Assembly: GCA_029975555.1 (NCBI GenBank)
Contig: JARKOY010000175.1
Coordinates: 1 to 64,000 of the forward strand
Length of the DNA: 64,000 nucleotides
Origin: Spirochaetia bacterium
GTDB lineage: Bacteria > Spirochaetota > Spirochaetia > Treponematales > Rectinemataceae
Direction of reading: 5' to 3'
The notes under the pieces were generated by a model. The model saw nothing but the letters and a program-made list of their open reading frames with translations. It had not been told where the DNA came from and did not search any database. The translations under genes and the position numbers were made by a program. Numbering within the stretch: the first letter of the stretch is position 1; every line of letters begins with the position of its first letter. Positions 1 to 64,000 of this stretch are shown here, in pieces.

Positions 1-2
1 TG

Positions 3-482
3 ATAAAAAACGACTCGTTCTTCATCGCCGACTTCTGGAACGGCGGCACGCTGAGCAACGGCTGTCTTTCGGCGGGCAGAATGCGCGGCGGCGGGTATCT
101 GTACATCGACTGGTCCGGCCACGTGACTCCCTGCGTGTTCAATCCGTACTCCGCGGCCAACATCAACGAAATCTACGCGCGCGGCGGAGCGCTGAGCGAC
201 GTGCTGACCTCCCCATATTTCGAGTCGCTCCAGGAATGGCAGAAAAACTACGCCATGAGCGGCGATGCGTATACGGGCAACTGGGTACTGCCCTGCCCCA
301 TGCGCGACCACTACGCCGACCTCCTCAAAATCCTGCAGAAGACGCACCCCGAACCGACCGACGAAGTGGCAGCCGAAGCGCTGAACGACCCGAAGTACCA
401 TGAGGCGATGATCCAGTACGACAGTGAGCTCGAAGCTGTCTTCGGGCCGATGTGGAAGGAAAAATATCTCAGGCAAAAATAA
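3..482 (+). CDS. Radical SAM protein, C-terminal SPASM part (partial)
   Basis: The frame is open from base 3, so the window starts inside this gene and the radical SAM core lies off the left edge. The visible 159 residues carry the cysteine pattern of a SPASM auxiliary iron-sulfur domain: Cys in NGCLSAGR, Cys in VTPCVFNPYS and Cys in LPCPMRDH. This is typical of radical SAM maturases or activating enzymes that bind extra 4Fe-4S clusters. An internal ATG at 81 is not the true start, because the conserved segment begins before it. The substrate cannot be told from the tail alone. GH4 follows 45 bp downstream on the same strand and could be co-transcribed. Confidence 0.72.
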   Translation: MKNDSFFIADFWNGGTLSNGCLSAGRMRGGGYLYIDWSGHVTPCVFNPYSAANINEIYARGGALSDVLTSPYFESLQEWQKNYAMSGDAYTGNWVLPCPMRDHYADLLKILQKTHPEPTDEVAAEALNDPKYHEAMIQYDSELEAVFGPMWKEKYLRQK

Positions 483-527
483 ATTCACAATTAGTATGTA
501 CGCTATAGAATCACAAAGAGGTACAGA

Positions 528-1886
528 ATGAAACTCGTGCTTATCGGCGCTGGCAGCGCGCAATTTGGACTTGGTACCCTGGGCGACATCTTCTCGAGCG
601 CAGCCCTGAAAGGCTCGCATATCGCGCTCGTCGATATCGATGGAGAGTCGCTGGGCCATGTGCTCGAGGCGGGAAAGGCTTTCATCGCTGCCCACAACCT
701 CGACTTTTCACTCTCGGCGCACACGGACCGCCGCGAAGCGCTCAGGGGCGCCGATTTCGTCATCATATCCATCGAGGTGGGCAACCGCTTCGAGCTCTGG
801 GATCAGGACTGGATGATTCCCCTGCAGTATGGCATTCCGCAGGTATACGGCGAAAATGGCGGTGCCGGAGGACTCTTCCATGCCCTCCGCATAGTCCCGC
901 CCATCCTCGACATCTGCCAGGACTGTGCCGAACTCTGTCCCGATGCGACGGTCTTCAACTTCTCGAACCCGATGACCGCCATCACCACCACCGTGCTGCG
1001 CAGATTCCCGCAGATGAAATTCATCGGCCTCTGCCACGAGATCGCCTCGCTCGAGCGCTATCTTCCGTCCATGCTCGGCCTTCCCTTTGAACGGCTCAGG
1101 CTCAGGGCGGCGGGTCTCAATCACTTCAGCGTGCTGGTATCAGCCCGGTACCGGGATACGGGGGCAGATGCGTACCCCGACATTCTGGCCAAGGCGCCCG
1201 CCTTCTTCGAAAAAGTGCTGGGATATTCCGATATCCTCGAATACATACAGACGACCGGCAACATCCCCCGGACCGAAGGCGAAACCGGCATGCCCGACAT
1301 CGGGCGGACGATCTCGTCGAGACAGTGGTCCGACCGTGGGCTCTTCCGCCAAATTCTCGAGCGCTTCCACCTTTTGCCCATCACGTCGGACAGCCACATC
1401 GGCGAATATATCCAGTGGGCGCACGAAGTCGCCGACCACAAAGGCATCCTCGATTTCTACATGCTGTATCGCGCCTCCCTCAGCATGCTCGAGCACAAGA
1501 TTGAACTCAAGGTCAAAGAACGGGTGGTGCCCATCATAGAGGGAATAATCGGGAACTCAGGGTACGAGGAAGCCGCGGTCAACCTGATGAACACCGGTCT
1601 CATCCCCAGCCTGCCGGAGAGCGTGGCGGTCGAGGTGCCGGCCCGCGTGTCCGGAAAAGGCGTCGAAGGCATCGCTTTTCCGGATTACCCCAGGGGCTTC
1701 GCCGCGCTCCTCCGGAACTATGCGGGCGTCTACGACCTCACTGCCGAGGCGATTCTCCAGAAGAGCAGGGACCTTGTGATACAGGCTCTCCTCGTGAATC
1801 CGGTCGTGCCGGTCTGTGAGCGGGTGCCGGAGCTGGTCGATGTGATGATCGGGCGCCAGGCGCAGTGGCTGGGGTATCTGCGCTAA
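528..1886 (+). CDS. Glycoside hydrolase family 4 (alpha-glucosidase/alpha-galactosidase type)
   Basis: A 452-residue cytoplasmic enzyme of the NAD- and metal-dependent GH4 family, which cleaves glycosides by a redox-assisted elimination mechanism. The N-terminus has the Rossmann motif GAGSAQF (residues 7-13). NFSNP (144-148), GLCHE (167-171, metal-binding Cys169) and GLNHF (196-200, His199) match the conserved GH4 active-site blocks. Length is normal for the family. AGAGGTACAG lies just upstream of the ATG. GH4 members act on alpha-glucosides, alpha-galactosides, galacturonides or 6-phospho-glycosides. No PTS gene is nearby, so a non-phosphorylated substrate is more likely, but specificity is not readable from the sequence. 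Confidence 0.9.
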   Translation: MKLVLIGAGSAQFGLGTLGDIFSSAALKGSHIALVDIDGESLGHVLEAGKAFIAAHNLDFSLSAHTDRREALRGADFVIISIEVGNRFELWDQDWMIPLQYGIPQVYGENGGAGGLFHALRIVPPILDICQDCAELCPDATVFNFSNPMTAITTTVLRRFPQMKFIGLCHEIASLERYLPSMLGLPFERLRLRAAGLNHFSVLVSARYRDTGADAYPDILAKAPAFFEKVLGYSDILEYIQTTGNIPRTEGETGMPDIGRTISSRQWSDRGLFRQILERFHLLPITSDSHIGEYIQWAHEVADHKGILDFYMLYRASLSMLEHKIELKVKERVVPIIEGIIGNSGYEEAAVNLMNTGLIPSLPESVAVEVPARVSGKGVEGIAFPDYPRGFAALLRNYAGVYDLTAEAILQKSRDLVIQALLVNPVVPVCERVPELVDVMIGRQAQWLGYLR

Positions 1887-1895
1887 AGTTTTCCC

Positions 1896-2747
1896 TCAGA
1901 AACTGTCGGCAATCTGCCGTGCGGTGCTGATCTCCTCACCGGTGAGTTCTGCCGAGAGCTCCTCCGCATAGGAGGCGGCTTCGGTGCTGCCATAGTCGGT
2001 GGCTATCATATACCACGCGAGCGCCCGGACAAGGTCTTCTTCGACTGAAATGCCGTATTCGTAATACCAGCCGAGCGCGACCATCGCGTCGGGATTTCCT
2101 CCGTCCGCGGCCTCGCTGTACCACTGGAATGCCCGATCGTCGTCGCTCTCTACGCCTTCTCCGTTCTCATACATGAAGCCCAGCATGTACTGGGCCTCGG
2201 GCAGGCCCTGCTCCGCAGCGAGGGTATACCACTGGACAGCCTGAACATTGTCCTCGGCGACGCTCCAGCCTTTGTCATAGAACCAGCCGACGCTGTACTG
2301 GGCATAGGCATAGTCCTGGGCGGCAGATTCCTCGTACCACTTGAAGGCCTCACCGTAGTCCTGCGGGACGCCGAGCCCATTTTCGTAAAACCACCCCACA
2401 TTGGACTGCGCGGCGGCATACCCCTGATCTGCCGCCATGGTATACCATTTGAGCGCGAGCCCATAATTCTGGGGCACGCCTCTTCCCTCTTCGTACATAA
2501 ACCCGAGGTTGTTCTGGGCACTGGCATTGCCCTGGCCCGCCGATTTTTCAAACCATGTGGCGGCCTGCTCGTAGCTCTGCTCGACGCCGTCGCCGTTATA
2601 ATACCGGACGGCCAGACTGTTCTGGGCTTTTGCATCGCCGCTCTCGGCCGCTGCGGCGATGAGGGCGACATCAGTCTGTCCTGTTTGCGCCGAGACAGCG
2701 GAGAGAGCAATCATAACTATTGACAGAAAAATACAAAGCCGCTTCAT
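1896..2747 (-). CDS. Exported Sel1-repeat protein
   Basis: A 283-residue protein with a signal peptide (MKRLCIFLSIVMIALSAVSA, then QTG) and six complete Sel1-like repeats of 36 residues plus a partial seventh, filling residues 30-265. Each repeat has the pattern A-x-x-G-x-x-x-A-Q-x-x-L-G-x-x-Y-x-x-G-x-G-V. Such alpha/alpha repeats are protein-interaction scaffolds, here predicted to be periplasmic. The ATG at 2747 is chosen because AAGGGGG sits just upstream and a signal peptide follows. An upstream in-frame ATG would bury the signal peptide. It is transcribed toward GH4 with only 9 bp between stops. No partner is obvious. Confidence 0.85.
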   Translation of the reverse strand: MKRLCIFLSIVMIALSAVSAQTGQTDVALIAAAAESGDAKAQNSLAVRYYNGDGVEQSYEQAATWFEKSAGQGNASAQNNLGFMYEEGRGVPQNYGLALKWYTMAADQGYAAAQSNVGWFYENGLGVPQDYGEAFKWYEESAAQDYAYAQYSVGWFYDKGWSVAEDNVQAVQWYTLAAEQGLPEAQYMLGFMYENGEGVESDDDRAFQWYSEAADGGNPDAMVALGWYYEYGISVEEDLVRALAWYMIATDYGSTEAASYAEELSAELTGEEISTARQIADSF

Positions 2748-2949
2748 AAGGCCCCCTTGTCTATCTTGAATTATACGTGCAGGAGAACGGAAAAGCAAAA
2801 CAATCCTGCACGGTGGCGGTTTTCTCCGGCGGGCGCACTCATTTTTCGCCCCTTCTTAACCGCCGAAGCCCCAAACCCCTTTAAGTCGTCTGGCTATCAG
2901 GATATTCTATAGGGTAACATCAAATCGGTGCATCCAGCAGAAAGGCGGA

Positions 2950-4431
2950 TTGAACAATTTGAAAAATACTCAGCACGAAACCGAATACGCCAGTCCATCT
3001 CATGATGCCGCCAGAATAGAAATATTCCGCAGCGCCCCGATTCCCCAGGCGGTCGCGAATCTCGCCATACCCACCATAATAAGTCAGCTCGTGACGATGA
3101 TATACAACCTCGCGGACACTTTCTTTGTCGGACAGATGGGCGACCCGCGAAAAGTCGCAGCGGTCTCGCTCGTGCTGCCGGCATACACCATGCTGACCGC
3201 GATTGCGAATCTCTTCGGCGTGGGCGGAAGCAGCGTCATCTCGCGGTTCCTGGGCTCCGAGCAGTCGGACAGGGCCAGGCAGACCTCCACTTTCTGCATC
3301 TTTTCGACGGTCGCCGTGACCGCGATCTTCTCGGTGCTCGTCTTTGTCTTCCAAAAGCCTTTTCTCCTGCTGCTCGGGGCGAACGACGAGACCTACGAAT
3401 TTGCGAGCAGCTACCTTATATGGGTCCTGGTGATCGGCGGAGTTCCGACGGTATTGGGGATGCTTTTCGGCCATCTCGTCCGATCGGAGGGAAGCGCGAA
3501 GCAAGCGAGTATCGGCATGTCCTTCGGGGGCATTCTCAACATCATTCTCGATCCGATATTCATCATGACCTTCGGCATGGGAGTCAGAGGCGCGGCTATC
3601 GCGACGATGATCTCGAACTGCGCCACCGTCTGCTATTTTCTTGTCTATCTCTACCGCCGAAGAGGAAAAACCTTCATCTCCTTTGTCCCCCGGGAATTCG
3701 ACCAGGAACTGCACATCGCGGGCAGAGTGGCGTCTGTCGGGCTCCCCGCGTCGCTCCAGACGCTTCTGTCCCTCACGTCCAACACAGTGCTGAACAACCT
3801 GGCGTCCGGATACGGCTCCACTGCCCTCGCCGCCGTCGGAATCGTCAAGAGGATCGACATGCTGCCGATGAATGTGACGGTGGGCATCTCGCAGGGCGTC
3901 CTTCCTTTTATCGGGTACAATTTTGCCGCAAAGAGATTCAACCGGGTACGCCAGGTGAACAAATTTACGCGGATACTCGCGGTGTGTTTCTCGATCCTCT
4001 GCGTCGCCGCATTCGAAATTTTTGCGGAGACCATTGTCGGCCTTTTCATAAACGATGCGGAGACCATCCGGCTGGGTGCGGCTTTCCTGCGGATCCTCTG
4101 CCTCACGACGCCCGTGATGGCCATCAGCTACCTCATCACGACGATGTTCCAGGCGACAGGCCAGGGCAAACGCGCGCTCGCCATTTCGGTGTTCCGCAAG
4201 ACGACGGTCGATGTGCCGCTCATGTTCCTGATGAACCGGCTCATCCCCCTCTATGGCCTTCTGATGGTGCAGCCGATTGTGGATACCCTGTCGATCGGCC
4301 TTGCGTTTGCCCTATACCACGATTTTTCGAAAAAGCTCAAGGCGCAATCAGCCCCGGAGGACAAATATGGACTTCGAGACGCTGTTTCTGAAGAGAAAGT
4401 CCATGCGGGCATACGAAGAACGCCCGATTGA
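2950..4431 (+). CDS. MATE family multidrug/toxin efflux transporter
   Basis: A 493-residue, roughly 12-helix inner-membrane exporter of the MATE family, expected to use Na+ or H+ antiport. The typical opening (AVANLAIPTIISQLVTMIYN, then ADTFFVGQMGDP) starts near residue 36, and the duplicated half begins near residue 265. The start is TTG at 2950 directly after AAAGGCGG. Other TTG codons lie close by, so the exact start is uncertain. The last about 22 residues (after KAQSAPEDK) overlap the ribosome-binding site and start of a nitroreductase remnant. The C-terminal tail may therefore differ from relatives. Confidence 0.9.
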   Translation: MNNLKNTQHETEYASPSHDAARIEIFRSAPIPQAVANLAIPTIISQLVTMIYNLADTFFVGQMGDPRKVAAVSLVLPAYTMLTAIANLFGVGGSSVISRFLGSEQSDRARQTSTFCIFSTVAVTAIFSVLVFVFQKPFLLLLGANDETYEFASSYLIWVLVIGGVPTVLGMLFGHLVRSEGSAKQASIGMSFGGILNIILDPIFIMTFGMGVRGAAIATMISNCATVCYFLVYLYRRRGKTFISFVPREFDQELHIAGRVASVGLPASLQTLLSLTSNTVLNNLASGYGSTALAAVGIVKRIDMLPMNVTVGISQGVLPFIGYNFAAKRFNRVRQVNKFTRILAVCFSILCVAAFEIFAETIVGLFINDAETIRLGAAFLRILCLTTPVMAISYLITTMFQATGQGKRALAISVFRKTTVDVPLMFLMNRLIPLYGLLMVQPIVDTLSIGLAFALYHDFSKKLKAQSAPEDKYGLRDAVSEEKVHAGIRRTPD

Positions 4432-4483
4432 GGAAGAGAGCAAACGAAAGATCGGGGCCGCGACGCCGAAGGACTGGCAATAG
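4367..4483 (+). pseudogene. Truncated nitroreductase-family N-terminus
   Basis: An ATG at 4367, preceded by GGAGGACAAAT, opens a 38-codon frame. It reads MDFETLFLKRKSMRAYEERP and then IEEESKRKIG, the classic N-terminus of nitroreductase-fold flavoenzymes (family start: R-R-S-x-R-x-Y/F-x-x-x-P-I/V). The frame stops at 4481-4483, where the family normally continues for about 150 more residues. No continuation is found in the remaining frames before the next gene. I read it as the stump of a deleted gene. The overlap with the MATE tail by 65 bp was probably created or kept by the same event. Confidence 0.6.
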
Positions 4484-4576
4484 GCCGAGATGAACAGGCA
4501 GCGGCAGACAGGCGGCAATACCGGGCCGCGCCCAATCCTCTATATCCTCGGCGCGATTCTGCGTTAGTATTGACCC

Positions 4577-5533
4577 ATGTTCGTTGCACTCCAGAGCGTC
4601 TTCTCCGTCATTCTGATGATAGGTCTCGGCTTCGGGCTCGCAAAGGCACGGTGGTTCGAAGGCGACGCCGCCAGTCTCATCTCGCGCCTTGTCGTCAATG
4701 TGGCTCTCCCCACCTACATGATCTCGAATCTGATGGGCGGATACGACCGCGCCGGGCTGCTCTCGATGCTGCCCGGCCTGCCGGTACCTTTCGCGGTCAT
4801 GATCGCGAGCTATCTTGTGGCAATGGGGGTCGCGGCCCTGCTCCGCGTAAAAAAGGAGCGGCGGGGCACTTTTCAGTCGATGTTTGCGCTTTCGAACACG
4901 GTGTTCATCGGCCTGCCGGTCAACCTCCTCCTCTTTGGCGATGCGAGCCTGCCCTTCGCGCTTCTGTACTACATCGCGAACACGACGCTGTTCTGGACAC
5001 TCGGTGTGTACGGAATTGCAGTCGACGGCGCCGTCCGGAACGGAAGCCGGAAACCCTCGCTCCTCTCGCTGTCGGGACTCAGGCGCATTCTTTCGCCGCC
5101 CCTCCTGGGATTTCTTGTCGCGGTGATACTGATCCTGCTGGGCGTACAGCTCCCGAAGTCGATCATGGATACCTGCAGATATTTGGGAAACATGACGACG
5201 CCCCTGTCCATGCTGTTCATCGGCATTGTGATCGCGCGCGTGGAGTGGAAAAAGCTGAAATTTGAAAAAGACTACGTCGCGGTGCTTGTGGGCCGGTTCA
5301 TCGCAACGCCCGCCCTGATGGTGCTCGCGCTGCGCTGGCTCGATCTTCCCCTGCTGATGAAGCAGGTCTTCCTCATGCAGGCTACCATGCCGGCGATGAC
5401 GCAGACGCCCATCCTCGCAGAGGCCTATAAAGCCGACACCGAATACGCGGCGGTCGGCACTTCGCTGACTACGGTCGCCTCGATGATAAGCATTCCGGTC
5501 TATATGACTCTGATAGGCCTGCTCATACAATGA
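4577..5533 (+). CDS. AEC (auxin efflux carrier) family transporter
   Basis: A 318-residue membrane protein with about ten hydrophobic segments in two halves. The family features seen are the PTYMISNLMGG segment near residue 50, the SNTVFIGLPVN motif near residue 110 and the terminal MSIPVYMTLIGLL-type helix. AEC carriers export or exchange organic acids (malate, malonate and others). The substrate here is unknown. The ATG at 4577 has no strong Shine-Dalgarno sequence, but the first residues form the expected first helix. A second AEC paralogue lies at 43.1-44.0 kb. Confidence 0.87.
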   Translation: MFVALQSVFSVILMIGLGFGLAKARWFEGDAASLISRLVVNVALPTYMISNLMGGYDRAGLLSMLPGLPVPFAVMIASYLVAMGVAALLRVKKERRGTFQSMFALSNTVFIGLPVNLLLFGDASLPFALLYYIANTTLFWTLGVYGIAVDGAVRNGSRKPSLLSLSGLRRILSPPLLGFLVAVILILLGVQLPKSIMDTCRYLGNMTTPLSMLFIGIVIARVEWKKLKFEKDYVAVLVGRFIATPALMVLALRWLDLPLLMKQVFLMQATMPAMTQTPILAEAYKADTEYAAVGTSLTTVASMISIPVYMTLIGLLIQ

Positions 5534-5540
5534 TGACAAA

Positions 5541-5581
5541 ATATGCAATTTTATGTAAATAAATCGCCATATTTTGCATAT
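5541..5581. promoter_or_regulatory. Inverted repeat upstream of carA (possible operator)
   Basis: Perfect 8-bp arms, ATATGCAA (5541-5548) and TTGCATAT (5574-5581), flank 25 bp of AT-rich sequence about 70 bp before carA. The arms are far apart for a single dimer site, but could be two half-sites for a looping or tetrameric regulator. The sequence around the right arm also resembles a -10 region. No factor is assigned. Confidence 0.3.
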
Positions 5582-5651
5582 AGTACTTGAAATATTCATT
5601 AAAAGCGGATAATTTCTCAAAGAGCTGCGAGCCAGCTTTTGAAGGAGCTCT

Positions 5652-6755
5652 ATGTCCCGGAAAAACAAATCCGCAAGACTTGTACTGGAAGATGGCTCAG
5701 TGTTTGAAGGAATCTCCATCGGCGCCGAAATCTCCGTCGAGGGGGAAGTCGTTTTTTCCACCGGCATGGTCGGTTACAATCAGTCCCTGACCGATCCGTC
5801 ATACTGCGGACAGATTCTTGTATTCGCCTATCCTCTCATCGGAAACTACGGGGTACCGGCACTCCGGACAAACGCGCAGGGCATCCCCCTCAACTTTGAA
5901 TCGAAGAGAATTCAGGCGAGCGCTGTCGTCGTTGCGGAAGCTTCGATGGAGCCGAGCCACTACACGGCGGCGCACTCTTTTTCGGAGTGGCTCAATATCG
6001 GACAGGTGCCCGGCATTGCGGGTATAGATACGCGGAAGCTCATAAGGCTCCTGCGCGAGAGCGGGGTGATGCGGGGGCGAATCCTGATAGAGGGGACGGA
6101 GGAGCCCGTCCAGGACGAGCTCAAGGCCCATGCCCCGGTGAAACTGGTCTCCCCCGAGGATGTCGTCAGGTACAAAGGCAGGCCCGGCGCCCCGAGAATC
6201 GCGCTCGTCGACTGCGGCGTCAAGGCCAACATCCTGCGCATCCTTCTGGACGCGGGGGCGGAAGTGATACGCCTCCCCTGGGACTATCCCCTGGACAGCA
6301 TAGAATACGACGGCCTCTTTCTGTCGAACGGCCCCGGAGACCCGAAAGCCTGCACGAAGACCATCGCCCACCTCCGCCGCGCGCTGTCCGAACCGCATCC
6401 GATATTCGGCATCTGCCTCGGGGTGCAGCTCATGGCGCTCGCCGCGGGGGCGGACACCTACAAGCTCAAATACGGGCACCGCGGCCAGAACCAGCCCGCA
6501 ATCGAAACGGCGAGCGGCCGCTGCTACATCACGAGCCAGAACCATGGCTACGCCGTCCATGAAGATTCCCTGCCGCCGGGCTGGGAACCCTGGTTCCTCA
6601 ACGGGAATGACGGGACCGTCGAGGGCATACACTCCACGGATGGCCCCTTCAGGGCCGTGCAGTTCCATCCCGAGGGCTGTCCGGGGCCCCGCGACACTCA
6701 GTTCCTGATAGAAGAATTCCTGCAGGAGGCCAAGGCGGCGAGGGAGTCGATATGA
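5652..6755 (+). CDS. carA: Carbamoyl-phosphate synthase small subunit
   Basis: A 367-residue glutaminase subunit that hydrolyses glutamine and passes ammonia through a tunnel to CarB, for pyrimidine and arginine synthesis. The N-terminal CPSase_sm_chain domain (residues 4-135) includes SVEGEVVFSTGMVGYNQSLT. The C-terminal class I glutamine amidotransferase domain (about 175-360) has the nucleophile Cys in FGICLGVQL (about residue 254) and the His/Glu pair in QFHPEGCPGP near residue 338. GAAGGAGCTCT precedes the ATG. It overlaps carB by 4 bp (ATGA), so the two are translationally coupled. Confidence 0.97.
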   Translation: MSRKNKSARLVLEDGSVFEGISIGAEISVEGEVVFSTGMVGYNQSLTDPSYCGQILVFAYPLIGNYGVPALRTNAQGIPLNFESKRIQASAVVVAEASMEPSHYTAAHSFSEWLNIGQVPGIAGIDTRKLIRLLRESGVMRGRILIEGTEEPVQDELKAHAPVKLVSPEDVVRYKGRPGAPRIALVDCGVKANILRILLDAGAEVIRLPWDYPLDSIEYDGLFLSNGPGDPKACTKTIAHLRRALSEPHPIFGICLGVQLMALAAGADTYKLKYGHRGQNQPAIETASGRCYITSQNHGYAVHEDSLPPGWEPWFLNGNDGTVEGIHSTDGPFRAVQFHPEGCPGPRDTQFLIEEFLQEAKAARESI

Positions 6756-9700
6756 AAAGTTCCACGGCAAAAAAAACGCGCCCTGCTCCTGTAGACCCAA
6801 AACTCCGGAGCATCCCGGTAAAAAAAGTGCTCATCCTCGGCTCCGGAGGGCTAAAAATAGGCCAGGCGGGTGAGTTCGACTACTCGGGCTCGCAGGCGCT
6901 CAAGGCCCTGCGCGAGGAAGGAATCCGCACTGTCCTCATCAATCCCAACATCGCCACGAACCAGACGAGCGAAGGCATGGCGGATGCGACCTATTTTCTG
7001 CCGCTCACGCCAGAGTTCGTGACGCAGGTCATCGAAAAGGAGCGCCCCGACGGCATCCTGCTCTCCTTCGGAGGACAGACGGCGCTCAACTGCGGCCTGG
7101 AGCTCCACAAGAGCGGCGTCCTCTACAAATACGCCGTGGAAGTGCTGGGTACGCCCGTGGAAGCCATCGAGCTCACCGAAGACCGTCAGCTCTTCGCCTC
7201 CCACCTGCGCTCCCTCGGGCTGAAGACGCCGGCGAGCATGGCCGCACGCAGCCTCGAGGAGGCCGTCGCACACGCAGCCTCGATCGGCTACCCGGTGATG
7301 CTGCGCGCAGGCTTCGCGCTCGGCGGCGCAGGTTCCGGCATCTGTAAAAATGAACGCCAGCTGCGCGCGCGGGCCGAAAAGGCCTTCGCGGTCTCCCCGC
7401 AGGTGCTCGTGGAAGAGTGGCTGGGCGGCTGGAAGGAAATCGAGTACGAGGTGGTCCGCGACGGCGCCGACAACTGCATCGCCGTCTGCAACATGGAGAA
7501 CATCGACCCCCTCGGCATCCACACGGGTGAGAGCATCGTCGTCGCACCATCCCAAACCTTGACCGACGACGAGTACCATTCGCTGCGGACCATTGCGCTG
7601 AAGCTCATCCGGAGCCTAGGGATCGTCGGCGAGTGCAACATCCAGTACGCGCTCGATCCCCACTCCCAAGAGTACCGCATCATCGAAGTGAACGCACGGC
7701 TGTCGCGGAGCTCCGCCCTCGCCTCGAAGGCCACAGGCTACCCCCTCGCCTACATCGCGGCGAAACTCGCGCTCGGCTTTTCCCTCACCGACCTGCGCAA
7801 CAGGATCACGGGCGTCACCACCGCGTGCTTCGAGCCGGCCTTGGACTACTGCGTGGTAAAGATGCCCCGCTGGGACCTCTCCAAGTTCAAAAATGTCGAC
7901 AGGCGGCTGGGCAGCGAAATGAAGTCTGTCGGCGAAGTGATGGCCATAGGCCGCACCTTCGAGGAAGCCCTCCAGAAGGCCGTCCGCATGACGGGCATAG
8001 GCGAGTTTGGGCTGCAGTCCGACGCCAAACGGCGCAAGGTCCTGCCCGACGACCTCACGCGAGCCCTCTCGAGCCCGACAGACAAGCGCCTCTTCGCGGT
8101 CTACCAGGCGCTCGCCGAAGGCTGGACCATCAAGAGAATCGCGAGGCTCACGGGCATCGATCCATGGTTCATCTCCAAAATCGCAGCCATCAAGGACTGC
8201 GAAGAAGCCCTTAAGGCTGCAGCGCGGGGCAGCGCCGGTCCAGTCCGCTCGGCTAGCAATGCCGCCCTCCTCGCCAAGGCCAAGCGGCTTGGCTTTTCGG
8301 ATGCAGGCATCGCGCACCTTGTCGGCTGCAGCGAGCAGGAAATTCGCAGCTGGCGCGAATCCATAGGCCTGCGCCCCGCGATCAAGCAGATCGACACGCT
8401 CGCCGCCGAATATCCGGCCCAGACGAACTATCTCTACGCCACATACGGATACGCCTCGGAGCACGGTGCCCACGAGGCCCCTGCGAGCGACATAAAACCC
8501 TCCCACGGGAGCACGCTCGTGATCGGCTCAGGTCCCTACCGCATCGGATCGAGCGTGGAATTCGACTGGTGCGCGGTGAGCGCGGTCGAAACATGCCGCA
8601 AGCTCGGCCGCTCCACCATCATGGTCAACTGCAACCCAGAGACCGTCAGCACCGACTACGACGTCTGCGACAGGCTCTACTTCGAAGAGCTCAGCTTCGA
8701 ACGCATCATGGACATCTACGATTTTGAAGAACCCTCCGGCATCCTCCTCTCGATGGGCGGTCAGATCGCAAACAACCTGGCACTGAAGCTCTTCGACGCC
8801 GGCGCCCTGGTGCTCGGAACATCCCCCATCAACATCGACCGCGCGGAAGACCGGCACAAATTCTCATCCCTCCTCGACGAGCTCGGCATCGACCAGCCCG
8901 CGTGGGAGGAACTCACGACGCCCCAGGAGGCATACGCCTTCGCCGAGAAGGTAGGATACCCCGTCTTAGTCAGACCGAGCTACGTACTCTCGGGCGCCGC
9001 GATGAACGTGGCATGGGACAGTCAGAGCCTCGGGTCCTTCCTGAGCCTCGCCGCCGACATCTCCAGCGAACACCCGGTCGTCATCTCGAAGTTCATCGAA
9101 CACGCGAAGGAGATCGAAATCGACGCGGTCGCGAAGCACGGCAAGCTGCTGTACCACGCGATGACCGAGCACATAGAAAACGCCGGCGTCCACTCGGGCG
9201 ACGCCACGGTCGTCTTCCCCGCCCAGCGCCTCTACATCGAGACTGTCCGGAAGATACTGAGGATCACCGAAAAGATCGCCGCCGCCCTCGACATCACGGG
9301 GCCCTTCAACATCCAGTTCGTCGCACAGCAGAACCACGTCATGGTCATAGAGTGCAACCTCCGCGCGAGCCGCTCCTTCCCCTTCTGCTCGAAGGTCTCC
9401 CGCGTCAACATGATCGACCTCGCGACGCGGGCCATACTGGGCGAGGATGTGCACTGTTCCGTCAACGCCATCTACGACCAGCCCTGGGTCGGCGTCAAGG
9501 CCGCGCAGTTCAGTTTCTCGCGCCTGCACGGAGCAGACCCCGTGCTCGGCGTCGAGATGGCCTCCACCGGGGAAGTCGGCTGCATCGGCAGCGAGCTGAA
9601 CGACGCCTTCATGAAGGCGATGGTCTCGGTGGGCTATGCACCGCGGATAAAGAAGCTCTTGCTCTCGACCGGACCTCTCGAGGACAAACTCGAATTCGTG

Positions 9701-10063
9701 GACAGCGCCCGCGCCCTCGTCGACATGGGCTGCACCCTCTACGCATCCCGCGGCACCGCCCAGTTCCTAAAGAAATACGGGATCGAAGTCACCCCGCTCT
9801 ACTGGCCCCTCCAGAAAGCCGAGCCCAACATCCTCACCATGATGCACAGGCGCGAGTTCGATCTCGTCATCAACATCCCCAAGAACAACCTCAAGCGCGA
9901 ACTCCAGAACGACTACCTCATCCGACGGCTCGCCGTCGACCTCAACATCCCGCTCTTCACCAACATCAAGACGGCCCGCCAGTACATCGAGTCCCTGACC
10001 TACGCCAAGCAGCACGGCCTCGAGATAAAGGCATGGGAAGAATACCGCGAAAAAGAGGGCTAG
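6752..10063 (+). CDS. carB: Carbamoyl-phosphate synthase large subunit
   Basis: A 1103-residue synthetase subunit: two ATP-grasp halves (about 20-410 and 570-950), the oligomerisation domain between them (about 430-560), and a C-terminal MGS-like allosteric domain (about 960-1090). The first half begins with KVLILGSGGLKIGQAGEFDY. The second has SGPYRIGSSVEFDWCAVSAV and VRPSYVLSGAAMNVA. These blocks, VVKMPRWDLSKF and QFSFSRLHGADPVLG match the CAD/CPS2-like type found in eukaryotes and Bacteroidetes more closely than the Escherichia coli type, as judged from memory of those sequences. The 4-bp overlap with carA indicates one operon. The gene is intact. Confidence 0.97.
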   Translation: MKSSTAKKTRPAPVDPKLRSIPVKKVLILGSGGLKIGQAGEFDYSGSQALKALREEGIRTVLINPNIATNQTSEGMADATYFLPLTPEFVTQVIEKERPDGILLSFGGQTALNCGLELHKSGVLYKYAVEVLGTPVEAIELTEDRQLFASHLRSLGLKTPASMAARSLEEAVAHAASIGYPVMLRAGFALGGAGSGICKNERQLRARAEKAFAVSPQVLVEEWLGGWKEIEYEVVRDGADNCIAVCNMENIDPLGIHTGESIVVAPSQTLTDDEYHSLRTIALKLIRSLGIVGECNIQYALDPHSQEYRIIEVNARLSRSSALASKATGYPLAYIAAKLALGFSLTDLRNRITGVTTACFEPALDYCVVKMPRWDLSKFKNVDRRLGSEMKSVGEVMAIGRTFEEALQKAVRMTGIGEFGLQSDAKRRKVLPDDLTRALSSPTDKRLFAVYQALAEGWTIKRIARLTGIDPWFISKIAAIKDCEEALKAAARGSAGPVRSASNAALLAKAKRLGFSDAGIAHLVGCSEQEIRSWRESIGLRPAIKQIDTLAAEYPAQTNYLYATYGYASEHGAHEAPASDIKPSHGSTLVIGSGPYRIGSSVEFDWCAVSAVETCRKLGRSTIMVNCNPETVSTDYDVCDRLYFEELSFERIMDIYDFEEPSGILLSMGGQIANNLALKLFDAGALVLGTSPINIDRAEDRHKFSSLLDELGIDQPAWEELTTPQEAYAFAEKVGYPVLVRPSYVLSGAAMNVAWDSQSLGSFLSLAADISSEHPVVISKFIEHAKEIEIDAVAKHGKLLYHAMTEHIENAGVHSGDATVVFPAQRLYIETVRKILRITEKIAAALDITGPFNIQFVAQQNHVMVIECNLRASRSFPFCSKVSRVNMIDLATRAILGEDVHCSVNAIYDQPWVGVKAAQFSFSRLHGADPVLGVEMASTGEVGCIGSELNDAFMKAMVSVGYAPRIKKLLLSTGPLEDKLEFVDSARALVDMGCTLYASRGTAQFLKKYGIEVTPLYWPLQKAEPNILTMMHRREFDLVINIPKNNLKRELQNDYLIRRLAVDLNIPLFTNIKTARQYIESLTYAKQHGLEIKAWEEYREKEG

Positions 10064-10193
10064 GGCTGCGCCGCGGGGCTATTCCGTCGTCTCCGTTTGG
10101 ATTTCTAGGTTCTGTATACTTTCTCACGCGTAGCTTTGGGATAAAGTTCATACAAAAATGGATTCATGGCATTTATTTTTGAAATAATTTTTT

Positions 10194-10909
10194 AGGGGCT
10201 GTAGTAGATAAGGAACCATGATATATTATTTTTGTGAATATAACTCATTGCAAGCTAAGTAAAAATATGCAATATCGCTTGCTCGAGCTTTTTGTGCTAG
10301 AAGTAACCGCTCGTTCCGCGGCAAACATTCTTGGTATTCAACCTAATACCGCAGCTCTTTTCTACAGAAAAATACGTCAAGGTATCGCCTTTCGTCTTGC
10401 CAAAGAAGCTCATGCAATATTCCAAGGGGACATTGAAATCGATGAAAGTTACTTCGGCGGTGTTCGTAAAGGCATGCGAGGTCGTGGCGCAGCTGGAAAG
10501 GTGGTTGTCTTTGGTATGCTAAAGCGCCAAGGTAAGGTGTATACCGTGGTAGTAGAGAATACCAAGACAAAGACGCTCATGAACGAAATAGCCCTTAACA
10601 TCAAGCCAGATAGCGTCGTTTATACAGACGCCTATCATAGTTACGATGCATGAGATGTAAGTGAATTTCATCATCATCGAATCAATCATTCAGAGGAATT
10701 TGCTGATGAGAAGCGTCCTATCAACGGCATAGAAAACTTCTTGAATCAAGCCAAACGAGTCTTAAGAACGTACAATGGAATTGATAAGAAATACTTTCCC
10801 TTGTTTCTTAAAGAATGTGAGTTCCGTTTCAACTATGGAACACCCAAAAATCACCTCAAGGTCCTAAGGAAATGCTGTTCGGTTTAAAGCCTTATCTACT
10901 ACAGCCCCT
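10194..10909 (+). mobile_element. IS1595-family insertion sequence (broken transposase)
   Basis: A 716-bp element with 20-bp perfect terminal inverted repeats: AGGGGCTGTAGTAGATAAGG at 10194-10213 and its complement at 10890-10909. It carries one transposase frame on the plus strand. IS1595-type elements normally duplicate 8 bp of target. The flanks (AATTTTTT left, CTAAGTAT right) do not match, so the duplication has decayed or the right flank is rearranged. The right side has two more related ends. The element sits between carB and an integron-cassette island and is AT-richer than carB. Confidence 0.85.
10234..10887 (+). pseudogene. IS1595-family (ISXO2-like) transposase with internal stop
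   Basis: The frame encodes 217 codons interrupted by TGA at 10651-10653. The first part contains the DDE-type catalytic block DIEIDESYFGG and the second-strand motif VVYTDAYHSYDA. After the stop the same frame continues with DVSEFHHHRINHSEEFADEK and INGIENFLNQAKR, the normal C-terminal portion. Relatives as I recall them read DALDVSEF here, so one T-to-G change (TTA to TGA) explains the stop. A usually conserved Trp is also Leu in ENFLNQ. The product is probably inactive unless UGA is read through. Confidence 0.85.
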
Positions 10910-10977
10910 CTAAGTATATCATCACACTTTATCTAGTACAGCCCTAAGAATTTCAAAAGCTTATTCGCGACAGCTCT
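10890..10977. repeat. Three stacked IS-end-like repeats
   Basis: Besides the true right end of the insertion sequence (10890-10909), two diverged copies follow: CTTTATCTAGTACAGCCCT at 10927-10945 and GCTTATTCGCGACAGCTCT at 10959-10977. All three share TTAT-N5-ACAGC, with start-to-start distances of 37 and 32 bp. They look like ends of earlier related insertions at nearly the same place. Convincing left-hand partners for copies two and three were not found in the stretch after carB. Confidence 0.55.
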
Positions 10978-11025
10978 CTACCTTATCATTTTTCTCTTTC
11001 CTTGAGGGGTGTTGTGAAGTAGAAT

Positions 11026-12441
11026 ATGTTAGACGATGGATTTCAGCGCCACAATCTTAAGGATGGCCGGGCCATGCTGATAGTTGAACACAGAGCGTTT
11101 CATCTTTATCGTGAGGACGCATATCGGGAGTACTGTTGGAGCGTTGACGCCTACGGGGCCTATCAACCAGCATCCTTCATCTACCTATGCTTTGAAGCCT
11201 TCAGGGATGCGTGTACTGAGTATGGTCTTCAACTTGTGTATCGTTCGGCTGACACAATGCAACAACACTTCCCCTGGAGGTGTGAGCGAGATTCAGTGTC
11301 GGAGAAGGCGCCACATCGGGGTCTCATTCTGCGGATAGAAGGCGATGAAGACGTCGCCGCGGCCACAGAAGCACTCCATGAAGGCCGCAACGTCATCGCT
11401 CTTATTCCGAGTGAGCTTCTTGGCCTCTTCTACCCCAAAGATGATGCACGGATGGAAAGAGCCAAAGCAAACATCGCGAAGATCGGCGCAAATCCAAGAG
11501 ACTGGGAATTCCGATCACTAGCGAATGCCTGGATACCAGTGCGCTGGGTTGAAATCGAAACCGACATGCCGGGTCGCTTGTTTGTAACGCGTGATGCCTT
11601 CCTCAGCGACGGCTATTTCATGAAGGGTTACGGATATTCTGACGATAACCTTGCACAGATCAAAGCCTTGATACAAGCCTTTGCTTGTTTCAAGTCCAAT
11701 CTCCTCCGCATGTCGTACCGCAACACAGTCAATAGCTGGCCGACGGGAGAGCCTCTGACGGTCCTTGTTGATGTCTGGAATCACGGCCCCGACCTTACCC
11801 AGGCGCTGATAACCCTGAATATCGGCCGCGAATTCGAGCCATTAAGTCCACTGGACCGGAAGATCCCTCCACTGCGGAGTCTGGAGCGCGCAAGCTTTGC
11901 CCTCCAAGTAGTTCCACGGGTTGACGGAGATATGTCGCTTATGATTGGTGCAACGGCCTCACTCCCCGAAGGGCGTAGCTGTCAGGTCGTTTTTGCTCCG
12001 CTGAGGCTTAGCATTGTTCCTGCCGTCGGTTCGTCTCAGCGATCATCTGCACCTGAGGATGATCCAACACTCAAGCGGCTTGTCGCCGTGTTCCGCGATG
12101 CCCAAATGCTATCGGAGGTTGAATCACTTCCCGAACTTGTCCGGGTTGACACCCGGGCATGCCTGAATCGAATACGCGTCCTTACGGAAAGGATTGTCCT
12201 TCAGGTTCTAGATAAGTGCAGCATCACTTGCCGGGATAAAAACCTGGCGGCAGGAATAGCAACACTGAGAGACGAACACGTGGTCTCTGCTCGAGCAGTA
12301 AGCTATCTACATACTATCAGAGTGATTGGGAATATTGCGTCACACGCGGCGTCTGAACCCCTCAGTGAGGCAGACGTGCGAATAGTCTCGTACGCTCTTG
12401 CGTGCGTAGTTGAGGAGTTTATGGACCGAAGACTGTTATGA
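11026..12441 (+). CDS. Cassette-encoded protein with DUF4145-like C-terminus, unknown function
   Basis: A 471-residue cytoplasmic protein without signal peptide or membrane segments. Residues about 250-340 look like a beta-sandwich. The last about 100 residues, with ACLNRIRVLTERIVLQVLDK and LHTIRVIGNIASHAA, fit the helical DUF4145 fold that is common near restriction and defence genes. The function is not known. The ORF can start at 11026, overlapping the cassette junction GTTAGAC. The ATG at 11074 may be the real start: it lies wholly inside the cassette and follows AAGGATGG at good spacing. An attC site follows 18 bp after the stop, marking this as an integron gene cassette. Confidence 0.7.
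   Translation: MLDDGFQRHNLKDGRAMLIVEHRAFHLYREDAYREYCWSVDAYGAYQPASFIYLCFEAFRDACTEYGLQLVYRSADTMQQHFPWRCERDSVSEKAPHRGLILRIEGDEDVAAATEALHEGRNVIALIPSELLGLFYPKDDARMERAKANIAKIGANPRDWEFRSLANAWIPVRWVEIETDMPGRLFVTRDAFLSDGYFMKGYGYSDDNLAQIKALIQAFACFKSNLLRMSYRNTVNSWPTGEPLTVLVDVWNHGPDLTQALITLNIGREFEPLSPLDRKIPPLRSLERASFALQVVPRVDGDMSLMIGATASLPEGRSCQVVFAPLRLSIVPAVGSSQRSSAPEDDPTLKRLVAVFRDAQMLSEVESLPELVRVDTRACLNRIRVLTERIVLQVLDKCSITCRDKNLAAGIATLRDEHVVSARAVSYLHTIRVIGNIASHAASEPLSEADVRIVSYALACVVEEFMDRRLL
11028..11034 (+). other. Integron recombination core site (left cassette boundary)
   Basis: GTTAGAC fits the GTTRRRY core at which integron integrases join cassettes (cut after the first G). It lies at the 5' edge of the first cassette gene. 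The sequence to its left does not fold into an attC arm pair, so it may be an attI-like or truncated site. Alone the heptamer is weak. It gains weight from the two attC sites downstream. Confidence 0.5.
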
Positions 12442-12459
12442 TGAGTTTGGCCATACCCC

Positions 12460-12511
12460 GTCTAACAACCGGTTGCAGAGGACGGCCCGCCGCTGAACCG
12501 GGCCGTTAGGC
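12460..12511 (+). other. attC recombination site 1
   Basis: A 52-bp site bounded by GTCTAAC (RYYYAAC, 12460-12466) and GTTAGGC (GTTRRRY, 12505-12511). Inside, CCGGTTGCAG pairs with CTGAACCGG except for one unpaired G. That is the extrahelical base characteristic of single-stranded attC folding. It lies immediately after the first cassette gene in the normal orientation. Confidence 0.85.
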
Positions 12512-12549
12512 ACATACTGTGCTTATTGCAATTATGGAGGAAAAAACCA

Positions 12550-13122
12550 ATGGACCAAAACGAGGTCGCAATTGCTTTTGACATGGTTCTTGAAGAAATA
12601 GAGAACGCTATTGCGGCGCTGAATCGAGAAGGAGGTCAAGCCTTCCAAGTGGGCAAATATGATGTGGCAAAGGAGTTGATGGAAAAAGGCTCGCAGATGA
12701 CTGCATTTCGCACAAAGGTTGTTGATCTTCAAAGGGAATGGCTTAACATTTTTGCGATTGTTGTGCCTCCAAGGGGTCGGAAGCAAAGTAAAAAGGTGGC
12801 CGAAAGATTAAAGCGTGGTCTTAGAACACCAGAAGACGAATTTCGCATACCTATACTACAAAGTCTGGTAGATTTGGGTGGTTCTGCTCCTATGACCGAA
12901 GTCCTTGATAGACTGGAAAGGACGATGAAGGATCGGCTAAACGCTTATGACCGCTTGCCTTTGCCCTCAGACCCTACCCAGGTCCGTTGGCGCAATACCG
13001 CTCAGTGGTCTCGAAACGCAATGGTAAAAGAGGGTTTGCTTGCCTCAGATTCCCCACGTGGAGTGTGGGAGATAACTTCGGCGGGTAGAAGATGGCTTGC
13101 CGCTGCTATCGAACAGAAATAA
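12550..13122 (+). CDS. Mrr N-terminal-like winged-helix protein (cassette-encoded)
   Basis: A 190-residue soluble protein. Residues 1-70 are helical. The C-terminal half begins near DEFRIPILQSLVDLGGSA and ends with RGVWEITSAGRRWLAAA. That pattern matches the Mrr_N winged-helix domain, which usually guides Mrr-type restriction endonucleases to DNA. No nuclease domain is present, so this is a stand-alone DNA-binding-type module. ATG 12550 is chosen over an upstream TTG because GGAGG lies 9 nt before it. The gene is framed by attC sites on both sides and is therefore the second cassette. Role unknown. A regulatory or defence accessory role is inferred. Confidence 0.7.
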   Translation: MDQNEVAIAFDMVLEEIENAIAALNREGGQAFQVGKYDVAKELMEKGSQMTAFRTKVVDLQREWLNIFAIVVPPRGRKQSKKVAERLKRGLRTPEDEFRIPILQSLVDLGGSAPMTEVLDRLERTMKDRLNAYDRLPLPSDPTQVRWRNTAQWSRNAMVKEGLLASDSPRGVWEITSAGRRWLAAAIEQK

Positions 13123-13130
13123 TACAGTGC

Positions 13131-13214
13131 GCCTAACAACTCGCTGCAGCCGACTGTTCTCTCGGCTCGCTTCGCTCGCCTCGGTCGCAGCGGCTGAGCT
13201 CGGTGCCGTTCTAC
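13131..13214 (+). other. attC recombination site 2
   Basis: Begins with GCCTAAC (13131-13137). GCTGCAGCCG (13143-13152) pairs with CGGCTGAGC (13191-13199) leaving one extrahelical G, exactly as in attC 1. The loop between them contains a CG-rich palindrome. The right core reads GTTCTAC (13208-13214), which departs from GTTRRRY after GTT. Those bases belong to the sequence following the last cassette, so this probably marks the right end of the array. Confidence 0.72.
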
Positions 13215-13247
13215 GGACGCGCTTTAAAAATGAGGTAAGATGTTTAC

Positions 13248-15032
13248 ATGCGGAAGAGCAAGAGCCTTAGATCCGAACTTCTGATAAATTTCATTGTCGT
13301 GGAGTTGATATCTCTTCTATTGGTAGACAGTATCTCCTATTTGTGGATAGAAGACCTTCTGAATCGCAGGATCAGCGAATCGACGGTGGAGACGCTCAAG
13401 CAGATCGATAGAAATATTTCTGCGCTTTTTGGCGATCTCGATGATATTTCCCTTTACACAATTTCAAACCGATATGTAAGAGTTTTTCTGAAATTGGACA
13501 AGCGTGAAGAGAAAAAAATTGCGCAAACGCTGATCAATATTAATGAAGAATACGCCAACCTTATGAACTCCAAAAGCTATGTCTCTTCGATCAATATAAT
13601 CGGCGACAATGGATTGACCTACGAGACCGCAGTGCCCAAATACAGCTCGCCCAACGAAGATATAATTAAATACACCAGCCATCTTCCCATGGATGGAAGC
13701 TTTATAATCACGCCAACTTACATTAAGTATTATCAGAATCTAGGACTTCAATACATTATTTCTTTCTGTCGCCAGATAAACGACATGAACAACCTCAATA
13801 AAAGGCTCGGTACGCTGAGCATCGATATCAGCGAGAAAAAGCTCAGCGAAATATATAGCGATGTGCAATTGGGTAGCTCTGGTTTTATATTTATCGTGAA
13901 CCGGGAAGGGACAATCGTATCGCATCCCAGGAAAGAGGAATTATGTAAATATGTGGGCAACCAGCCCTACTTTGGGGAGATTTTCAGAAAAGGTGAAGGT
14001 TTTAGCCGGCTCAAAATCGAGGGGAAAGATACGCTGGTCACTTATTATTGTTCCCCTCGATACAATCTTGCTTTTATCGGCATGGTACCCTTCGCCGAAC
14101 TGATGCGTGAGACGATTTCCATACGCAACGTGCTCTCGCTCGTGGCGCTCGCGGTTTCCATCTTTGCTGTTTTTATCTTTTTCAGAATCGCTGAAGGCAT
14201 CACCAATCCCATCAACTTGATAATCGAGCGCATGAAAAAAGTCGAGAACGGCGACATGAATGTCGTCGTGGATATCCAGAGAAATGACGAAATAGGCTTG
14301 CTTGGGAAAAACTTCAACAACATGATAAAGCGGATCAAATATCTGATCGAAGAAGTATACAAGGCGCAGATCAAAAACAAGGAAGCGGAGCTCAGGGCGC
14401 TGCAAGCCCAAATAAATCCTCATTTCCTTTATAATACGCTCGATGTCATCTACTGGACTTCCCGCATTGAGAAAGCCGAAAAAACAGGTTCGCTCGTAAC
14501 GGCACTCGCCAAGCTCTTCCGATTGGGGCTCAACAACGGCAACGAGATAACGACAATCGCGAAGGAAGTTGAATATCTGAATTACTATCTTGCCATTCAG
14601 AAGGTCAGGTATGAAAAGGAGCCAAATATAATCATTAACGTTGATCCTTCTATATTTAAATATAAAACAATAAAACTGATCCTCCAGCCTATCGTGGAAA
14701 ATGCCTTGATCCACGGAATCGCCGACCTCGGTGAAGATGGCGCCATCGAAGTCACAGGACGAGAACTAGATAGTGATATTGTCTTTACTATCTGCGACAA
14801 TGGCACGGGTATGAGCGATGCAAAAATAGCCTCTATATTCCTCAATGATACGGACACAGAAAAAGGTTATGGTATCAAAAACGTGCATGAAAGGATTAAG
14901 CTTTTTTTCGGCGAGAAATATGGGTTATCAATTACGAGCCAAGAAGGCAGCGGCACCAAAGTTGAGATACGAATACCGAAGATAATCAATTTCAACGGTG
15001 GGAATATCGATGATAAAGATTTTGGTCGTTGA
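13248..15032 (+). CDS. YesM-type sensor histidine kinase
   Basis: A 594-residue membrane sensor with a first transmembrane helix (about 10-33), a large extracytoplasmic dCache-like domain (about 35-285), a second helix (about 293-315), HAMP (about 318-370), and a LytS/YesM-type kinase core. The phosphoacceptor His392 lies in QINPHFLYNTLD. The ATP-binding part shows PIVENALIHGI and the CDNGTGM G1 box. It is followed by its response regulator with a 23-bp overlap. It presumably senses an oligosaccharide or the loaded binding protein and controls the convergent GH1/GH130/transporter genes. Directly upstream is the last attC site. Confidence 0.93.
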   Translation: MRKSKSLRSELLINFIVVELISLLLVDSISYLWIEDLLNRRISESTVETLKQIDRNISALFGDLDDISLYTISNRYVRVFLKLDKREEKKIAQTLININEEYANLMNSKSYVSSINIIGDNGLTYETAVPKYSSPNEDIIKYTSHLPMDGSFIITPTYIKYYQNLGLQYIISFCRQINDMNNLNKRLGTLSIDISEKKLSEIYSDVQLGSSGFIFIVNREGTIVSHPRKEELCKYVGNQPYFGEIFRKGEGFSRLKIEGKDTLVTYYCSPRYNLAFIGMVPFAELMRETISIRNVLSLVALAVSIFAVFIFFRIAEGITNPINLIIERMKKVENGDMNVVVDIQRNDEIGLLGKNFNNMIKRIKYLIEEVYKAQIKNKEAELRALQAQINPHFLYNTLDVIYWTSRIEKAEKTGSLVTALAKLFRLGLNNGNEITTIAKEVEYLNYYLAIQKVRYEKEPNIIINVDPSIFKYKTIKLILQPIVENALIHGIADLGEDGAIEVTGRELDSDIVFTICDNGTGMSDAKIASIFLNDTDTEKGYGIKNVHERIKLFFGEKYGLSITSQEGSGTKVEIRIPKIINFNGGNIDDKDFGR

Positions 15033-16074
15033 TGATGAAAAGATGATCCGAGATGGTATCGTGATGACGATGCCATGGAACGAGATCGGTATGGAGGTCG
15101 TCGGTTCGGCGAGCGATGGCCTTAAGGCCCTTGAGATGATTCAGAAATTCAAGCCGCACATCGTCCTCACCGATATCCGTATGCCCAAGTTGGACGGCAT
15201 TGAACTGCTCAAAGCCAGCAAAGCGTTGATACCTTCGACGGTGTTTGTGATGTTGAGCGGATATGACGATTTTGTTTACGCTCAGCAGGCGATAAAATAT
15301 GGAGCCGTCGATTATCTCCTGAAACCCTTATCGGAGGACGAGCTGAAAAAAATCCTCATGAAGCTCAAAAAAGAGCTCGAAAACGAGATAAGCGGTTATT
15401 GCCAGCACCTCGCGATAAAAAAACTCATCAACAAAGAACTGGAGCTGTTTTACCTAGCGGTTAAAAACGGCGACAAGCATAACGCTCTGCTCCGTCTTGG
15501 CGATATTGTGGATAATTCGGCACTGAAGGAGTTGCAACTCGATCAGTACAGGAGAATTATCATCGAGATAATGTATTCATTGCTCGACATCTCCAACAAA
15601 GCACCTTTCAATCTGAGCGAGAGGGCGCTCCTGGACGGCTTTGCGCTGGAAGAAGTGCTAATTGGATATACAGACCTCGCGGAGATCAAGGATTGGCTGT
15701 ATCGCTTCACCGAAAATATGATGGATAGACTCCATGAATATACCGAAGGCAATTACCAGTTCATGCTCAAGAAGGCGATCGAGTTTGTGGAAGCCCACTT
15801 TGATGAGGACATCTCCGTCAAAGACGTGGCTACTTCCCTTTTCCTGAGCCCCAATTACTTCAGCCATATTTTCAAGAAAGCCAAAGGAGAATGCTTTACG
15901 GATTATCTCAACCGGGTAAGAATAGAGGAGGCAAAAAAGATCCTTTCACAGAGAACCAATAAAGTTTACGAAGTCGCGGAAATGGTGGGGTATCACGACT
16001 ACAAATATTTTTCGAGCGTCTTCAAGAAATATGTCGGAGTGTCCCCGACTCGATTCAAGGGTGATTCCGACTAG
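15010..16074 (+). CDS. YesN-type response regulator with AraC DNA-binding domain
   Basis: A 354-residue regulator: receiver domain (1-120) with acidic pocket VVDDE and phosphoacceptor Asp55 in LTDIRMPKLDG, a linker of about 130 residues, and two AraC helix-turn-helix motifs at the C-terminus (SVKDVATSLFLSPNYFSHIF and VYEVAEMVGYHDYKYFSSVF). The start at ATG 15010 gives the canonical MIKILVVDDE opening; a GTG 12 bp upstream is possible. It overlaps the kinase gene and forms a two-component pair. Its 3' end overlaps the convergent GH1 gene by 20 bp. Confidence 0.94.
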   Translation: MIKILVVDDEKMIRDGIVMTMPWNEIGMEVVGSASDGLKALEMIQKFKPHIVLTDIRMPKLDGIELLKASKALIPSTVFVMLSGYDDFVYAQQAIKYGAVDYLLKPLSEDELKKILMKLKKELENEISGYCQHLAIKKLINKELELFYLAVKNGDKHNALLRLGDIVDNSALKELQLDQYRRIIIEIMYSLLDISNKAPFNLSERALLDGFALEEVLIGYTDLAEIKDWLYRFTENMMDRLHEYTEGNYQFMLKKAIEFVEAHFDEDISVKDVATSLFLSPNYFSHIFKKAKGECFTDYLNRVRIEEAKKILSQRTNKVYEVAEMVGYHDYKYFSSVFKKYVGVSPTRFKGDSD

Positions 16075-17428
16075 CAATAGCACAGCCGTTGTTCTTTATG
16101 AGATCCCGATACCACCAGGCGCTCGATTTCATTTTCCGTTCCAACGTTCCGTAATCGATATAGACGATGCCGAATCGCTTGCTGAAGCCAAAAGCCCACT
16201 CGAAGTTATCCATCAATGACCATATATAATAGCCATCAAGATTCACGCCCTCTTGGATGCATTTGGCCAGCTGTTCCACATGTTTTGCAAGATAGTCTAT
16301 ACGGTCGTGATCATGTATAGAACCGTCGGCTTGAGGTACGTCATCGAAAGCTGCCCCATTTTCGGTAATATAGATATGCGGATTGTCATAGCGCTCTTTG
16401 ATATCCATCAACATGCGATGGAGTCCCTCGGGGAATATCTCCCAGTCCATGCTAGTATACTTCGAGCCGGATGGTTTGACTTCCTTGTAGCATAGGATGT
16501 CATGATTGTCCGTCGCCGCGATCACTTTTCTGAAATAGAAATTCACGCCTAGGAAGTTGCTTCGGTTAGCGGCGATGGTTTCCATATCTCCATCGTTGAT
16601 TTCAGGAACACCCAGTTTTTCCTTAAAAATACCGAATAGCTTTTCAGGGTATTTCCCAGCAAGGATGGGATCCAGGAACCACCGATTGTGGAATTCATCC
16701 GCCAATTCCGCAGCTTTTTTGTCTTCCCAGGATTCGGTGGCAGGATACATAGGATATAGATTCAGTGCTGGGCCGATTTTGCCAGCTTGGCTGGTTGGCC
16801 AGATTTCCCTATAGCGCTCCACGGCCTTCGCATGAGAAAGAATGAGATGATGGGAAACCTGAACAGCCTTCGAAAGATTAGTCATGCCAGGAGCGTGTCT
16901 TCCGATATAGTGCCCGGCATAGGCGACCACCCAGGGTTCGTTGTGGGTTATCCACAGTTTAACTCTGTCACCGAAAGCCCTAAAGACATAATCCGCATAG
17001 TCCACAAAGCGGCTTATCGTATCTCGGTTCGTCCAGCCGCCAAGATCCTGAAGGGCTTGGGGGAGATCCCAGTGATACAACGTCGCCATCGGTGCGATAT
17101 CGTACTCAAGGAGCTTGTCTATAAGCCTGTTGTAGAAATCGACGCCTTTCCAATTGATCGTGTTTTTTCCAGTGGGGAATATCCTCGGCCAGGCAATTGA
17201 AAAGCGATATGATCTGATGCCGATATCGCGCATCAGCCCGACATCTTCCTCATATCGATGATAGTGGTCGGCGGCGATATCGCCATTCTGGCCTGCATAT
17301 ACTTTCCCAGGAATAGCACAGAAAGTATCCCAAATAGAAAGGCCGCGCCCTTCTTCATGAGCCGCGCCTTCGATCTGATACGAGGACGTCGCTGCTCCCC
17401 ATACAAAGTTTTCTGGAAACTCCACCAT
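16055..17428 (-). CDS. GH1 beta-glycosidase (beta-glucosidase/beta-mannosidase type)
   Basis: A 457-residue cytoplasmic (beta/alpha)8 hydrolase that releases monosaccharides from the non-reducing end of imported beta-glycosides. The N-terminal signature FVWGAATSSYQIEGA is present, with acid/base Glu164 in THNEPW and nucleophile Glu356 in ITENGA. WSLMDNFEWAFGFSKRFG completes the sugar-binding site. No signal peptide is seen. Last gene of the leftward operon, 11 bp after GH130. Beside GH130 a beta-mannoside or beta-1,4-linked oligosaccharide substrate is plausible; beta-glucosidase activity is the family default. Confidence 0.95.
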   Translation of the reverse strand: MVEFPENFVWGAATSSYQIEGAAHEEGRGLSIWDTFCAIPGKVYAGQNGDIAADHYHRYEEDVGLMRDIGIRSYRFSIAWPRIFPTGKNTINWKGVDFYNRLIDKLLEYDIAPMATLYHWDLPQALQDLGGWTNRDTISRFVDYADYVFRAFGDRVKLWITHNEPWVVAYAGHYIGRHAPGMTNLSKAVQVSHHLILSHAKAVERYREIWPTSQAGKIGPALNLYPMYPATESWEDKKAAELADEFHNRWFLDPILAGKYPEKLFGIFKEKLGVPEINDGDMETIAANRSNFLGVNFYFRKVIAATDNHDILCYKEVKPSGSKYTSMDWEIFPEGLHRMLMDIKERYDNPHIYITENGAAFDDVPQADGSIHDHDRIDYLAKHVEQLAKCIQEGVNLDGYYIWSLMDNFEWAFGFSKRFGIVYIDYGTLERKMKSSAWWYRDLIKNNGCAIASRNHP

Positions 17429-17439
17429 GTATCTCTCCT

Positions 17440-18480
17440 TCAGGGGGATGTCGCGATTATATGATCCAGCAGCTCATTAAGCGGAACAGTGGCTAGCCCA
17501 ATGGACGTGTCGCAGCAGCCATAGTAAATCCACAGAAGGTCGTTCACTACTACAGCGCCTGTGGGGAATATGACATTAGGAATGAACGCGCCAAATTTTT
17601 CATAGTACGCTTCCGGTTCCATAATAAAATCAGGAGCTCTAGCGATAACTTTTTCTGGCTTTTCAAGATCCAGGATCATCGCGCCCATGCGGTAGATCAC
17701 TCTTCGCGTTGCAGGGTTGGCATTTTCTACACCATGATAAAGCACGAGCCAGCCTAAGTCTGTGCGGATGGGCGGTGCGGCACCACCAATACGATTGTCT
17801 TCCCATGGATATTCCGGCTGAATGACTACCTGCGGTTCGCTCCAATTCTTCAGATCGTCGGAATATGAAATACGAATGGAAGGATGCTCCTCGCTGTGTC
17901 CTGTGGATAGATCGACGTAACCTATGGGCCTTCGCAGCAGAGCGAATTTACCGTTTATCTTTTCGGGGAAAAGAATGACATCTCGATCGTCCAGTTCGGG
18001 GGGGGTTGCCCATCCAAAGAAGTCCCAATGGATCTTATCTTTGGAAATGGCGATGCCGGAACGCGTTTGGTTTTTGTCGGTAGAGGGATCGAAACCTGGA
18101 AAGTCCCCCTGTGAAGCATCAGGAACGCCTAGCCCGGTCGGGTAAATATTCCATGCGAAACGCCTGAAAGCGAAGGTCATATAATAGGTATCGCCGATCT
18201 TAACGACACGGGGGTCCTGGACGCTGCCGTATTTATAGCCGATCATTTCCGGGCTGAGCACGGGCTTGTCCGATAGATGGGTAAAATGCACGCCATCGTC
18301 GCTCTCCAGAAGACCAACATAGCAGTGGTGGGGCCTCATAGAGCCGGCGGCACGCTCGAACAGATAGAATTTTTCATTTTCATATATCACGGCTGGGTTG
18401 TAGGAGTTGCTCATTCTCCAATCCCATTTGCCGGGCCAGATTATAGGATTTTCTGGGCAACGCTTTATATTCAACGCCAC
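17440..18480 (-). CDS. GH130 beta-mannoside phosphorylase
   Basis: A 346-residue five-bladed beta-propeller enzyme of family GH130, which uses phosphate to split beta-mannosidic bonds and saves ATP by making mannose 1-phosphate. The SVQDPRVV segment supplies the expected general acid Asp89, and LYHGVENANP is the conserved phosphate/sugar-site region. Start is GTG, with AAAGGGAGG nine bases upstream. Subfamily (mannosyl-glucose, manno-oligosaccharide or mannosyl-GlcNAc) cannot be fixed by eye. It sits between the transporter permease and GH1 genes. Confidence 0.88.
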   Translation of the reverse strand: MALNIKRCPENPIIWPGKWDWRMSNSYNPAVIYENEKFYLFERAAGSMRPHHCYVGLLESDDGVHFTHLSDKPVLSPEMIGYKYGSVQDPRVVKIGDTYYMTFAFRRFAWNIYPTGLGVPDASQGDFPGFDPSTDKNQTRSGIAISKDKIHWDFFGWATPPELDDRDVILFPEKINGKFALLRRPIGYVDLSTGHSEEHPSIRISYSDDLKNWSEPQVVIQPEYPWEDNRIGGAAPPIRTDLGWLVLYHGVENANPATRRVIYRMGAMILDLEKPEKVIARAPDFIMEPEAYYEKFGAFIPNVIFPTGAVVVNDLLWIYYGCCDTSIGLATVPLNELLDHIIATSP

Positions 18481-18531
18481 AACAAAACCTCCCTTTCTTG
18501 AATATGAATATACGTGAATAATTGGCGGACA

Positions 18532-19404
18532 TCAGCTTTTGACCGCCCCGTCGGTCATACCATTGATTATTTGATCCTGAAGGATCAGGTAGATGATCAT
18601 AAGCGGAAGCGAGGCGATCACCATTGCAGCCATCAACTGGGAATAGTCCGTGCTGTACGCACCAATGAAATTATAGAGGCCCAGCGGAAGGGTCTTTTTG
18701 GAGTCTTTCGAGATAAAGATGAGAGCCAAGGAGAACTCTTTCCAATTGGTGAGGAAATTCAAAATTGAGACAGTGGCGATGGCGGGAGAACTAAGTGGAA
18801 AGACAATCTGGGCGAAAATCCGTTTCATCGAAGCTCCGTCTAGTACTGCTGCCTCGATGATGGAATCAGGCAATGAACGGATAAAACTTTCCAGAATAAA
18901 AATAGACATCGGCAGACAGAAAGCCGTATACGATAGAATCATCGACAAAAGCTTATCCAAAAGACCTAAGATTTTCATTTGCAGAAAGAGCGGTACCAGG
19001 ACCGTCTGCATAGGAATCAACATTCCGACAATAAAAATCGAATAAATGAAGCCGCGCATTCCAAATTTAAACTTGGATAGGATGAAGGCAGCGGGAGCCG
19101 CGACCAACGTGGTGAGAATAACGGCCGCCACCGATACGATGACGCTGTTTAGAAAATAAACATCGATCTTGGCTGTTTTCCATGCCTTGATGTAATTCTC
19201 GAAATGCAACCGGGTAGGCAGGGAAAAAGTATTCATCATGACTTCCTGGTTGCTCTTCAGTGATGTATAGAACATCCAGAAGACAGGAAAGAAGGTAATG
19301 AATCCGAACATTATAAGAAATAGATACTTCACCGGTTTCTTTGCTCTAGTCCCGATCGTAAATGACATAGACCGCAAAAATTCTATATTTGTCTGCTTCT
19401 TCAT
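18532..19404 (-). CDS. Carbohydrate ABC transporter permease, MalG type (CUT1)
   Basis: A 290-residue inner-membrane permease with six helices. The EAA loop (EAAVLDGASMKRIFAQIVFP, about residues 190-209) docks an ATPase. The C-terminal region LILQDQIINGMTDGAVKS is typical of the MalG group. The frame is open much further upstream, but that part overlaps the other permease. ATG 19404 is chosen for AGGG six bases before it, with 19410 as the alternative. No ATPase gene is in the operon, so an MsmK-like shared ATPase elsewhere is expected. Confidence 0.93.
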   Translation of the reverse strand: MKKQTNIEFLRSMSFTIGTRAKKPVKYLFLIMFGFITFFPVFWMFYTSLKSNQEVMMNTFSLPTRLHFENYIKAWKTAKIDVYFLNSVIVSVAAVILTTLVAAPAAFILSKFKFGMRGFIYSIFIVGMLIPMQTVLVPLFLQMKILGLLDKLLSMILSYTAFCLPMSIFILESFIRSLPDSIIEAAVLDGASMKRIFAQIVFPLSSPAIATVSILNFLTNWKEFSLALIFISKDSKKTLPLGLYNFIGAYSTDYSQLMAAMVIASLPLMIIYLILQDQIINGMTDGAVKS

Positions 19405-19412
19405 GCTCATCC

Positions 19413-20294
19413 CTATAGATCGGCCGACTTGCGCGACATGAGAGCTCGACTTCCGATAATTAGCGTGAAGCTGAGCACGAAAATAACAAGGGAAACCGCG
19501 CTTCCATACCCATATTTGTAGGTTTCGAAGGTTTTGTTGTACATATAAATTGCCATGAGATCCGTGGAATGTGCTGGCCCTCCCTGGGTCATTGTGAAGA
19601 CGAGGTCGAAGGTTTTCATCCCTCCGGCAATACAAAGCACTACACTTGCCATGATGCTGCTCCATATCATTGGGAGCGTGATGTGGAACAATTTTGTGAG
19701 GCCGCCGGCTCCATCGAGCTCGGCTGATTCGAATACTTCCTTCGGAATATTCTGCAGGGCTGCCATCAAGATGATCATGTAGAGCCCGAAAAACTGCCAT
19801 ATGATGACGAAACCTACTGAGTAGAGCGCCAGGCCCGACTCGCCGAGCCAATCGTGCGCCAGAGAACCAAGGCCGATATTTTTCAGTAGATTGTTGACAA
19901 TTCCAACCTGCGAATTCAATATGGTCGACCAAAGTAAACCTACTACGACGGTGGAAAGGATCATCGGCATAAAAAATATGAATCTGAAAAATTTCGCCCC
20001 TCTGAACTTGTCATTAAGCAAAACAGCAAGCACAAGCCCGAGCGGAATTTGTCCAAAGACGGAAATCACAACGATGAAAATATTGTTACGAAAAGCATGC
20101 CAAAACACTTTATCGCTCAATACGGCCTTGAAATTTGCCAAGCCAACATAAATAGGCCTGCTTAGGCCATTCCAGTCATAGAAACCGTAAAAAAAGGAGC
20201 GAATTATTGGATATACGACAAAAAAAATAAAAAGCGAGAGCGCAGGGAAAAGTCCAAGGAAAATATACTTTTTATTTTTGAAAATCAAATCCAT
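19413..20294 (-). CDS. Carbohydrate ABC transporter permease, MalF type (CUT1)
   Basis: A 293-residue permease with six predicted helices, opening with FLGLFPALSLFIFFVVYPII and carrying the EAA-type loop ESAELDGAGGLTKLFHITLP near residue 190. It forms the heterodimeric channel with the MalG-type protein encoded 8 bp downstream. The binding-protein gene lies 137 bp upstream across two strong stem-loops. Confidence 0.94.
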   Translation of the reverse strand: MDLIFKNKKYIFLGLFPALSLFIFFVVYPIIRSFFYGFYDWNGLSRPIYVGLANFKAVLSDKVFWHAFRNNIFIVVISVFGQIPLGLVLAVLLNDKFRGAKFFRFIFFMPMILSTVVVGLLWSTILNSQVGIVNNLLKNIGLGSLAHDWLGESGLALYSVGFVIIWQFFGLYMIILMAALQNIPKEVFESAELDGAGGLTKLFHITLPMIWSSIMASVVLCIAGGMKTFDLVFTMTQGGPAHSTDLMAIYMYNKTFETYKYGYGSAVSLVIFVLSFTLIIGSRALMSRKSADL

Positions 20295-20320
20295 ATGAAA
20301 GCCCCTTCATTAATCAAGAA

Positions 20321-20413
20321 GACATTCTAGAAAATTCCAGAATGTCCTCTTGCCCAATTCAATCAGAAATCAGGCCATTGAGCACGATTTAATATTGACA
20401 TCGTGCCCAATGG
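20321..20413 (-). terminator. Two stem-loops between binding-protein and permease genes
   Basis: First hairpin: GACATTCT (20321-20328) pairs with AGAATGTC (20339-20346). Second: CCATTG-A-GCACGAT (20375-20388) pairs with ATCGTGC-C-CAATGG (20400-20413). Both lie just after the binding-protein stop and before the permease start. Neither has a long T-run on the transcribed side, so partial termination or protection of the upstream mRNA end fits best. Confidence 0.6.
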
Positions 20414-20431
20414 TCATCTATACGTCACATC

Positions 20432-21703
20432 TTACTTCAGTGTGGCCTGCATCTGGTTTGCGATGTCGATCGGCTTTGCTTGGCCGATCATAACAGCCTG
20501 AAGGCCATCATTGATAATGGAAGTCAACTCAGAATTGAGCGCAGAATCGTATACAGTGATGAGAGGGTGTTCTTCTATGAGGGTCAGCATCTTAGCATAC
20601 AGCGGGTTAATAGTTTTTCGGTCGATGGGGATACTCTTGAAGGATATGGGGATGTAGTATTTCGGAAACAATCTCTGAGACTCTTCGCCGGAGATGAACA
20701 TAATGAACTTGCCGATCGCTTCTTTCTGTGCAGGGCTGGCTTTGGCATTGATGGCGATACCTGTGCCGGAAACGCCGCTCATAACTTTGGGATCTCCTTT
20801 CCCGCCGAAATCAGGAAACACTGCAAGCTCAGTGTTGTCCAGTACCGACTGGGGAGCGTTGGCGATCATGTCAGAAAGAGCCCACGAACCGTCGATCATC
20901 ATCGCGGCTTCGCCCTTGTAGTAATAGCGACGCATCTGGACATTGTCGATTGTGTTGTAGTCTTTATTAAAAGCACCGAGATCGTTCAGCTCTTTCATAA
21001 TATTGAGCGCTTGGATAAAAGGCGCATCAGTAAATTTGGCGTTGTTCTTTTTGGCGAGAACATCATTAAGCCATTGGGATCCAGTCATACGATTGGCGAG
21101 GCAGCTAAAAATAGTCGACTGGGCGGGCCAGAGAGGTTTGTTCCCGAACGCTATAGGAATGATACCGTTTTTGTTGAATACTTGGATGGCGTCCTTCAGT
21201 TCAGCATACGTTGTGGGGAATTTCACATTGTATTTCGCGAAAATTGCCTTGTTGTAATAGATCACTGATGTAAGGGAAACGCCCAGGCCAGCGGAGTACG
21301 TTTTCCCTTTAACAGTGAATTCATCGAGCGCTCTAGGGCTGAACGCATTTTTCCATACGGGGTTTTTATCCAACAAATTATTAATATCGGCGAGCAACCC
21401 AGCGTTGGCGAACTCGATGCACATAGCGTTTGGCCAGATGACGAAAGCATCGGGGAGGGAACCTGCAGCGGCCATCGTCTTCAGCTTGGTCTGATACTGA
21501 TCACGGGGAATCTGTTGCTCATCAATTACGATATCGGGGTTCGCTTTGGCAAATGCAGCCAGACGATCAGCCATAAATTCGGCGCGTTGGTCAGCTCCTA
21601 CATAGGAATGCCAGAGTGTGAATTTAACTTTTGAATCCGCGCTAACAGCGGATCCAAAAACTACGGCAAAAAGGCAGAATAACCAGAGAAAACGCTTAAA
21701 CAT
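20432..21703 (-). CDS. Extracellular sugar-binding protein (CUT1)
   Basis: A 423-residue periplasmic receptor of the SBP_bac_1 family. The signal peptide MFKRFLWLFCLFAVVFGSAV ends at SA-DSK and has no lipobox cysteine, suggesting a free periplasmic protein. The mature part starts KVKFTLWHSYVG and shows ADINNLLDKNPVW and EGYG/AAMMIDGSWALSD-type family blocks. TAGGAGGTAAT precedes the ATG. First gene of the leftward operon SBP-MalF-MalG-GH130-GH1, likely controlled by the YesM/YesN pair at the other end. Confidence 0.93.
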   Translation of the reverse strand: MFKRFLWLFCLFAVVFGSAVSADSKVKFTLWHSYVGADQRAEFMADRLAAFAKANPDIVIDEQQIPRDQYQTKLKTMAAAGSLPDAFVIWPNAMCIEFANAGLLADINNLLDKNPVWKNAFSPRALDEFTVKGKTYSAGLGVSLTSVIYYNKAIFAKYNVKFPTTYAELKDAIQVFNKNGIIPIAFGNKPLWPAQSTIFSCLANRMTGSQWLNDVLAKKNNAKFTDAPFIQALNIMKELNDLGAFNKDYNTIDNVQMRRYYYKGEAAMMIDGSWALSDMIANAPQSVLDNTELAVFPDFGGKGDPKVMSGVSGTGIAINAKASPAQKEAIGKFIMFISGEESQRLFPKYYIPISFKSIPIDRKTINPLYAKMLTLIEEHPLITVYDSALNSELTSIINDGLQAVMIGQAKPIDIANQMQATLK

Positions 21704-21856
21704 ATTACCTCCTACTCAATCGTTAAACATCTCTTAACTCAGGACCAAGCCTGAGCTTATGCGCTGTTAATATCTTCTCTGCAACATTTCTTTTCGAATA
21801 TACTTTCTTCTTAAAAGAACTGGTTAAAAGGTTAACATTAGAAAGCAGAGAGCAAA

Positions 21857-21895
21857 ATCTTAAATTCTTAGATTAGTATCTAAAATTCTTAGATT
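21857..21895. promoter_or_regulatory. Paired palindromic operators upstream of mannoside transporter
   Basis: Two near-identical 18-bp sites, ATCTTAAATTCTTAGATT (21857-21874) and ATCTAAAATTCTTAGATT (21878-21895), are 21 bp apart start-to-start, two helical turns. The second contains the perfect inverted repeat ATCTAA-N5-TTAGAT. They lie about 155 bp upstream of the binding-protein gene, a fitting place for activator dimers such as the YesN-type regulator. Factor identity is inferred from context only. Confidence 0.55.
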
Positions 21896-22237
21896 CGCTT
21901 TTGAGGATATTCATGAGGATCAGGAATCAGTTCCCGAATCCCTGAATTTTTCCACGCTCCAGGGTTGTTCATGAGGACGGCGAGCGAGGTACGGTAATCG
22001 CAACTGTCACTCCGCCGTTCCCCGAACACACGGCTATGACGAACAATAAGGCGTTTATGCTCGTCGACTATGTCGATCGAATGCGCACGTATAGCGACAA
22101 GCATTTCTTGGCCTGCATACTCAGGGCTCGTCGAGTAGTAGTGGCGGGAATCGATCCCCGGTCTTCTGAAAGCCATATATCTATGAACGGTTTAAACGAA
22201 TCCAGGACTGTTCCCTGATACTTTGTAGTTGGGGCAT
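21889..22237 (-). pseudogene. Internally deleted IS21-family istA transposase
   Basis: Two pieces of one transposase survive. A start with good RBS (AGAAGGTGATC) at 22237 reads MPQLQSIREQSWIRLNRS and stops at 22181. From 22176 another frame reads the C-terminal part: HYYSTSPEYAGQEMLVAIRA, then VRHSRVFGERRSD, NNPGAWKNSGIREL, ending at 21889. HYYSxPxEYAGQ and PGAWxNSxxRE are typical of IstA C-termini. The central DDE catalytic part and istB are missing, so the element cannot move by itself. Confidence 0.6.
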
Positions 22238-22336
22238 GTTGATCACCTTCTTTGATCCTCCCTTGTCGTTGTTGGTCCTTCGATGAAGGGATTCTGGATT
22301 ACCAGGAGCTACTGTTCAACTGCCCATGGTTTTTCT

Positions 22337-22405
22337 AGGGAATTCCCGGTGATAACACCAGGGAAATCTAGGTGATATTTTCAGGGATTTTTAGTTTATA
22401 ATACA
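22337..22405. repeat. Three 23-bp imperfect tandem repeats
   Basis: Copies begin at 22337, 22360 and 22383, each starting AGGGA: copy 1 AGGGAATTCCCGGTGATAAC, copy 2 AGGGAAATCTAGGTGATATT, copy 3 AGGGATTTTTAGTTTATAAT (first 20 bases given). The period is exactly 23 bp. They lie about 100 bp upstream of the istA start, where IS21-type elements carry multiple terminal repeats, so they are probably the left end of that element. The stretch 22238-22336 between them holds no gene that I can see. Confidence 0.5.
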
Positions 22406-22425
22406 CAGGAAAAACACCCCCTTCC

Positions 22426-22740
22426 CTACAGTATGCGGACCAACACCATGTAGAGGGCCGTGCCGCCAACGATCGACAGGAGCACGTTGCGCTTCCAGAA
22501 GTGGAGGAGCGCGGTCGCGGCGCCCGCGACGAGGGCGGGGATGCCGAAGGGCGCCGCCCTGTAATCGATATCCTTGTACGAGGCAAAGACGAGGATGGCC
22601 ATGACGACCGGAGGCATGTACTTCTGCAGAAAGCCGAGGATGGACGGAGGCTGGCGCTTCGCGAAGAAGAGAAAGGGGACTGCGCGCGTGAAATAGGTGA
22701 TGGCCGTCATCACCGCAACGGCGAGGAGAATATAGCTCAT
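22426..22740 (-). CDS. azlD: Branched-chain amino acid export subunit AzlD
   Basis: A 104-residue, four-helix membrane protein of the AzlD/LIV-E small-subunit family, with AITYFTRAVPFLFFAKR near residue 14 and YMPPVVMAILVF near residue 41. It partners AzlC to export branched-chain amino acids or analogues. Its ATG overlaps the azlC stop (ATGA), so it is translationally coupled. Length is normal. Confidence 0.92.
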   Translation of the reverse strand: MSYILLAVAVMTAITYFTRAVPFLFFAKRQPPSILGFLQKYMPPVVMAILVFASYKDIDYRAAPFGIPALVAGAATALLHFWKRNVLLSIVGGTALYMVLVRIL

Positions 22741-23483
22741 GCGCTGCCCCCACTGTCAGGTCGGCGGGCCCCGGCACGCTGCTCGATCTTCCCCCGGAGG
22801 AGCGCGAGGATGCCGGTGGCGACGGCGAGGGCGACGAGCAGGAAATTGCGGGGGCTCACGAAGAGCGCGACGACGCAGGCGAGGATTGCGGCGAGGTAGG
22901 GCTCCCACTGTTTCACCGCACGGATCTGCTCGACCAGAAGCACGATGAACAGCGCGGTGAGCGCAAAATCCAGTCCCGTGGTATCGAGCGTGAGGGCTGA
23001 ACCCACGAGACTGCCCGCCGTGCAGCCCAGGACCCAGTACGACTGATTCAGCGCGGTGATTGCCGCAAAGAACTTGGTCTCGTCGACATGGGGCGGCGCC
23101 TTGACGGTCGTCAAGAGTCCATAGGTTTCGTCCGTGAGGCCAAAGATGAGGTAGGGCTTCCACTTCCCCGCGCTGCGGAAGGGGCCCAGCAGCGACAGTC
23201 CGTAGACCGCGTGCCGGCCGTTCAAGAGCAAGGTGAGGAGGGCAATCTCAAAGAGGCCCGCCCCGCGCTGCAGAAGCCCTATGGCCATGAACTGTGCGGC
23301 CCCCGCAAAGATGAAGACCGCCATCACCGGGGACAGCCACCACGGCAGGCCGGCGGCCACGAGCGTGAGGCCGAAGGCGAGCCCGAGCGTGGTATAGCCC
23401 AGGAGCACGGGGATGCTCGCCCTGAATGCGACAGGGAGTACAAGGCGCCATTCGCGGCCGGGGCGAAAATGAGTGTCCTGCAT
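22737..23483 (-). CDS. azlC: Branched-chain amino acid export subunit AzlC
   Basis: A 248-residue membrane protein of the AzlC family. The motifs ASIPVLLGYTTLGLAFG, FAGAAQFMAIGLL and LNGRHAVYGLSL, then LTDETYGLL, are in the family order. The start at ATG 23483 follows GAGAGAA and matches the family N-terminus. The much longer open frame upstream lacks similarity. Transcribed before azlD with a 4-bp overlap. No Lrp-type regulator is adjacent; the upstream 210 bp hold nothing else that I can support. Confidence 0.92.
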   Translation of the reverse strand: MQDTHFRPGREWRLVLPVAFRASIPVLLGYTTLGLAFGLTLVAAGLPWWLSPVMAVFIFAGAAQFMAIGLLQRGAGLFEIALLTLLLNGRHAVYGLSLLGPFRSAGKWKPYLIFGLTDETYGLLTTVKAPPHVDETKFFAAITALNQSYWVLGCTAGSLVGSALTLDTTGLDFALTALFIVLLVEQIRAVKQWEPYLAAILACVVALFVSPRNFLLVALAVATGILALLRGKIEQRAGARRPDSGGSA

Positions 23484-23693
23484 GATTCTCTCTACAATAT
23501 CGCAAAGCTTCGCAGTGATAAAAGAGCCTCCAGGGGGCCCGCCGGTTTTGCGGGGGTGCCGCTGCCAGCGCACCGCCTTCAGGGCTTTCTTCTTGCGTCG
23601 TACCCAAGGTTGAGAGCACCCATCGGGTCTTTCCCCTGCCCATGGCGGCCCCCCATACTTCCGATGTAGTATGCAAGGTGGAGGAACAAACGC

Positions 23694-23981
23694 ATGAAAT
23701 CGAAAGTCATTGCGATAGTGCTGGCGCTGTGCATGCTCGTCCTGCTCTCGTCGTGTCTGCCCGGAGACGGGAAAAACACGCCGGAAAGACGGGCCAATTT
23801 CCTCACTGGCATCTGGCACGGATGGATCGCCCCGATTTCCCTCATAATAGGCATCTTCGACCACAACATACGAATCTACGAGACCAACAACACCGGCTGG
23901 TGGTACGATCTCGGGTTCTATATGGCGGTCATCTCGGGCTTCGGAGGTCTCGCGCTCTCCCGCCGCAGAAAAAGAGACTAA
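23694..23981 (+). CDS. Small conserved exported/membrane protein
   Basis: 95 residues. A signal sequence ends in a lipobox-like LLSSC (Cys20), followed by FLTGIWHGWIAPISLIIGIF near residue 36, a YETNNTGWWYDLGFYMAV segment and a final hydrophobic stretch before RRRKRD. Similar small proteins with GxWHGxIAPxxxI and NNxGWYxxGF patterns are widespread in bacteria, without known function. It could be a small lipoprotein with two additional membrane helices. GGTGGAGGAAC precedes the ATG. It is flanked by oppositely oriented genes, so it is probably monocistronic. Confidence 0.75.
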   Translation: MKSKVIAIVLALCMLVLLSSCLPGDGKNTPERRANFLTGIWHGWIAPISLIIGIFDHNIRIYETNNTGWWYDLGFYMAVISGFGGLALSRRRKRD

Positions 23982-24169
23982 AGAAAAAGCTCTCGGAGAC
24001 GATGGGCCCATCCGGTGCAGGGCCCAGCATGGCTGTCAGGCAGGGCGCACTCTGAGACGCAGCGCTCAAGCGTGTCAGATGCGGCCGCCCTGCCAGGTGG
24101 GGCGCGCCATGAGGCCCTCAGATGCAGCGTTCGCCCCTGCCCGATAGAGCCGCCCTGGCTCCTCCCTCT

Positions 24170-24760
24170 TCAGTGCGCCTTTGATGGCTCTTCGACCTGC
24201 AGCATCGCCAAAAGCCGCTCCGCTGCCAGACTCCGAAGGCTCGCCTCCACGGCGAGCTTCAGGGCCAGCGTGCGGAGTTTTGCGTCATCGATGGACGGCA
24301 CACCATCTGCGGCTGCCCCTTCCGCTCCCTCGAGGCCGAGGCCAGCGCGTATCTCCTGGGCCGTGGAGCGCCCGCATTCGGTGAGAGCCGCCCTGAAGCT
24401 GTCGTAGAACGCACGGGACGAGCCCTCACTGGAGACATCTGCCAAAAGCAGGCCCATGTCCTGGACCGAGAGGGCTTTCTTCAGCGTGAAGACCGCAAGC
24501 AGGAGGGCGATGTGCTCCTGATTGTATTTCTTGCTCTCGGCCCGTGGAATTATCTTTGCTTTTGCGTAATTATTTATCATGGATGGGGTTATACCTCGCT
24601 CTTTTTCCACAGAGAAGAGCGGCCCCAGCTGGCGCTCGAGGTAGCCGGTGACCTGGTCCATGTACAGGCCGATATCGGGCAGCTGGTCCCACGCCGGGGG
24701 CCTGCCAGCCAGGAGCGCGTCGAGGTACTGTTCAAATGCCTTATATGCCGTTTCTTTCAT
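24170..24760 (-). CDS. DUF1836 domain protein (MerR-like regulator)
   Basis: A 196-residue protein matching DUF1836. LPDIGLYMDQVTGYLERQL (residues 27-45), TPSMINNYAKAKIIPRAESK (58-77) and YNQEHIALLLAVFTLKKALS (79-98) form a winged-helix MerR-like unit that binds DNA in this family's proposed role. It is divergent from the SGNH hydrolase across an AT-rich promoter region and may control it or itself. No ligand domain is recognisable in the C-terminal half. Confidence 0.8.
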   Translation of the reverse strand: MKETAYKAFEQYLDALLAGRPPAWDQLPDIGLYMDQVTGYLERQLGPLFSVEKERGITPSMINNYAKAKIIPRAESKKYNQEHIALLLAVFTLKKALSVQDMGLLLADVSSEGSSRAFYDSFRAALTECGRSTAQEIRAGLGLEGAEGAAADGVPSIDDAKLRTLALKLAVEASLRSLAAERLLAMLQVEEPSKAH

Positions 24761-24784
24761 ACACGGATCTCCGACCAGATATAA

Positions 24785-24869
24785 TTTATATTTACTATAT
24801 TATATGTTATCAAAAACCACAATATGTAATATACAACACCTTGACATATCGACAACGATCTTATATATT
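24785..24869. promoter_or_regulatory. Divergent sigma-70 promoters (DUF1836 / SGNH hydrolase)
   Basis: Plus strand: TTGACA (24841-24846), 17 bp, TATATT (24864-24869), giving a start near 24876. Minus strand: TTGATA (complement of 24808-24813), 17 bp, TATAAA (complement of 24785-24790). The -35 boxes are back to back about 27 bp apart in an AT-rich stretch, so one regulator bound between them could affect both genes. Confidence 0.65.
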
Positions 24870-24940
24870 ATCAACAACCGTGCAATATGGTTTTCATTAC
24901 CATGTTGCGGCATCGAAATCACTGCCTGTCGGAGCACGTT

Positions 24941-25645
24941 ATGTCTGTCCAGGAAGTTTGTCTCTTCGGAGACTCCATCGCGCGAGGCGTCGTCCTCGAC
25001 GCGCAGGGCGCCTACAAACCGATCAAGGAATGTTTCGCCTCGCTCGCCGCACAGGAGTTGGGCGTGGCGTTGATCAACAAGGCCCGCTTCGGCTGCACCA
25101 TCACCAAGGGCCGCGAGATCATCGAACATTTTTTGGACAGGATCGGCACAGAGGCCCGGCGCTTCGCCTTCCTGGAGTTCGGCGGCAACGACTGCGACTT
25201 CCACTGGGACCAGATCTCCGCTGACCCGAAGGCCGAGCACCTGCCCGCGACGCCCCCCGAGCGCTTCTTTCGCATGTACGGAGAAGTCATCCAGACGTTG
25301 AAAACCAAGGGTTTTAGGCCTGTGCTCATGACGCTTCCGCCCCTCGACGCCGAGCGCTACTTCGCGTGGTTCACGCGCACGGGCCTCGACCAGAAGGCCA
25401 TCCTTGGGTGGCTTGGCGACGTGCAGTTCATCTACCGCTGGCACGAGAGCTACTCCGACGCCATCTGGGAGATCGGAGAGACCTGGGATGTCCCCGTCGT
25501 GGACATCCGCAGAGCCTTCCTCGAACGGCGCCACTATTCGCAATTCCTCTGCAGAGACGGCATCCACCCCAATGCCGAGGGCCACATGCTCATCACCTCG
25601 GAGATCGTCCGATTCGCGAGGGAGCGCCAAGGGAAGGCGGCCTAA
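24941..25645 (+). CDS. SGNH/GDSL-family hydrolase
   Basis: A 234-residue cytoplasmic esterase-like enzyme. Block I is VCLFGDSIARG (Ser12 nucleophile in GDS), block III is EFGGNDCDF (oxyanion Asn), and block V is CRDGIHPNAEGH with the Asp-His pair near residue 207. ATG 24941 is chosen because CGGAG lies six bases before it and the family motif starts right after. An upstream ATG at 24887 would add an unrelated extension. Substrate unknown; family members deacylate sugars, lipids or peptidoglycan. Confidence 0.87.
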   Translation: MSVQEVCLFGDSIARGVVLDAQGAYKPIKECFASLAAQELGVALINKARFGCTITKGREIIEHFLDRIGTEARRFAFLEFGGNDCDFHWDQISADPKAEHLPATPPERFFRMYGEVIQTLKTKGFRPVLMTLPPLDAERYFAWFTRTGLDQKAILGWLGDVQFIYRWHESYSDAIWEIGETWDVPVVDIRRAFLERRHYSQFLCRDGIHPNAEGHMLITSEIVRFARERQGKAA

Positions 25646-25763
25646 CCAGGCGAACAGGCCAGCCCGAAAGACCGCTCCAAACAGGTGCGGTGCCCTCCAG
25701 CGGCTCGGCGCCCAGGCCGATTGCACAAAGTCCATCGCTGCGCTAAACTCCCGTCCATCCGAC

Positions 25764-25799
25764 GGCGGTCGCGGTTCCCGCCTCAACAAAACAAGGAGG
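25764..25799 (+). ncRNA. PreQ1-I riboswitch (translational)
   Basis: Stem P1 GGCGG (25764-25768) pairs with CCGCC (25778-25782) around loop UCGCGGUUC. An A-rich tail AACAAAACAAGGAGG (25785-25799) follows and contains the Shine-Dalgarno sequence of yhhQ. Layout and tail are close to the minimal type I preQ1 aptamer of Thermoanaerobacter, including a C (25777) just before the 3' P1 strand at the ligand-pairing position. Docking of the tail on ligand binding would hide the ribosome-binding site. Both downstream genes serve queuosine supply, as expected. Confidence 0.85.
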
Positions 25800-25805
25800 C
25801 CCTCC

Positions 25806-26492
25806 ATGCAGAGGGAGCAAACTTCATATTCACCATTATTTGTTGGTTTGACCTCGCTGTTCGTCACGTGCCTGCTCATCTCGAACATCATCGCGAGCAA
25901 GCTCATGCAAGTCGGCGGCATCGTGCTGCCATCGGCGGTCATCCTCTTTCCTGTGACCTACATACTCGCCGATGTGTTCACCGAAGTGTATGGGTTCAAG
26001 AAAACCCGCATGGTCATCTGGATCGGCTTTGCCGCCAACGCCTTCATGTCGCTCGTATTCCTCATTGTCATAGCCCTGCCGCACCCCTCGTTCTTTGCAA
26101 ACCAGGCGGCGTACGCCACGGTGCTCGGGAGCACGCCGCGCGTCCTTGCGGCATCGCTTGCGGGCTACTGGGCGGGAGAATTTTCCAACTCCATCGTGCT
26201 TTCGGTGCTCAAAAAGGCCACACAGGGCCGCTATCTGTGGACGCGGACCATAAGCTCGACCATCGTGGGCGAAGGGCTCGACACCATACTCTTCATATCC
26301 ATCGCCTTTGTCGGCACCATGCCCGGCCCTGCCCTCCTGCAGATGATGCTCGCGCAGTATCTTTTCAAGGTGAGTTATGAAGTGGTCTGCACTCCCCTCA
26401 CCTACCTCGTGGTGCGCTTCATCAAGCGGAAGGAGCAGATCGACACCTTCGACATGGGTGTGGCCTACAACCCTTTCAGACTAGGAGACTGA
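25806..26492 (+). CDS. yhhQ: Queuosine precursor transporter (YhhQ family)
   Basis: A 228-residue inner-membrane protein of the VUT/ECF-like YhhQ family that imports preQ0/preQ1. It has about six hydrophobic segments; the conserved features are LLISNIIASKLMQVGG (about 19-34), LFPVTYILADVFTEVYGFKK (about 44-63) and a central GYWAGEFSNS. The ATG at 25806 follows AGGAGG, which is part of the riboswitch tail. queF follows after 2 bp. Confidence 0.92.
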   Translation: MQREQTSYSPLFVGLTSLFVTCLLISNIIASKLMQVGGIVLPSAVILFPVTYILADVFTEVYGFKKTRMVIWIGFAANAFMSLVFLIVIALPHPSFFANQAAYATVLGSTPRVLAASLAGYWAGEFSNSIVLSVLKKATQGRYLWTRTISSTIVGEGLDTILFISIAFVGTMPGPALLQMMLAQYLFKVSYEVVCTPLTYLVVRFIKRKEQIDTFDMGVAYNPFRLGD

Positions 26493-26494
26493 AC

Positions 26495-26881
26495 ATGGCC
26501 CAATACGAATTCAAAGCGCTCGGAAAGACGACCCGCGCCCCCTCGCGCGAGCTGGAGACCTTTCCGACGCCGCCGTCCGTCACGAAAGTCGTCCTCGAGA
26601 CCGACGAGGTGACGAGCCTCTGCCCCGTGACCGGCCAGCCCGACTGGGAGACCGTCAGGATCGAGTTCGAACCGGGAGCGCGGTGCATCGAGTCGAAGAG
26701 CCTCAAGCTCTACCTCTGGTCTTTCAGGGAGGAGGGCGTGTTCTGCGAGGCGCTCGCCGCCAAAATCGCACAAGATGTCTTCGACGCCATCAAGCCCAAG
26801 AGCGTCACCGTGACCATCACCCAGAAGCCTCGCGGAGGCATCACTATTTCGGCAGAGGCACGACTTCCGCAGACGCCGTAA
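26495..26881 (+). CDS. queF: NADPH-dependent 7-cyano-7-deazaguanine reductase (type I)
   Basis: A 128-residue unimodular QueF that reduces the nitrile preQ0 to preQ1 in tRNA queuosine synthesis. Cys43 in SLCPVTGQPD forms the thioimide intermediate, and the NADPH motif ESKSLK is at residues 66-71. Length fits the type I (YkvM-like) form. It is co-transcribed with yhhQ and under the same preQ1 riboswitch, suggesting the cell can salvage preQ0. No queC/D/E are in the window. Confidence 0.96.
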   Translation: MAQYEFKALGKTTRAPSRELETFPTPPSVTKVVLETDEVTSLCPVTGQPDWETVRIEFEPGARCIESKSLKLYLWSFREEGVFCEALAAKIAQDVFDAIKPKSVTVTITQKPRGGITISAEARLPQTP

Positions 26882-27039
26882 TGGGATCATCGTGCCCTTC
26901 CTCGGCTCCGGACCCGGCGAGATTTCCTTCTTTTTGCACAAATTGATTTGCGCGAATGCAAAACCTGCGCTACTCTTATGCATGCGCACGAGAAGACCAG
27001 CGATCTCGCCCTTCTCGTCGCGCGGAGGAGCATGCCACC

Positions 27040-28338
27040 ATGCAGGGAAAAACGAAAGGAAATGTCGTTCAAGGAGCCCGTTCGGCGTTCGGGATCATGT
27101 TCTGCTTCATGCTGTTGCACCAGGCGGACAAACTCCTCATCGGGCCGCTCACGACCCAGATCATGGCGACCTTCAAGATAAGTTACACGCAGATGGGCGC
27201 GGTCACCACCGGGGCACTGATCATCGGCGCCGTCTTCTACCCTGTGTGGGGCTGGCTCTACGACCGTTTCTCGAGGCCCAAGCTCCTCGCGCTCGCGTCC
27301 TTTCTCTGGGGCGCCTCGACATGGCTCAACGCCATCGCGCCCACGTATTCTGCATTTCTCATCACGAGGGCGGGGACGGGCATCGACGACTCGAGCTATC
27401 CTGGTATCTACAGTCTCATCTCAGACTATTATCCTCCTCAAAAAAGAGGCAAGGTGTACGGATTTCTGCAGGTGGCGCAGCCCTTCGGGTATTTGATGGG
27501 CATGGTGCTCGCGCTTGTCTTCGGCGCGGCCTACGGCTGGCGCAATGTGTTCTACCTCACAGGCTCGCTGGGCGTCATCGTCTCCTTCGTCATCTTTCTC
27601 TTTGTCAAGGACAGACCCCGTGGTTCGACGGAGCCTGAACTTTCGTCGGTGGAGCACCTCGAGCGCTTCAAGTTCAGCTGGAAGACCGTCGGGGGGCTTT
27701 TCAAGAAGAAGAGCCTCATCATCCTCTTCCTTCAGGGCTTTATCGGCGTATTTCCTTGGAACGTCATCACGTATTGGTTCTTCGACTATTTGAAAACCGA
27801 GCGTGGGTACAGCGATACACAGACCCTCCTGACCATGGTGCCGGCCGTCCTCGTGCTGGCCGCAGGCTACCCACTCGGAGGAATGCTAGGGGATAGGCTC
27901 TTCAAAAAGACCCCCAAGGGGCGGGTCATCGTGGGGGCAGCGGGGGTGGCCATAGGGGCCGTGCTGCTCTGGATCACCATGAACATTCCCGTGGGTGCGC
28001 AGCTGCCGTTCGGCATCATGCTCTGCGCCACCGCCCTGTTTATCCCCTTCGCCTCTCCCAACGTGCTCTCGTCGTTCTACGACGTGACGGAGCCCGAAAT
28101 TCGCGCCACCACCAACGCCGCGCAGAACTTCATCGAGGCGGCAGGTTCGGCACTCGCGCCCCTCATGGCGGGCATCATCGCCGACAGAAGCACACTCGGC
28201 AACGCGATCCTCATCATATGCACGGGGGCATGGGCGGCATGCTTTGCCTTTTTCATCTTTGCGGTGCGCTTCATCCCAAAGGATATTGCAGACCTCAAGG
28301 AGAAGCTGAAGGCGCGTGCCGCCACGGCGCAAGGCTGA
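27040..28338 (+). CDS. MFS transporter
   Basis: A 432-residue, 12-helix major facilitator protein. The loop 2-3 signature is YPVWGWLYDRFSRPKLLALA (about 66-85) and the second-half counterpart is GYPLGGMLGDRLFKK near residue 275. The start at ATG 27040 follows GGAGGAG by nine bases; the longer frame upstream is Arg-rich and not family-like. Organic-anion or sugar-phosphate-type uptake is possible, but the substrate is not readable. It precedes the BMP importer by 191 bp without clear coupling. Confidence 0.88.
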   Translation: MQGKTKGNVVQGARSAFGIMFCFMLLHQADKLLIGPLTTQIMATFKISYTQMGAVTTGALIIGAVFYPVWGWLYDRFSRPKLLALASFLWGASTWLNAIAPTYSAFLITRAGTGIDDSSYPGIYSLISDYYPPQKRGKVYGFLQVAQPFGYLMGMVLALVFGAAYGWRNVFYLTGSLGVIVSFVIFLFVKDRPRGSTEPELSSVEHLERFKFSWKTVGGLFKKKSLIILFLQGFIGVFPWNVITYWFFDYLKTERGYSDTQTLLTMVPAVLVLAAGYPLGGMLGDRLFKKTPKGRVIVGAAGVAIGAVLLWITMNIPVGAQLPFGIMLCATALFIPFASPNVLSSFYDVTEPEIRATTNAAQNFIEAAGSALAPLMAGIIADRSTLGNAILIICTGAWAACFAFFIFAVRFIPKDIADLKEKLKARAATAQG

Positions 28339-28529
28339 GTCTGAGCGGCAAGGCAGCGTCGGCGCGGAGTCCACCCCGTGCCGATTGTTCGACGCAGATC
28401 TGTATTTTATTGCCGCCTGTCAGGAATAAAAATGCAGAAACGGGGCTCGGTTTACCTTGACATTGCGACGAGGTCATGAAAGTATTATGTGTTCGGCGTT
28501 GCCGAGAAAGGTTTTAAAGGAGGAGAAAA

Positions 28530-29732
28530 ATGCGCACCATTTCCAAGCTCTTTTTGCTGGCGATTATCGCGCTCGTGGCGGGCTCTGCCGCCTTCGCCCA
28601 GAGCGCACCTCCGGCCACAGGTCCCAACCTGACCATTGGTCTCGTCATGGTTGGCCCCTACAACGACCACGGCTGGAGCCAAGCAAACTATGAGGGAGTG
28701 CAGTATGTCCTGGCAAAGCTGCCCGGCACCAAGCTCGTCTACATCGACAAGGCGAATTCTGCGGATCGTCCCGGCACCACCGTCTCTCAGCTCGGCGAAA
28801 GCCTCGTCGCACAGGGCGCGAAGCTCGTGATCTTCAGTTCGGATGACATGACCGACGAGGCCATCAAGTTCGCCCAGGACCATCCGAACATCTTCGTCAT
28901 CCTGACCTCCGGCTCGCAGCAGTGGAAAGAAGGCAAGAATTATCTGCCTCTTCCCAACATGATCAACATCATGGGCAAGATGGAGTACATGAAGATGGTC
29001 GCCGGCGTCGCCGCGGCGATGACGACCAAGACCGGCAAGATCGGCTTCCTCGGCCCGCTCATCAACGACGAAACCCGCCGTCTCGCGGCATCCGCCTACC
29101 TCGGCGCACGCTACGCATGGGTCAACTATCTCAAAAAAGACCCGTCGAAGCTGACCTTCAAGGTCACCTGGATCGGCTTCTGGTTCAACATTCCGGGCGT
29201 CACCTCCGACCCCACGCAGGTCGCCGATGACTTCTTCAATTCGGGCTTCGACGTGGTCATCTCCGGCATCGACACCACCGAAGCGGTGGCAGAAGCCGCC
29301 AAATACACCGCGCAGGGAAAACAAGTGTGGGCCATCCCCTACGATTACGCTAGGGCCATCGACGAAGGGAAGGGCGTTTCGCTCGGCGTCCCCTACTTCA
29401 ACTGGGGGCCTGCCTACCTGAACGCCGCGAAGGCTGCGATGAACGGAACCTGGAAGAACCACTTCGAGTGGAACGATCCTGACTGGAAGAACATCAACAA
29501 CCCCGACACCTCGGCGGTCGGCTTCAACAAGGGGACCCTCTCTAAGGAGGCATCCGCAGCCGTCGATAAGTTCATCGGAGAACTCGGCAAGGGATTGAAC
29601 CTCTGGGTAGGGCCACTCAACTATCAGGACGGCTCTGTGTTCCTGAAGAAGGGCGAAAAGGCCACCGACCAGCAGATATGGTATCTGCCGCAGCTGTTGC
29701 AGGGCATGGAAGGGCAGTCGGTATCAAAATAA
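28530..29732 (+). CDS. BMP-family ABC transporter substrate-binding protein
   Basis: A 400-residue periplasmic receptor of the BMP/PnrA family (purine nucleosides; the spirochaete riboflavin receptor RfuA also belongs here). The signal peptide ends AFA-QSA with no lipobox. The mature protein begins LTIGLVMVGPYNDHGWSQAN, where the family G-x-x-x-D-x-x-(F/W)-(N/S)-x-x-x-x-G block is clear. The ATG follows AAAGGAGGAGAAAA. First gene of the operon SBP-ATPase-permease-permease. I see no FMN riboswitch upstream, so riboflavin is not favoured over nucleosides. Confidence 0.9.
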   Translation: MRTISKLFLLAIIALVAGSAAFAQSAPPATGPNLTIGLVMVGPYNDHGWSQANYEGVQYVLAKLPGTKLVYIDKANSADRPGTTVSQLGESLVAQGAKLVIFSSDDMTDEAIKFAQDHPNIFVILTSGSQQWKEGKNYLPLPNMINIMGKMEYMKMVAGVAAAMTTKTGKIGFLGPLINDETRRLAASAYLGARYAWVNYLKKDPSKLTFKVTWIGFWFNIPGVTSDPTQVADDFFNSGFDVVISGIDTTEAVAEAAKYTAQGKQVWAIPYDYARAIDEGKGVSLGVPYFNWGPAYLNAAKAAMNGTWKNHFEWNDPDWKNINNPDTSAVGFNKGTLSKEASAAVDKFIGELGKGLNLWVGPLNYQDGSVFLKKGEKATDQQIWYLPQLLQGMEGQSVSK

Positions 29733-29769
29733 AAAGGGATACGCACCACATGCCCTTTTCACGGGAATT

Positions 29770-29812
29770 GCGGAGGCACGGGGTGGCCGGTGGGCACGCT
29801 CTGCGCCTCCGC
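29770..29812 (+). terminator. Stem-loop after BMP binding-protein gene
   Basis: GCGGAGGC (29770-29777) pairs perfectly with GCCTCCGC (29805-29812) across a 27-nt GC-rich loop between the binding-protein and ATPase genes. There is no T-run. Position and shape suggest mRNA stabilisation or partial attenuation rather than full termination. Confidence 0.45.
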
Positions 29813-29843
29813 GGTGTATGGAGGGGGCAGAAAGAAGGCGGCA

Positions 29844-31343
29844 ATGCAGGTTGAGGTACGCGGAATCACAAAGTGCTTCGGTGCCGTACGCGCAAACGAC
29901 GACATCTCATTCACGGTTCCTTCGGCCACCATCGAGGGGATTCTGGGAGAAAATGGAGCGGGGAAAAGCACCCTCATGAAAATCCTCTCGGGCTTCTACC
30001 GCCCCGACTCTGGAGATATCCTCCTCGACGGTAAAAAAGTAGAAATCGACGACCCGGCCGACGCGATCCGGCAGGGCATCGGCATGCTGCACCAGGACCC
30101 GCTCGACTTTCCTCCCCTCAAGGTCATCGACGATTTTCTCCTCGGCAAAAGAGGCGGGCTTCTGCCGCGGCGGCGGGCTGTCATCCGCGAATTCAACGAG
30201 CTCGCGGCCCGCTTCGATTTTTCCATCGATCCCGAATCCTACGTGGATACGCTGACCGTGGGCGAGCGCCAGCAGCTCGAAATTCTCCGCCTCCTCTGGC
30301 TGGGCGCGCGCGTCCTCATTCTCGACGAGCCGACAACGGGCATAAGTCTGCCGCAGAAGGAAAAACTCTTTGCGACGCTGAAAAAGCTCGCAGCGGAGGG
30401 CATGACCGTTCTCTTCGTCTCTCACAAACTTGAAGACGTGGAGTCGCTCTGCAACCGGGCGACGGTCCTGCGTCAGGGCAGGCTCGTCGGCACAATGGAG
30501 CCGCCTTTCGACACGAAAGCCCTGGTGGGGATGATGTTCGGTAAAGAGGTCCCCCAAGAGCCCAAAGCACAGCCTCGGATGGGAGGGACCGTACTCCACG
30601 CGAGGCAGGTGGACCTGGAAGGGATACGCATTCAGATCAAGGGAGTCGACCTTAAGGTTCGCGCAGGGGAGGTCATCGGGCTGGCCGGCATGGAAGGTTC
30701 CGGCCAGACGCTGTTCTTGAGCGCCTGCGCAGGCCTCGCCCAGCCTGTGCAGGGTTCTTTCTGTCTCGACGAGGAAGAGAAGGACATGACAGGCCGGACC
30801 TACCACGAGTTCCGCAAGAGAGGCGTGGCCTACCTTCCTGCCGCCAGGCTCGAACAGGCCCTTATTCCCGGGCTCACGCTTACAGAACACTTCATCCTCG
30901 CTGAGGGTATGAAGGGATTCTTTATCGACCGCAAGAAATCGGAGGAGCTCGCGAGGCGCCGCATTTCGCTCTTCAACATCAAGGGCAGGCCGGACAGCCC
31001 TGTCGAATCGCTCTCTGGCGGCAACCAGCAGCGGGCCCTCCTCGCCCTGATGCGCGATCCTCTGAAGCTCATCCTGGTCGAGCACCCGACGCGGGGACTC
31101 GACATCGAATCGACCATCTACATCTGGGGCAAGCTCAAAGAACGCTGCGCCCATGGCACGGCCATCGTGTTCATATCCTCGGACCTCGACGAAATCCTCA
31201 AGTACAGCGACCGCGTCCTCGTGTTCTTTGCAGGGAAGGTGACGCCGCCCCTCGATGCGCGCACCCTGAGTGTCGAACGCCTCGGACGGCTCATCGGCGG
31301 CAAAGACTGGGACAGGCTCGAAACGGAGGCTGCCCATGCGTGA
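29844..31343 (+). CDS. ABC transporter ATP-binding protein, two-domain nucleoside type
   Basis: A 499-residue double ATPase. Domain 1 has Walker A GENGAGKST (about 38-46), signature LTVGERQQLEI and Walker B VLILDEPTTG. Domain 2 has the variant Walker A GMEGSGQTLF and a good signature LSGGNQQRALL, as in the NupA/YufO/RbsA-like group. Start ATG 29844 follows AAGGCGGC. The last 8 bp overlap the first permease gene. It energises the BMP-type importer. Confidence 0.93.
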   Translation: MQVEVRGITKCFGAVRANDDISFTVPSATIEGILGENGAGKSTLMKILSGFYRPDSGDILLDGKKVEIDDPADAIRQGIGMLHQDPLDFPPLKVIDDFLLGKRGGLLPRRRAVIREFNELAARFDFSIDPESYVDTLTVGERQQLEILRLLWLGARVLILDEPTTGISLPQKEKLFATLKKLAAEGMTVLFVSHKLEDVESLCNRATVLRQGRLVGTMEPPFDTKALVGMMFGKEVPQEPKAQPRMGGTVLHARQVDLEGIRIQIKGVDLKVRAGEVIGLAGMEGSGQTLFLSACAGLAQPVQGSFCLDEEEKDMTGRTYHEFRKRGVAYLPAARLEQALIPGLTLTEHFILAEGMKGFFIDRKKSEELARRRISLFNIKGRPDSPVESLSGGNQQRALLALMRDPLKLILVEHPTRGLDIESTIYIWGKLKERCAHGTAIVFISSDLDEILKYSDRVLVFFAGKVTPPLDARTLSVERLGRLIGGKDWDRLETEAAHA

Positions 31344-32379
31344 CACACGCGCCAACAGGCTCCTTTTTCAGATCGGGGCCGTTCTCTTCGCGCTCCTCGT
31401 CACTGTGCTGGTGCTCTTTTTAGCAGGGGCTCAGCCCTTCGCCGCCTACAAGTACATCGTGCTGGGCGCCTTAGGCTCTTGGGACGTCGTCACGAACGTC
31501 CTCGTCTCGTGGGTGCCCCTGCTTCTGGCCACCTCGGGGCTCCTCGTGACCTTTACCGTAGGGCTCTGGAACATCGGCATCGAGGGGCAGATCACGCTCG
31601 GCGCCGTGTTCACCACCTGGGCGATGCGCCTTTTGCAGGATTCTGGGTGGAATCCCACGCTCATCCTCGTCCTCGCGCTGCTCGCAGGCATCCTCGGGGG
31701 GACGCTCTGGGCGCTGCTTGCGGGAGTCTTAAGGACATTCGGCGGGGTAAACGAAATTTTCGGCGGCCTTGGACTCAACTTTGTCGCGACGGCGCTCAAC
31801 ATCTGGCTCATCTTCGGACCATGGAAGCGGCCCGGTGTCGCCTCTATGTCGGGGACTCTGCCCTTCGACCGCGCCCTCTGGATGCCGATCGCCGCAGGGT
31901 CTTCGAGGCTTACGCCAGCGACGCTCGTGATGGCCGTGGTGGGCATCATCGCGGTGTACGCGATGATCGAAGGCACGTACTTCGGTCTGAGGCTCAAGGC
32001 AGTCGGCAAAAATCCGAAGGCTGCGTACATTCTCGGCATCCCCACGTGGCAGAACATGATGGCTTCTTTTGCGATCTGCGGGGTCTTCGCGGGCCTCGCT
32101 GGCGCGGTGCAGGTGACGGCCGTCTACCACAGGCTCATCCCTTCGATTTCCTCAGGCTACGGCTACCTCGGTCTCATGGTGGCCCTGCTGGTGGGCTACC
32201 GCGCGAGCCTCGCCGCGCCCGTGGCCCTGTTCTTCGCAGCCCTCAATGTTGGATCGATTCAGCTGCCGATCATCCTCAAGCTGGATTCTTCGCTGGCCGG
32301 GGTCCTCCAGGGAACCCTCGTGCTCTTTGTCATGCTGGGCAACGGGATTCGCGCGAGGCTCATTAAAAAAGGAACGTAA
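31336..32379 (+). CDS. BMP-type ABC transporter permease 1
   Basis: A 347-residue permease of the BPD_transp_2 (branched-chain/nucleoside) fold with about nine helices. FTVGLWNIGIEGQITLGAVF near residue 72 and FGGVNEIFGGLGLNFVATAL near residue 135 are typical of the NupB/YufP group. The ATG at 31336 has GGAGG upstream and lies inside the end of the ATPase gene. It pairs with the next permease. Confidence 0.92.
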   Translation: MRDTRANRLLFQIGAVLFALLVTVLVLFLAGAQPFAAYKYIVLGALGSWDVVTNVLVSWVPLLLATSGLLVTFTVGLWNIGIEGQITLGAVFTTWAMRLLQDSGWNPTLILVLALLAGILGGTLWALLAGVLRTFGGVNEIFGGLGLNFVATALNIWLIFGPWKRPGVASMSGTLPFDRALWMPIAAGSSRLTPATLVMAVVGIIAVYAMIEGTYFGLRLKAVGKNPKAAYILGIPTWQNMMASFAICGVFAGLAGAVQVTAVYHRLIPSISSGYGYLGLMVALLVGYRASLAAPVALFFAALNVGSIQLPIILKLDSSLAGVLQGTLVLFVMLGNGIRARLIKKGT

Positions 32380-32383
32380 GACC

Positions 32384-33382
32384 ATGAACGATGCAGCCCT
32401 TATCACAAGCATTGCCGGCGTTCTGGCGGCAGCAGCGCCCGTGCTCTTCGCCGTCATCGGCGAGACCATCTCCGAGCGGGCTGGCGTGCTCAACCTCTCC
32501 ATGAACGGCATGATTCTTCTGTCCGCGATGGGCAGCTTTGCGGTGGCGCTCGCCACGGACAGCGTGGTGCTCGGCTTTCTGGCTGGGGCGGCTATCGGGG
32601 CGTTCATCGCCTTCGTCGTGGCTTTCGCGAGCCTGACACTGCGCCAGTCGCAGGTGGCAGTGGGGTTCGTGCTCGCCCAGCTCTGCCGCGATCTCTCGTA
32701 CTTCCTCGGCAACCCCATTATGGGCAAGGTGGGGCCGCGCATCTCCCAGGTGCCCATTCCCGTCCTCGAGCGGATACCTGTCCTGGGCACGATTTTCTTC
32801 CGTCAGGACGCGATGACCTACCTGTCGTTCGTGCTCATCGTCCTCGCATGGTTCTTCATTTTCAAGACAAGGCCGGGCCTCGTCCTGCGCGGTGTTGGAG
32901 AGCGCCCCGCAGCAGCGTATATCCGAGGGGCAAACGTAAATCGCCAGCGCTACGTGTACGCGGTCATTGGCGGCGCAATCGCAGGCCTCGCCGGACCGAT
33001 TTACTCGCTCTCGATCAAGGCGGGCTGGAAAGGCACCATCTCGGGCCTCGACGGCATAGGCTGGATTGTGCTCTCCATCACGATCTTCGGGGGATGGAAA
33101 CCATTTAGGGCGGCCTTCGGCGCGTACCTCTTTGCATTTCTGCAGTGGCTCGGCCTCGTGCTGCAGCCAAGTCTGCCCTCGGTGCCATCGCAGGTCCTTC
33201 AGGTGGCACCCTTTCCTCTCATGATTCTTACGCTGCTGTTCGTGAATATAGGCAATGCGGAGTGGGTAGACCGCTCGCTCGCTCGCCTTCCGGAGAATGT
33301 GCGCCGGGATATCGCAAAAGTCTTACGCGCGCTGAACGCCACACCGCCTGCTGGGCTCGGCACTCCGTTTGAGAAGGAATAA
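32384..33382 (+). CDS. BMP-type ABC transporter permease 2
   Basis: A 332-residue permease of the NupC/YufQ group. PVLFAVIGETISERAGVLNL near residue 17 is the signature segment, and a GAIAGLAGPIYSLS block lies near residue 197. It is 4 bp from permease 1. Its end overlaps the convergent GH105 gene by 60 bp, so the two operons share 3' sequence and no terminator separates them. Confidence 0.92.
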   Translation: MNDAALITSIAGVLAAAAPVLFAVIGETISERAGVLNLSMNGMILLSAMGSFAVALATDSVVLGFLAGAAIGAFIAFVVAFASLTLRQSQVAVGFVLAQLCRDLSYFLGNPIMGKVGPRISQVPIPVLERIPVLGTIFFRQDAMTYLSFVLIVLAWFFIFKTRPGLVLRGVGERPAAAYIRGANVNRQRYVYAVIGGAIAGLAGPIYSLSIKAGWKGTISGLDGIGWIVLSITIFGGWKPFRAAFGAYLFAFLQWLGLVLQPSLPSVPSQVLQVAPFPLMILTLLFVNIGNAEWVDRSLARLPENVRRDIAKVLRALNATPPAGLGTPFEKE

Positions 33383-34555
33383 TGCCTCACAGAGCGCGAG
33401 CATAAACGGCCCCGTTCCCTTCATATCGTCGGCGACCACCGGCTCGCTGATATAATATTCAAAAGAACCGTCGCGGTAAGGATTTCCACCGAGCCCCGCC
33501 ACTTTGCAGATACCCTCGAGGTGGAGGCGGGGCTGGGTCTGGTTCTCTGGTTGTCTCTTCGGCAGGCTCTCCTCTGCCTTTTCTGTCGTACTGTGGGCAC
33601 AGTCCCAGCGCAGCCGGCCGCCGATGATGCCCTCCAGAGCCGAATCCGCGGCCCGTCTCCAGCGCGCCGCATGGGTGCCGTCTGAGGCGTATCCCATCCT
33701 CGCGCTCTTGTAGAGCGCATAGGCAATCATCGCGGACGCGGATGTCTCCTCATAGTTGCCAGGGCGGGACGGTTCATCGACGACTTGGAGCCAGAGCCCC
33801 GAGGCCCGCTGGGCGCGCACCGCCGCATCGAGAAGCTCCGCCAGCATGCCCACCAACCGGGTGCGCTGACCATGTTCAGGCGGAATCCAGTCGAGGGCAT
33901 CGACGAGCGCCATGCTCAGCCAGCCCACTGCCCTCCCCCACACGTGCGGCGAGCAGCCGGTCCGCGGATGCGCCCACTTCGACGCCCTCTTTTCATCTTT
34001 CGCATGATAATAGAGCCCTGTCGCCTCATGCTTCATGCTGGACTGCACCGCGAGGAACTGCGCACAGACATCGTCGACAAGCGCAGGCCGGCCGAACTCG
34101 ACCCCACAGCGGGCCTGAAAGGGGCCGAACATGTACAGGCCATCGAGCCACACCTGGTCAGGATAGATGTTTTTGTGCCAGTAGGAACCCGACGGAGTCC
34201 GGGGCTGTCGCTCCAGCTGTCCGAGGAGCGTCAGAATCGCCCTCTCGTAGCACGGGCCGCCGGTCGCTTTCCAGAGGCGGAAAAGTGCTTTTCCCGCATT
34301 GATCTGGTCGAGATTGAACTCCTCCACCGAATAGCCGCGGATCGCGCCGTCCGGGAGGACCAGCGCATCGAGGCGTTCGAAGACAAAGCCGTCGAGGAGG
34401 CCACCAAAGACATGCTCCGAAGCCTCCCCGAGGGCGTGCAACAAGAGCCCCGTCTCGTAATTCCATCTGACGGAGGCGGGGCTGGAGTCGGCCAGGGCAG
34501 CCGCGGCGGCTGATGCGAGAATCTGAAGATAGATAGCGGTCCTGTCTGAGTTCAT
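33323..34555 (-). CDS. GH105 unsaturated rhamnogalacturonyl/glucuronyl hydrolase
   Basis: A 410-residue (alpha/alpha)6-barrel enzyme that hydrates and releases the unsaturated uronic acid left at the end of pectin fragments by lyases. The catalytic Asp138 lies in QVWLDGLYM, matching YteR. HVWGRAVGWLSMALVD and GNYEETSASAMIAYAL are the other family blocks. No signal peptide, so it acts on imported disaccharides. Last gene of the leftward pectin operon, 30 bp after the binding-protein gene. The start at 34555 lacks a strong RBS. Confidence 0.92.
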   Translation of the reverse strand: MNSDRTAIYLQILASAAAAALADSSPASVRWNYETGLLLHALGEASEHVFGGLLDGFVFERLDALVLPDGAIRGYSVEEFNLDQINAGKALFRLWKATGGPCYERAILTLLGQLERQPRTPSGSYWHKNIYPDQVWLDGLYMFGPFQARCGVEFGRPALVDDVCAQFLAVQSSMKHEATGLYYHAKDEKRASKWAHPRTGCSPHVWGRAVGWLSMALVDALDWIPPEHGQRTRLVGMLAELLDAAVRAQRASGLWLQVVDEPSRPGNYEETSASAMIAYALYKSARMGYASDGTHAARWRRAADSALEGIIGGRLRWDCAHSTTEKAEESLPKRQPENQTQPRLHLEGICKVAGLGGNPYRDGSFEYYISEPVVADDMKGTGPFMLALCEALFLLKRSAEPSRRCGVQRA

Positions 34556-34585
34556 AGCGCGTGCGCCCCAGCCTCATCGTCGCCC

Positions 34586-36142
34586 TTACTGCAGATACCC
34601 CGCCTCTTCCATCTCACGGCGCGCGGTCTTTTCCCACTCAGCCGCGCCGAGTTTGTCCATCTGCGCGACGAAGGCCGCAAAACTCTCTTTCGTGAGGGGG
34701 CGCTTGCCGAGCACGAACTCCTGGACGCCCTGGTTGATGTAGCGCTTCAGGTCGGCATTGTTGGGATGGGGCTTTATAGTCCCGGAGCCGGTCACGTTCG
34801 TCCACGGGAAGTTCTGGAAGGTCTTGAGGTAGAGCAAGGGGCCCATGGTGCGGCCGTTGGCGGTCTTGAAGTACGGATACCGCGAGATGAGCTCCATGTC
34901 GCTGTTGTAGAAGACCATGTTGCGAAGCTGGGTGACGGTCTGCCCCTTCGGGGAGGAGAACTTGGTGTCCTCGGGGACGCCCTTGTCGCTGATGTTGCCG
35001 TTCGCATCGATGGAATAGTTGACGCCCTCGACGCCCCAACCTATGAGTTTGTAGCCCTCATCGGTGGCCATGTAGTCGAGGAGCTTGGCAATGGCCTCCT
35101 TCTTTCCTGCCTTTGCAGCCTTGGCCGACACCGCGTAGATGCGATAGTTCGTGTCGTAGATACCCACCGAGCTCTTCCCGCTCGGACCTTTGGGCGGAGG
35201 AAGCGCGGCCCACACGCCGTTCGGGAAGTTCTTATCGAAGGGCGCATAGTTCGCCGCCGCGGCGAGCGCGGCAAACTGCTCGCGCATGATGCCGAATTTA
35301 CCCTGCTTCCAGGCGGCCCGGAAATCGTCCTTCTTGAGGCTCGGCCAGTCGGGGTCGATGACTTTAGCGTCGATCATCTTCTTCACGAACTGCATGGCCT
35401 CATAGTACTCGGGTTTCTTGACGTTGAGTCCGAAATTCTGCTTCGTCATGTTCCACGTGCCCGCGACGCCGAAGGCACCCATGATGGGGTCGAAGCGGCG
35501 GCCCAGGTACTGTTCCTGATCGAAGTACTCGACGAACGCCCCGAAACCGTAGGTGTCGTTTTTGCCGTTCCCGTCCGGGTCGTTGTACGTAAAGGCATAA
35601 CAGACGTTGAAGAACTCGTCGAGCGTGGTCGGCATCTTGAGGCCGAGCTTGTCCAGCCAATCCTTGCGGATGACAAGGCCCTCATTCTTCTGCAGCGAAC
35701 CAGGGAAGGCTAGTCCATAGCTCTTGCCGTTGATCGTCGTATAGGCGCGGCTGTCCTCGTCGAACCAGTGCTCGGCGCGGTGGGGCATCAGCGGGTACAT
35801 GTCGTCGACGTCGGCGACGAGCCCCTGCTTGATGAGGATCTGCCATGGCTCGCGCCGGACCATGAAGATGTCGGGCAGCTGGTTCGCCGCCGCGGCGGCG
35901 AGAATCTTCACGTCCTGGTCATTTTCGTTGGACGGCTCGGCCATAAGCTTGAGGTCGATGCCGAGCTGTTCCCTCGCGATCTTGTAGAACACCCAGTCGT
36001 CGGGCGGCGGCCCTGCCTCGGTGATCGCCGCACCATACCAAAGTTCTACCGGCACCAGCTTCTTTGTCCCCTGTCCGAATGCGGACGCAATGACCAGCAG
36101 CACGAGCACCACGACCATGCCGATTTTTACGATTCGTTTCAT
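34586..36142 (-). CDS. Extracellular solute-binding protein, LplA-like
   Basis: A 518-residue periplasmic oligosaccharide receptor of the LplA/YtcQ type, larger than ordinary CUT1 receptors as usual for this group. The signal peptide ends ASAFG-QGTKK and lacks a lipobox Cys. VIRKDWLDKLGLKMPTTLDE (about 165-184) and a following DPDGNGKNDTYGFG calcium-like loop are hallmarks. ATG 36142 follows AAGGAGGACGAT. Neighbouring GH105 and GH28 genes point to pectin or rhamnogalacturonan oligosaccharides as ligand. Confidence 0.92.
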   Translation of the reverse strand: MKRIVKIGMVVVLVLLVIASAFGQGTKKLVPVELWYGAAITEAGPPPDDWVFYKIAREQLGIDLKLMAEPSNENDQDVKILAAAAANQLPDIFMVRREPWQILIKQGLVADVDDMYPLMPHRAEHWFDEDSRAYTTINGKSYGLAFPGSLQKNEGLVIRKDWLDKLGLKMPTTLDEFFNVCYAFTYNDPDGNGKNDTYGFGAFVEYFDQEQYLGRRFDPIMGAFGVAGTWNMTKQNFGLNVKKPEYYEAMQFVKKMIDAKVIDPDWPSLKKDDFRAAWKQGKFGIMREQFAALAAAANYAPFDKNFPNGVWAALPPPKGPSGKSSVGIYDTNYRIYAVSAKAAKAGKKEAIAKLLDYMATDEGYKLIGWGVEGVNYSIDANGNISDKGVPEDTKFSSPKGQTVTQLRNMVFYNSDMELISRYPYFKTANGRTMGPLLYLKTFQNFPWTNVTGSGTIKPHPNNADLKRYINQGVQEFVLGKRPLTKESFAAFVAQMDKLGAAEWEKTARREMEEAGYLQ

Positions 36143-36177
36143 ATCGTCCTCCTTCATGGCAACACGCCAAAGTAACG

Positions 36178-37062
36178 CTATCCCTTAATGCTCCCGAGCA
36201 TCGTACCCTTGACAAAGTACTTCTGTATAAAAGGATATGCGACGAGCATCGGAATGGCCGCCAAAAACACGCTCGCCGCCTTAATGGCATAGATCGGCGC
36301 CTCGCCGAATGCGTTCGCCTCCACATACTCGTTCATGCCCGAAGACAAGAGGATGTTCCGCAAGAGAATCGGCAGAGGCTGGAGCTTCGCGTCGTTGATG
36401 TACAGCATGGCGTTGAAAAAGTCGTTCCAGAAGTGCACGCCGTAGTAGAGCCCTATTGTAAGTAAAATTGGCTTCGAGAGCGGCAAGATAATCCTGAGCA
36501 GGATCGTCAGCTCCGAAGCGCCGTCGATGCGCGCCGATTCTTTCAATTCCTCCGGCAGCTCTTCGAAAAAACTCTTCATGATGAGCGTGTTGTAGACGCT
36601 GACCGCCCCGGGCAAAAAGACTGCGGCGAGCGTGTTCGTAAGGCCCAGCTTCGTCACCAGAAGGTAATTAGGGACTAGACCAGGGCTGAAGAGATACGGC
36701 ACTAAGACTATGCCGTACAAGAGCTTCCTCCCCGGCAGCGTCTTTATCGACAGGGTGTAGGCGAGCGGCACGGTGAAGAAAAGCGCCGTAATGACCCCTT
36801 CAAAGAAGATGCGGAAGCTGTTGCCCGCCGCGCTCAGAAACGAGCGGTGACCTAGGAGGGCTCTGTAGGCTGCGGTGGACCATTTCCAAGGAGCGAGGAA
36901 CATGCCGTCGAGCGCCGAACCGATGAAGTCGTTCGGCCGGAACGAGAGCGTGAGCGTGCTCCATATGGGGACAACGAGCAGCGCGAGTATCAACACGAGC
37001 GCCGCATCGATGAAGAAGTGGAAGGCCCTGTCGCTTCTAGTCAGTCGGATTGTACTCGTCAT
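36178..37062 (-). CDS. ABC permease, YtcP/LplC type
   Basis: A 294-residue six-helix permease. LVVPIWSTLTLSFRP near the start, the EAA loop ESARIDGASELTILLRIILP (about 174-193) and the ending FVKGTMLGSIKG are typical of the YtcP/LplC group that pairs with LplA-like receptors. It lies 35 bp upstream of the binding-protein gene. No ATPase is encoded in this operon. Confidence 0.93.
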   Translation of the reverse strand: MTSTIRLTRSDRAFHFFIDAALVLILALLVVPIWSTLTLSFRPNDFIGSALDGMFLAPWKWSTAAYRALLGHRSFLSAAGNSFRIFFEGVITALFFTVPLAYTLSIKTLPGRKLLYGIVLVPYLFSPGLVPNYLLVTKLGLTNTLAAVFLPGAVSVYNTLIMKSFFEELPEELKESARIDGASELTILLRIILPLSKPILLTIGLYYGVHFWNDFFNAMLYINDAKLQPLPILLRNILLSSGMNEYVEANAFGEAPIYAIKAASVFLAAIPMLVAYPFIQKYFVKGTMLGSIKG

Positions 37063-37098
37063 ACCGTTCTCGCACCTTTCATCGCATCGCCATCTTAC

Positions 37099-38061
37099 TC
37101 AATAAAGCCCACTGCCCGTATACCGCTTGATGAGCTTGTTCGATCCGACGAGGAGCAGAAGACCGAACACCCCCTTGAACAGGCCCACCGCCGTGGCGAG
37201 CCCGAAGCGGAACTCAAGGATGCCCTGCCGGTAAATCCAGGTGTCGATGATGTCGGCGACGCTGTACACCGGCAGCGAGTACAGCATGAATATCTGGTTG
37301 AAGCCTGCGTCGAGCACCGTGCCGAGCCGCAGCAGCACGACCACGACGATCACGGGTTTTATGGCGGGGAGCGTGATGTAGCGCACGCGCTGCCAGGCGC
37401 TGGCTCCCTCGACCGCCGCGGCCTCAAACAAGCACGGATCGATGCCCATGAGCGCCGCGAGGAAAATGATGGCGCTCCACCCCGTCTCCTTCCACGTGTC
37501 GGAGAGTATGACGATCCACGGGAAGGCCTTCGTGTCGGTCATGAAAGAAATCGGCTCCCCACCGAACGCCTTGATGAGATCGTTCAAAATGCCGTTCGAG
37601 GGCGACAGGATGGCCAAAAGTATGGCGTACATGATGACCCAAGACAGGAAGTGTGGCAGATACGCCATCGTCTGCACGGTCTTTCTGAGCCAGAACACGC
37701 GGCACTCATAGAGCGCAACCGCGAGAAAGACCGCGGCGGGGACAGAAAACAACATTTTCCCCAGGCTGTAAAAAACCGTATTGCGGATCAACTCCCAGAA
37801 ATAGTAGCTGTTGACGAAATCAGAAAAATTCTTGAACCCGATCCAGGGACTTCCTGTGACACCCTCCAGCGCCTGAAAATCGCGGAAGGCGATCTGCGCG
37901 TTCCAGATCGGCACATACTTGAATATGATGAAATAAATAAATGATAGCGAAGCAAGTAGATATATAGATTTATGCCGCACGATGCGGCGCCACAGCGTCT
38001 GAGAAGCTGGTTTTTTCAATAGAATCGCTTGTCCTTCCATGATTGTCCGCTCACTGTTCAT
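37099..38061 (-). CDS. ABC permease, LplB/YteP type
   Basis: A 320-residue six-helix permease with the characteristic FIIFKYVPIWNAQIAFRDF region near residue 44 and EAAAVEGASAWQRVRYITLP near residue 213. It is the channel partner of the YtcP-type subunit. ATG 38061 has no clear RBS. ATG 38040 follows GAGCGG and is a good alternative. The regulator gene ends 24 bp upstream. Confidence 0.92.
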   Translation of the reverse strand: MNSERTIMEGQAILLKKPASQTLWRRIVRHKSIYLLASLSFIYFIIFKYVPIWNAQIAFRDFQALEGVTGSPWIGFKNFSDFVNSYYFWELIRNTVFYSLGKMLFSVPAAVFLAVALYECRVFWLRKTVQTMAYLPHFLSWVIMYAILLAILSPSNGILNDLIKAFGGEPISFMTDTKAFPWIVILSDTWKETGWSAIIFLAALMGIDPCLFEAAAVEGASAWQRVRYITLPAIKPVIVVVVLLRLGTVLDAGFNQIFMLYSLPVYSVADIIDTWIYRQGILEFRFGLATAVGLFKGVFGLLLLVGSNKLIKRYTGSGLY

Positions 38062-38085
38062 GATAGGCGATAACCTTGCTCTTTT

Positions 38086-41000
38086 TCAGTCGGATTTTTG
38101 TACTTTTCTGACTTCGAAAGAAGGGCTTCCGCGAAAGGACCCTGGCGTGGCATTCGTTATTCTTTTGAAAACTCTGCAGAAATACGCCTCATCTCTGAAA
38201 CCTGTCCTGTCGGCGATCTCCGAAAGGCTCGCGCCGGTCGAGCGCAACAGGTCAATCGCGCGTACGATGCGGAGCCTCGCCAGGTATTCCCAGAGCGAAA
38301 TACCCATCTGGTTATGGAAAATTCTGCTGAGATAATCCTCGCTCGTGTTGAGCAAGGAGGCCAGCTTCCATCGCGAAAGGTGTTCGGCATAGGTCCTGTT
38401 CAAGAAAAAGATGCACTTGGCCACAACGGCGGCGGTCGGGGCAGGAAGGAACTTTTGCCCTCCTAGGGAGCGCTGAATCAGCTGGAGCAGCAAATCCGAA
38501 AAGACTTCTCCGGTGTTGCAGAAAACCGTGTGAGGACGAGCAAAGGCGCCGGCCCATTCTTCCTTCGTCGCAAAAAACCGGGACGCCGCGATCAAAGGAG
38601 TGCCTGGAAACCTCTGCAGGATGGGTCCATACCCTTGCGTCTCCAACCTCGTCTCAAACACCAGAAAAAGCGCGGGCTGCCATCGGTTCAAGGCCGCTTC
38701 CACCGCCGCAGGAGAAGAGCATGCGACGAGCCGCATTCCTGCCTCCTGCGCAAGTCCCTGAATCCTTGCCATGTCCGGCCGCGAGGCTGCCTCGCTTCCG
38801 ATAATCAGGATGGCGGACGAGGCGTTCGAAACGAGGATTGACCGCAAAAGGCCCGCCGCGTCCGAAGCCTGTCCCAGTACGGCCTCCCCTGAGCCATGAT
38901 GGAGCGCAATGTAGGCCTCGGCTTTCTGAACGATATCCTGATCGAGCATAAAGGAGAGCGCGGCCGAAGCCTCGGAGTCGATGTCCGCAGGATCCACACA
39001 GATGAGCAGTCCGCCCGCCTCGGAGATGTCCTGACCGAAGACGGCATTGTAAGGGAGCACCCGCAAAGGTTCTTCGGTCGAAAGAGAAAAGGCCGATGTC
39101 CCGGCCTGGCCTGGGCCGATACAGACCACGTGCTTCGAATCGTCCGGCATGGTGCGAATGGCGCCGTCCAATGTCGGATACGGCAGCGACAACATGACAG
39201 AGACACCGTCCCCGTCGTTGCCAAACCTGATCTGCCCCCCATGGAGCATCGAAAGCTGCCTTGCAAGCTCGAGACGAATGTCTTTTTCGTGCTGCAAAAC
39301 GTCGGGGCTTGGTCCGCACGGCGGCGGTCCCGGCGGCAGCGAGAGCTTTAAGGTGCATCCTCGAGTTATTGCAGAGATTGAAAGCCGCACCACCTCGGTC
39401 TGGTACGCCTCCGCCAGAAGCTGGGCCAGAATCGACAGTATCCTCGCAAGCTGATCCCTGTCGCCATAGAGCGCCGGATACGTTGCAGGTGGTTCGGCGC
39501 ATTCGATCTTCGGTCTGCGGGCGCGGTCGCCAAAGCGGCCCTCCCCCCAGGCCAGGCAGAAGGCATAAGGATCGAAGAGGGAAGCCTTCGCCAACACCGC
39601 ATCCGACTTTGCATGCGAGAGGTCCAGCAAGTACTGCACAAGTTCCTTTAGCCTCGACACTTCCTGTCCTTTCGCGCCCAGGGCTGGCACCGCATTGAAG
39701 GCATCGATCGAGTTCTGAAGTTCCTGCGAGATCACCGCCACGATGTCCGACTTCGACTTTTCTGCCTTTTCGGCGCGCCTTCGCGCCTCATCCCTCTCCT
39801 CGAAGAGCATTATTCCTCTCAGCGCGGACGAAAGGGTCGAGCGGATTTCCTCGTAGACAGAAGGGTCGATGTCGATCGCCTGCACCACTAGGTGCCCAAG
39901 GTCCTTCGACTCGAAGAACAGAGGCAGGATAAAATATGTGCCTGGTTCGGATGGAACGATCCTCTCCGGCAGGAAACAGCCCCTTGGGACCACTTCGCAG
40001 AACCGGCGCGCACGAATGACCACAGCCGAAGAATCTTCCTTTTCCTTTCTGAATCCTCCCCGAAAGATCAATGAGCCCTGTCTGTCGCGCGTCACGAGGT
40101 AGGCGCACCCGATGCCAAGATCGGGCAGGCGGGTCGCAGCCACGCCAACGAGCGACTGGATGTCCTTTGCGCAGAGCAGTTCTTGATTGAAGAGATTGAG
40201 CTTCTGTTCATCCTGCTTCTCTTTCCAGAGTCTATACTCGTATTTTCTTCCCTCAGCAAGACATAGAGCAACCATCCCCTGATGAATGAGGCTCTCTACC
40301 CTCTCTATATCACTCGAGGAGTCTGCGCGCCTCAGAAATTCGGCTCGGAGCGCAGAGAGCATGCCCTGCAGCACTACGGTGTGCCCATCGGTCTCGATGT
40401 GCTCATCCAGCATCTTTTCGAGCAGCTCGATGAACGGGCGGTCCTGCCTGGTGGAGAGCGACGTCCCGAAGGCCCCGACAAGATCGGACGGAAGAGCCTT
40501 TCCTTGTCTCGATCTGATCGCTCTCCGGATCGAATTCAGCGTGCATCCGCAAGAACTTCGGATGATGAGCCTGGCCTTGAGCGTTGCGTCGGAAAGAGGC
40601 GCTCCGCCGCGCATCTCGGAGAGCATGCGGAGGGCGCGGAGCGCCTGGTGACTGAACGGCATGTGCACCGTCGTCAGCGGAGGGGAAAAAATGCGGCTCT
40701 CCTCCGAGTCGTTGAACCCACCGACCGGGATATCAAAAGGGATGTCGATTCCCCTCTCCCTCAACACCCTCGCCGCCTCAAAGGTCAAAAGGTCGCTCGC
40801 CGCGCAGAGCGCATCGAAATCCCTGCTAGGCACGAGGCCGCGCTCATCGAGGAGCTGGAGCGCCGCCTGGCGCCCCTCGGTCCACGGTGTGTCGAGGCAG
40901 ACAAGCGCTGGGTCGTAGGCGATGTGCGCCTCTTTCAGGGCGTCGCAGTAGGCGCGGTACCGCTCCTCCGCCGATGAATGTTGACGAGGGCCAGCGATGA

Positions 41001-41412
41001 ACGCGATGCGCCTCTTTCTGTGGGCCCGGATAAAATGCTTTATCAGCGCCTTCATGCCTGAATAGGCGTCAATGCCGACAAAAGGATGATCGCCGATCTT
41101 AAGGCCAAAGGTGACGAGCGGCACATCGACCGTGTCGAGCAAAAAACGCTCAACCGCACTCTCGGGCGCATAGCCGCTCAGTGTGGAGGCCCAACACAGC
41201 GCCGAATCGACATTCGGAGAGCGGGCGTATCGGTATACCCCATTCCTCATGTGCTCGAATCCGGGAACAGCGTTCAGCCGGCCTCCTGGCAGCACGAAGA
41301 GAATACAGCGCTGCGACTGCGAAGCCGCGATCAGTTCCGTCCACAGGCCACGCGACGAGCCCGTGTGCAGCGACGCCAAGAGAAAGGCGATCCTTGGATA
41401 ATGCGCCTGCAT
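38086..41412 (-). CDS. Giant hybrid regulator: LacI-like sensor, GAF-like, pseudo-kinase, pseudo-receiver, AraC HTH
   Basis: An unusually long 1108-residue cytoplasmic regulator. Residues 1-290 resemble the LacI/PurR sugar-sensing domain (starting PRIAFLLASLHTGSSRG, with a Cys-rich end SSCGC). About 370-540 looks GAF-like. About 545-755 follows a histidine kinase layout, but the HisKA site reads VISQELQNSIDAF, with Gln where the phospho-His should be, and the N-box Asn is lost. About 780-945 resembles a receiver lacking the acceptor Asp. The last 110 residues form a proper AraC domain (WKLASLLNTSEDYLSRIFHN and LSEIADRTGFRDEAYFCRVF). It heads the pectin operon and faces GH28, so it probably senses a pectin sugar directly. 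Confidence 0.8.
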   Translation of the reverse strand: MQAHYPRIAFLLASLHTGSSRGLWTELIAASQSQRCILFVLPGGRLNAVPGFEHMRNGVYRYARSPNVDSALCWASTLSGYAPESAVERFLLDTVDVPLVTFGLKIGDHPFVGIDAYSGMKALIKHFIRAHRKRRIAFIAGPRQHSSAEERYRAYCDALKEAHIAYDPALVCLDTPWTEGRQAALQLLDERGLVPSRDFDALCAASDLLTFEAARVLRERGIDIPFDIPVGGFNDSEESRIFSPPLTTVHMPFSHQALRALRMLSEMRGGAPLSDATLKARLIIRSSCGCTLNSIRRAIRSRQGKALPSDLVGAFGTSLSTRQDRPFIELLEKMLDEHIETDGHTVVLQGMLSALRAEFLRRADSSSDIERVESLIHQGMVALCLAEGRKYEYRLWKEKQDEQKLNLFNQELLCAKDIQSLVGVAATRLPDLGIGCAYLVTRDRQGSLIFRGGFRKEKEDSSAVVIRARRFCEVVPRGCFLPERIVPSEPGTYFILPLFFESKDLGHLVVQAIDIDPSVYEEIRSTLSSALRGIMLFEERDEARRRAEKAEKSKSDIVAVISQELQNSIDAFNAVPALGAKGQEVSRLKELVQYLLDLSHAKSDAVLAKASLFDPYAFCLAWGEGRFGDRARRPKIECAEPPATYPALYGDRDQLARILSILAQLLAEAYQTEVVRLSISAITRGCTLKLSLPPGPPPCGPSPDVLQHEKDIRLELARQLSMLHGGQIRFGNDGDGVSVMLSLPYPTLDGAIRTMPDDSKHVVCIGPGQAGTSAFSLSTEEPLRVLPYNAVFGQDISEAGGLLICVDPADIDSEASAALSFMLDQDIVQKAEAYIALHHGSGEAVLGQASDAAGLLRSILVSNASSAILIIGSEAASRPDMARIQGLAQEAGMRLVACSSPAAVEAALNRWQPALFLVFETRLETQGYGPILQRFPGTPLIAASRFFATKEEWAGAFARPHTVFCNTGEVFSDLLLQLIQRSLGGQKFLPAPTAAVVAKCIFFLNRTYAEHLSRWKLASLLNTSEDYLSRIFHNQMGISLWEYLARLRIVRAIDLLRSTGASLSEIADRTGFRDEAYFCRVFKRITNATPGSFRGSPSFEVRKVQKSD

Positions 41413-41561
41413 AGACTTTCAATTGTGCTCCCCCTCCATGCGAACTGTCAACATTTTTCATTGCCGCCGCTCATAGAACAGAAAAATCCAATTCTTGGGC
41501 ATCAAAGACAATTGCGGGTTTCCGGTCTCGGCTCTATAACAAGAACATCGCGGAGCACGAC

Positions 41562-42947
41562 ATGACAGTAACCATCGGAGAATTCGGCGGCAGAGGCGAC
41601 GGGCACACCGACAATTCGAAAGCCTTCGACGCAGCATTCTCTTCACTGAAGCGTGCGGGCGGCGGAACGCTCAAAGTGAACCGTGGAGTCTACCTCACCG
41701 GCCCCATTGAGCTCTTCAACAACATCACGCTGGAACTCGCACAAGGTGCCGTGCTGCAATTCCTGCCCGATGTTCGGCGCTATCCTCCTGTGCTCACGCG
41801 CTGGGAAGGGATAGTCTGTTTTGGCATGCACCCCCTCATTTTTGCCAAAGACGCCCGCAATATCGTACTCAAAGGCGGTGGAACCATCGATGGCGATGGA
41901 GCGCCGTGGTGGGCCTCGATCAGGCACAAGAAAAGTGTCCATCAGTCGGGGCCTGTAGAGCCGATAGAAATTGCTCTCGCGGAATACAACAAAGACCTCG
42001 TCGACCAGCCTTCGGGCGGCGGAGGCAGAGAGATGCAGTTCCTGCGGCCGCCCCTCGTCCAATTCTTCCAATGCTCGAACATCAGTATCGAAGGGCTGAC
42101 ATTCCGAAATTCTCCGTTTTGGACCATTCACCCCGTATTCTCGGATCACGTGATCATCCGCGACGTCTTTATACAGAACCCCCCGGACGCTCCCAACACC
42201 GACGGCATCGACATCGACTCGTGCACGGACGTCAGTGTCGAACATACGACCGTCGACGTCGGCGACGACTGTATCGCCATCAAGGCGGGTGCCGGTGATC
42301 GCGGGCTGCGCGAAGGAAAACCCTCAAAAGGAGTCAACATCCGCAACTGCCTCTTCAAACAGGGGCATGGGGGTGTCGTCATCGGCAGCGAGACCGCCGG
42401 CGGCATCAGCGAGGTCTCGGTCGAGGATTGCCGGTTTGAGGGAACGGATCGAGGCGTTCGGATCAAAACGCGGCGCGGAAGAGGTGGAACAGTGGCTCAT
42501 CTGCGCTTCAGCAACCTGACCATGGAGAGCGTCCTCTGCCCTGTCGCCATCAACATGTACTACCGCTGCGGCGCAAATCCCGACGGAAAAGCGGAACTTT
42601 TCTCGCTTGCCCCAAGGCCGGTCAATGCGCTCACCCCCCATTTCCGCAACATCGAAATTTCAGGCCTCGAGGCGCAGCACTGCCGCGCGTCTGCAGGGTT
42701 CATCGCAGGACTTCCCGAAGCGCCCATCGAGTGTTTTACCATGGAACGCTGCCGCATCGGCATGGCACGCCACGACAGGGTTTCCGCTTCCGAATCGGAG
42801 ATGTTTGAAGGCATCCCAGAGACCGGCTCGCGCGGGATCCGGATTCGTCACGCGACGTGCAGATTCCACGATGTCACGGTAACAGGCCTCGATGCTGGCG
42901 ATGAACCGTTCATGCTTGAGGAGGGTGCGAAGGCGGACACGACATGA
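41562..42947 (+). CDS. GH28 polygalacturonase-family hydrolase
   Basis: A 461-residue right-handed beta-helix enzyme that hydrolyses galacturonan or rhamnogalacturonan bonds. The four family signatures are present: NTDGID (Asp214), GDDCIAIK (Asp235/236), GHGGVVIGSE (His269) and RGVRIKT. No signal peptide is seen, so it should act in the cytoplasm on imported oligomers. GGAGCACGAC precedes the ATG. It is divergent from the pectin operon regulator, with 149 bp between the starts. Confidence 0.94.
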   Translation: MTVTIGEFGGRGDGHTDNSKAFDAAFSSLKRAGGGTLKVNRGVYLTGPIELFNNITLELAQGAVLQFLPDVRRYPPVLTRWEGIVCFGMHPLIFAKDARNIVLKGGGTIDGDGAPWWASIRHKKSVHQSGPVEPIEIALAEYNKDLVDQPSGGGGREMQFLRPPLVQFFQCSNISIEGLTFRNSPFWTIHPVFSDHVIIRDVFIQNPPDAPNTDGIDIDSCTDVSVEHTTVDVGDDCIAIKAGAGDRGLREGKPSKGVNIRNCLFKQGHGGVVIGSETAGGISEVSVEDCRFEGTDRGVRIKTRRGRGGTVAHLRFSNLTMESVLCPVAINMYYRCGANPDGKAELFSLAPRPVNALTPHFRNIEISGLEAQHCRASAGFIAGLPEAPIECFTMERCRIGMARHDRVSASESEMFEGIPETGSRGIRIRHATCRFHDVTVTGLDAGDEPFMLEEGAKADTT

Positions 42948-43089
42948 GCGCGATGAGAATGCGCTCCACCATCGAAATGCTGGACAGCACGGTCGCTCTG
43001 TGATCGTCGCCGATCAGCGTATTCATGGCCGTAAAATTTTTGAGGAAGGAAAAGGCGTAGAATGCCCTGAGCCTCGATGAAGTCGCCAT
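42910..43089 (-). pseudogene. Fragment of a transporter-like gene (MFS type)
   Basis: A 59-codon minus-strand frame starting at 43089, 9 bp after the AEC stop codon. It reads MATSSRLRAFYAFSFLKNFT, then DDHRATVLSSISMVERIL. The H/R-RATVLSxxSMxxR pattern is the one seen in one half of many MFS exporters. The remainder of such a protein is absent, and the 3' end overlaps the GH28 gene by 38 bp. Most likely a truncated remnant joined here by deletion. Confidence 0.4.
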
Positions 43090-43098
43090 GACACCACC

Positions 43099-43998
43099 CT
43101 ACGCCACAAGCCCCGCAAAGAGCGGAATCGAGACGATCGACAGCACGGTGGTTATAAAGACAACTTCTGAGGCAAAAGTCGAATCCCCGCCCATCTTCTC
43201 AGCCATCACAACAGTCTGGGCTCCCGCCGGCATCGCGGTGAGGAGCAGAGCTATGCGAGGCGCCGTTCCATTGAGACCGGCCGCCGCCATCACACCGTAG
43301 ACGGCAAGAGGTATGGCGGCGAGCCTCACGGCGACGATCATCAAAAGGGCCTTCCACGAAGATATGCTTTCGAGCTTGATGTTGGCGATGTTCGCCCCCA
43401 CGATGAACATGGCAAGGGGAGTCTGGAGCTTGGCCATGAGGCCGATCGAGTCGAGGAGAAAGCCGGGCAGGGGAAAGGGCAGCAGCCAGAGCACGAGTCC
43501 GACCACTATGGCGATGATCCCAGGGTTGAAGACGACATCTTTCCATCGCCCCGGCTCAGCCTTGTCCTGGAAGAGCGATATGCCATAGGTATACACGAGC
43601 ACACCGTAGGCCACATTGTAGATCGACGCAAACATGAGCCCTTTCGCGCCGCCCACGCTCTGGGCAATGGGCAAGCCCATAAAGGCACAATTCGTAAACA
43701 CCGTGGCGAAGGAAAGCACCTTGCGCTGGTTTTCTGGGAAAGACCGGTAGGCCAGCGTCGCAAATCCGATCTCCGCCGCGTGAATGCCGAATGCCCACAG
43801 CGCCATTCCCCCGAGCTCGGGCAGGACCGACCGGGGGATACTCCGATCGAGGCTGGCTATAAACGCGAACGGCAGCGCGATGTTCACCATGAAGGCCGAA
43901 AGGCTGCGTAGAAAGGGCCCGTCCACCGCCCTCACCTTTTTGGCGATGAAGCCTACGGCCATAATCACGAATATGGACGCTATCTTTTCAAGAACCAT
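43099..43998 (-). CDS. AEC (auxin efflux carrier) family transporter
   Basis: A 299-residue membrane carrier with about ten helices. It opens with IFVIMAVGFIAKKVRAVDG, continues FATVFTNCAFMGLPIAQSVG (about 97-116) and ends with VFITTVLSIVSIPLFAGL. AAAGGTGATC precedes the ATG. It is a distant paralogue of the AEC protein at 4.6-5.5 kb. Being next to the pectin locus it could export an organic acid end product, but this is only positional inference. Confidence 0.88.
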   Translation of the reverse strand: MVLEKIASIFVIMAVGFIAKKVRAVDGPFLRSLSAFMVNIALPFAFIASLDRSIPRSVLPELGGMALWAFGIHAAEIGFATLAYRSFPENQRKVLSFATVFTNCAFMGLPIAQSVGGAKGLMFASIYNVAYGVLVYTYGISLFQDKAEPGRWKDVVFNPGIIAIVVGLVLWLLPFPLPGFLLDSIGLMAKLQTPLAMFIVGANIANIKLESISSWKALLMIVAVRLAAIPLAVYGVMAAAGLNGTAPRIALLLTAMPAGAQTVVMAEKMGGDSTFASEVVFITTVLSIVSIPLFAGLVA

Positions 43999-44094
43999 CG
44001 GAGATCACCTTTGTCGTCAGATGTGTCATTTTAGCAGGCAAAACCCAAGAAGATAAGAACCGTTTCCCCATATATAGATGCGAAGTACGAAAAT

Positions 44095-44134
44095 CTTAAC
44101 AGGTTCCTAACAGCTTCGGCCTCGATCTTAACAT
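44095..44134 (+). promoter_or_regulatory. Tandem direct repeats upstream of trk operon (response-regulator-type operator)
   Basis: CTTAACAG (44095-44102), CCTAACAG (44106-44113) and CTTAACAT (44127-44134) share C-T/C-TAACA. Start distances are 11 and 21 bp, that is one and two helical turns. OmpR/KdpE-type regulators bind such direct repeats. The operon just downstream ends in a KdpE-like gene, so autoregulation in response to potassium is a reasonable inference. Confidence 0.55.
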
Positions 44135-44195
44135 CGATTTTATTCCCTATTTCTGCGTAGAACACTAATTTCTATCCAGCACGAGGAGGAATGCT

Positions 44196-44828
44196 GTGTT
44201 CGTTATCATCGTGGGAAGTGGACGTCTGGCCATAGAGCTGGCCTGCTCCATGGCATCTCGCAGGGACGATGTCGTCATCATCGACCGTGCGATAGACGCC
44301 GGAAAGCTCGGCGAATCGTTCGACGGGATTATTGTGGACGGTGACCCCATGGATATAAGAGCGCTGAAGAAAGCCGGCGCCGAGCGCTGCGACCTCTTCA
44401 TCGCGGTAACCGGAGACGACAACGTCAACGCGGCGAGCGCACAGGCCGCGAAACTTCTCTTCAATATCCCCAAGGTTCTGGTAAGGATCGCCGACCCGTC
44501 CAAGGCGTCGTTTTTCAGAGAACTCGGCCTATCGACCGTCTGTCCCACTACAACGGGTATCAACGAAGTGCTGGACTGGCTCACCTCAGACCTCATGCAG
44601 CCTTGGGATGTCGCCATGGAGCCATCGATCCTCTGCGTACAGCCGAAAAAGGAATGGATAGGCAAAAAGTTCAACACTATCGACAAATCTCAGGGAATGA
44701 AGATAGTCGGCATCGTCAGAAAGGGCATTCTCACGAGAATACCCTCCAGAGACGTCGTCCGAGAGGGTGACACCGTGATCGTATCGATCCGACACAAGAG
44801 AGGACAGAGACTTCTATGGAACGCGTGA
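44196..44828 (+). CDS. TrkA-type potassium channel regulator, subunit 1
   Basis: A 210-residue cytoplasmic protein with one RCK unit: an N-terminal nucleotide-binding Rossmann domain (VIIVGSGRLA, where the third glycine of GxGxxG is Ala) and a C-terminal TrkA-C domain (about 130-205). It gates TrkH in response to NAD(H)/ATP-type ligands. Start is GTG 44196 after GAGGAGGAATGCT. It overlaps the second trkA gene by 13 bp. The altered glycine motif may mean weaker or different nucleotide binding than its partner. Confidence 0.9.
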   Translation: MFVIIVGSGRLAIELACSMASRRDDVVIIDRAIDAGKLGESFDGIIVDGDPMDIRALKKAGAERCDLFIAVTGDDNVNAASAQAAKLLFNIPKVLVRIADPSKASFFRELGLSTVCPTTTGINEVLDWLTSDLMQPWDVAMEPSILCVQPKKEWIGKKFNTIDKSQGMKIVGIVRKGILTRIPSRDVVREGDTVIVSIRHKRGQRLLWNA

Positions 44829-45484
44829 TTATCGTGGGGGCGGGAAAAGTAGGCTTTCATCTGGCCAAGGTTCTGCTCGAATCGGAGTACGAAGTCGCCA
44901 TGGTGGAACGGGAGATCTCCCGGGCTACCTCGGTCGTGGACACTCTCCCCGTACAGATGTACAGGGGGAATGGAACGGATATCGAGACCCTGAAGGATGC
45001 CGGAAGCGAGGGCGCGCGATATTTCGTCGCAGCCACAGGCAACGATGCGGACAACCTCGTCGCCTGCCAGATCGCCAAGCAGCGCTTCCATATCCCGCAC
45101 ACCATCGCGCGCGTCATAGATCCCGCGAACGAGGCTCTATTCAAGGCGCTCGACATCGACGCGATCATTAGCACGACCGCCCTGGCCGCACAGACTATCC
45201 GCAATGTCCTGCCCTCGAACGGGCTGCGCCTGACCTCAATCTTTGGCCAGGGAGATGTAGAACTGGCAGAGATAAACCTGGGACGCGATTCTTCGGTGAT
45301 CGGGTTATCCATCGCGAATCTCAAGCTTCCTGAGGACTGTCTGCTCATCGCCATCCTTCGGGATGGAACAGTGTCGCTGCCCCGGGGGCACACCGTCCTC
45401 AACGAGGGCGACAGGGTCTTCGCCCTCGTGAAACGCAGTGAGACCGACGAGCTCAAAAAATCGCTGCTGGGAGGCCGTTCATGA
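44816..45484 (+). CDS. trkA: TrkA-type potassium channel regulator, subunit 2
   Basis: A 222-residue RCK protein with an intact GxGxxG motif (IVGAGKVGFHLAKVL) followed by the expected acidic residue (MVERE). AATGNDADNLVACQIAKQRF is typical of TrkA, and a TrkA-C domain spans about 137-218. Together with subunit 1 it supplies the two RCK units that in Escherichia coli TrkA are fused in one chain. Its stop overlaps the start of a small membrane peptide gene (ATGA). Confidence 0.92.
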   Translation: MERVIIVGAGKVGFHLAKVLLESEYEVAMVEREISRATSVVDTLPVQMYRGNGTDIETLKDAGSEGARYFVAATGNDADNLVACQIAKQRFHIPHTIARVIDPANEALFKALDIDAIISTTALAAQTIRNVLPSNGLRLTSIFGQGDVELAEINLGRDSSVIGLSIANLKLPEDCLLIAILRDGTVSLPRGHTVLNEGDRVFALVKRSETDELKKSLLGGRS

Positions 45485-45609
45485 CAAGGCAATACCGTCA
45501 TGGCCTCTCCACGACCATTTCCGGTGTCCTCGCGGAGATAGCCTTTTCACTCTTCCTCGGGCTTATGGGGAGCGCGGCCTGTCTCCTGGCTCTTGTTGTC
45601 CTGGGGTAA
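45481..45609 (+). CDS. Small single-helix membrane peptide (KdpF-like in size and place)
   Basis: A 42-residue ORF starting within the trkA stop (ATGA) and ending 3 bp before trkH. It reads MTRQYRHGLSTT, followed by one hydrophobic helix of about 28 residues rich in Leu, Gly and Ala. The tight coupling on both sides and clean helix argue for a real gene. By analogy with KdpF it could stabilise the TrkH complex. There is no recognisable sequence similarity to support this. Confidence 0.6.
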   Translation: MTRQYRHGLSTTISGVLAEIAFSLFLGLMGSAACLLALVVLG

Positions 45610-45612
45610 AAT

Positions 45613-47127
45613 ATGACAAAAAACGACAGTCTCAAAGATATGAGGATAATCCTGTACTATACGGGCAACATCCTCGTCGGAGTGGCTCTGCTCACCATCA
45701 TTCCCCTCCTGACGGCTCTTTTTGAGCACGACGCTGCTTCGGCCGCCGACTTCAGCATAAGCCTTGGGGTCACGCTCACTCTCGGTGCCACCTTTTGCCT
45801 TCTGGGAAACAAGGGAGAGCAGGCCGGATGGAAGCATGGGATGGTGACCGTGGCCTTTTCCTGGCTCGTTGCTACGGTCGTCGCAGCCATTCCATACTGG
45901 CTTTCAGGGCACTTCAGCTCTTATCTCGACTGCGTCTTCGACGTGATGAGCGGCTTCACCACTACAGGTATCACCCTTGTGCAGGATCTCGATCATGTAC
46001 CTGACAGCCTCAACATGTGGCGTCACCTTATCACCTTCGTCGGCGGCCAGGGTATCGTCGTACTGGCGCTGGCTCTCTTCGCCGATAAAGGAGGAGGATA
46101 CGGCTTCTACGTGGGAGAGGGAAAGGACGAGCGGCTTTTCCCCAGCGTCCTGCACACGGCCAAGGCGATATGGCGTATCAGCCTTTTGTATCTGGTGTTG
46201 GGAACCATTGCGATGTGGGTGGTCTGCATCTCCATAGGCATGGATATCGGCAGGGGTTTCCTCCACGCCTTGTGGATATTCATGGCGAGTTGGAGCACTG
46301 GAGGCTTCGCGCCGATGTCTCAGAACATGCTTTACTACCACAGCAGATCGTTCGAAATCGTCACTTTTATCTTCTTTATAGTTGGCTCATTCAACTTCGC
46401 CCTCCACGCGGCAGTGCTCAACGGCGACCGAAAAGAACTTCTGCGCAACCTCGAAACCATGTCATTCGGCACGACGATGTCGCTCCTGTCCTTCTTCACC
46501 GCCTGGGGACTGGTCAAATGCCATGTCTATCCAAACCTCGTCGGTCTCATCAGCAAAGGTTTCTACCAGCTTGCCTCTGCTCATACGACGACGGGTTTTA
46601 TGACGATCTATCCTCAGCAGTTCGTAAACGAGTGGGGCGACATCGCCATTCTCGCCGTGATCATCGCCATGATGTTTGGAGGAAGCGCATGCTCTACGGC
46701 GGGCGGCTTCAAAGGCTTGCGCGTGGGTATTCTGTTCAAGGCCCTCATCCAGGATACTCGGCGGCTCCTCGGATCATCCAAGGCCATCGTGATCCAGAAA
46801 TATCACTACCACGGAGACAGGACCCTAGGAGAACAGCAGGTACGGAGCGCAGCCCTCGTCGTGCTGATGTACATGGGGATATTCGCCGTAGGGACGCTTG
46901 CGGGCTGCATGGCAGGATACCCCTTGCTGCTTTCAGCCTTCGAGGCTGCTTCAGCCACAGGAAATGTCGGACTCACGATAGGCGTGTCTTCTCCTTCCAT
47001 GCCAGCATTCCTCAAGCTCGTCTACATCTTCAACATGTGGGCCGGAAGGCTCGAATTCATGGCGATTCTTGCCTCGGCGGGCTTCGTGGCCTCGCTCTTC
47101 AGGGGAGGTCGACATGTCCACGCCTAG
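45613..47127 (+). CDS. trkH: TrkH/KtrB family potassium transporter
   Basis: A 504-residue channel-like K+ uptake protein with four M1-P-M2 repeats. Selectivity-filter regions show as FDVMSGFTTTGIT (about 114-126), IFMASWSTGGFAP (about 224-236), AHTTTGFMTI (about 329-338) and EAASATGNVGLTIG (about 441-454), each with the key Gly. Inner-membrane location. It is in one operon with two TrkA subunits and a sensor/regulator pair. Its end overlaps the next gene by 14 bp. Confidence 0.95.
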   Translation: MTKNDSLKDMRIILYYTGNILVGVALLTIIPLLTALFEHDAASAADFSISLGVTLTLGATFCLLGNKGEQAGWKHGMVTVAFSWLVATVVAAIPYWLSGHFSSYLDCVFDVMSGFTTTGITLVQDLDHVPDSLNMWRHLITFVGGQGIVVLALALFADKGGGYGFYVGEGKDERLFPSVLHTAKAIWRISLLYLVLGTIAMWVVCISIGMDIGRGFLHALWIFMASWSTGGFAPMSQNMLYYHSRSFEIVTFIFFIVGSFNFALHAAVLNGDRKELLRNLETMSFGTTMSLLSFFTAWGLVKCHVYPNLVGLISKGFYQLASAHTTTGFMTIYPQQFVNEWGDIAILAVIIAMMFGGSACSTAGGFKGLRVGILFKALIQDTRRLLGSSKAIVIQKYHYHGDRTLGEQQVRSAALVVLMYMGIFAVGTLAGCMAGYPLLLSAFEAASATGNVGLTIGVSSPSMPAFLKLVYIFNMWAGRLEFMAILASAGFVASLFRGGRHVHA

Positions 47128-47650
47128 GTCATGGATTCGTCGCCTGCTGGTGACGCTCTTGCTCGCAGCCTTGGCCTCGGGGGCGACGGCCCAAGCCGCT
47201 CTCACAGAAGGCGATGCCCCTCTCTCAGTCCCCATTGCCCAGCTCGTCACGCACGCGAAGGAGTATGACGGAAAAACCCTGACCGTGGAGGGAGAAGCCA
47301 TCGGAGACCTCATGAAAAGGGGGGATCACAGCTGGGTGAACATACTCGAAGACGGCGTGGCGATAGGAGTGTGGCTCACTAATGACCAGGCATCCTGCAT
47401 CCATGAGTTGGGGAGATACGGCAACAGCGGCGATCTCATTCGGGTGACCGGAACGTTCCACAGGGCCTGTCCGGACCATGGAGGAGATTTGGACATGCAC
47501 GCCGAAACTCTTCAGATATTGCGTCGGGGCGAAAAACACAATGTCGAGGCAACGCCACAAAGGTTGGCGGTCGGCATTGGCCTGTGTATCTTGGCAGGAA
47601 TACTCACGCTCATTTGGAGATACCGGGAGAGGAAAACCACGGGCGTTTGA
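47114..47650 (+). CDS. Exported OB-fold-like protein with C-terminal membrane anchor
   Basis: A 178-residue protein: signal peptide (residues 1-29, ending ATA-QAA), then a beta-rich domain starting VPIAQLVTHAKEYDGKTLTV and containing GDLIRVTGTFHRACPDHGGD. Its pattern fits an OB-fold of the exported tRNA/helicase-type group. A final transmembrane helix (about 151-170) precedes RYRERKTTGV. ATG 47114 follows GGGGAGGTCGAC and overlaps trkH. The placement suggests a periplasmic accessory of the potassium system. I do not recognise the family by name. Confidence 0.65.
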   Translation: MSTPRSWIRRLLVTLLLAALASGATAQAALTEGDAPLSVPIAQLVTHAKEYDGKTLTVEGEAIGDLMKRGDHSWVNILEDGVAIGVWLTNDQASCIHELGRYGNSGDLIRVTGTFHRACPDHGGDLDMHAETLQILRRGEKHNVEATPQRLAVGIGLCILAGILTLIWRYRERKTTGV

Positions 47651-47728
47651 TCCGCTGTCCATCTAGGCAAGAAGCTGACTTGGCAAGATACTCAAAATGA
47701 GTACCCTACTTGATACGAGGAGATGGAA

Positions 47729-49663
47729 ATGGCGGGAATCATCGCGGTCGGAATCAGTAGTTCGCCCAACGCACAGCGGTTGATGCGCTGGGCAAAACGC
47801 ACAAGCGAGTCTCTGAAGACGGGATGGTGCGCCATACATGTCGACGATGGCTCTCTGCCGGGTAAAACCGACAAGGAAAGCCTAGAGGCCAACCTGTCGA
47901 TGGCCAAATCTATGGGGGCCGAAATCCTCACAGTCGTCGGCCCCGACGTTGCAGCCGCATTCGTCGCGGCGGCCAGAGAGAAGAAGGCATCCATGCTTGT
48001 GATTGGCCGATCTGGCCTCTCGGCGTCCGGACTTTTTCCACGGCGGGCCACCATTTCGGACAAGATACTGCGCAACGCCAGGGGTCTCGATGTCGTGGTA
48101 GTGAGCGATGAAGAGGGATCAGCAGCTTCCTCTGCTATTACTTCGTTCCTGCACCTCTTCAGCGCGCCTTGGACTCAGTATGCCCTGCTCTGCAGCGTCT
48201 TTGTCCTCGTCACAGGGCTCTGCATTCTCATACAACCATTATTGGACAGAAGGAATATAGCCCTTCTCTACCTTGCAGTCGTACTCCTTCTTTCTTTGGT
48301 AGCTAGTCCAGCCCCGGTCGTCCTTCTGGCCATCGTCTCATCCCTCGCCTACAACTTCTTCTTCATTCCGCCAAAGTTCACCTTGAGCATAGCATCGCCA
48401 GAGGACATCCTGCTCTTCATCATCTATTTTCTCGTCGCTGCGGTTACGGGCTTTCTTTCGGCGGGACTCAGGTCGCGGGAGCGTATGCTCTTAAAGCGCG
48501 ACAGGGCAGCCAGCTTTCTGCTCGACGCCACCAATCGACTTTCCGAGCTGACCTCAATCGAAGAGGCTGCCGTTGCCTCTTCGGAGATTGTGGACAGCAA
48601 TTTCGGAACCACTTCGGCGATCTATGTCGTTCCCTGGGGAGATACCCCTGAACTCTTAGTCGGCTCCGCGGCGGGATCCTTCTGCGAGGACGACAAGGCT
48701 TTGGCCAGAGCCTGCATCGAATGGGGCGCCCCGACCGGTTCTTTCTCCAGAAAACACGAGACAGAGGTAGGCTACCACTTCGTACCCGCTCGCGCAGGAG
48801 GGCGCCCCGTCGCAGCAATCGGTTACAGGGTCCCCGTCGAAAAAACCCGCATCGAGGAGATCGACAGCCTTCTTTTGGCTCTCGGCAGAAGCCTCGCCCT
48901 TTTCATCGAGCGGGCGCGTTCCAACGAACTATCGAAGAAGGCGGCCCTCGAACTGGAATCCGAACGTCTTGCGAAAGTTCTCTTTGATTCCGTTTCCCAC
49001 GAACTGAAGACCCCGCTCACCTCTATCACTGGCTCGCTGAGTGCGCTCAGGGATCAAGACCTCTTCTCTCAGCCCGCTATCAGAGCAGAACTTCTGGATG
49101 GGGCGTTACAGTCTGCAGAAAGGCTCACGCACATTGTAGACGATCTTCTCTCCATTGGAAGAATCGAGTCTGGCACACTCAAGCTGAAACGTGAGCCAGT
49201 CGAGGCTGCAGAGCTGGCGAGGTCTGCACAGGAGGCTATCTTCCCTTCTCTGTCTGGCCGAGAACTTGTGCTGAGCCTTCCAGAAGAGAGTACGGTCTAC
49301 AAGGTCGATGTAGTCCTCGTGAACAGACTCGTAGTGAACCTTCTCGAAAACGCCTGTAAATACTCATACCCTGGTGCGCCCATCGAACTCGCGATTGTCG
49401 GCAAAAATGACGGTCTTTCACTGATCGTTCGCGACTCAGGGCCCGGCTTCAGCCCCGAGCGTATGCTGCATCCATTCGCTAAATTTGGACCTCGAGCCAG
49501 CAACAAACAGGGAGGACTAGGCCTGGGACTAGCCATATGCAAAGGCATCGCCGAGGCACATGGTGGAAGCATAGAAGCACGAAAAACAGAAAAAGGCTTC
49601 GAAATAGAGGTATTCCTGCCAAAATGCAGGCAAGGAGATGGCAATGCGTGCCTTAGTGATTGA
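47729..49663 (+). CDS. KdpD-like sensor histidine kinase lacking the N-terminal KdpD domain
   Basis: A 644-residue sensor. Residues 1-130 form a USP-type domain (GIIAVGISSSPNAQRLMRWA; VIGRSGLSASG). Four transmembrane helices (about 150-250, DUF4118) and a GAF-like region (about 270-400) follow. The kinase core has phospho-His424 in FDSVSHELKTPLTS, the N-box LLENACKYSYPG and the GGLGLGLAICKG box. Escherichia coli-type KdpD has about 210 more N-terminal residues with ATP-binding motifs; these are missing. ATG 47729 is chosen over 47723 for RBS spacing. It lies 78 bp after the OB-fold gene. Confidence 0.9.
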   Translation: MAGIIAVGISSSPNAQRLMRWAKRTSESLKTGWCAIHVDDGSLPGKTDKESLEANLSMAKSMGAEILTVVGPDVAAAFVAAAREKKASMLVIGRSGLSASGLFPRRATISDKILRNARGLDVVVVSDEEGSAASSAITSFLHLFSAPWTQYALLCSVFVLVTGLCILIQPLLDRRNIALLYLAVVLLLSLVASPAPVVLLAIVSSLAYNFFFIPPKFTLSIASPEDILLFIIYFLVAAVTGFLSAGLRSRERMLLKRDRAASFLLDATNRLSELTSIEEAAVASSEIVDSNFGTTSAIYVVPWGDTPELLVGSAAGSFCEDDKALARACIEWGAPTGSFSRKHETEVGYHFVPARAGGRPVAAIGYRVPVEKTRIEEIDSLLLALGRSLALFIERARSNELSKKAALELESERLAKVLFDSVSHELKTPLTSITGSLSALRDQDLFSQPAIRAELLDGALQSAERLTHIVDDLLSIGRIESGTLKLKREPVEAAELARSAQEAIFPSLSGRELVLSLPEESTVYKVDVVLVNRLVVNLLENACKYSYPGAPIELAIVGKNDGLSLIVRDSGPGFSPERMLHPFAKFGPRASNKQGGLGLGLAICKGIAEAHGGSIEARKTEKGFEIEVFLPKCRQGDGNACLSD

Positions 49664-50315
49664 CGACGAACCGCGGATACGAAGGCTGCTCGCCATTGGG
49701 CTAGCCGGCAAGGGCTGGGAAACATTCGAGGCGGCCAATGGGTTTGAAGGCATCCAGGGATTCCTGTCCAATAAACCTGATGTCGTGCTTCTCGATCTCA
49801 ATCTACCGGACATGGATGGGATGGAAGTGCTCACGCGGTTGCGTGCATGGAGCAGCGTTCCCGTCGTCGTTCTCTCGGTGCGCGACTCACAAGACGACAT
49901 CGTTGCCCTCCTCAATGCGGGCGCCGATGACTACATCATCAAGCCCTTCTATATAAACGAGATGCTGGCTCGTGTCTCGGCGGTCTGCAGAAGGATGCTG
50001 CCCTCTGGAACGCAGGTCTATCGCATCGCCGATCTTGAAATCGACCTTGATTGCAGAAAAGTCATTAAGGGCGCGGAAGAGATTCACTTGACCGTCACTG
50101 AATTCTCGATTTTAAGTATTTTGCTCCGATATGCGGGCAAAATCGTGACCAAAGACAGATTGCTGAAAGAAGTCTGGGGTCCGAGCTGGGAAACCGAAGA
50201 AGGGAGCCTGCGCGTGCATATCCTCGCCCTTCGCCGCAAACTAGAATCAGATCCACAGCATCCCTCGATCATTCTGACAGAGCCCGGCGTGGGGTATAGG
50301 ATAGCGCTGCCGTAA
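49644..50315 (+). CDS. KdpE-like OmpR-family response regulator
   Basis: A 223-residue regulator: receiver domain with DDEPRIRRLL and phospho-Asp51 in VVLLDLNLPDMDG, and a C-terminal winged helix (about 125-220) with LLKEVWGPSWETEEGSLRVH and RKLESDP typical of KdpE. ATG 49644 has GGAG six bases upstream; 49638 is an alternative. It overlaps the kinase gene by 20 bp. It probably acts on the direct repeats in front of this same operon. No kdpABC genes are in the window. Confidence 0.93.
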   Translation: MRALVIDDEPRIRRLLAIGLAGKGWETFEAANGFEGIQGFLSNKPDVVLLDLNLPDMDGMEVLTRLRAWSSVPVVVLSVRDSQDDIVALLNAGADDYIIKPFYINEMLARVSAVCRRMLPSGTQVYRIADLEIDLDCRKVIKGAEEIHLTVTEFSILSILLRYAGKIVTKDRLLKEVWGPSWETEEGSLRVHILALRRKLESDPQHPSIILTEPGVGYRIALP

Positions 50316-50538
50316 CTCAAAGTCGAAATACGAGTCAAACATCCAAGAATATATCCCAACATAGTACGCGCTGGCGTGGAGTGGAAGCATCGAGAATGAT
50401 AGGTACTGTCGGTCAAATTAGTTTTTTAAAAAGCTTCAAAGCGACAACAATTTATAATAAAATAACTATATAAATAATTTTGTATATTAACCAAAGAAAA
50501 ACAAAAGAAAATAAAAATAAAAATATGAAAATTTTAGC

Positions 50539-50567
50539 TTGACAAATGAAAAGAATGGCAATAATAA
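50539..50567 (+). promoter_or_regulatory. Sigma-70 promoter of sugar importer operon
   Basis: TTGACA at 50539-50544, 17 bp, TAATAA at 50562-50567, 36 bp before the start codon of the binding-protein gene and with a good RBS (AAGGAGGAAGG) between. The preceding stretch from 50400 is extremely AT-rich, with A-tracts that may act as an UP element or curved DNA. No gene is visible in 50316-50538. Confidence 0.75.
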
Positions 50568-50603
50568 TAGAAACATCAGTCTTATCCAAGGAGGAAGGTA
50601 GTC

Positions 50604-51575
50604 ATGAGAAAGCTCTCGAAAGTCATCACAATTTTTGTGATGGTCTTTTTATCAGTGGCTCTATCATTTGCGCAGGGGTCAGGCGATAAACTGGGCGATC
50701 AGTCCAAGCTTATCAAAACACTCAACAAGCCACTGACGTTTGTCTTTATTCCCAAGGTCATTCACCCATGGTACGATGTCGTCAAGGAAGGTGCCCTAGC
50801 AGCCGCTGAGGAATTCAAAAAGATGGGGATTACCGTCAACATCAAATTTGATGCCCCTACCAACGCAGACATCAGCGAACAAATGAAAAAAATCGAAGCC
50901 AACATTAGCGCTCGGCCTGATGGATTGGCAATTGCAGCGCTTGATCCAGCAACGAATACGCGGCTGATAAATGATGCAATCAAGGCCAAGCTTAATGTGA
51001 TAACTTTTGACACGGATGCACCGAACAGCAATAGGCCTTTGTATGTAGGGCACAGCAAAGACTTTCAAGATGGTTATGATCTTGGAGAATATCTCGCAAA
51101 ATTGATAAATTATAAAGGCAAGGTTGGCATCTTAAGTGGCTCTTTGACTGCCCCTAACCATGTTGGCAGAGTGAAAGGCTTTAAAGAAGCTATTGCAAAA
51201 TATCCCGGTATATCTATCGTATTTGATCGGCCAGACAATGATGATCTTCAAAAAGCGGTTGAGTTGACTGAAAATGCACTTCAGGCAAACAGTGATCTCG
51301 TAGGAATTTTTGGATGCAACGCCTCTAATCCCATAGGGGCCGCACGTGCGGTGAAGGCTGCCGGCAAAACGGGGAAGGTCCACATTGTTGGTATGGATGA
51401 CCTTCCTGAGACTCTTCAACTCATAAAAGAAGGCGTCATTGACGCGACAAAAGCGCAACGCCAATGGGAAATCGGCTATTGGGCAGTAAAATACCTCGTT
51501 GCGATGAACCAAAACCACACCATTCCCGCCGTACATGAAACTGGTTCCCGCTTGATCACAAAAAATGATTTATAG
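50604..51575 (+). CDS. Sugar ABC transporter substrate-binding protein, RbsB-like (CUT2)
   Basis: A 323-residue periplasmic receptor of the Peripla_BP_4 family. The signal peptide ends LSFA-QGSG with no lipobox. The mature part shows FVFIPKVIHPWYDVVKEGAL, a DGLAIAALDPATN block and GKVHIVGMDDLPE. It should bind a monosaccharide such as a pentose. Base composition is clearly AT-richer than the trk operon before it. A strong hairpin follows the gene. Confidence 0.92.
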   Translation: MRKLSKVITIFVMVFLSVALSFAQGSGDKLGDQSKLIKTLNKPLTFVFIPKVIHPWYDVVKEGALAAAEEFKKMGITVNIKFDAPTNADISEQMKKIEANISARPDGLAIAALDPATNTRLINDAIKAKLNVITFDTDAPNSNRPLYVGHSKDFQDGYDLGEYLAKLINYKGKVGILSGSLTAPNHVGRVKGFKEAIAKYPGISIVFDRPDNDDLQKAVELTENALQANSDLVGIFGCNASNPIGAARAVKAAGKTGKVHIVGMDDLPETLQLIKEGVIDATKAQRQWEIGYWAVKYLVAMNQNHTIPAVHETGSRLITKNDL

Positions 51576-51600
51576 AATAGACTTAATGTAGATAATAATT

Positions 51601-51633
51601 AGGGTTGTCCAAGAATTATTCTTGGACAACCCT
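51601..51633 (+). terminator. Strong stem-loop between binding-protein and ATPase genes
   Basis: AGGGTTGTCCAAGAAT (51601-51616) is the exact complement of ATTCTTGGACAACCCT (51618-51633), followed by ATTTTCC. With a realistic small loop at the top this is a 13-16 bp stem. It could attenuate transcription into the ATPase/permease genes or protect the upstream mRNA. Confidence 0.72.
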
Positions 51634-51692
51634 ATTTTCCATGTTGTCAAAATAAATGGCCGTATCAGGCCCTTTATTATAGTGAGAGTGTA

Positions 51693-53189
51693 ATGAAATC
51701 ATCATATATTTTTGAAGTTAAAAATATCACAAAGGAATTCCCGGGTGTCAGGGCGTTGGACAATGTAACCCTGTATATCAGACCAGGAGAAATTCATTCC
51801 ATAATCGGAGAAAACGGTGCCGGTAAAAGCACTTTGATGAATATCATATATGGCATTTTACAGCCAACCTCAGGGGAATTATTTTTTAATGGAGAAAAAA
51901 TAACAATTGATTCACCCAAAAAGGCCCAGAAACTGGGCATCGGCTTTATGCCCCAAGAATTAAATCTCGTTCCGCAGCTGAGCGTAGAAGAAAATATTCT
52001 TTTAGGCCATTATCCATTACGTAGAAAAGTCTTTCTTGACAAAAAAGAACAAAGGAGAATCGTATCTGATCTTTTGGCGCGCATTGATCCTCATATCAAG
52101 GCAGATACCATTGTAAGGGATCTTTCAGCAGCGCACAAACAGTTGGTTCAGCTTGCGCGTGCCATACTGTTCGACACAAAAATATTGATTCTAGATGAGC
52201 CTACTTCGAGTCTTACATCCGATGAAATCGAGCATCTGTTCGACATTATTGAATCATTTCGCAAGGCTGGGAATTCGGTGATTTATATTTCTCACAAGCT
52301 CAATGAAGTTCAAAGGTTGTCGGATACAATTACTGTTCTACGAGATGGCCATAATGTAGCGACGCTAGACCCCAAAACGGCAACCGTCGAAGACATGATC
52401 AGCAACATGATAGGTCGAAAAGCTGAATATAAAAATGAAAAGAGAGACTACAGTTATAAAGATAAAAAAGTTGTTTTGTCGGTGAAAGATTTCTCAAGAA
52501 AGAAAGAATTCCAAAAGATCAATTTTGACTTGTATGAAGGGGAGATTTTAGGCATAGCAGGTCTCGTAGGTTCCGGAAGAACGGAATTGGCCAAGGCTAT
52601 ATATGGATATACCGTTCCGGATTCTGGCACTCTGCTTGTAGAAGGCAAAAAAACAATCAATAAACATCCTCAAGAGGCAATAAAAAAATATTTGGCGTAT
52701 GTTCCTGAGGAACGACGACAAGAAGGTATATTCCCCATCCTCACAGTTACAGAAAATATTGCATTGCCTTCTTTAAATAAATTTTGCAAATATCAAATAA
52801 TCAATAAAAAATCTCTGAGAAAAGTTATCGATGAATATATTTCAAAATTAAAAATAAAAGTGCAATCGCAAGATGAGAAAATTGCACATTTGTCCGGGGG
52901 GAACCAACAAAAGGCCATTTTAAGCAGATGGCTTTTATCCGGAAGTAGAATCTTGATCCTGGATGAACCAACGCGAGGCATTGATGTCAATGCAAAAGCG
53001 GAAATTCATGACTTGTTGCGTACATTAGCAGCGTCGGGTTTGTCCATTATCGTCATCAGTTCTGAGATGGAAGAGATACTGAGCTTGTCAGATAGAATAA
53101 TTGTGATGAATGAAGGGGAAATTAAAGGAGAACTTCTTGCGTCCTCCGCTTCTCAGGAGAATATTCTCAAACTAGCTTTTAAGCATTGA
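51693..53189 (+). CDS. Sugar ABC transporter ATP-binding protein, RbsA-like (CUT2)
   Basis: A 498-residue tandem ATPase. Domain 1: Walker A GENGAGKST (about 37-45), degenerate signature LSAAHKQLVQLAR and Walker B ILILDEPTSS. Domain 2: variant Walker A GLVGSGRTELAK and full signature LSGGNQQKAIL, as in RbsA/MglA. It energises uptake with the following permease. The gene lies 117 bp after the binding protein, across the stem-loop. Confidence 0.95.
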   Translation: MKSSYIFEVKNITKEFPGVRALDNVTLYIRPGEIHSIIGENGAGKSTLMNIIYGILQPTSGELFFNGEKITIDSPKKAQKLGIGFMPQELNLVPQLSVEENILLGHYPLRRKVFLDKKEQRRIVSDLLARIDPHIKADTIVRDLSAAHKQLVQLARAILFDTKILILDEPTSSLTSDEIEHLFDIIESFRKAGNSVIYISHKLNEVQRLSDTITVLRDGHNVATLDPKTATVEDMISNMIGRKAEYKNEKRDYSYKDKKVVLSVKDFSRKKEFQKINFDLYEGEILGIAGLVGSGRTELAKAIYGYTVPDSGTLLVEGKKTINKHPQEAIKKYLAYVPEERRQEGIFPILTVTENIALPSLNKFCKYQIINKKSLRKVIDEYISKLKIKVQSQDEKIAHLSGGNQQKAILSRWLLSGSRILILDEPTRGIDVNAKAEIHDLLRTLAASGLSIIVISSEMEEILSLSDRIIVMNEGEIKGELLASSASQENILKLAFKH

Positions 53190-53200
53190 AAGGAAATTCC

Positions 53201-54145
53201 ATGAAGAAATTCATAAAAACAAAAGAAATGAGCATGTTTATTGCTTTGGCGATACTGTGCTTAATCATGACTGTCTCGACTTCGACTTTTATGACTCCAT
53301 ACAATATTGGAATTATCGCAAGACAAATTTCTTTTATTGCAATCGTAGCTATTGGCCAGACAATTGTTCTTTTGACTGGAGGAATAGATCTTTCAGTAGG
53401 TTCAATAGCAGGCCTGTCTGGAATTCTCTGTTCCCTCTTAATGACGAAAATGCATGTGGATACTCTTTCAATAATCTTTATTTCACTCGTCCTTGGAATA
53501 ATTTTGGGCTGCGTGAATGGCATATTAATAGGGCGTCTGAAGTTAAATGCTTTTATTGTAACCCTTGCTATGGGAGAAATTTATGGCGGACTAATACTCG
53601 TTATCACAAGAGGATATCCTATCCTCGATTTGCCGGAGAGCTTTGCATTTCTAGGTCAAGGAATGATTGGTCTGGTACCTGTACCAGTGATATTCATGTT
53701 AGTCATTACTGTTGTCATTGCATACATCCTCGAAAACACGCCATTTGGCAGGAATATTTATGCCGTTGGCGGAAATAGTGTAGCAGCAAAGCTGGCTGGC
53801 ATTAAAGTTGAAAATGTCACTCTCTATGTATATATGCTCTCTGGCATGTTTGCATCATTTTCTGGCTTATTGCTGACGAGCAGAATGAATGCTGGACAAC
53901 CAACTATAGGTTCTTCGTGGGTTATGCCGAGCGTAACTGCAGCTATTATTGGCGGCACATCATTGTCCGGTGGCGAAGGGACCATCATTGGGACCATCAT
54001 CGGTGCAGCCTTTATGGGCGTTTTAGCCAACGGCATTGTGTTGCTGAACATCTCTTCTTATTGGGAAAGAGTCATTACCGGTGCTGTTGTGATCATTGCA
54101 GTTGTCATAGATTTGCTTCGAAAGATCAGAAGCCAAAAGGAATAA
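53201..54145 (+). CDS. Sugar ABC transporter permease, RbsC-like (CUT2)
   Basis: A 314-residue membrane subunit of about ten helices. IAIVAIGQTIVLLTGGIDLS, SVGSIAGLSG and VKLAGI-type segments match RbsC. NAGQPTIGSSWVMPSVTAAI, then GGTSLSGGEGTIIGTIIGA, is the conserved C-terminal block. ATG 53201 follows AAAGGAAATTCC; an upstream TTG is unlikely. Works as a homodimer with the RbsA-like ATPase. Confidence 0.94.
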   Translation: MKKFIKTKEMSMFIALAILCLIMTVSTSTFMTPYNIGIIARQISFIAIVAIGQTIVLLTGGIDLSVGSIAGLSGILCSLLMTKMHVDTLSIIFISLVLGIILGCVNGILIGRLKLNAFIVTLAMGEIYGGLILVITRGYPILDLPESFAFLGQGMIGLVPVPVIFMLVITVVIAYILENTPFGRNIYAVGGNSVAAKLAGIKVENVTLYVYMLSGMFASFSGLLLTSRMNAGQPTIGSSWVMPSVTAAIIGGTSLSGGEGTIIGTIIGAAFMGVLANGIVLLNISSYWERVITGAVVIIAVVIDLLRKIRSQKE

Positions 54146-54162
54146 GATATCGAAATATATTG

Positions 54163-54196
54163 ATTGGTACCCGATTAATTGGTACTATCATACCAA
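54163..54196 (+). promoter_or_regulatory. Repeat cluster before deoR-type gene (possible operator)
   Basis: ATTGGTAC occurs at 54163-54170 and again at 54178-54185 (15 bp apart), followed by the inverted TACCAA at 54191-54196, all within the 59 bp between permease and regulator. DeoR proteins often bind such clusters, so autoregulation is possible. Confidence 0.35.
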
Positions 54197-54204
54197 GATT
54201 AAGT

Positions 54205-54981
54205 ATGAGACAGCATGAAATGTTAGGCAATGAACGCAGGAAAAAGATACTCGAACTGCTGCAAGAAGATGGAAGTGCGCGCGTAAAAGAATTGAGCATA
54301 TTATTCAAGGTCTCAGAACCTACGATTCGTCAGGATTTAGAAAAGCTCGAACAAGAAGGATATATTGTCCGGGAGCATGGGGGTGCTTTTCTCACCACCG
54401 TATCCAAACAAGTCGGGACGCTATCGCTTCAACATATGGAAAACCTCGACAAAAAAAAGATAATAGCAAAGAAAGCCGCAAGTTTTATCGTTCCGGGCAA
54501 TAGAATAATTCTGGATTCCGGCTCGACTATTACCGAGCTCGCAAAATGCATCACTCATATTCAGAATATTACCGTTATTACAAATGCTCTCAATATTGCT
54601 CTCATAATGGGCACAAACCCGACCTGTGATCTTATGGTTACAGGCGGCGAATTCAAAGCTCCAACCTTGTCGCTTACAGGGGAAAAGGCAGCGTTTTTCT
54701 TCAGAAATATATATGTAGATAAATTGTTCTTAGCAACAGGTGGTATTTCTCCTGCATTGGATCTGACCTATCCAAGCTTCAGTGATCTTATCGTCAAAAA
54801 TTCCATGATCGAAGTCTCAAAAGAGATATACCTGCTTGCCGATTCAACTAAATTTGGAAGGACCTCTTTCGCATCTCTGGGGTCAATCAAGCGTGTTCAA
54901 TATTTAATTACAGATGACAACATCGATGCAGAAATCGCCCGCCGCATCAGCGAAATGGGTGTAAAAATCATTATTGCTTGA
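54205..54981 (+). CDS. DeoR/GlpR-family transcriptional regulator
   Basis: A 258-residue repressor type: N-terminal winged helix (RRKKILELLQEDGSARVKEL, then VSEPTIRQDLEKLEQEGYIV and EHGGA) and a C-terminal DeoRC domain with NRIILDSGSTITELAK, which binds phosphorylated sugars. ATG 54205 gives the usual family length; ATG 54220 is also possible. It sits between the importer genes and the transketolase/kinase genes, so a phosphorylated intermediate of that pathway is the likely inducer. Confidence 0.92.
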   Translation: MRQHEMLGNERRKKILELLQEDGSARVKELSILFKVSEPTIRQDLEKLEQEGYIVREHGGAFLTTVSKQVGTLSLQHMENLDKKKIIAKKAASFIVPGNRIILDSGSTITELAKCITHIQNITVITNALNIALIMGTNPTCDLMVTGGEFKAPTLSLTGEKAAFFFRNIYVDKLFLATGGISPALDLTYPSFSDLIVKNSMIEVSKEIYLLADSTKFGRTSFASLGSIKRVQYLITDDNIDAEIARRISEMGVKIIIA

Positions 54982-55018
54982 TTTTTTGCATTTTATTTTC
55001 GAATATGCTCGAATCCTT

Positions 55019-55046
55019 TTGACAATTTTGTTTTATTTGCTATAAT
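55019..55046 (+). promoter_or_regulatory. Sigma-70 promoter before split transketolase
   Basis: TTGACA (55019-55024), 16 bp, consensus TATAAT (55041-55046), 45 bp upstream of the TTG start and its AAAGGAGG. It indicates a second transcript for the catabolic genes, separate from the transporter promoter at 50.5 kb. Confidence 0.82.
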
Positions 55047-55091
55047 AGTTCTATCTTGAACTCTGCATACTCACATTGAAAGGAGGACATT

Positions 55092-55922
55092 TTGTATTCA
55101 GTAGAACAATTAAAATATATTTCCACCGATATCCGAAAGAAAATAATCGAAATAGCTCATTCTGCGAAAGGTGGGCATATCGGTGGTTCACTTTCCTCAG
55201 TCGATATCCTTGTAGCGCTGTATTTTAACATAATGAAGCATGATCCTTCAGATCCATCGCGACTAGATCGAGATCGCTTTATAATGAGTAAAGGGCATAG
55301 TGTCGAAGGGTTATATTGTGTCCTTGCCAAGGCTGGTTATTTCCCAGAAGCAATGTTATCAGAATATGGGAAATTCAACACCATTTTTTATGGTCACCCG
55401 ACGCTAAAAGTGCCTGGAGTCGAAATGCCCACCGGTTCTCTTGGCCACGGGCTGTCCATCGCTGTGGGCATGGCTCTAGGTGCAAAACGAGACAAAGCCA
55501 CAAATCGAATATTCGTGTTGATGGGTGATGGTGAACAAGCTGAAGGCAGCATTTGGGAAGCAGCAATGGCTGCTTCCCACTATAAGCTCGACAATCTCGT
55601 AGCGATCATTGACAACAATAATCTCCAGATATCTGGGCATATAGACTCTGTAATGCGTTTATCTTCATTGAGGCAAAAGTATGAGGCTTTTGGTTGGAAC
55701 GTCGTTGAAATAGACGGGCACGATTTTCATCAACTTACAGAAGCATTAAACACAACACCATGGAAAGCAGGAATGCCTAATCTAATCATTGCCCATACAA
55801 TCAAGGGACGCGGTGTCTCCTTTATGGAAAATTCTGCTTCTTGGCATCATAAGGTCTTAACTGAGGAAGATTTTGAACGCGCAATGGACGAACTCAATCA
55901 TTCAGAAAAGGAGGCAATATGA
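55092..55922 (+). CDS. Transketolase, N-terminal subunit
   Basis: A 276-residue thiamine-diphosphate-binding half. AHSAKGGHIGGSLSSVDILV (about 17-36), RFIMSKGHSVEGLYCVLA, and the ThDP/Mg motif GDGEQAEGSIWEAAMAASHY followed by NN (about 142-173) are intact. Split transketolases move two-carbon units between ketose and aldose phosphates. The start is TTG 55092 after AAAGGAGGACATT. The stop overlaps the start of the C-terminal subunit gene (ATGA). Confidence 0.94.
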   Translation: MYSVEQLKYISTDIRKKIIEIAHSAKGGHIGGSLSSVDILVALYFNIMKHDPSDPSRLDRDRFIMSKGHSVEGLYCVLAKAGYFPEAMLSEYGKFNTIFYGHPTLKVPGVEMPTGSLGHGLSIAVGMALGAKRDKATNRIFVLMGDGEQAEGSIWEAAMAASHYKLDNLVAIIDNNNLQISGHIDSVMRLSSLRQKYEAFGWNVVEIDGHDFHQLTEALNTTPWKAGMPNLIIAHTIKGRGVSFMENSASWHHKVLTEEDFERAMDELNHSEKEAI

Positions 55923-56875
55923 CGCCGTCCAAAATCAGCTGTCGTCAATCATTCTCCAGAGCATTATGCAATATCGCACAAAAAAATAAGAATATTTATG
56001 TCATTACTTCGGATTCAAAAGGTTCTGCGACTTTAGAAAATTTCGAAAAAGCCTACCCTGATCAATTTGTCGAAGTTGGCATTGCAGAGCAAGATGCGAT
56101 TGGCATTGGAGCTGGCCTGGCAAAAACAGGGAAACGGGTCTTTGTGTGCGGACCGGCGAGCTTTTATTCTTCGCGCTGCCTCGATCAAGTGAAGGTTGAT
56201 GTTGCATATGCACATTCTGATGTCAAAATAATTGGTATTTCTGGCGGTGTAAGCTATGGAGCCCTTGGCAGTACCCACCATTCTCTCCATGATATTGCAG
56301 TGATGAGAACTCTGCCCGGTCTCGCCATATATCTTCCCTGCGACAATTATCAGACGACCGCAATTACAGAACTTCTCGCCAATTATTCCGGACCAGCCTA
56401 TATGCGCATGGGAAGAAATCCTGTTGCCGATGTGTATACAGAAGCATCGGGTGTTGTCTTCATGCCAGGGAAAGCGAATAAGCTCCATGAAGGCAATGAT
56501 TGCACCATTATTGCTGCAGGCGAAATGGTCCAGCCATCCCTCGGCGCCGCAATGTTACTTGAGAAGGAAGGCATACGGGTCCGCGTGCTGGATTTTTGGT
56601 CCATTAAGCCCTTGGATGCAGACGCAATTGTATCCGCCGCGCGAGAAACGGGCTTAATCATTACAGTTGAGGAGCATAGTATATTTGGAGGTCTTGGAGC
56701 GGCCGTCTCTGAAGTAGTGGTACAGACTGTCCCTGTCCCTATGAAAATTTTAGGATTGCCTGATGAATGGGCACCATCCGGCTCTTCGCGTGAGTTATTT
56801 GAGTATTATGGATTTACTGCAGAGAAAATATCAGATCAAATTCGTTCCTTAATGAAATGTAAACAAAGAAAATAA
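55919..56875 (+). CDS. Transketolase, C-terminal subunit
   Basis: A 318-residue pyrimidine-binding plus C-terminal domain half. VGIAEQDAIGIGAGLAKTGK carries the catalytic Glu that activates ThDP (about residue 57). YGALGSTHHSLHDIAVMRTL and a YMRMGR phosphate-site motif follow. VEEHSIFGGLGAAVSEV marks the C-terminal domain. Translationally coupled to the N-terminal half. The pair probably acts on a specific sugar phosphate rather than housekeeping flux, given its position. Confidence 0.94.
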   Translation: MTPSKISCRQSFSRALCNIAQKNKNIYVITSDSKGSATLENFEKAYPDQFVEVGIAEQDAIGIGAGLAKTGKRVFVCGPASFYSSRCLDQVKVDVAYAHSDVKIIGISGGVSYGALGSTHHSLHDIAVMRTLPGLAIYLPCDNYQTTAITELLANYSGPAYMRMGRNPVADVYTEASGVVFMPGKANKLHEGNDCTIIAAGEMVQPSLGAAMLLEKEGIRVRVLDFWSIKPLDADAIVSAARETGLIITVEEHSIFGGLGAAVSEVVVQTVPVPMKILGLPDEWAPSGSSRELFEYYGFTAEKISDQIRSLMKCKQRK

Positions 56876-56886
56876 GGGAATAGAGA

Positions 56887-58398
56887 ATGGAAGATAGCTA
56901 TCTGCTCGCTGTAGACCAAAGCACTCAAGCCACCAAAGCGCTCCTTTTTGATTGCTTTGGCAGACCGATTCACCGTGTGACTAAGTTACACAGACAAATA
57001 TACCCATCTCAAGGCCTTGTCGAGCACGACCCACTGGAAATTCTGGAAAATACAAAGGCTGCTATCTACGAAGTAATCTATGAAGCTCGCATTCCACTCT
57101 CCAGAGTTGTCTCTCTCTCCATTACCAATCAGAGGGAAACCATTCTCGCATGGGACAAGGATACGGGCTTGCCTGTATACAATGCACTTGTATGGCAGGA
57201 TGAGCGGGGAATGGAGCTATGCGATATCTATTCAAAAGAAGGGCTTGAGGGTCTGATCAGAAAAAAAACCGGTCTGAGGCTTGATCCGTATTTTTCGGCG
57301 AGCAAGTTGGCGTGGATAGTCAAAAATTCAGATGGCGCAAAAAATGCATTGAAAAATAGCAGATTAATGGCAGGGACAATCGACACATGGCTCATCTGGA
57401 ATCTTACAAACCATGCCGTATTTGCAACCGATTATTCGAACGCAAGCCGTACAATGCTGTTCAACATAAAAACACTTGACTGGGATGAGGAGTTGGTCAG
57501 CGCATTCGGCCTTTCGGGCATTCTGCTTCCTGAACCACGTTCGTCTGATGCTTGTTTTGGAGATGCTCAATTGCCTGGTTTTGACAGGAGACTTCCCATC
57601 GTTGGAGTAATGGGCGATTCCCATGCGGCTCTTTTCGGTCATAATGGATGGAGTCCAGGAGATATAAAAGCAACATACGGAACCGGCTCATCGATAATGA
57701 TGAATATTGGACCAGTGCCTAATATGTCCAAGAACGATCTGGTCGTCTCCATTGGCTGGGGTTTTCAGAAGACAATCTCATATGTTTTAGAAGGAAACAT
57801 TCATTCAACAGGCTATACGCTCCGGTGGCTCAGAGATAATTTAGGCCTATTTTCTTCTTATGATGAGGCAGAACACCTTGCAAAAGAAGTTCCTGACAAT
57901 GAGGGAGTATACCTCGTCCCCGCTTTTTCTGGTCTTGGGGCCCCTTATTGGGAACACCGTATACGGGCAATTATCACGGGGTTCTCTTACAAGAGCGACA
58001 AACGACATGTGATACGAGCTGGGCTTGAGTCTATTGCTTTTCAAATTAGAGACCTCGTCGTTCATATGAGTGCTGCAAGTTCTCTCCCCATTCACATGCT
58101 ACATGTCGATGGTGGCCCTACTCGTAACGCATTTTTGATGCAATTTCAGGCAGATATACTTGGCATCCCTGTCGTTGTACCTGCAATAGAAGAGCTCTCC
58201 GCGTTTGGAGTTGCATACATGGGAGGAATTTCGTGTGCAGTATTGCCAAATCCACAAGAAAAGGCTGCTATAAAAATTGAAACAAAACAATATTCACCGA
58301 CGATGGAAAAATCAAAACGGCAGTCGTTGATTGAAGGGTGGACATCCGCGGTTCTTCAGACAATCTCTCGAAAGGTTGATCAAACCAAGGGACTATAA
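56887..58398 (+). CDS. FGGY carbohydrate kinase, glycerol-kinase-like
   Basis: A 503-residue ATP-dependent polyol/ketose kinase. The N-terminal lobe starts LLAVDQSTQATKALLFD. SITNQRETILAWDKDTGLPV and VWQDERG resemble glycerol kinase more than xylulokinase. ATYGTGSSIMMNIG, GLGAPYWEHRIRAIITGFSY and VDGGPTRNAFLMQFQADILG are the conserved C-terminal blocks. It is 11 bp after the transketolase pair. With a CUT2 importer and transketolase, the likely substrate is a ketopentose, tetrulose or polyol; glycerol itself would not need transketolase. Confidence 0.92.
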   Translation: MEDSYLLAVDQSTQATKALLFDCFGRPIHRVTKLHRQIYPSQGLVEHDPLEILENTKAAIYEVIYEARIPLSRVVSLSITNQRETILAWDKDTGLPVYNALVWQDERGMELCDIYSKEGLEGLIRKKTGLRLDPYFSASKLAWIVKNSDGAKNALKNSRLMAGTIDTWLIWNLTNHAVFATDYSNASRTMLFNIKTLDWDEELVSAFGLSGILLPEPRSSDACFGDAQLPGFDRRLPIVGVMGDSHAALFGHNGWSPGDIKATYGTGSSIMMNIGPVPNMSKNDLVVSIGWGFQKTISYVLEGNIHSTGYTLRWLRDNLGLFSSYDEAEHLAKEVPDNEGVYLVPAFSGLGAPYWEHRIRAIITGFSYKSDKRHVIRAGLESIAFQIRDLVVHMSAASSLPIHMLHVDGGPTRNAFLMQFQADILGIPVVVPAIEELSAFGVAYMGGISCAVLPNPQEKAAIKIETKQYSPTMEKSKRQSLIEGWTSAVLQTISRKVDQTKGL

Positions 58399-58413
58399 AA
58401 TGGCCCCATCCCC

Positions 58414-59571
58414 CTACATCCACTTCTTCACCTTGAAATAGATGAGCTCTGCGATCACGACTACGGCCATGAGCCCAAGGGCGGCAGGATAGCCCCAAGG
58501 CGCCTCGAGTTCCGGCATGTGCGCAAAGTTCATGCCGTAGACGCCGGCGATGAACGTAATCGGTATGAAGATGGCCGACAGAATCGTGAGAACCTTCATG
58601 ATCCGCGACATGTTCGTGTTCACTTCGCTGAGATGGAGTTCGATGATCGAGGCCGTATGTTCGCGGTAGGATTCGAGCGCCTCGATCGCCTGGACCGTGT
58701 TTTCGTACAGATCGCGGAGGTACGGTGAAAGAGAAGCATCCATCTGGATCGAGTCGCTGCGGGCGAGCGCACCTATGGAATCCCGCACAGGCCAGACCAC
58801 GCGGCGCATCCTTCCGAGCTCCCGCTTGAGTTCTTGAACACCGTGAAGGAGGGCCCCATCGTCTTCGGCACCCGAGGCGGCCTCGAAGCTCTCGAGCCGG
58901 TCGCCCAACCGCTCGAGCACGATGAAGTAATTATCGACGATATTGTCCACGAGGGCATAGAGGAGGTAGTCGGCCCCTTGTTTGCGGAGCTTGCCCGCCC
59001 CTGCCATGATCCTGTCTCGCACTCCCTTGAAAGAGTCCCCGGGTCTTTCCTGGAATGAGATGAGAATCTTGCCTTTGAGTATGAAACTCACCTGCTCGTA
59101 CTCGATCGAGCCGTCTTCGTGCATCGTGAGCATCTTGGTTATGAGGAAAAGGTAGTCGTCGAAATTTTCGAGTTTCGGCCTGTGTTCGGTGTTGAGGATG
59201 TCCTCGATCACCAGCGGATGGATGCCGAGCATGGCGCAGAGTTTCTCCACCGCCCCGCCCGAAAGCCCGTTGATATTGATCCAGTTCACCACATCGAGGT
59301 CGATGAGCGCCAAAAGCTCGCTGATGTCTTCGGGAATGCGCATGACGGCGGACTTTTCATCATAAGAATAGAGAGAATAGGTGGCCAGCGTCGGCTCGAC
59401 ATCGCCTATGTAGCGGGCCGAACCCGGTGGAAGCCCCGCAGTCTCGACCGAAACCCCGGAGAACGGCAGCCTCGAGACTCTCCGCGGCCGTTTGAGTCCC
59501 TCCACGCCATGAGACCGTTCGTCCTGGGAGTCCGCCTCGTCTCGCCCCTTTTTTCTCAACGTCAGCTTCAT
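58414..59571 (-). CDS. corA: CorA-family magnesium/cobalt transporter
   Basis: A 385-residue divalent cation channel subunit that forms pentamers in the inner membrane. A large cytoplasmic N-terminal domain is followed by a long stalk helix (about 215-315) and two C-terminal helices (about 325-345 and 358-378) with the gating/selectivity motif YGMNF between them. ATG 59571 gives MKLTLRKKG, the usual start style. In-frame ATGs at 59628 and 59658 are possible but add an uncharacteristic segment. Ends 15 bp from the convergent kinase gene. Confidence 0.93.
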   Translation of the reverse strand: MKLTLRKKGRDEADSQDERSHGVEGLKRPRRVSRLPFSGVSVETAGLPPGSARYIGDVEPTLATYSLYSYDEKSAVMRIPEDISELLALIDLDVVNWININGLSGGAVEKLCAMLGIHPLVIEDILNTEHRPKLENFDDYLFLITKMLTMHEDGSIEYEQVSFILKGKILISFQERPGDSFKGVRDRIMAGAGKLRKQGADYLLYALVDNIVDNYFIVLERLGDRLESFEAASGAEDDGALLHGVQELKRELGRMRRVVWPVRDSIGALARSDSIQMDASLSPYLRDLYENTVQAIEALESYREHTASIIELHLSEVNTNMSRIMKVLTILSAIFIPITFIAGVYGMNFAHMPELEAPWGYPAALGLMAVVVIAELIYFKVKKWM

Positions 59572-59792
59572 AATCCGAAGACTAGCCTTTCGGACGTGAG
59601 AATACAAGTCCTGTGCCGGACGATACATAATACATCGTGCAGCTCCTCGCCATCGCACCGAAACCGTATTTTTTTACATTTTTTGTAAAATTTGACCTTG
59701 AAGCATCCTCCGAGCAATGATATTCTTCAAAATTGCTATTCTATAAAAATAGCACTATATCTTATCGTCAATCGAGGAGGGGAATCGGTCAC

Positions 59793-62297
59793 ATGAGAAA
59801 GAGAAGCCTTAACATCATCACGCTTCTGATGCTGTTGCCGCTGATGATGGTGGCGTGCACCAACGCTCCGAAATCATCCACGACATCCGGCATCTACATA
59901 CCGGGGACCTATACGGCCTCCGCCCAAGGGTTCGGCGGCGAAGTCGAAGTGACGGTCACCGTCGATGCCCAGAAGATTACGGCCGTGAAGATCGTCGGCG
60001 ACAAGGAAACGCCGTCGCTCGGTGGAAGGGCCGTCGCGGAGCTTCCGCAAAAGATCGTCGCGGCCAATGGCAAGGTAGATGGCATATCGGGCGCCACGAT
60101 AACATCCACCGCCATTGCCGAAGCGCTTGAAGCCGCCCTGAAACAGGCGCGCGGCGAAGGCACGAAGGCTGCTTCCATCGCGTTCAAGCCCGGCTCCTAC
60201 GTCGGAACGGCGAAGGGTTACAATGGCGATGTATCCCTGAAAGTGACCTTCTCTGAAAACGCCATCACCGACATCGAGGTCGTTCAATCGAAGGAAACCG
60301 AGCACGTGGGAACGTCGGCGTACCCGATACTCTTCAAGGATATCAAGGAGTACACTTCCACTGGTGTGGACTCGGTATCCGGCGCGACATTCACGAGCCG
60401 CGCGGTGCTCGGGGCTGTTGAGGACGCCGCAAAACAGGCCGGCTGCGATGTCGCGGCCCTGCGCAAAGGCGCAAAGCCCTTCGTGCTCACTCCCGGCAAG
60501 AAAATCACCGAAACGTATGACGTAGTCATCGTCGGCGCCGGTGGCGCGGGCATGGCGGCGGCAGCGCAGGCGGCCCAGGACGGAGCCTCCGTGCTCGTCA
60601 TTGAAAAAGAGGCAGAGATGGGCGGTAACACCCTGGTGTCGGGAGGCGCCTTCCAGGCCTGCCAGCCCTCCATGGTCTGGGACCCCAAGGACCCGGAGGC
60701 AACCACCGGGATCTACGAACCCACTGGCGAAGTCGTCCCCAAGGTCAAGAGCGATGTCGGGCGCCTCGCGACTCTCAAGACCATCCTGAACTGGAGCGAA
60801 AAGCCCTTCGACGAGACGGTCAAGGATAAGAACGCCATCAAGAGCGTGGACGATTATAATCTTCCGGCGCGCGGCGTTCACCCGGAGTATCTGCCCACCC
60901 TGCTCACGCTGAAGAGCCAGATCAGGGAATACCTTGCCTACGCGGACAAACATCTCAAGGCCGGCCAGAAAGAAACCGATCTGACCGTATTCAGCACTCC
61001 CGAGCTCCACATTTTCCAGACATACTACGGCGGCATTCGACTGAACAAGACGAAAGACAAGTGGATATACGGCGATTTCAAGTTGGTCGATCAGATATGC
61101 AGGCAGGCTTACAACATCAGGCCGTGGCTGGAGAAACAGGGTGCTAAGATCGCCAACGCACAGACCACACTGATCGGCTGTCTCTGGCAGCGCATCAACC
61201 CGGTCGTGGGCGGCAAGGTGGACAACGTAACCTATGACGGCAAGTGGGGCGCCTACTTTAAGGTCATGGAAAACACGCTGCTCAAGGCCAATCCTAAAAA
61301 CAAGATCATGTACCGCACCACCGCCAAGTCTCTGATCACAAAGAATGGCCGAGTGACTGGCGTCAAGGCGGTCCAGTACGACGGAACCGACGTTGAGGTC
61401 ACCGCCAAGAAGGGCGTCATTCTCGCCACGGGCGGCTATGCGGCGAACATCAAGATGGTCATCGACACCAACGAATACTGGAGCTCCGACGACCTCACCG
61501 CTTCCATCAAGACAACGAACCGCAACCTTGCTCAGGGCGAAGGGATCATCATGGGCCAGGCTGTCGGCGCTGCGGTGACGGGCATGGGATGGACGCAGCT
61601 CATGCCGCTCGGATGGGTCGACAACGGCAACCTCGCCGGAGGAACTGGAGAGACTGTCATTTACATAAGCCCTGCAGGGACCCCTAACGCAGGCAAGCGC
61701 TATGTGGACGAATCCGCCGAACGCGACGTGCTCAGCCAAGCGGCCTTTGACTACGGTGGGCCCGGCGGCCAGTACATCGAACTCAGCAATCCGAGTAACT
61801 TTATGGCAGCCCCCAGTGCGTCGGGTGCACCGACCACGGCCACCAATGTGCCGGGAAGGATCTTCGTCGGTACGCTGGACGAGGTCGCCGATCTGCTCAA
61901 GATCGATGCCGCGGTGCTCAAAAAGACCATCACCGAGTATGATGCCTACATCATCGGCGCAACCGACAAACCGCCGGTACCTGCAAAAGCGGCCTACCGC
62001 GGCACCATCGGCAGCTGCCAACAGGACGCCAACAAGAACTACATCATAAGCACTTACAAGATCGACAAGATCATGGTCCGCTTCTTGGCTCCGTCCACTC
62101 ACCACACGATGGGTGGACTTGTGGTGGATACGAGTCGCCACGTGCTGGACACCAAGGGCAAGGTGATCCCCGGCCTATATGCCGCAGGTGAGGTGACGGG
62201 CGGCTTCTTTGCCGGCAACCGCCTCGGCGGTAACGCTGTGATGGAGATCATCGTCTCTGGCCGCATCGCCGGCAGCGCTGCAGCCAAGGGAGAGTAA
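59793..62297 (+). CDS. Exported flavoprotein reductase with two FMN-binding domains (fumarate/urocanate reductase-like)
   Basis: An 834-residue extracytoplasmic lipoprotein: signal with lipobox VAC (Cys22), two FMN_bind domains with flavinylation motifs DGISGAT (Thr102) and DSVSGAT (Thr199), and a FAD-binding fumarate-reductase-type domain from about 242 (VVIVGAGGAGMAAAAQ; end block THHTMGGLVVDTSR). FMN would be attached covalently by an ApbE/Ftp transferase. No CxxCH heme motif is present, so electrons should arrive from a membrane flavin or quinol donor. Substrate unknown (fumarate, urocanate, acrylate-like acids are family options). The ATG follows GAGGAGGGGAATC. A clear terminator follows. 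Confidence 0.92.
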   Translation: MRKRSLNIITLLMLLPLMMVACTNAPKSSTTSGIYIPGTYTASAQGFGGEVEVTVTVDAQKITAVKIVGDKETPSLGGRAVAELPQKIVAANGKVDGISGATITSTAIAEALEAALKQARGEGTKAASIAFKPGSYVGTAKGYNGDVSLKVTFSENAITDIEVVQSKETEHVGTSAYPILFKDIKEYTSTGVDSVSGATFTSRAVLGAVEDAAKQAGCDVAALRKGAKPFVLTPGKKITETYDVVIVGAGGAGMAAAAQAAQDGASVLVIEKEAEMGGNTLVSGGAFQACQPSMVWDPKDPEATTGIYEPTGEVVPKVKSDVGRLATLKTILNWSEKPFDETVKDKNAIKSVDDYNLPARGVHPEYLPTLLTLKSQIREYLAYADKHLKAGQKETDLTVFSTPELHIFQTYYGGIRLNKTKDKWIYGDFKLVDQICRQAYNIRPWLEKQGAKIANAQTTLIGCLWQRINPVVGGKVDNVTYDGKWGAYFKVMENTLLKANPKNKIMYRTTAKSLITKNGRVTGVKAVQYDGTDVEVTAKKGVILATGGYAANIKMVIDTNEYWSSDDLTASIKTTNRNLAQGEGIIMGQAVGAAVTGMGWTQLMPLGWVDNGNLAGGTGETVIYISPAGTPNAGKRYVDESAERDVLSQAAFDYGGPGGQYIELSNPSNFMAAPSASGAPTTATNVPGRIFVGTLDEVADLLKIDAAVLKKTITEYDAYIIGATDKPPVPAKAAYRGTIGSCQQDANKNYIISTYKIDKIMVRFLAPSTHHTMGGLVVDTSRHVLDTKGKVIPGLYAAGEVTGGFFAGNRLGGNAVMEIIVSGRIAGSAAAKGE

Positions 62298-62317
62298 CGG
62301 CGTTTTACATGTCTGCG

Positions 62318-62346
62318 AGCCCCCCGTGAGGGGGCTTTTTTTTTTC
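62318..62346 (+). terminator. Rho-independent terminator
   Basis: Stem AGCCCCC (62318-62324) with GGGGGCT (62330-62336) and a small loop, followed by an uninterrupted run of ten T. It lies 20 bp after the flavoprotein stop and is the clearest intrinsic terminator in the window. Confidence 0.92.
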
Positions 62347-62415
62347 GAGTCGGGGAGCGGAGCCGTGTCACTTTTTCTGGAAACCTTCGCCCTGCGGCAC
62401 CGCAACACTCTCATA

Positions 62416-62847
62416 TCAATGTATGACGCCTTTTTTAATTATCAAGCATCCGTAGGCGGCCGGCTCTGTCGTCGCCACAATCGCATAGGCCTGCCTGGCC
62501 CTCTCATAGAATTCGAACCTCTCGATCGATGTCACGGCTTGGTCCCCGCGCGGATCGTGGTTGCGCACCACTTGCCGTATTCTTTCCTGTATTTCCGGAA
62601 CCGTCGGGTCTCCCTTCACCACCTGCATCAGTGATACGGGTTTCTCGACGAAGGTGTCGAGGGGAAAAAGACTCAAAATGGCGTCCAGCAGTTCGGGCAC
62701 GCCGTGGCCGTCGGCCCTGACGAGCCTTTTGGCATTGCTTGCAGCCGGAAAGTTCGAGTCCCCAATGACGAGATCGTCTCCATGGCCCATCTCATCCAGA
62801 ATTTTAAGCAGTTCCGGCGAAATAATGGCAGGAATTCCTTTCAGCAT
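62416..62847 (-). CDS. fucU: RbsD/FucU-family sugar mutarotase
   Basis: A 143-residue cytoplasmic protein of the RbsD/FucU fold that interconverts alpha and beta anomers of fucose or ribose. The start LKGIPAIISPELLKILDEMG, then HGDDLVIGDSNFPA (His22/Asp-type catalytic block), and the C-terminal RFEFYERARQAYAIVATTEP match FucU. Family length is normal. GAGGAGGAGAGGAAG precedes the ATG. No fucose operon is adjacent; it is divergent from the EamA gene. Confidence 0.92.
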   Translation of the reverse strand: MLKGIPAIISPELLKILDEMGHGDDLVIGDSNFPAASNAKRLVRADGHGVPELLDAILSLFPLDTFVEKPVSLMQVVKGDPTVPEIQERIRQVVRNHDPRGDQAVTSIERFEFYERARQAYAIVATTEPAAYGCLIIKKGVIH

Positions 62848-62902
62848 ATCTTCCTCTCCTCCTCAACAAAGCATTTGCTCAGGTAACGTAGAAGTATAGC
62901 AT

Positions 62903-62935
62903 ACCAATGCAAAAACCAATGCGAAACATTGCTTG
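62903..62935. promoter_or_regulatory. Repeats and extended -10 promoter between fucU and eamA genes
   Basis: ACCAATGC is repeated at 62903-62910 and 62915-62922, followed by an inverted CATTG (62927-62931). On the minus strand an extended -10, TGCTATACT, for fucU overlaps the first copy. This arrangement suggests a repressor site controlling fucU and perhaps the divergent gene. No factor is assigned. Confidence 0.35.
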
Positions 62936-63017
62936 ATCATATGTTCCCAACACACCGCTGGCATGCGGCCTCGGATTTCGGTACAATGCGCTGCAACACA
63001 AGGGGAGGAATGACGTT

Positions 63018-63962
63018 ATGCAGAAGAAGGCGTTGCGCGCGGACGGTATGCTGCTTTTGACCTCGATCGTATGGGGCTTTGCGTTCGTGGCGCAGCGGGT
63101 TGGAATGGAACACATCGGCCCGTTTGCCTTCAATGGGATACGGTTTGCGCTGGGCAGTCTGAGTCTTCTGCCGCTCATTCGGATTTTGGGAAGGCGCAGT
63201 CGACAGATGGCGCAGACCGGCGCGCCTGCGTCGGAGGCCTCCGGGCCTGTAGCCTCCGCGCAGGGGAGGTGTCGGCGGCCTCTTTTGGTAGGGTCGCTCG
63301 CCGCGGGCGCGGTGTTGTTCGTGGCGGCTTCGCTGCAGCAGATTGGTATTCAGTATACCACCGCAGGCAAGGCGGGGTTCTTGACGGGGCTGTACGTGGT
63401 GCTTGTGCCGATTGCCGGCATTGCGTTTGGGCATAAAACGGGGCTTCCGACGTGGCTCGGTGCGGTGTTGGCGGCAGCGGGGATGTATGCGCTCAGTGCG
63501 CCGGACAATTTAGGCAAAGTGAATCCTGGTGACGTGCTGGTCATCATCGGCGCATTTTTCTGGACTGCGCATGTACTCATCATCGACCACTTTTCGCGCA
63601 GGCTAGAACCGGTGACGCTCGCCTCGGCGCAGTTCGCCTGGTGCGCGCTGTTTTCGCTGGTGGCGGCCGTCATTTCTGAGCCGCTGTCGTTCGAGGCGAT
63701 AAAGTTGGCCGCGGCGCCGATTCTCTATGGCGGGCTTGTGTCCGTCGGTGTCGGGTACACCTTGCAGGTGGTGGCGCAGCGGGACGCGCCGCCGGCGCAC
63801 GCTTCGATTCTCATGAGTTTAGAAGGAGCCTTTGCGACGATCGGTGGCATTCTTCTTTTGGCCGAACCGGTGGAACTGCGCAGCATCGTCGGATCCCTTC
63901 TTATGCTGACCGGCATGATCGCCACGCAGTGGGACGTGATTGTCAGAGGAAAGGCTGTATAA
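63018..63962 (+). CDS. EamA/DMT-superfamily exporter
   Basis: A 314-residue ten-helix membrane protein made of two EamA repeats. It opens LLTSIVWGFAFVAQRVGMEH, with GPFAFNGIRFALGSLSLLPL near residue 34. The second repeat has GDVLVIIGAFFWTAHVLIID near residue 172 and ends with EPVELRSIVGSLLMLTGM. GGGGAGGAATGACG precedes the ATG. Members export amino acids or metabolites. Substrate unknown. The insert between helices 2 and 3 (residues about 60-90) is hydrophilic and longer than usual. Confidence 0.92.
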   Translation: MQKKALRADGMLLLTSIVWGFAFVAQRVGMEHIGPFAFNGIRFALGSLSLLPLIRILGRRSRQMAQTGAPASEASGPVASAQGRCRRPLLVGSLAAGAVLFVAASLQQIGIQYTTAGKAGFLTGLYVVLVPIAGIAFGHKTGLPTWLGAVLAAAGMYALSAPDNLGKVNPGDVLVIIGAFFWTAHVLIIDHFSRRLEPVTLASAQFAWCALFSLVAAVISEPLSFEAIKLAAAPILYGGLVSVGVGYTLQVVAQRDAPPAHASILMSLEGAFATIGGILLLAEPVELRSIVGSLLMLTGMIATQWDVIVRGKAV

Positions 63963-64000
63963 AAATAGAAGCGGCGCCGCCGGCACCTGTCACGCGCTTA

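Follow-up and report, generated by a model that had tools for sequence, protein, structure and literature searches.

A probable integron remnant with attI, two gene cassettes and no integrase gene in a spirochaete genome

Two gene cassettes and their attC sites

The window analyzed here is a stretch of 64,000 nucleotides (64 kb) at the start of a contig, C43, of a draft spirochaete genome. Between IS1595-family sequences and a histidine-kinase operon, it carries two genes that are each followed by an attC site on the forward strand, as an earlier note on this DNA had proposed from the sequence alone. The features of the locus are the following:

10193-10909, + strand: IS1595-family copy A, with perfect 20-bp terminal repeats (Pfam DDE_Tnp_IS1595, 2.4e-16; NCBIfam IS1595, 6.6e-26)
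10909-about 10945, - strand: terminal piece of IS1595 copy B, whose outer end abuts the attI segment
10943-11030, + strand: left half of the attI region, core GTAGAATATG^TT at 11019-11030 (HMM of six genus attI regions)
11029-12505, + strand: gene cassette 1, 1477 bp, starting with TTAGAC and ending with the G of GTTAGGC in attC1 (complementary boundaries)
11026-12441, + strand: cassette 1 ORF, 471 aa, C-terminal DUF4145
12460-12511, + strand: attC1, R'' GTCTAAC, arms CCGGTTGCAG and CTGAACCGG, one extrahelical base, R' GTTAGGC (covariance model, strict scan)
12506-13208, + strand: gene cassette 2, 703 bp, starting with TTAGGC (complementary boundaries)
12550-13122, + strand: cassette 2 ORF, 190 aa, Mrr_N winged helix after a helical N-terminus (Pfam PF14338, 7e-17; model pLDDT 81)
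13131-13214, + strand: attC2, R'' GCCTAAC, arms GCTGCAGCCG and CGGCTGAGC, one extrahelical base, R' GTTCTAC (covariance model, relaxed scan)
13209-13247, + strand: probable head of a third, truncated cassette

The unpaired base is a G on the left arm of both sites (CCGGTT-G-CAG with CTGAACCGG in attC1, GCT-G-CAGCCG with CGGCTGAGC in attC2), in line with the inner arms that had been described as pairing apart from one extra G. The boxes RYYYAAC and GTTRRRY, attributed to both sites in the same description, delimit attC1 but fail at the R' box of attC2. To score the sites, we scanned both strands of the 64 kb with a rule (RYYYAAC, arms with one bulge, GTTRRRY) and derived its chance rate from Markov sequences with the dinucleotides of the window. 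The only strict match was 12460-12511 (0.007 expected); when the last box was loosened to GTT, attC1 and attC2 alone matched (0.18 expected). We also trained a covariance model on 13 attC sites, all taken from other genomes and none from the window; run with filters off, it ranked the same two sites first (12460-12511, 29.1 bits, E 5.8e-5) and second (13131-13207, 15.7 bits, E 0.16) in the window. The covariance matches that the earlier note had called for were thus obtained at both sites, with a model of our own. In the whole source genome attC1 alone passes E 1, and relatives have up to 39 matches with this model. Taken alone, attC2 is weak because its right box is GTTCTAC and not GTTRRRY. 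A Rfam scan returned nothing at gathering thresholds. In a plain DNA fold of the attC bottom strands, the minimum corresponded to folds other than the attC fold, which we weighed neither for nor against the sites.

When a cassette is circular, its R'' has to pair with its own first bases. GTTAGAC at 11028 is the exact complement of GTCTAAC at 12460 for cassette 1, and GTTAGGC at 12505 is the exact complement of GCCTAAC at 13131 for cassette 2. Both cassettes therefore have a 5' end complementary to their own R'' and close exactly, although their boundary sequences differ from each other. The sites lie 18 bp (attC1) and 8 bp (attC2) downstream of the stop codon of the respective ORF, and the last six bases of the attC1 R' box are part of cassette 2. 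Position and circular closure make attC2 credible.

The cassette 2 protein is composed of a long helical N-terminal half and a C-terminal Mrr_N winged-helix domain, the former seen in the predicted structure and the latter assigned by Pfam. By scanning about 85,000 species genomes, we found five relatives of its gene: two in Chloroflexota and one in a Deltaproteobacterium with 68-70% identity, and one each in a Thermodesulfobacteriales and a Pirellulales genome with about 50% identity. All three closer relatives (L057, L058 and L059) adjoin cassette boundaries. At L057 these are exact, with GTTGGGC 47 bp before the start and GCCCAAC just past the stop, followed by an attC that the covariance model matches, although this attC is itself part of the training set. 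Because its relatives adjoin cassette boundaries, the cassette 2 gene is a mobile cassette in other phyla, and it is the only one of the two genes found as a cassette in other arrays.

No relative of the cassette 1 protein was found among 393 genomes of the phylum, in plasmids or in viral contigs. Nothing related to the cassette 2 protein was found in plasmids or viral contigs either, and solved structures gave no useful match for the cassette proteins. DUF4145 occurs beside restriction and candidate defence proteins; a defence or regulatory role of the cassette proteins would be a guess. The ATG of the cassette 1 gene (11026-11028) is composed of two attI bases and the junction G, with the next in-frame ATG at 11074, and cassette insertion may have supplied the start codon of this gene.

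The borders of the array

The sequence GTTAGAC, taken in the earlier note as a left boundary, is indeed present at 11028. Judged by its sequence context, it is more than a boundary, as it forms the right end of an attI of the genus type. An integron integrase above the TIGR02249 cut-off is encoded in 6 out of 10 genomes of the genus. In all six, GTAGAATATG^TT occurs 609-741 bp upstream of intI on the opposite strand, the same distance being found for GTAGAATATGTT. Wherever the contig continues, the core is followed by cassette starts. Window positions 10943-11030 match the profile of the six genus attI regions with an E of 8.5e-8, which is inflated because the core was searched for from the window's own motif. 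In the corrected test, a profile without the 12-bp core, the best match in the 64 kb is still 10943-11017 (E 0.04; next 8.1). The 36 bases before the core share 20-22 positions with each of the six genus attI, compared to 8.8 at random, and the window attI falls within the spread of the genus sequences. Of the components of a complete integron, attI is therefore present. Its retention suggests the stump of an integron of the resident type rather than cassettes dropped at an arbitrary site.

All six genus attI, as well as a second site in genome G397, end with TTTTCT-N17-TAGAAT. The window attI ends with TTTCCT-N17-TAGAAT, which looks like an outward cassette promoter; a plain consensus promoter scan called none. 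Two copies of a CTTAT-TCGC-like element are found roughly 50-110 bases before the attI core (L164, L165, L168, L169), of which the window retains one (AAGCTTATTCGCG); these copies are possibly integrase binding repeats. The second attI-like site of G397 (C69:36655, L188, reverse strand) carries GTAGAATATG^TTAACG and lies away from intI, with a transposase gene immediately in front of it and a small aspartic-protease-like gene behind it. The covariance model detected no significant attC match there.

At the right border, the G at 13208 is followed by TTCTACGGACGC (13209-13247), which adjoins the histidine-kinase operon. Cassettes of the genus have similar starts behind the R' box, such as GGACGC, and a cassette of G398 starts with TTCTGC (GTTCTGC; partner R'' GCAGAAC). 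From this likeness, 13209-13247 probably represents the head of a third cassette that was truncated at the start of the histidine-kinase and sugar-uptake operon. Because attI in G398 is followed by TTCTGC, we also considered whether the right-edge TTCTAC might be the original right half of an unoccupied attI. We rejected this possibility, as the first attC of G398 has R'' GCAGAAC and TTCTGC is hence part of the cassette; for this reason the palindrome GTAGAA-TATG-TTCTAC of the joined flanks was taken as a coincidence.

Absence of intI, IS1595 copies and host island

No integrase gene was found in the window, as the earlier note had stated, and the same held when we extended the search to the source genome. 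The best match to TIGR02249 reaches 82 bits against a cut-off of 265, in an assembly with a completeness of 99%. Since matches of this kind also occur in all relatives, they represent other tyrosine recombinases and not intI. The integron lies beside a lipoprotein/MATE gene region in G398 and in the majority of the other relatives that have one. The source genome has this region on contig C50, where the match to G398 extends as far as the intI stop, beyond which the contig continues with other genes. Both loci (C43 and C50) are thus read through without intI, and the covariance model gave no significant attC match at the old locus on C50 or elsewhere on C43.

The side of the window where intI is expected is filled by IS1595 copies, and the attI homology begins where copy B ends. 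The remaining piece of copy B is 92% identical to the end of an IS copy elsewhere in the source genome (G000:C151:113037). Copy A has a single in-frame stop in its transposase gene and is not flanked by a matching target duplication, so we infer its history. The simplest account would be a deletion or relocation driven by IS1595.

The locus itself differs among relatives. In G398, G399 and G393, no more than about a thousand bases separate carB from the counterpart of the gene at window position 22425, and there is no integron at this locus. This spacing indicates that window 10080-22424 is an insertion. It is 12.3 kb long, with a G+C content mostly of 0.40-0.54 compared to 0.61-0.65 outside, and it hosts the IS1595 copies, the integron remnant and the operon of histidine kinase, response regulator, beta-glucosidase and ABC transporter. 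A 79% relative of the operon occurs at a different place in another genus of the family. When we searched for the empty site, the right-flank relative in G410 had the kinase operon beside another gene, with no matching upstream DNA. As the carB locus has no integron in relatives, the remnant may have moved or arrived with this foreign 12.3-kb island; no intermediate was seen.

Taken together, we interpret the locus as an integron remnant composed of attI, two cassettes and the probable head of a third, with loss of intI, and assign this reading a probability of about 0.85. An integron integrase would have inserted the two cassettes in tandem by recombining attI with attC at G^TT; 13209-13247 is probably what remains of a third. 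Relatives have a divergent intI 0.6-0.7 kb to the left; here the gene would have been lost, on the side that now bears two IS1595-family copies. The array would be frozen in the source cell. The promoter-like motif inside attI may still drive expression of its cassettes, which could move if an integrase were supplied from outside, such that mobilization in trans is possible in principle.

It is unlikely that the integron is in fact intact, with intI present in the cell and lost in assembly or placed on another contig. Integron arrays do interrupt assemblies, with attI forming the exact contig end in G399 and G400, and draft genomes are known to overstate CALINs (PMC9024848). However, the window contig runs through the expected place of intI and has IS1595 there, and the usual intI locus on C50 is read through without it in a genome 99% complete. 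The assembly is a draft of 179 contigs with a second carAB copy on C108 (L054, G000:C108:15580-19700), which is 87% identical to that of the window, closer to G398, and ends at the contig end. Either the gene pair was duplicated or the assembly contains a second population. As the assembly may mix two related populations, the absence of intI is less certain.

We consider it improbable that the cassettes were inserted in trans into an attG-like secondary site beside the histidine-kinase operon, with a left border that merely resembles attI. In favour of such an event, integrons of the genus usually lie at another locus, off-target insertion is one of the proposed origins of CALINs (PMC8618304), and CALINs away from intI are common, for example in Xanthomonas (PMC12444791). 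Nevertheless, the host has no integrase, and the likeness to attI spans about 88 bases, far past the core, with the conserved spacing of TTTTCT-N17-TAGAAT, while attG is a chromosomal target without attI homology. Chance inverted repeats behind two ordinary genes, to which the weak score of attC2 alone (E 0.16) might point, can be dismissed, because the window has only two such sites, both just past stops and both closing with the right start bases, and because the cross-phylum cassette relatives of cassette 2 refute this explanation.

Relation to known integrons and significance

CALINs are usually defined by at least two attC sites with no integrase nearby (PMC9024848). The window has two sites that fit the covariance model, the second marginally, and no integrase in the vicinity, in agreement with the earlier description of a CALIN with stranded cassettes. 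As in the CALINs defined by IntegronFinder, there are at least two attC sites, the cassettes hold one gene each and share one orientation, and intI is absent nearby. In contrast to them, the array is flanked by a retained attI on its left and by what is likely a truncated third cassette on its right, and IS1595 ends occupy the position of intI. CALINs have been suggested to arise in three ways, by off-target insertion, by loss of intI or by rearrangement (PMC8618304), and the retained attI favours loss or rearrangement over off-target insertion. The stable two-cassette array of Xanthomonas citri pv. citri also lacks intI, but it belongs to another phylum, and no attI is described in the portion of that report consulted (PMC12444791).

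A further parallel is the remnant of Treponema phagedenis, where attC sites and cassettes remain and intI is lost (PMC3607928). The genome had been suspected to be spirochaete-like, and indeed it belongs to the order of Treponema but to a different family. In contrast to T. phagedenis, attI is recognized in the window and IS copies lie at the break. Wu et al. linked no mobile element with integron loss in Treponema and reported no known mechanism (PMC3607928). Our coordinates reproduce published ones in that genus: the attI box GTTAGGT of G200 at 1344229-1344235 for Treponema brennaborense, and intI of G157 at 716338-717285 for T. succinifaciens (PMC3607928). In Treponema intI reads toward attI (PMC3607928), and this reverse layout has been called typical of spirochaetes (PMC9668308); the genus of the window has the ordinary divergent layout.

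The sedentary chromosomal integrons of the genus (G393, G394, G397, G398, G399 and G400) share their attI type with the window, but they keep intI divergent from the array and lie mostly beside the lipoprotein/MATE region, not beside carB. Matches of the attC model adjoin intI in G393, G394, G397 and G398. Besides the array beside intI on C7, G398 has a second large attC run on a contig without intI (C8:159856-216557, L201). In G367, AGAATATGTTAGGC occurs nine times on one strand over a 160-kb stretch of C3 beside its integron (L066, L143-L153) and looks like a repeated cassette-junction sequence.

The locus is a remnant of a known kind, dissected here in detail, and not a new system. CALINs and spirochaete integron loss (PMC3607928) are already known, as are two-cassette CALINs (PMC12444791). 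The new elements are the attI of a spirochaete, its junction with an IS and a cassette shared across phyla. IS1595 ends lie at the break, where the Treponema work had no mobile element (PMC3607928); an attI family is now available for a spirochaete genus outside the family of Treponema, with the ordinary divergent layout; and one cassette gene is common to three phyla. A more speculative reading, which we regard as doubtful, is that the displaced attI with its outward promoter, severed from intI by IS1595, acts as a landing site served in trans by the integrases of neighbours. If this were true, the second attI-like site of G397, beside a transposase, would make the orphan attI a recurrent form in the genus.
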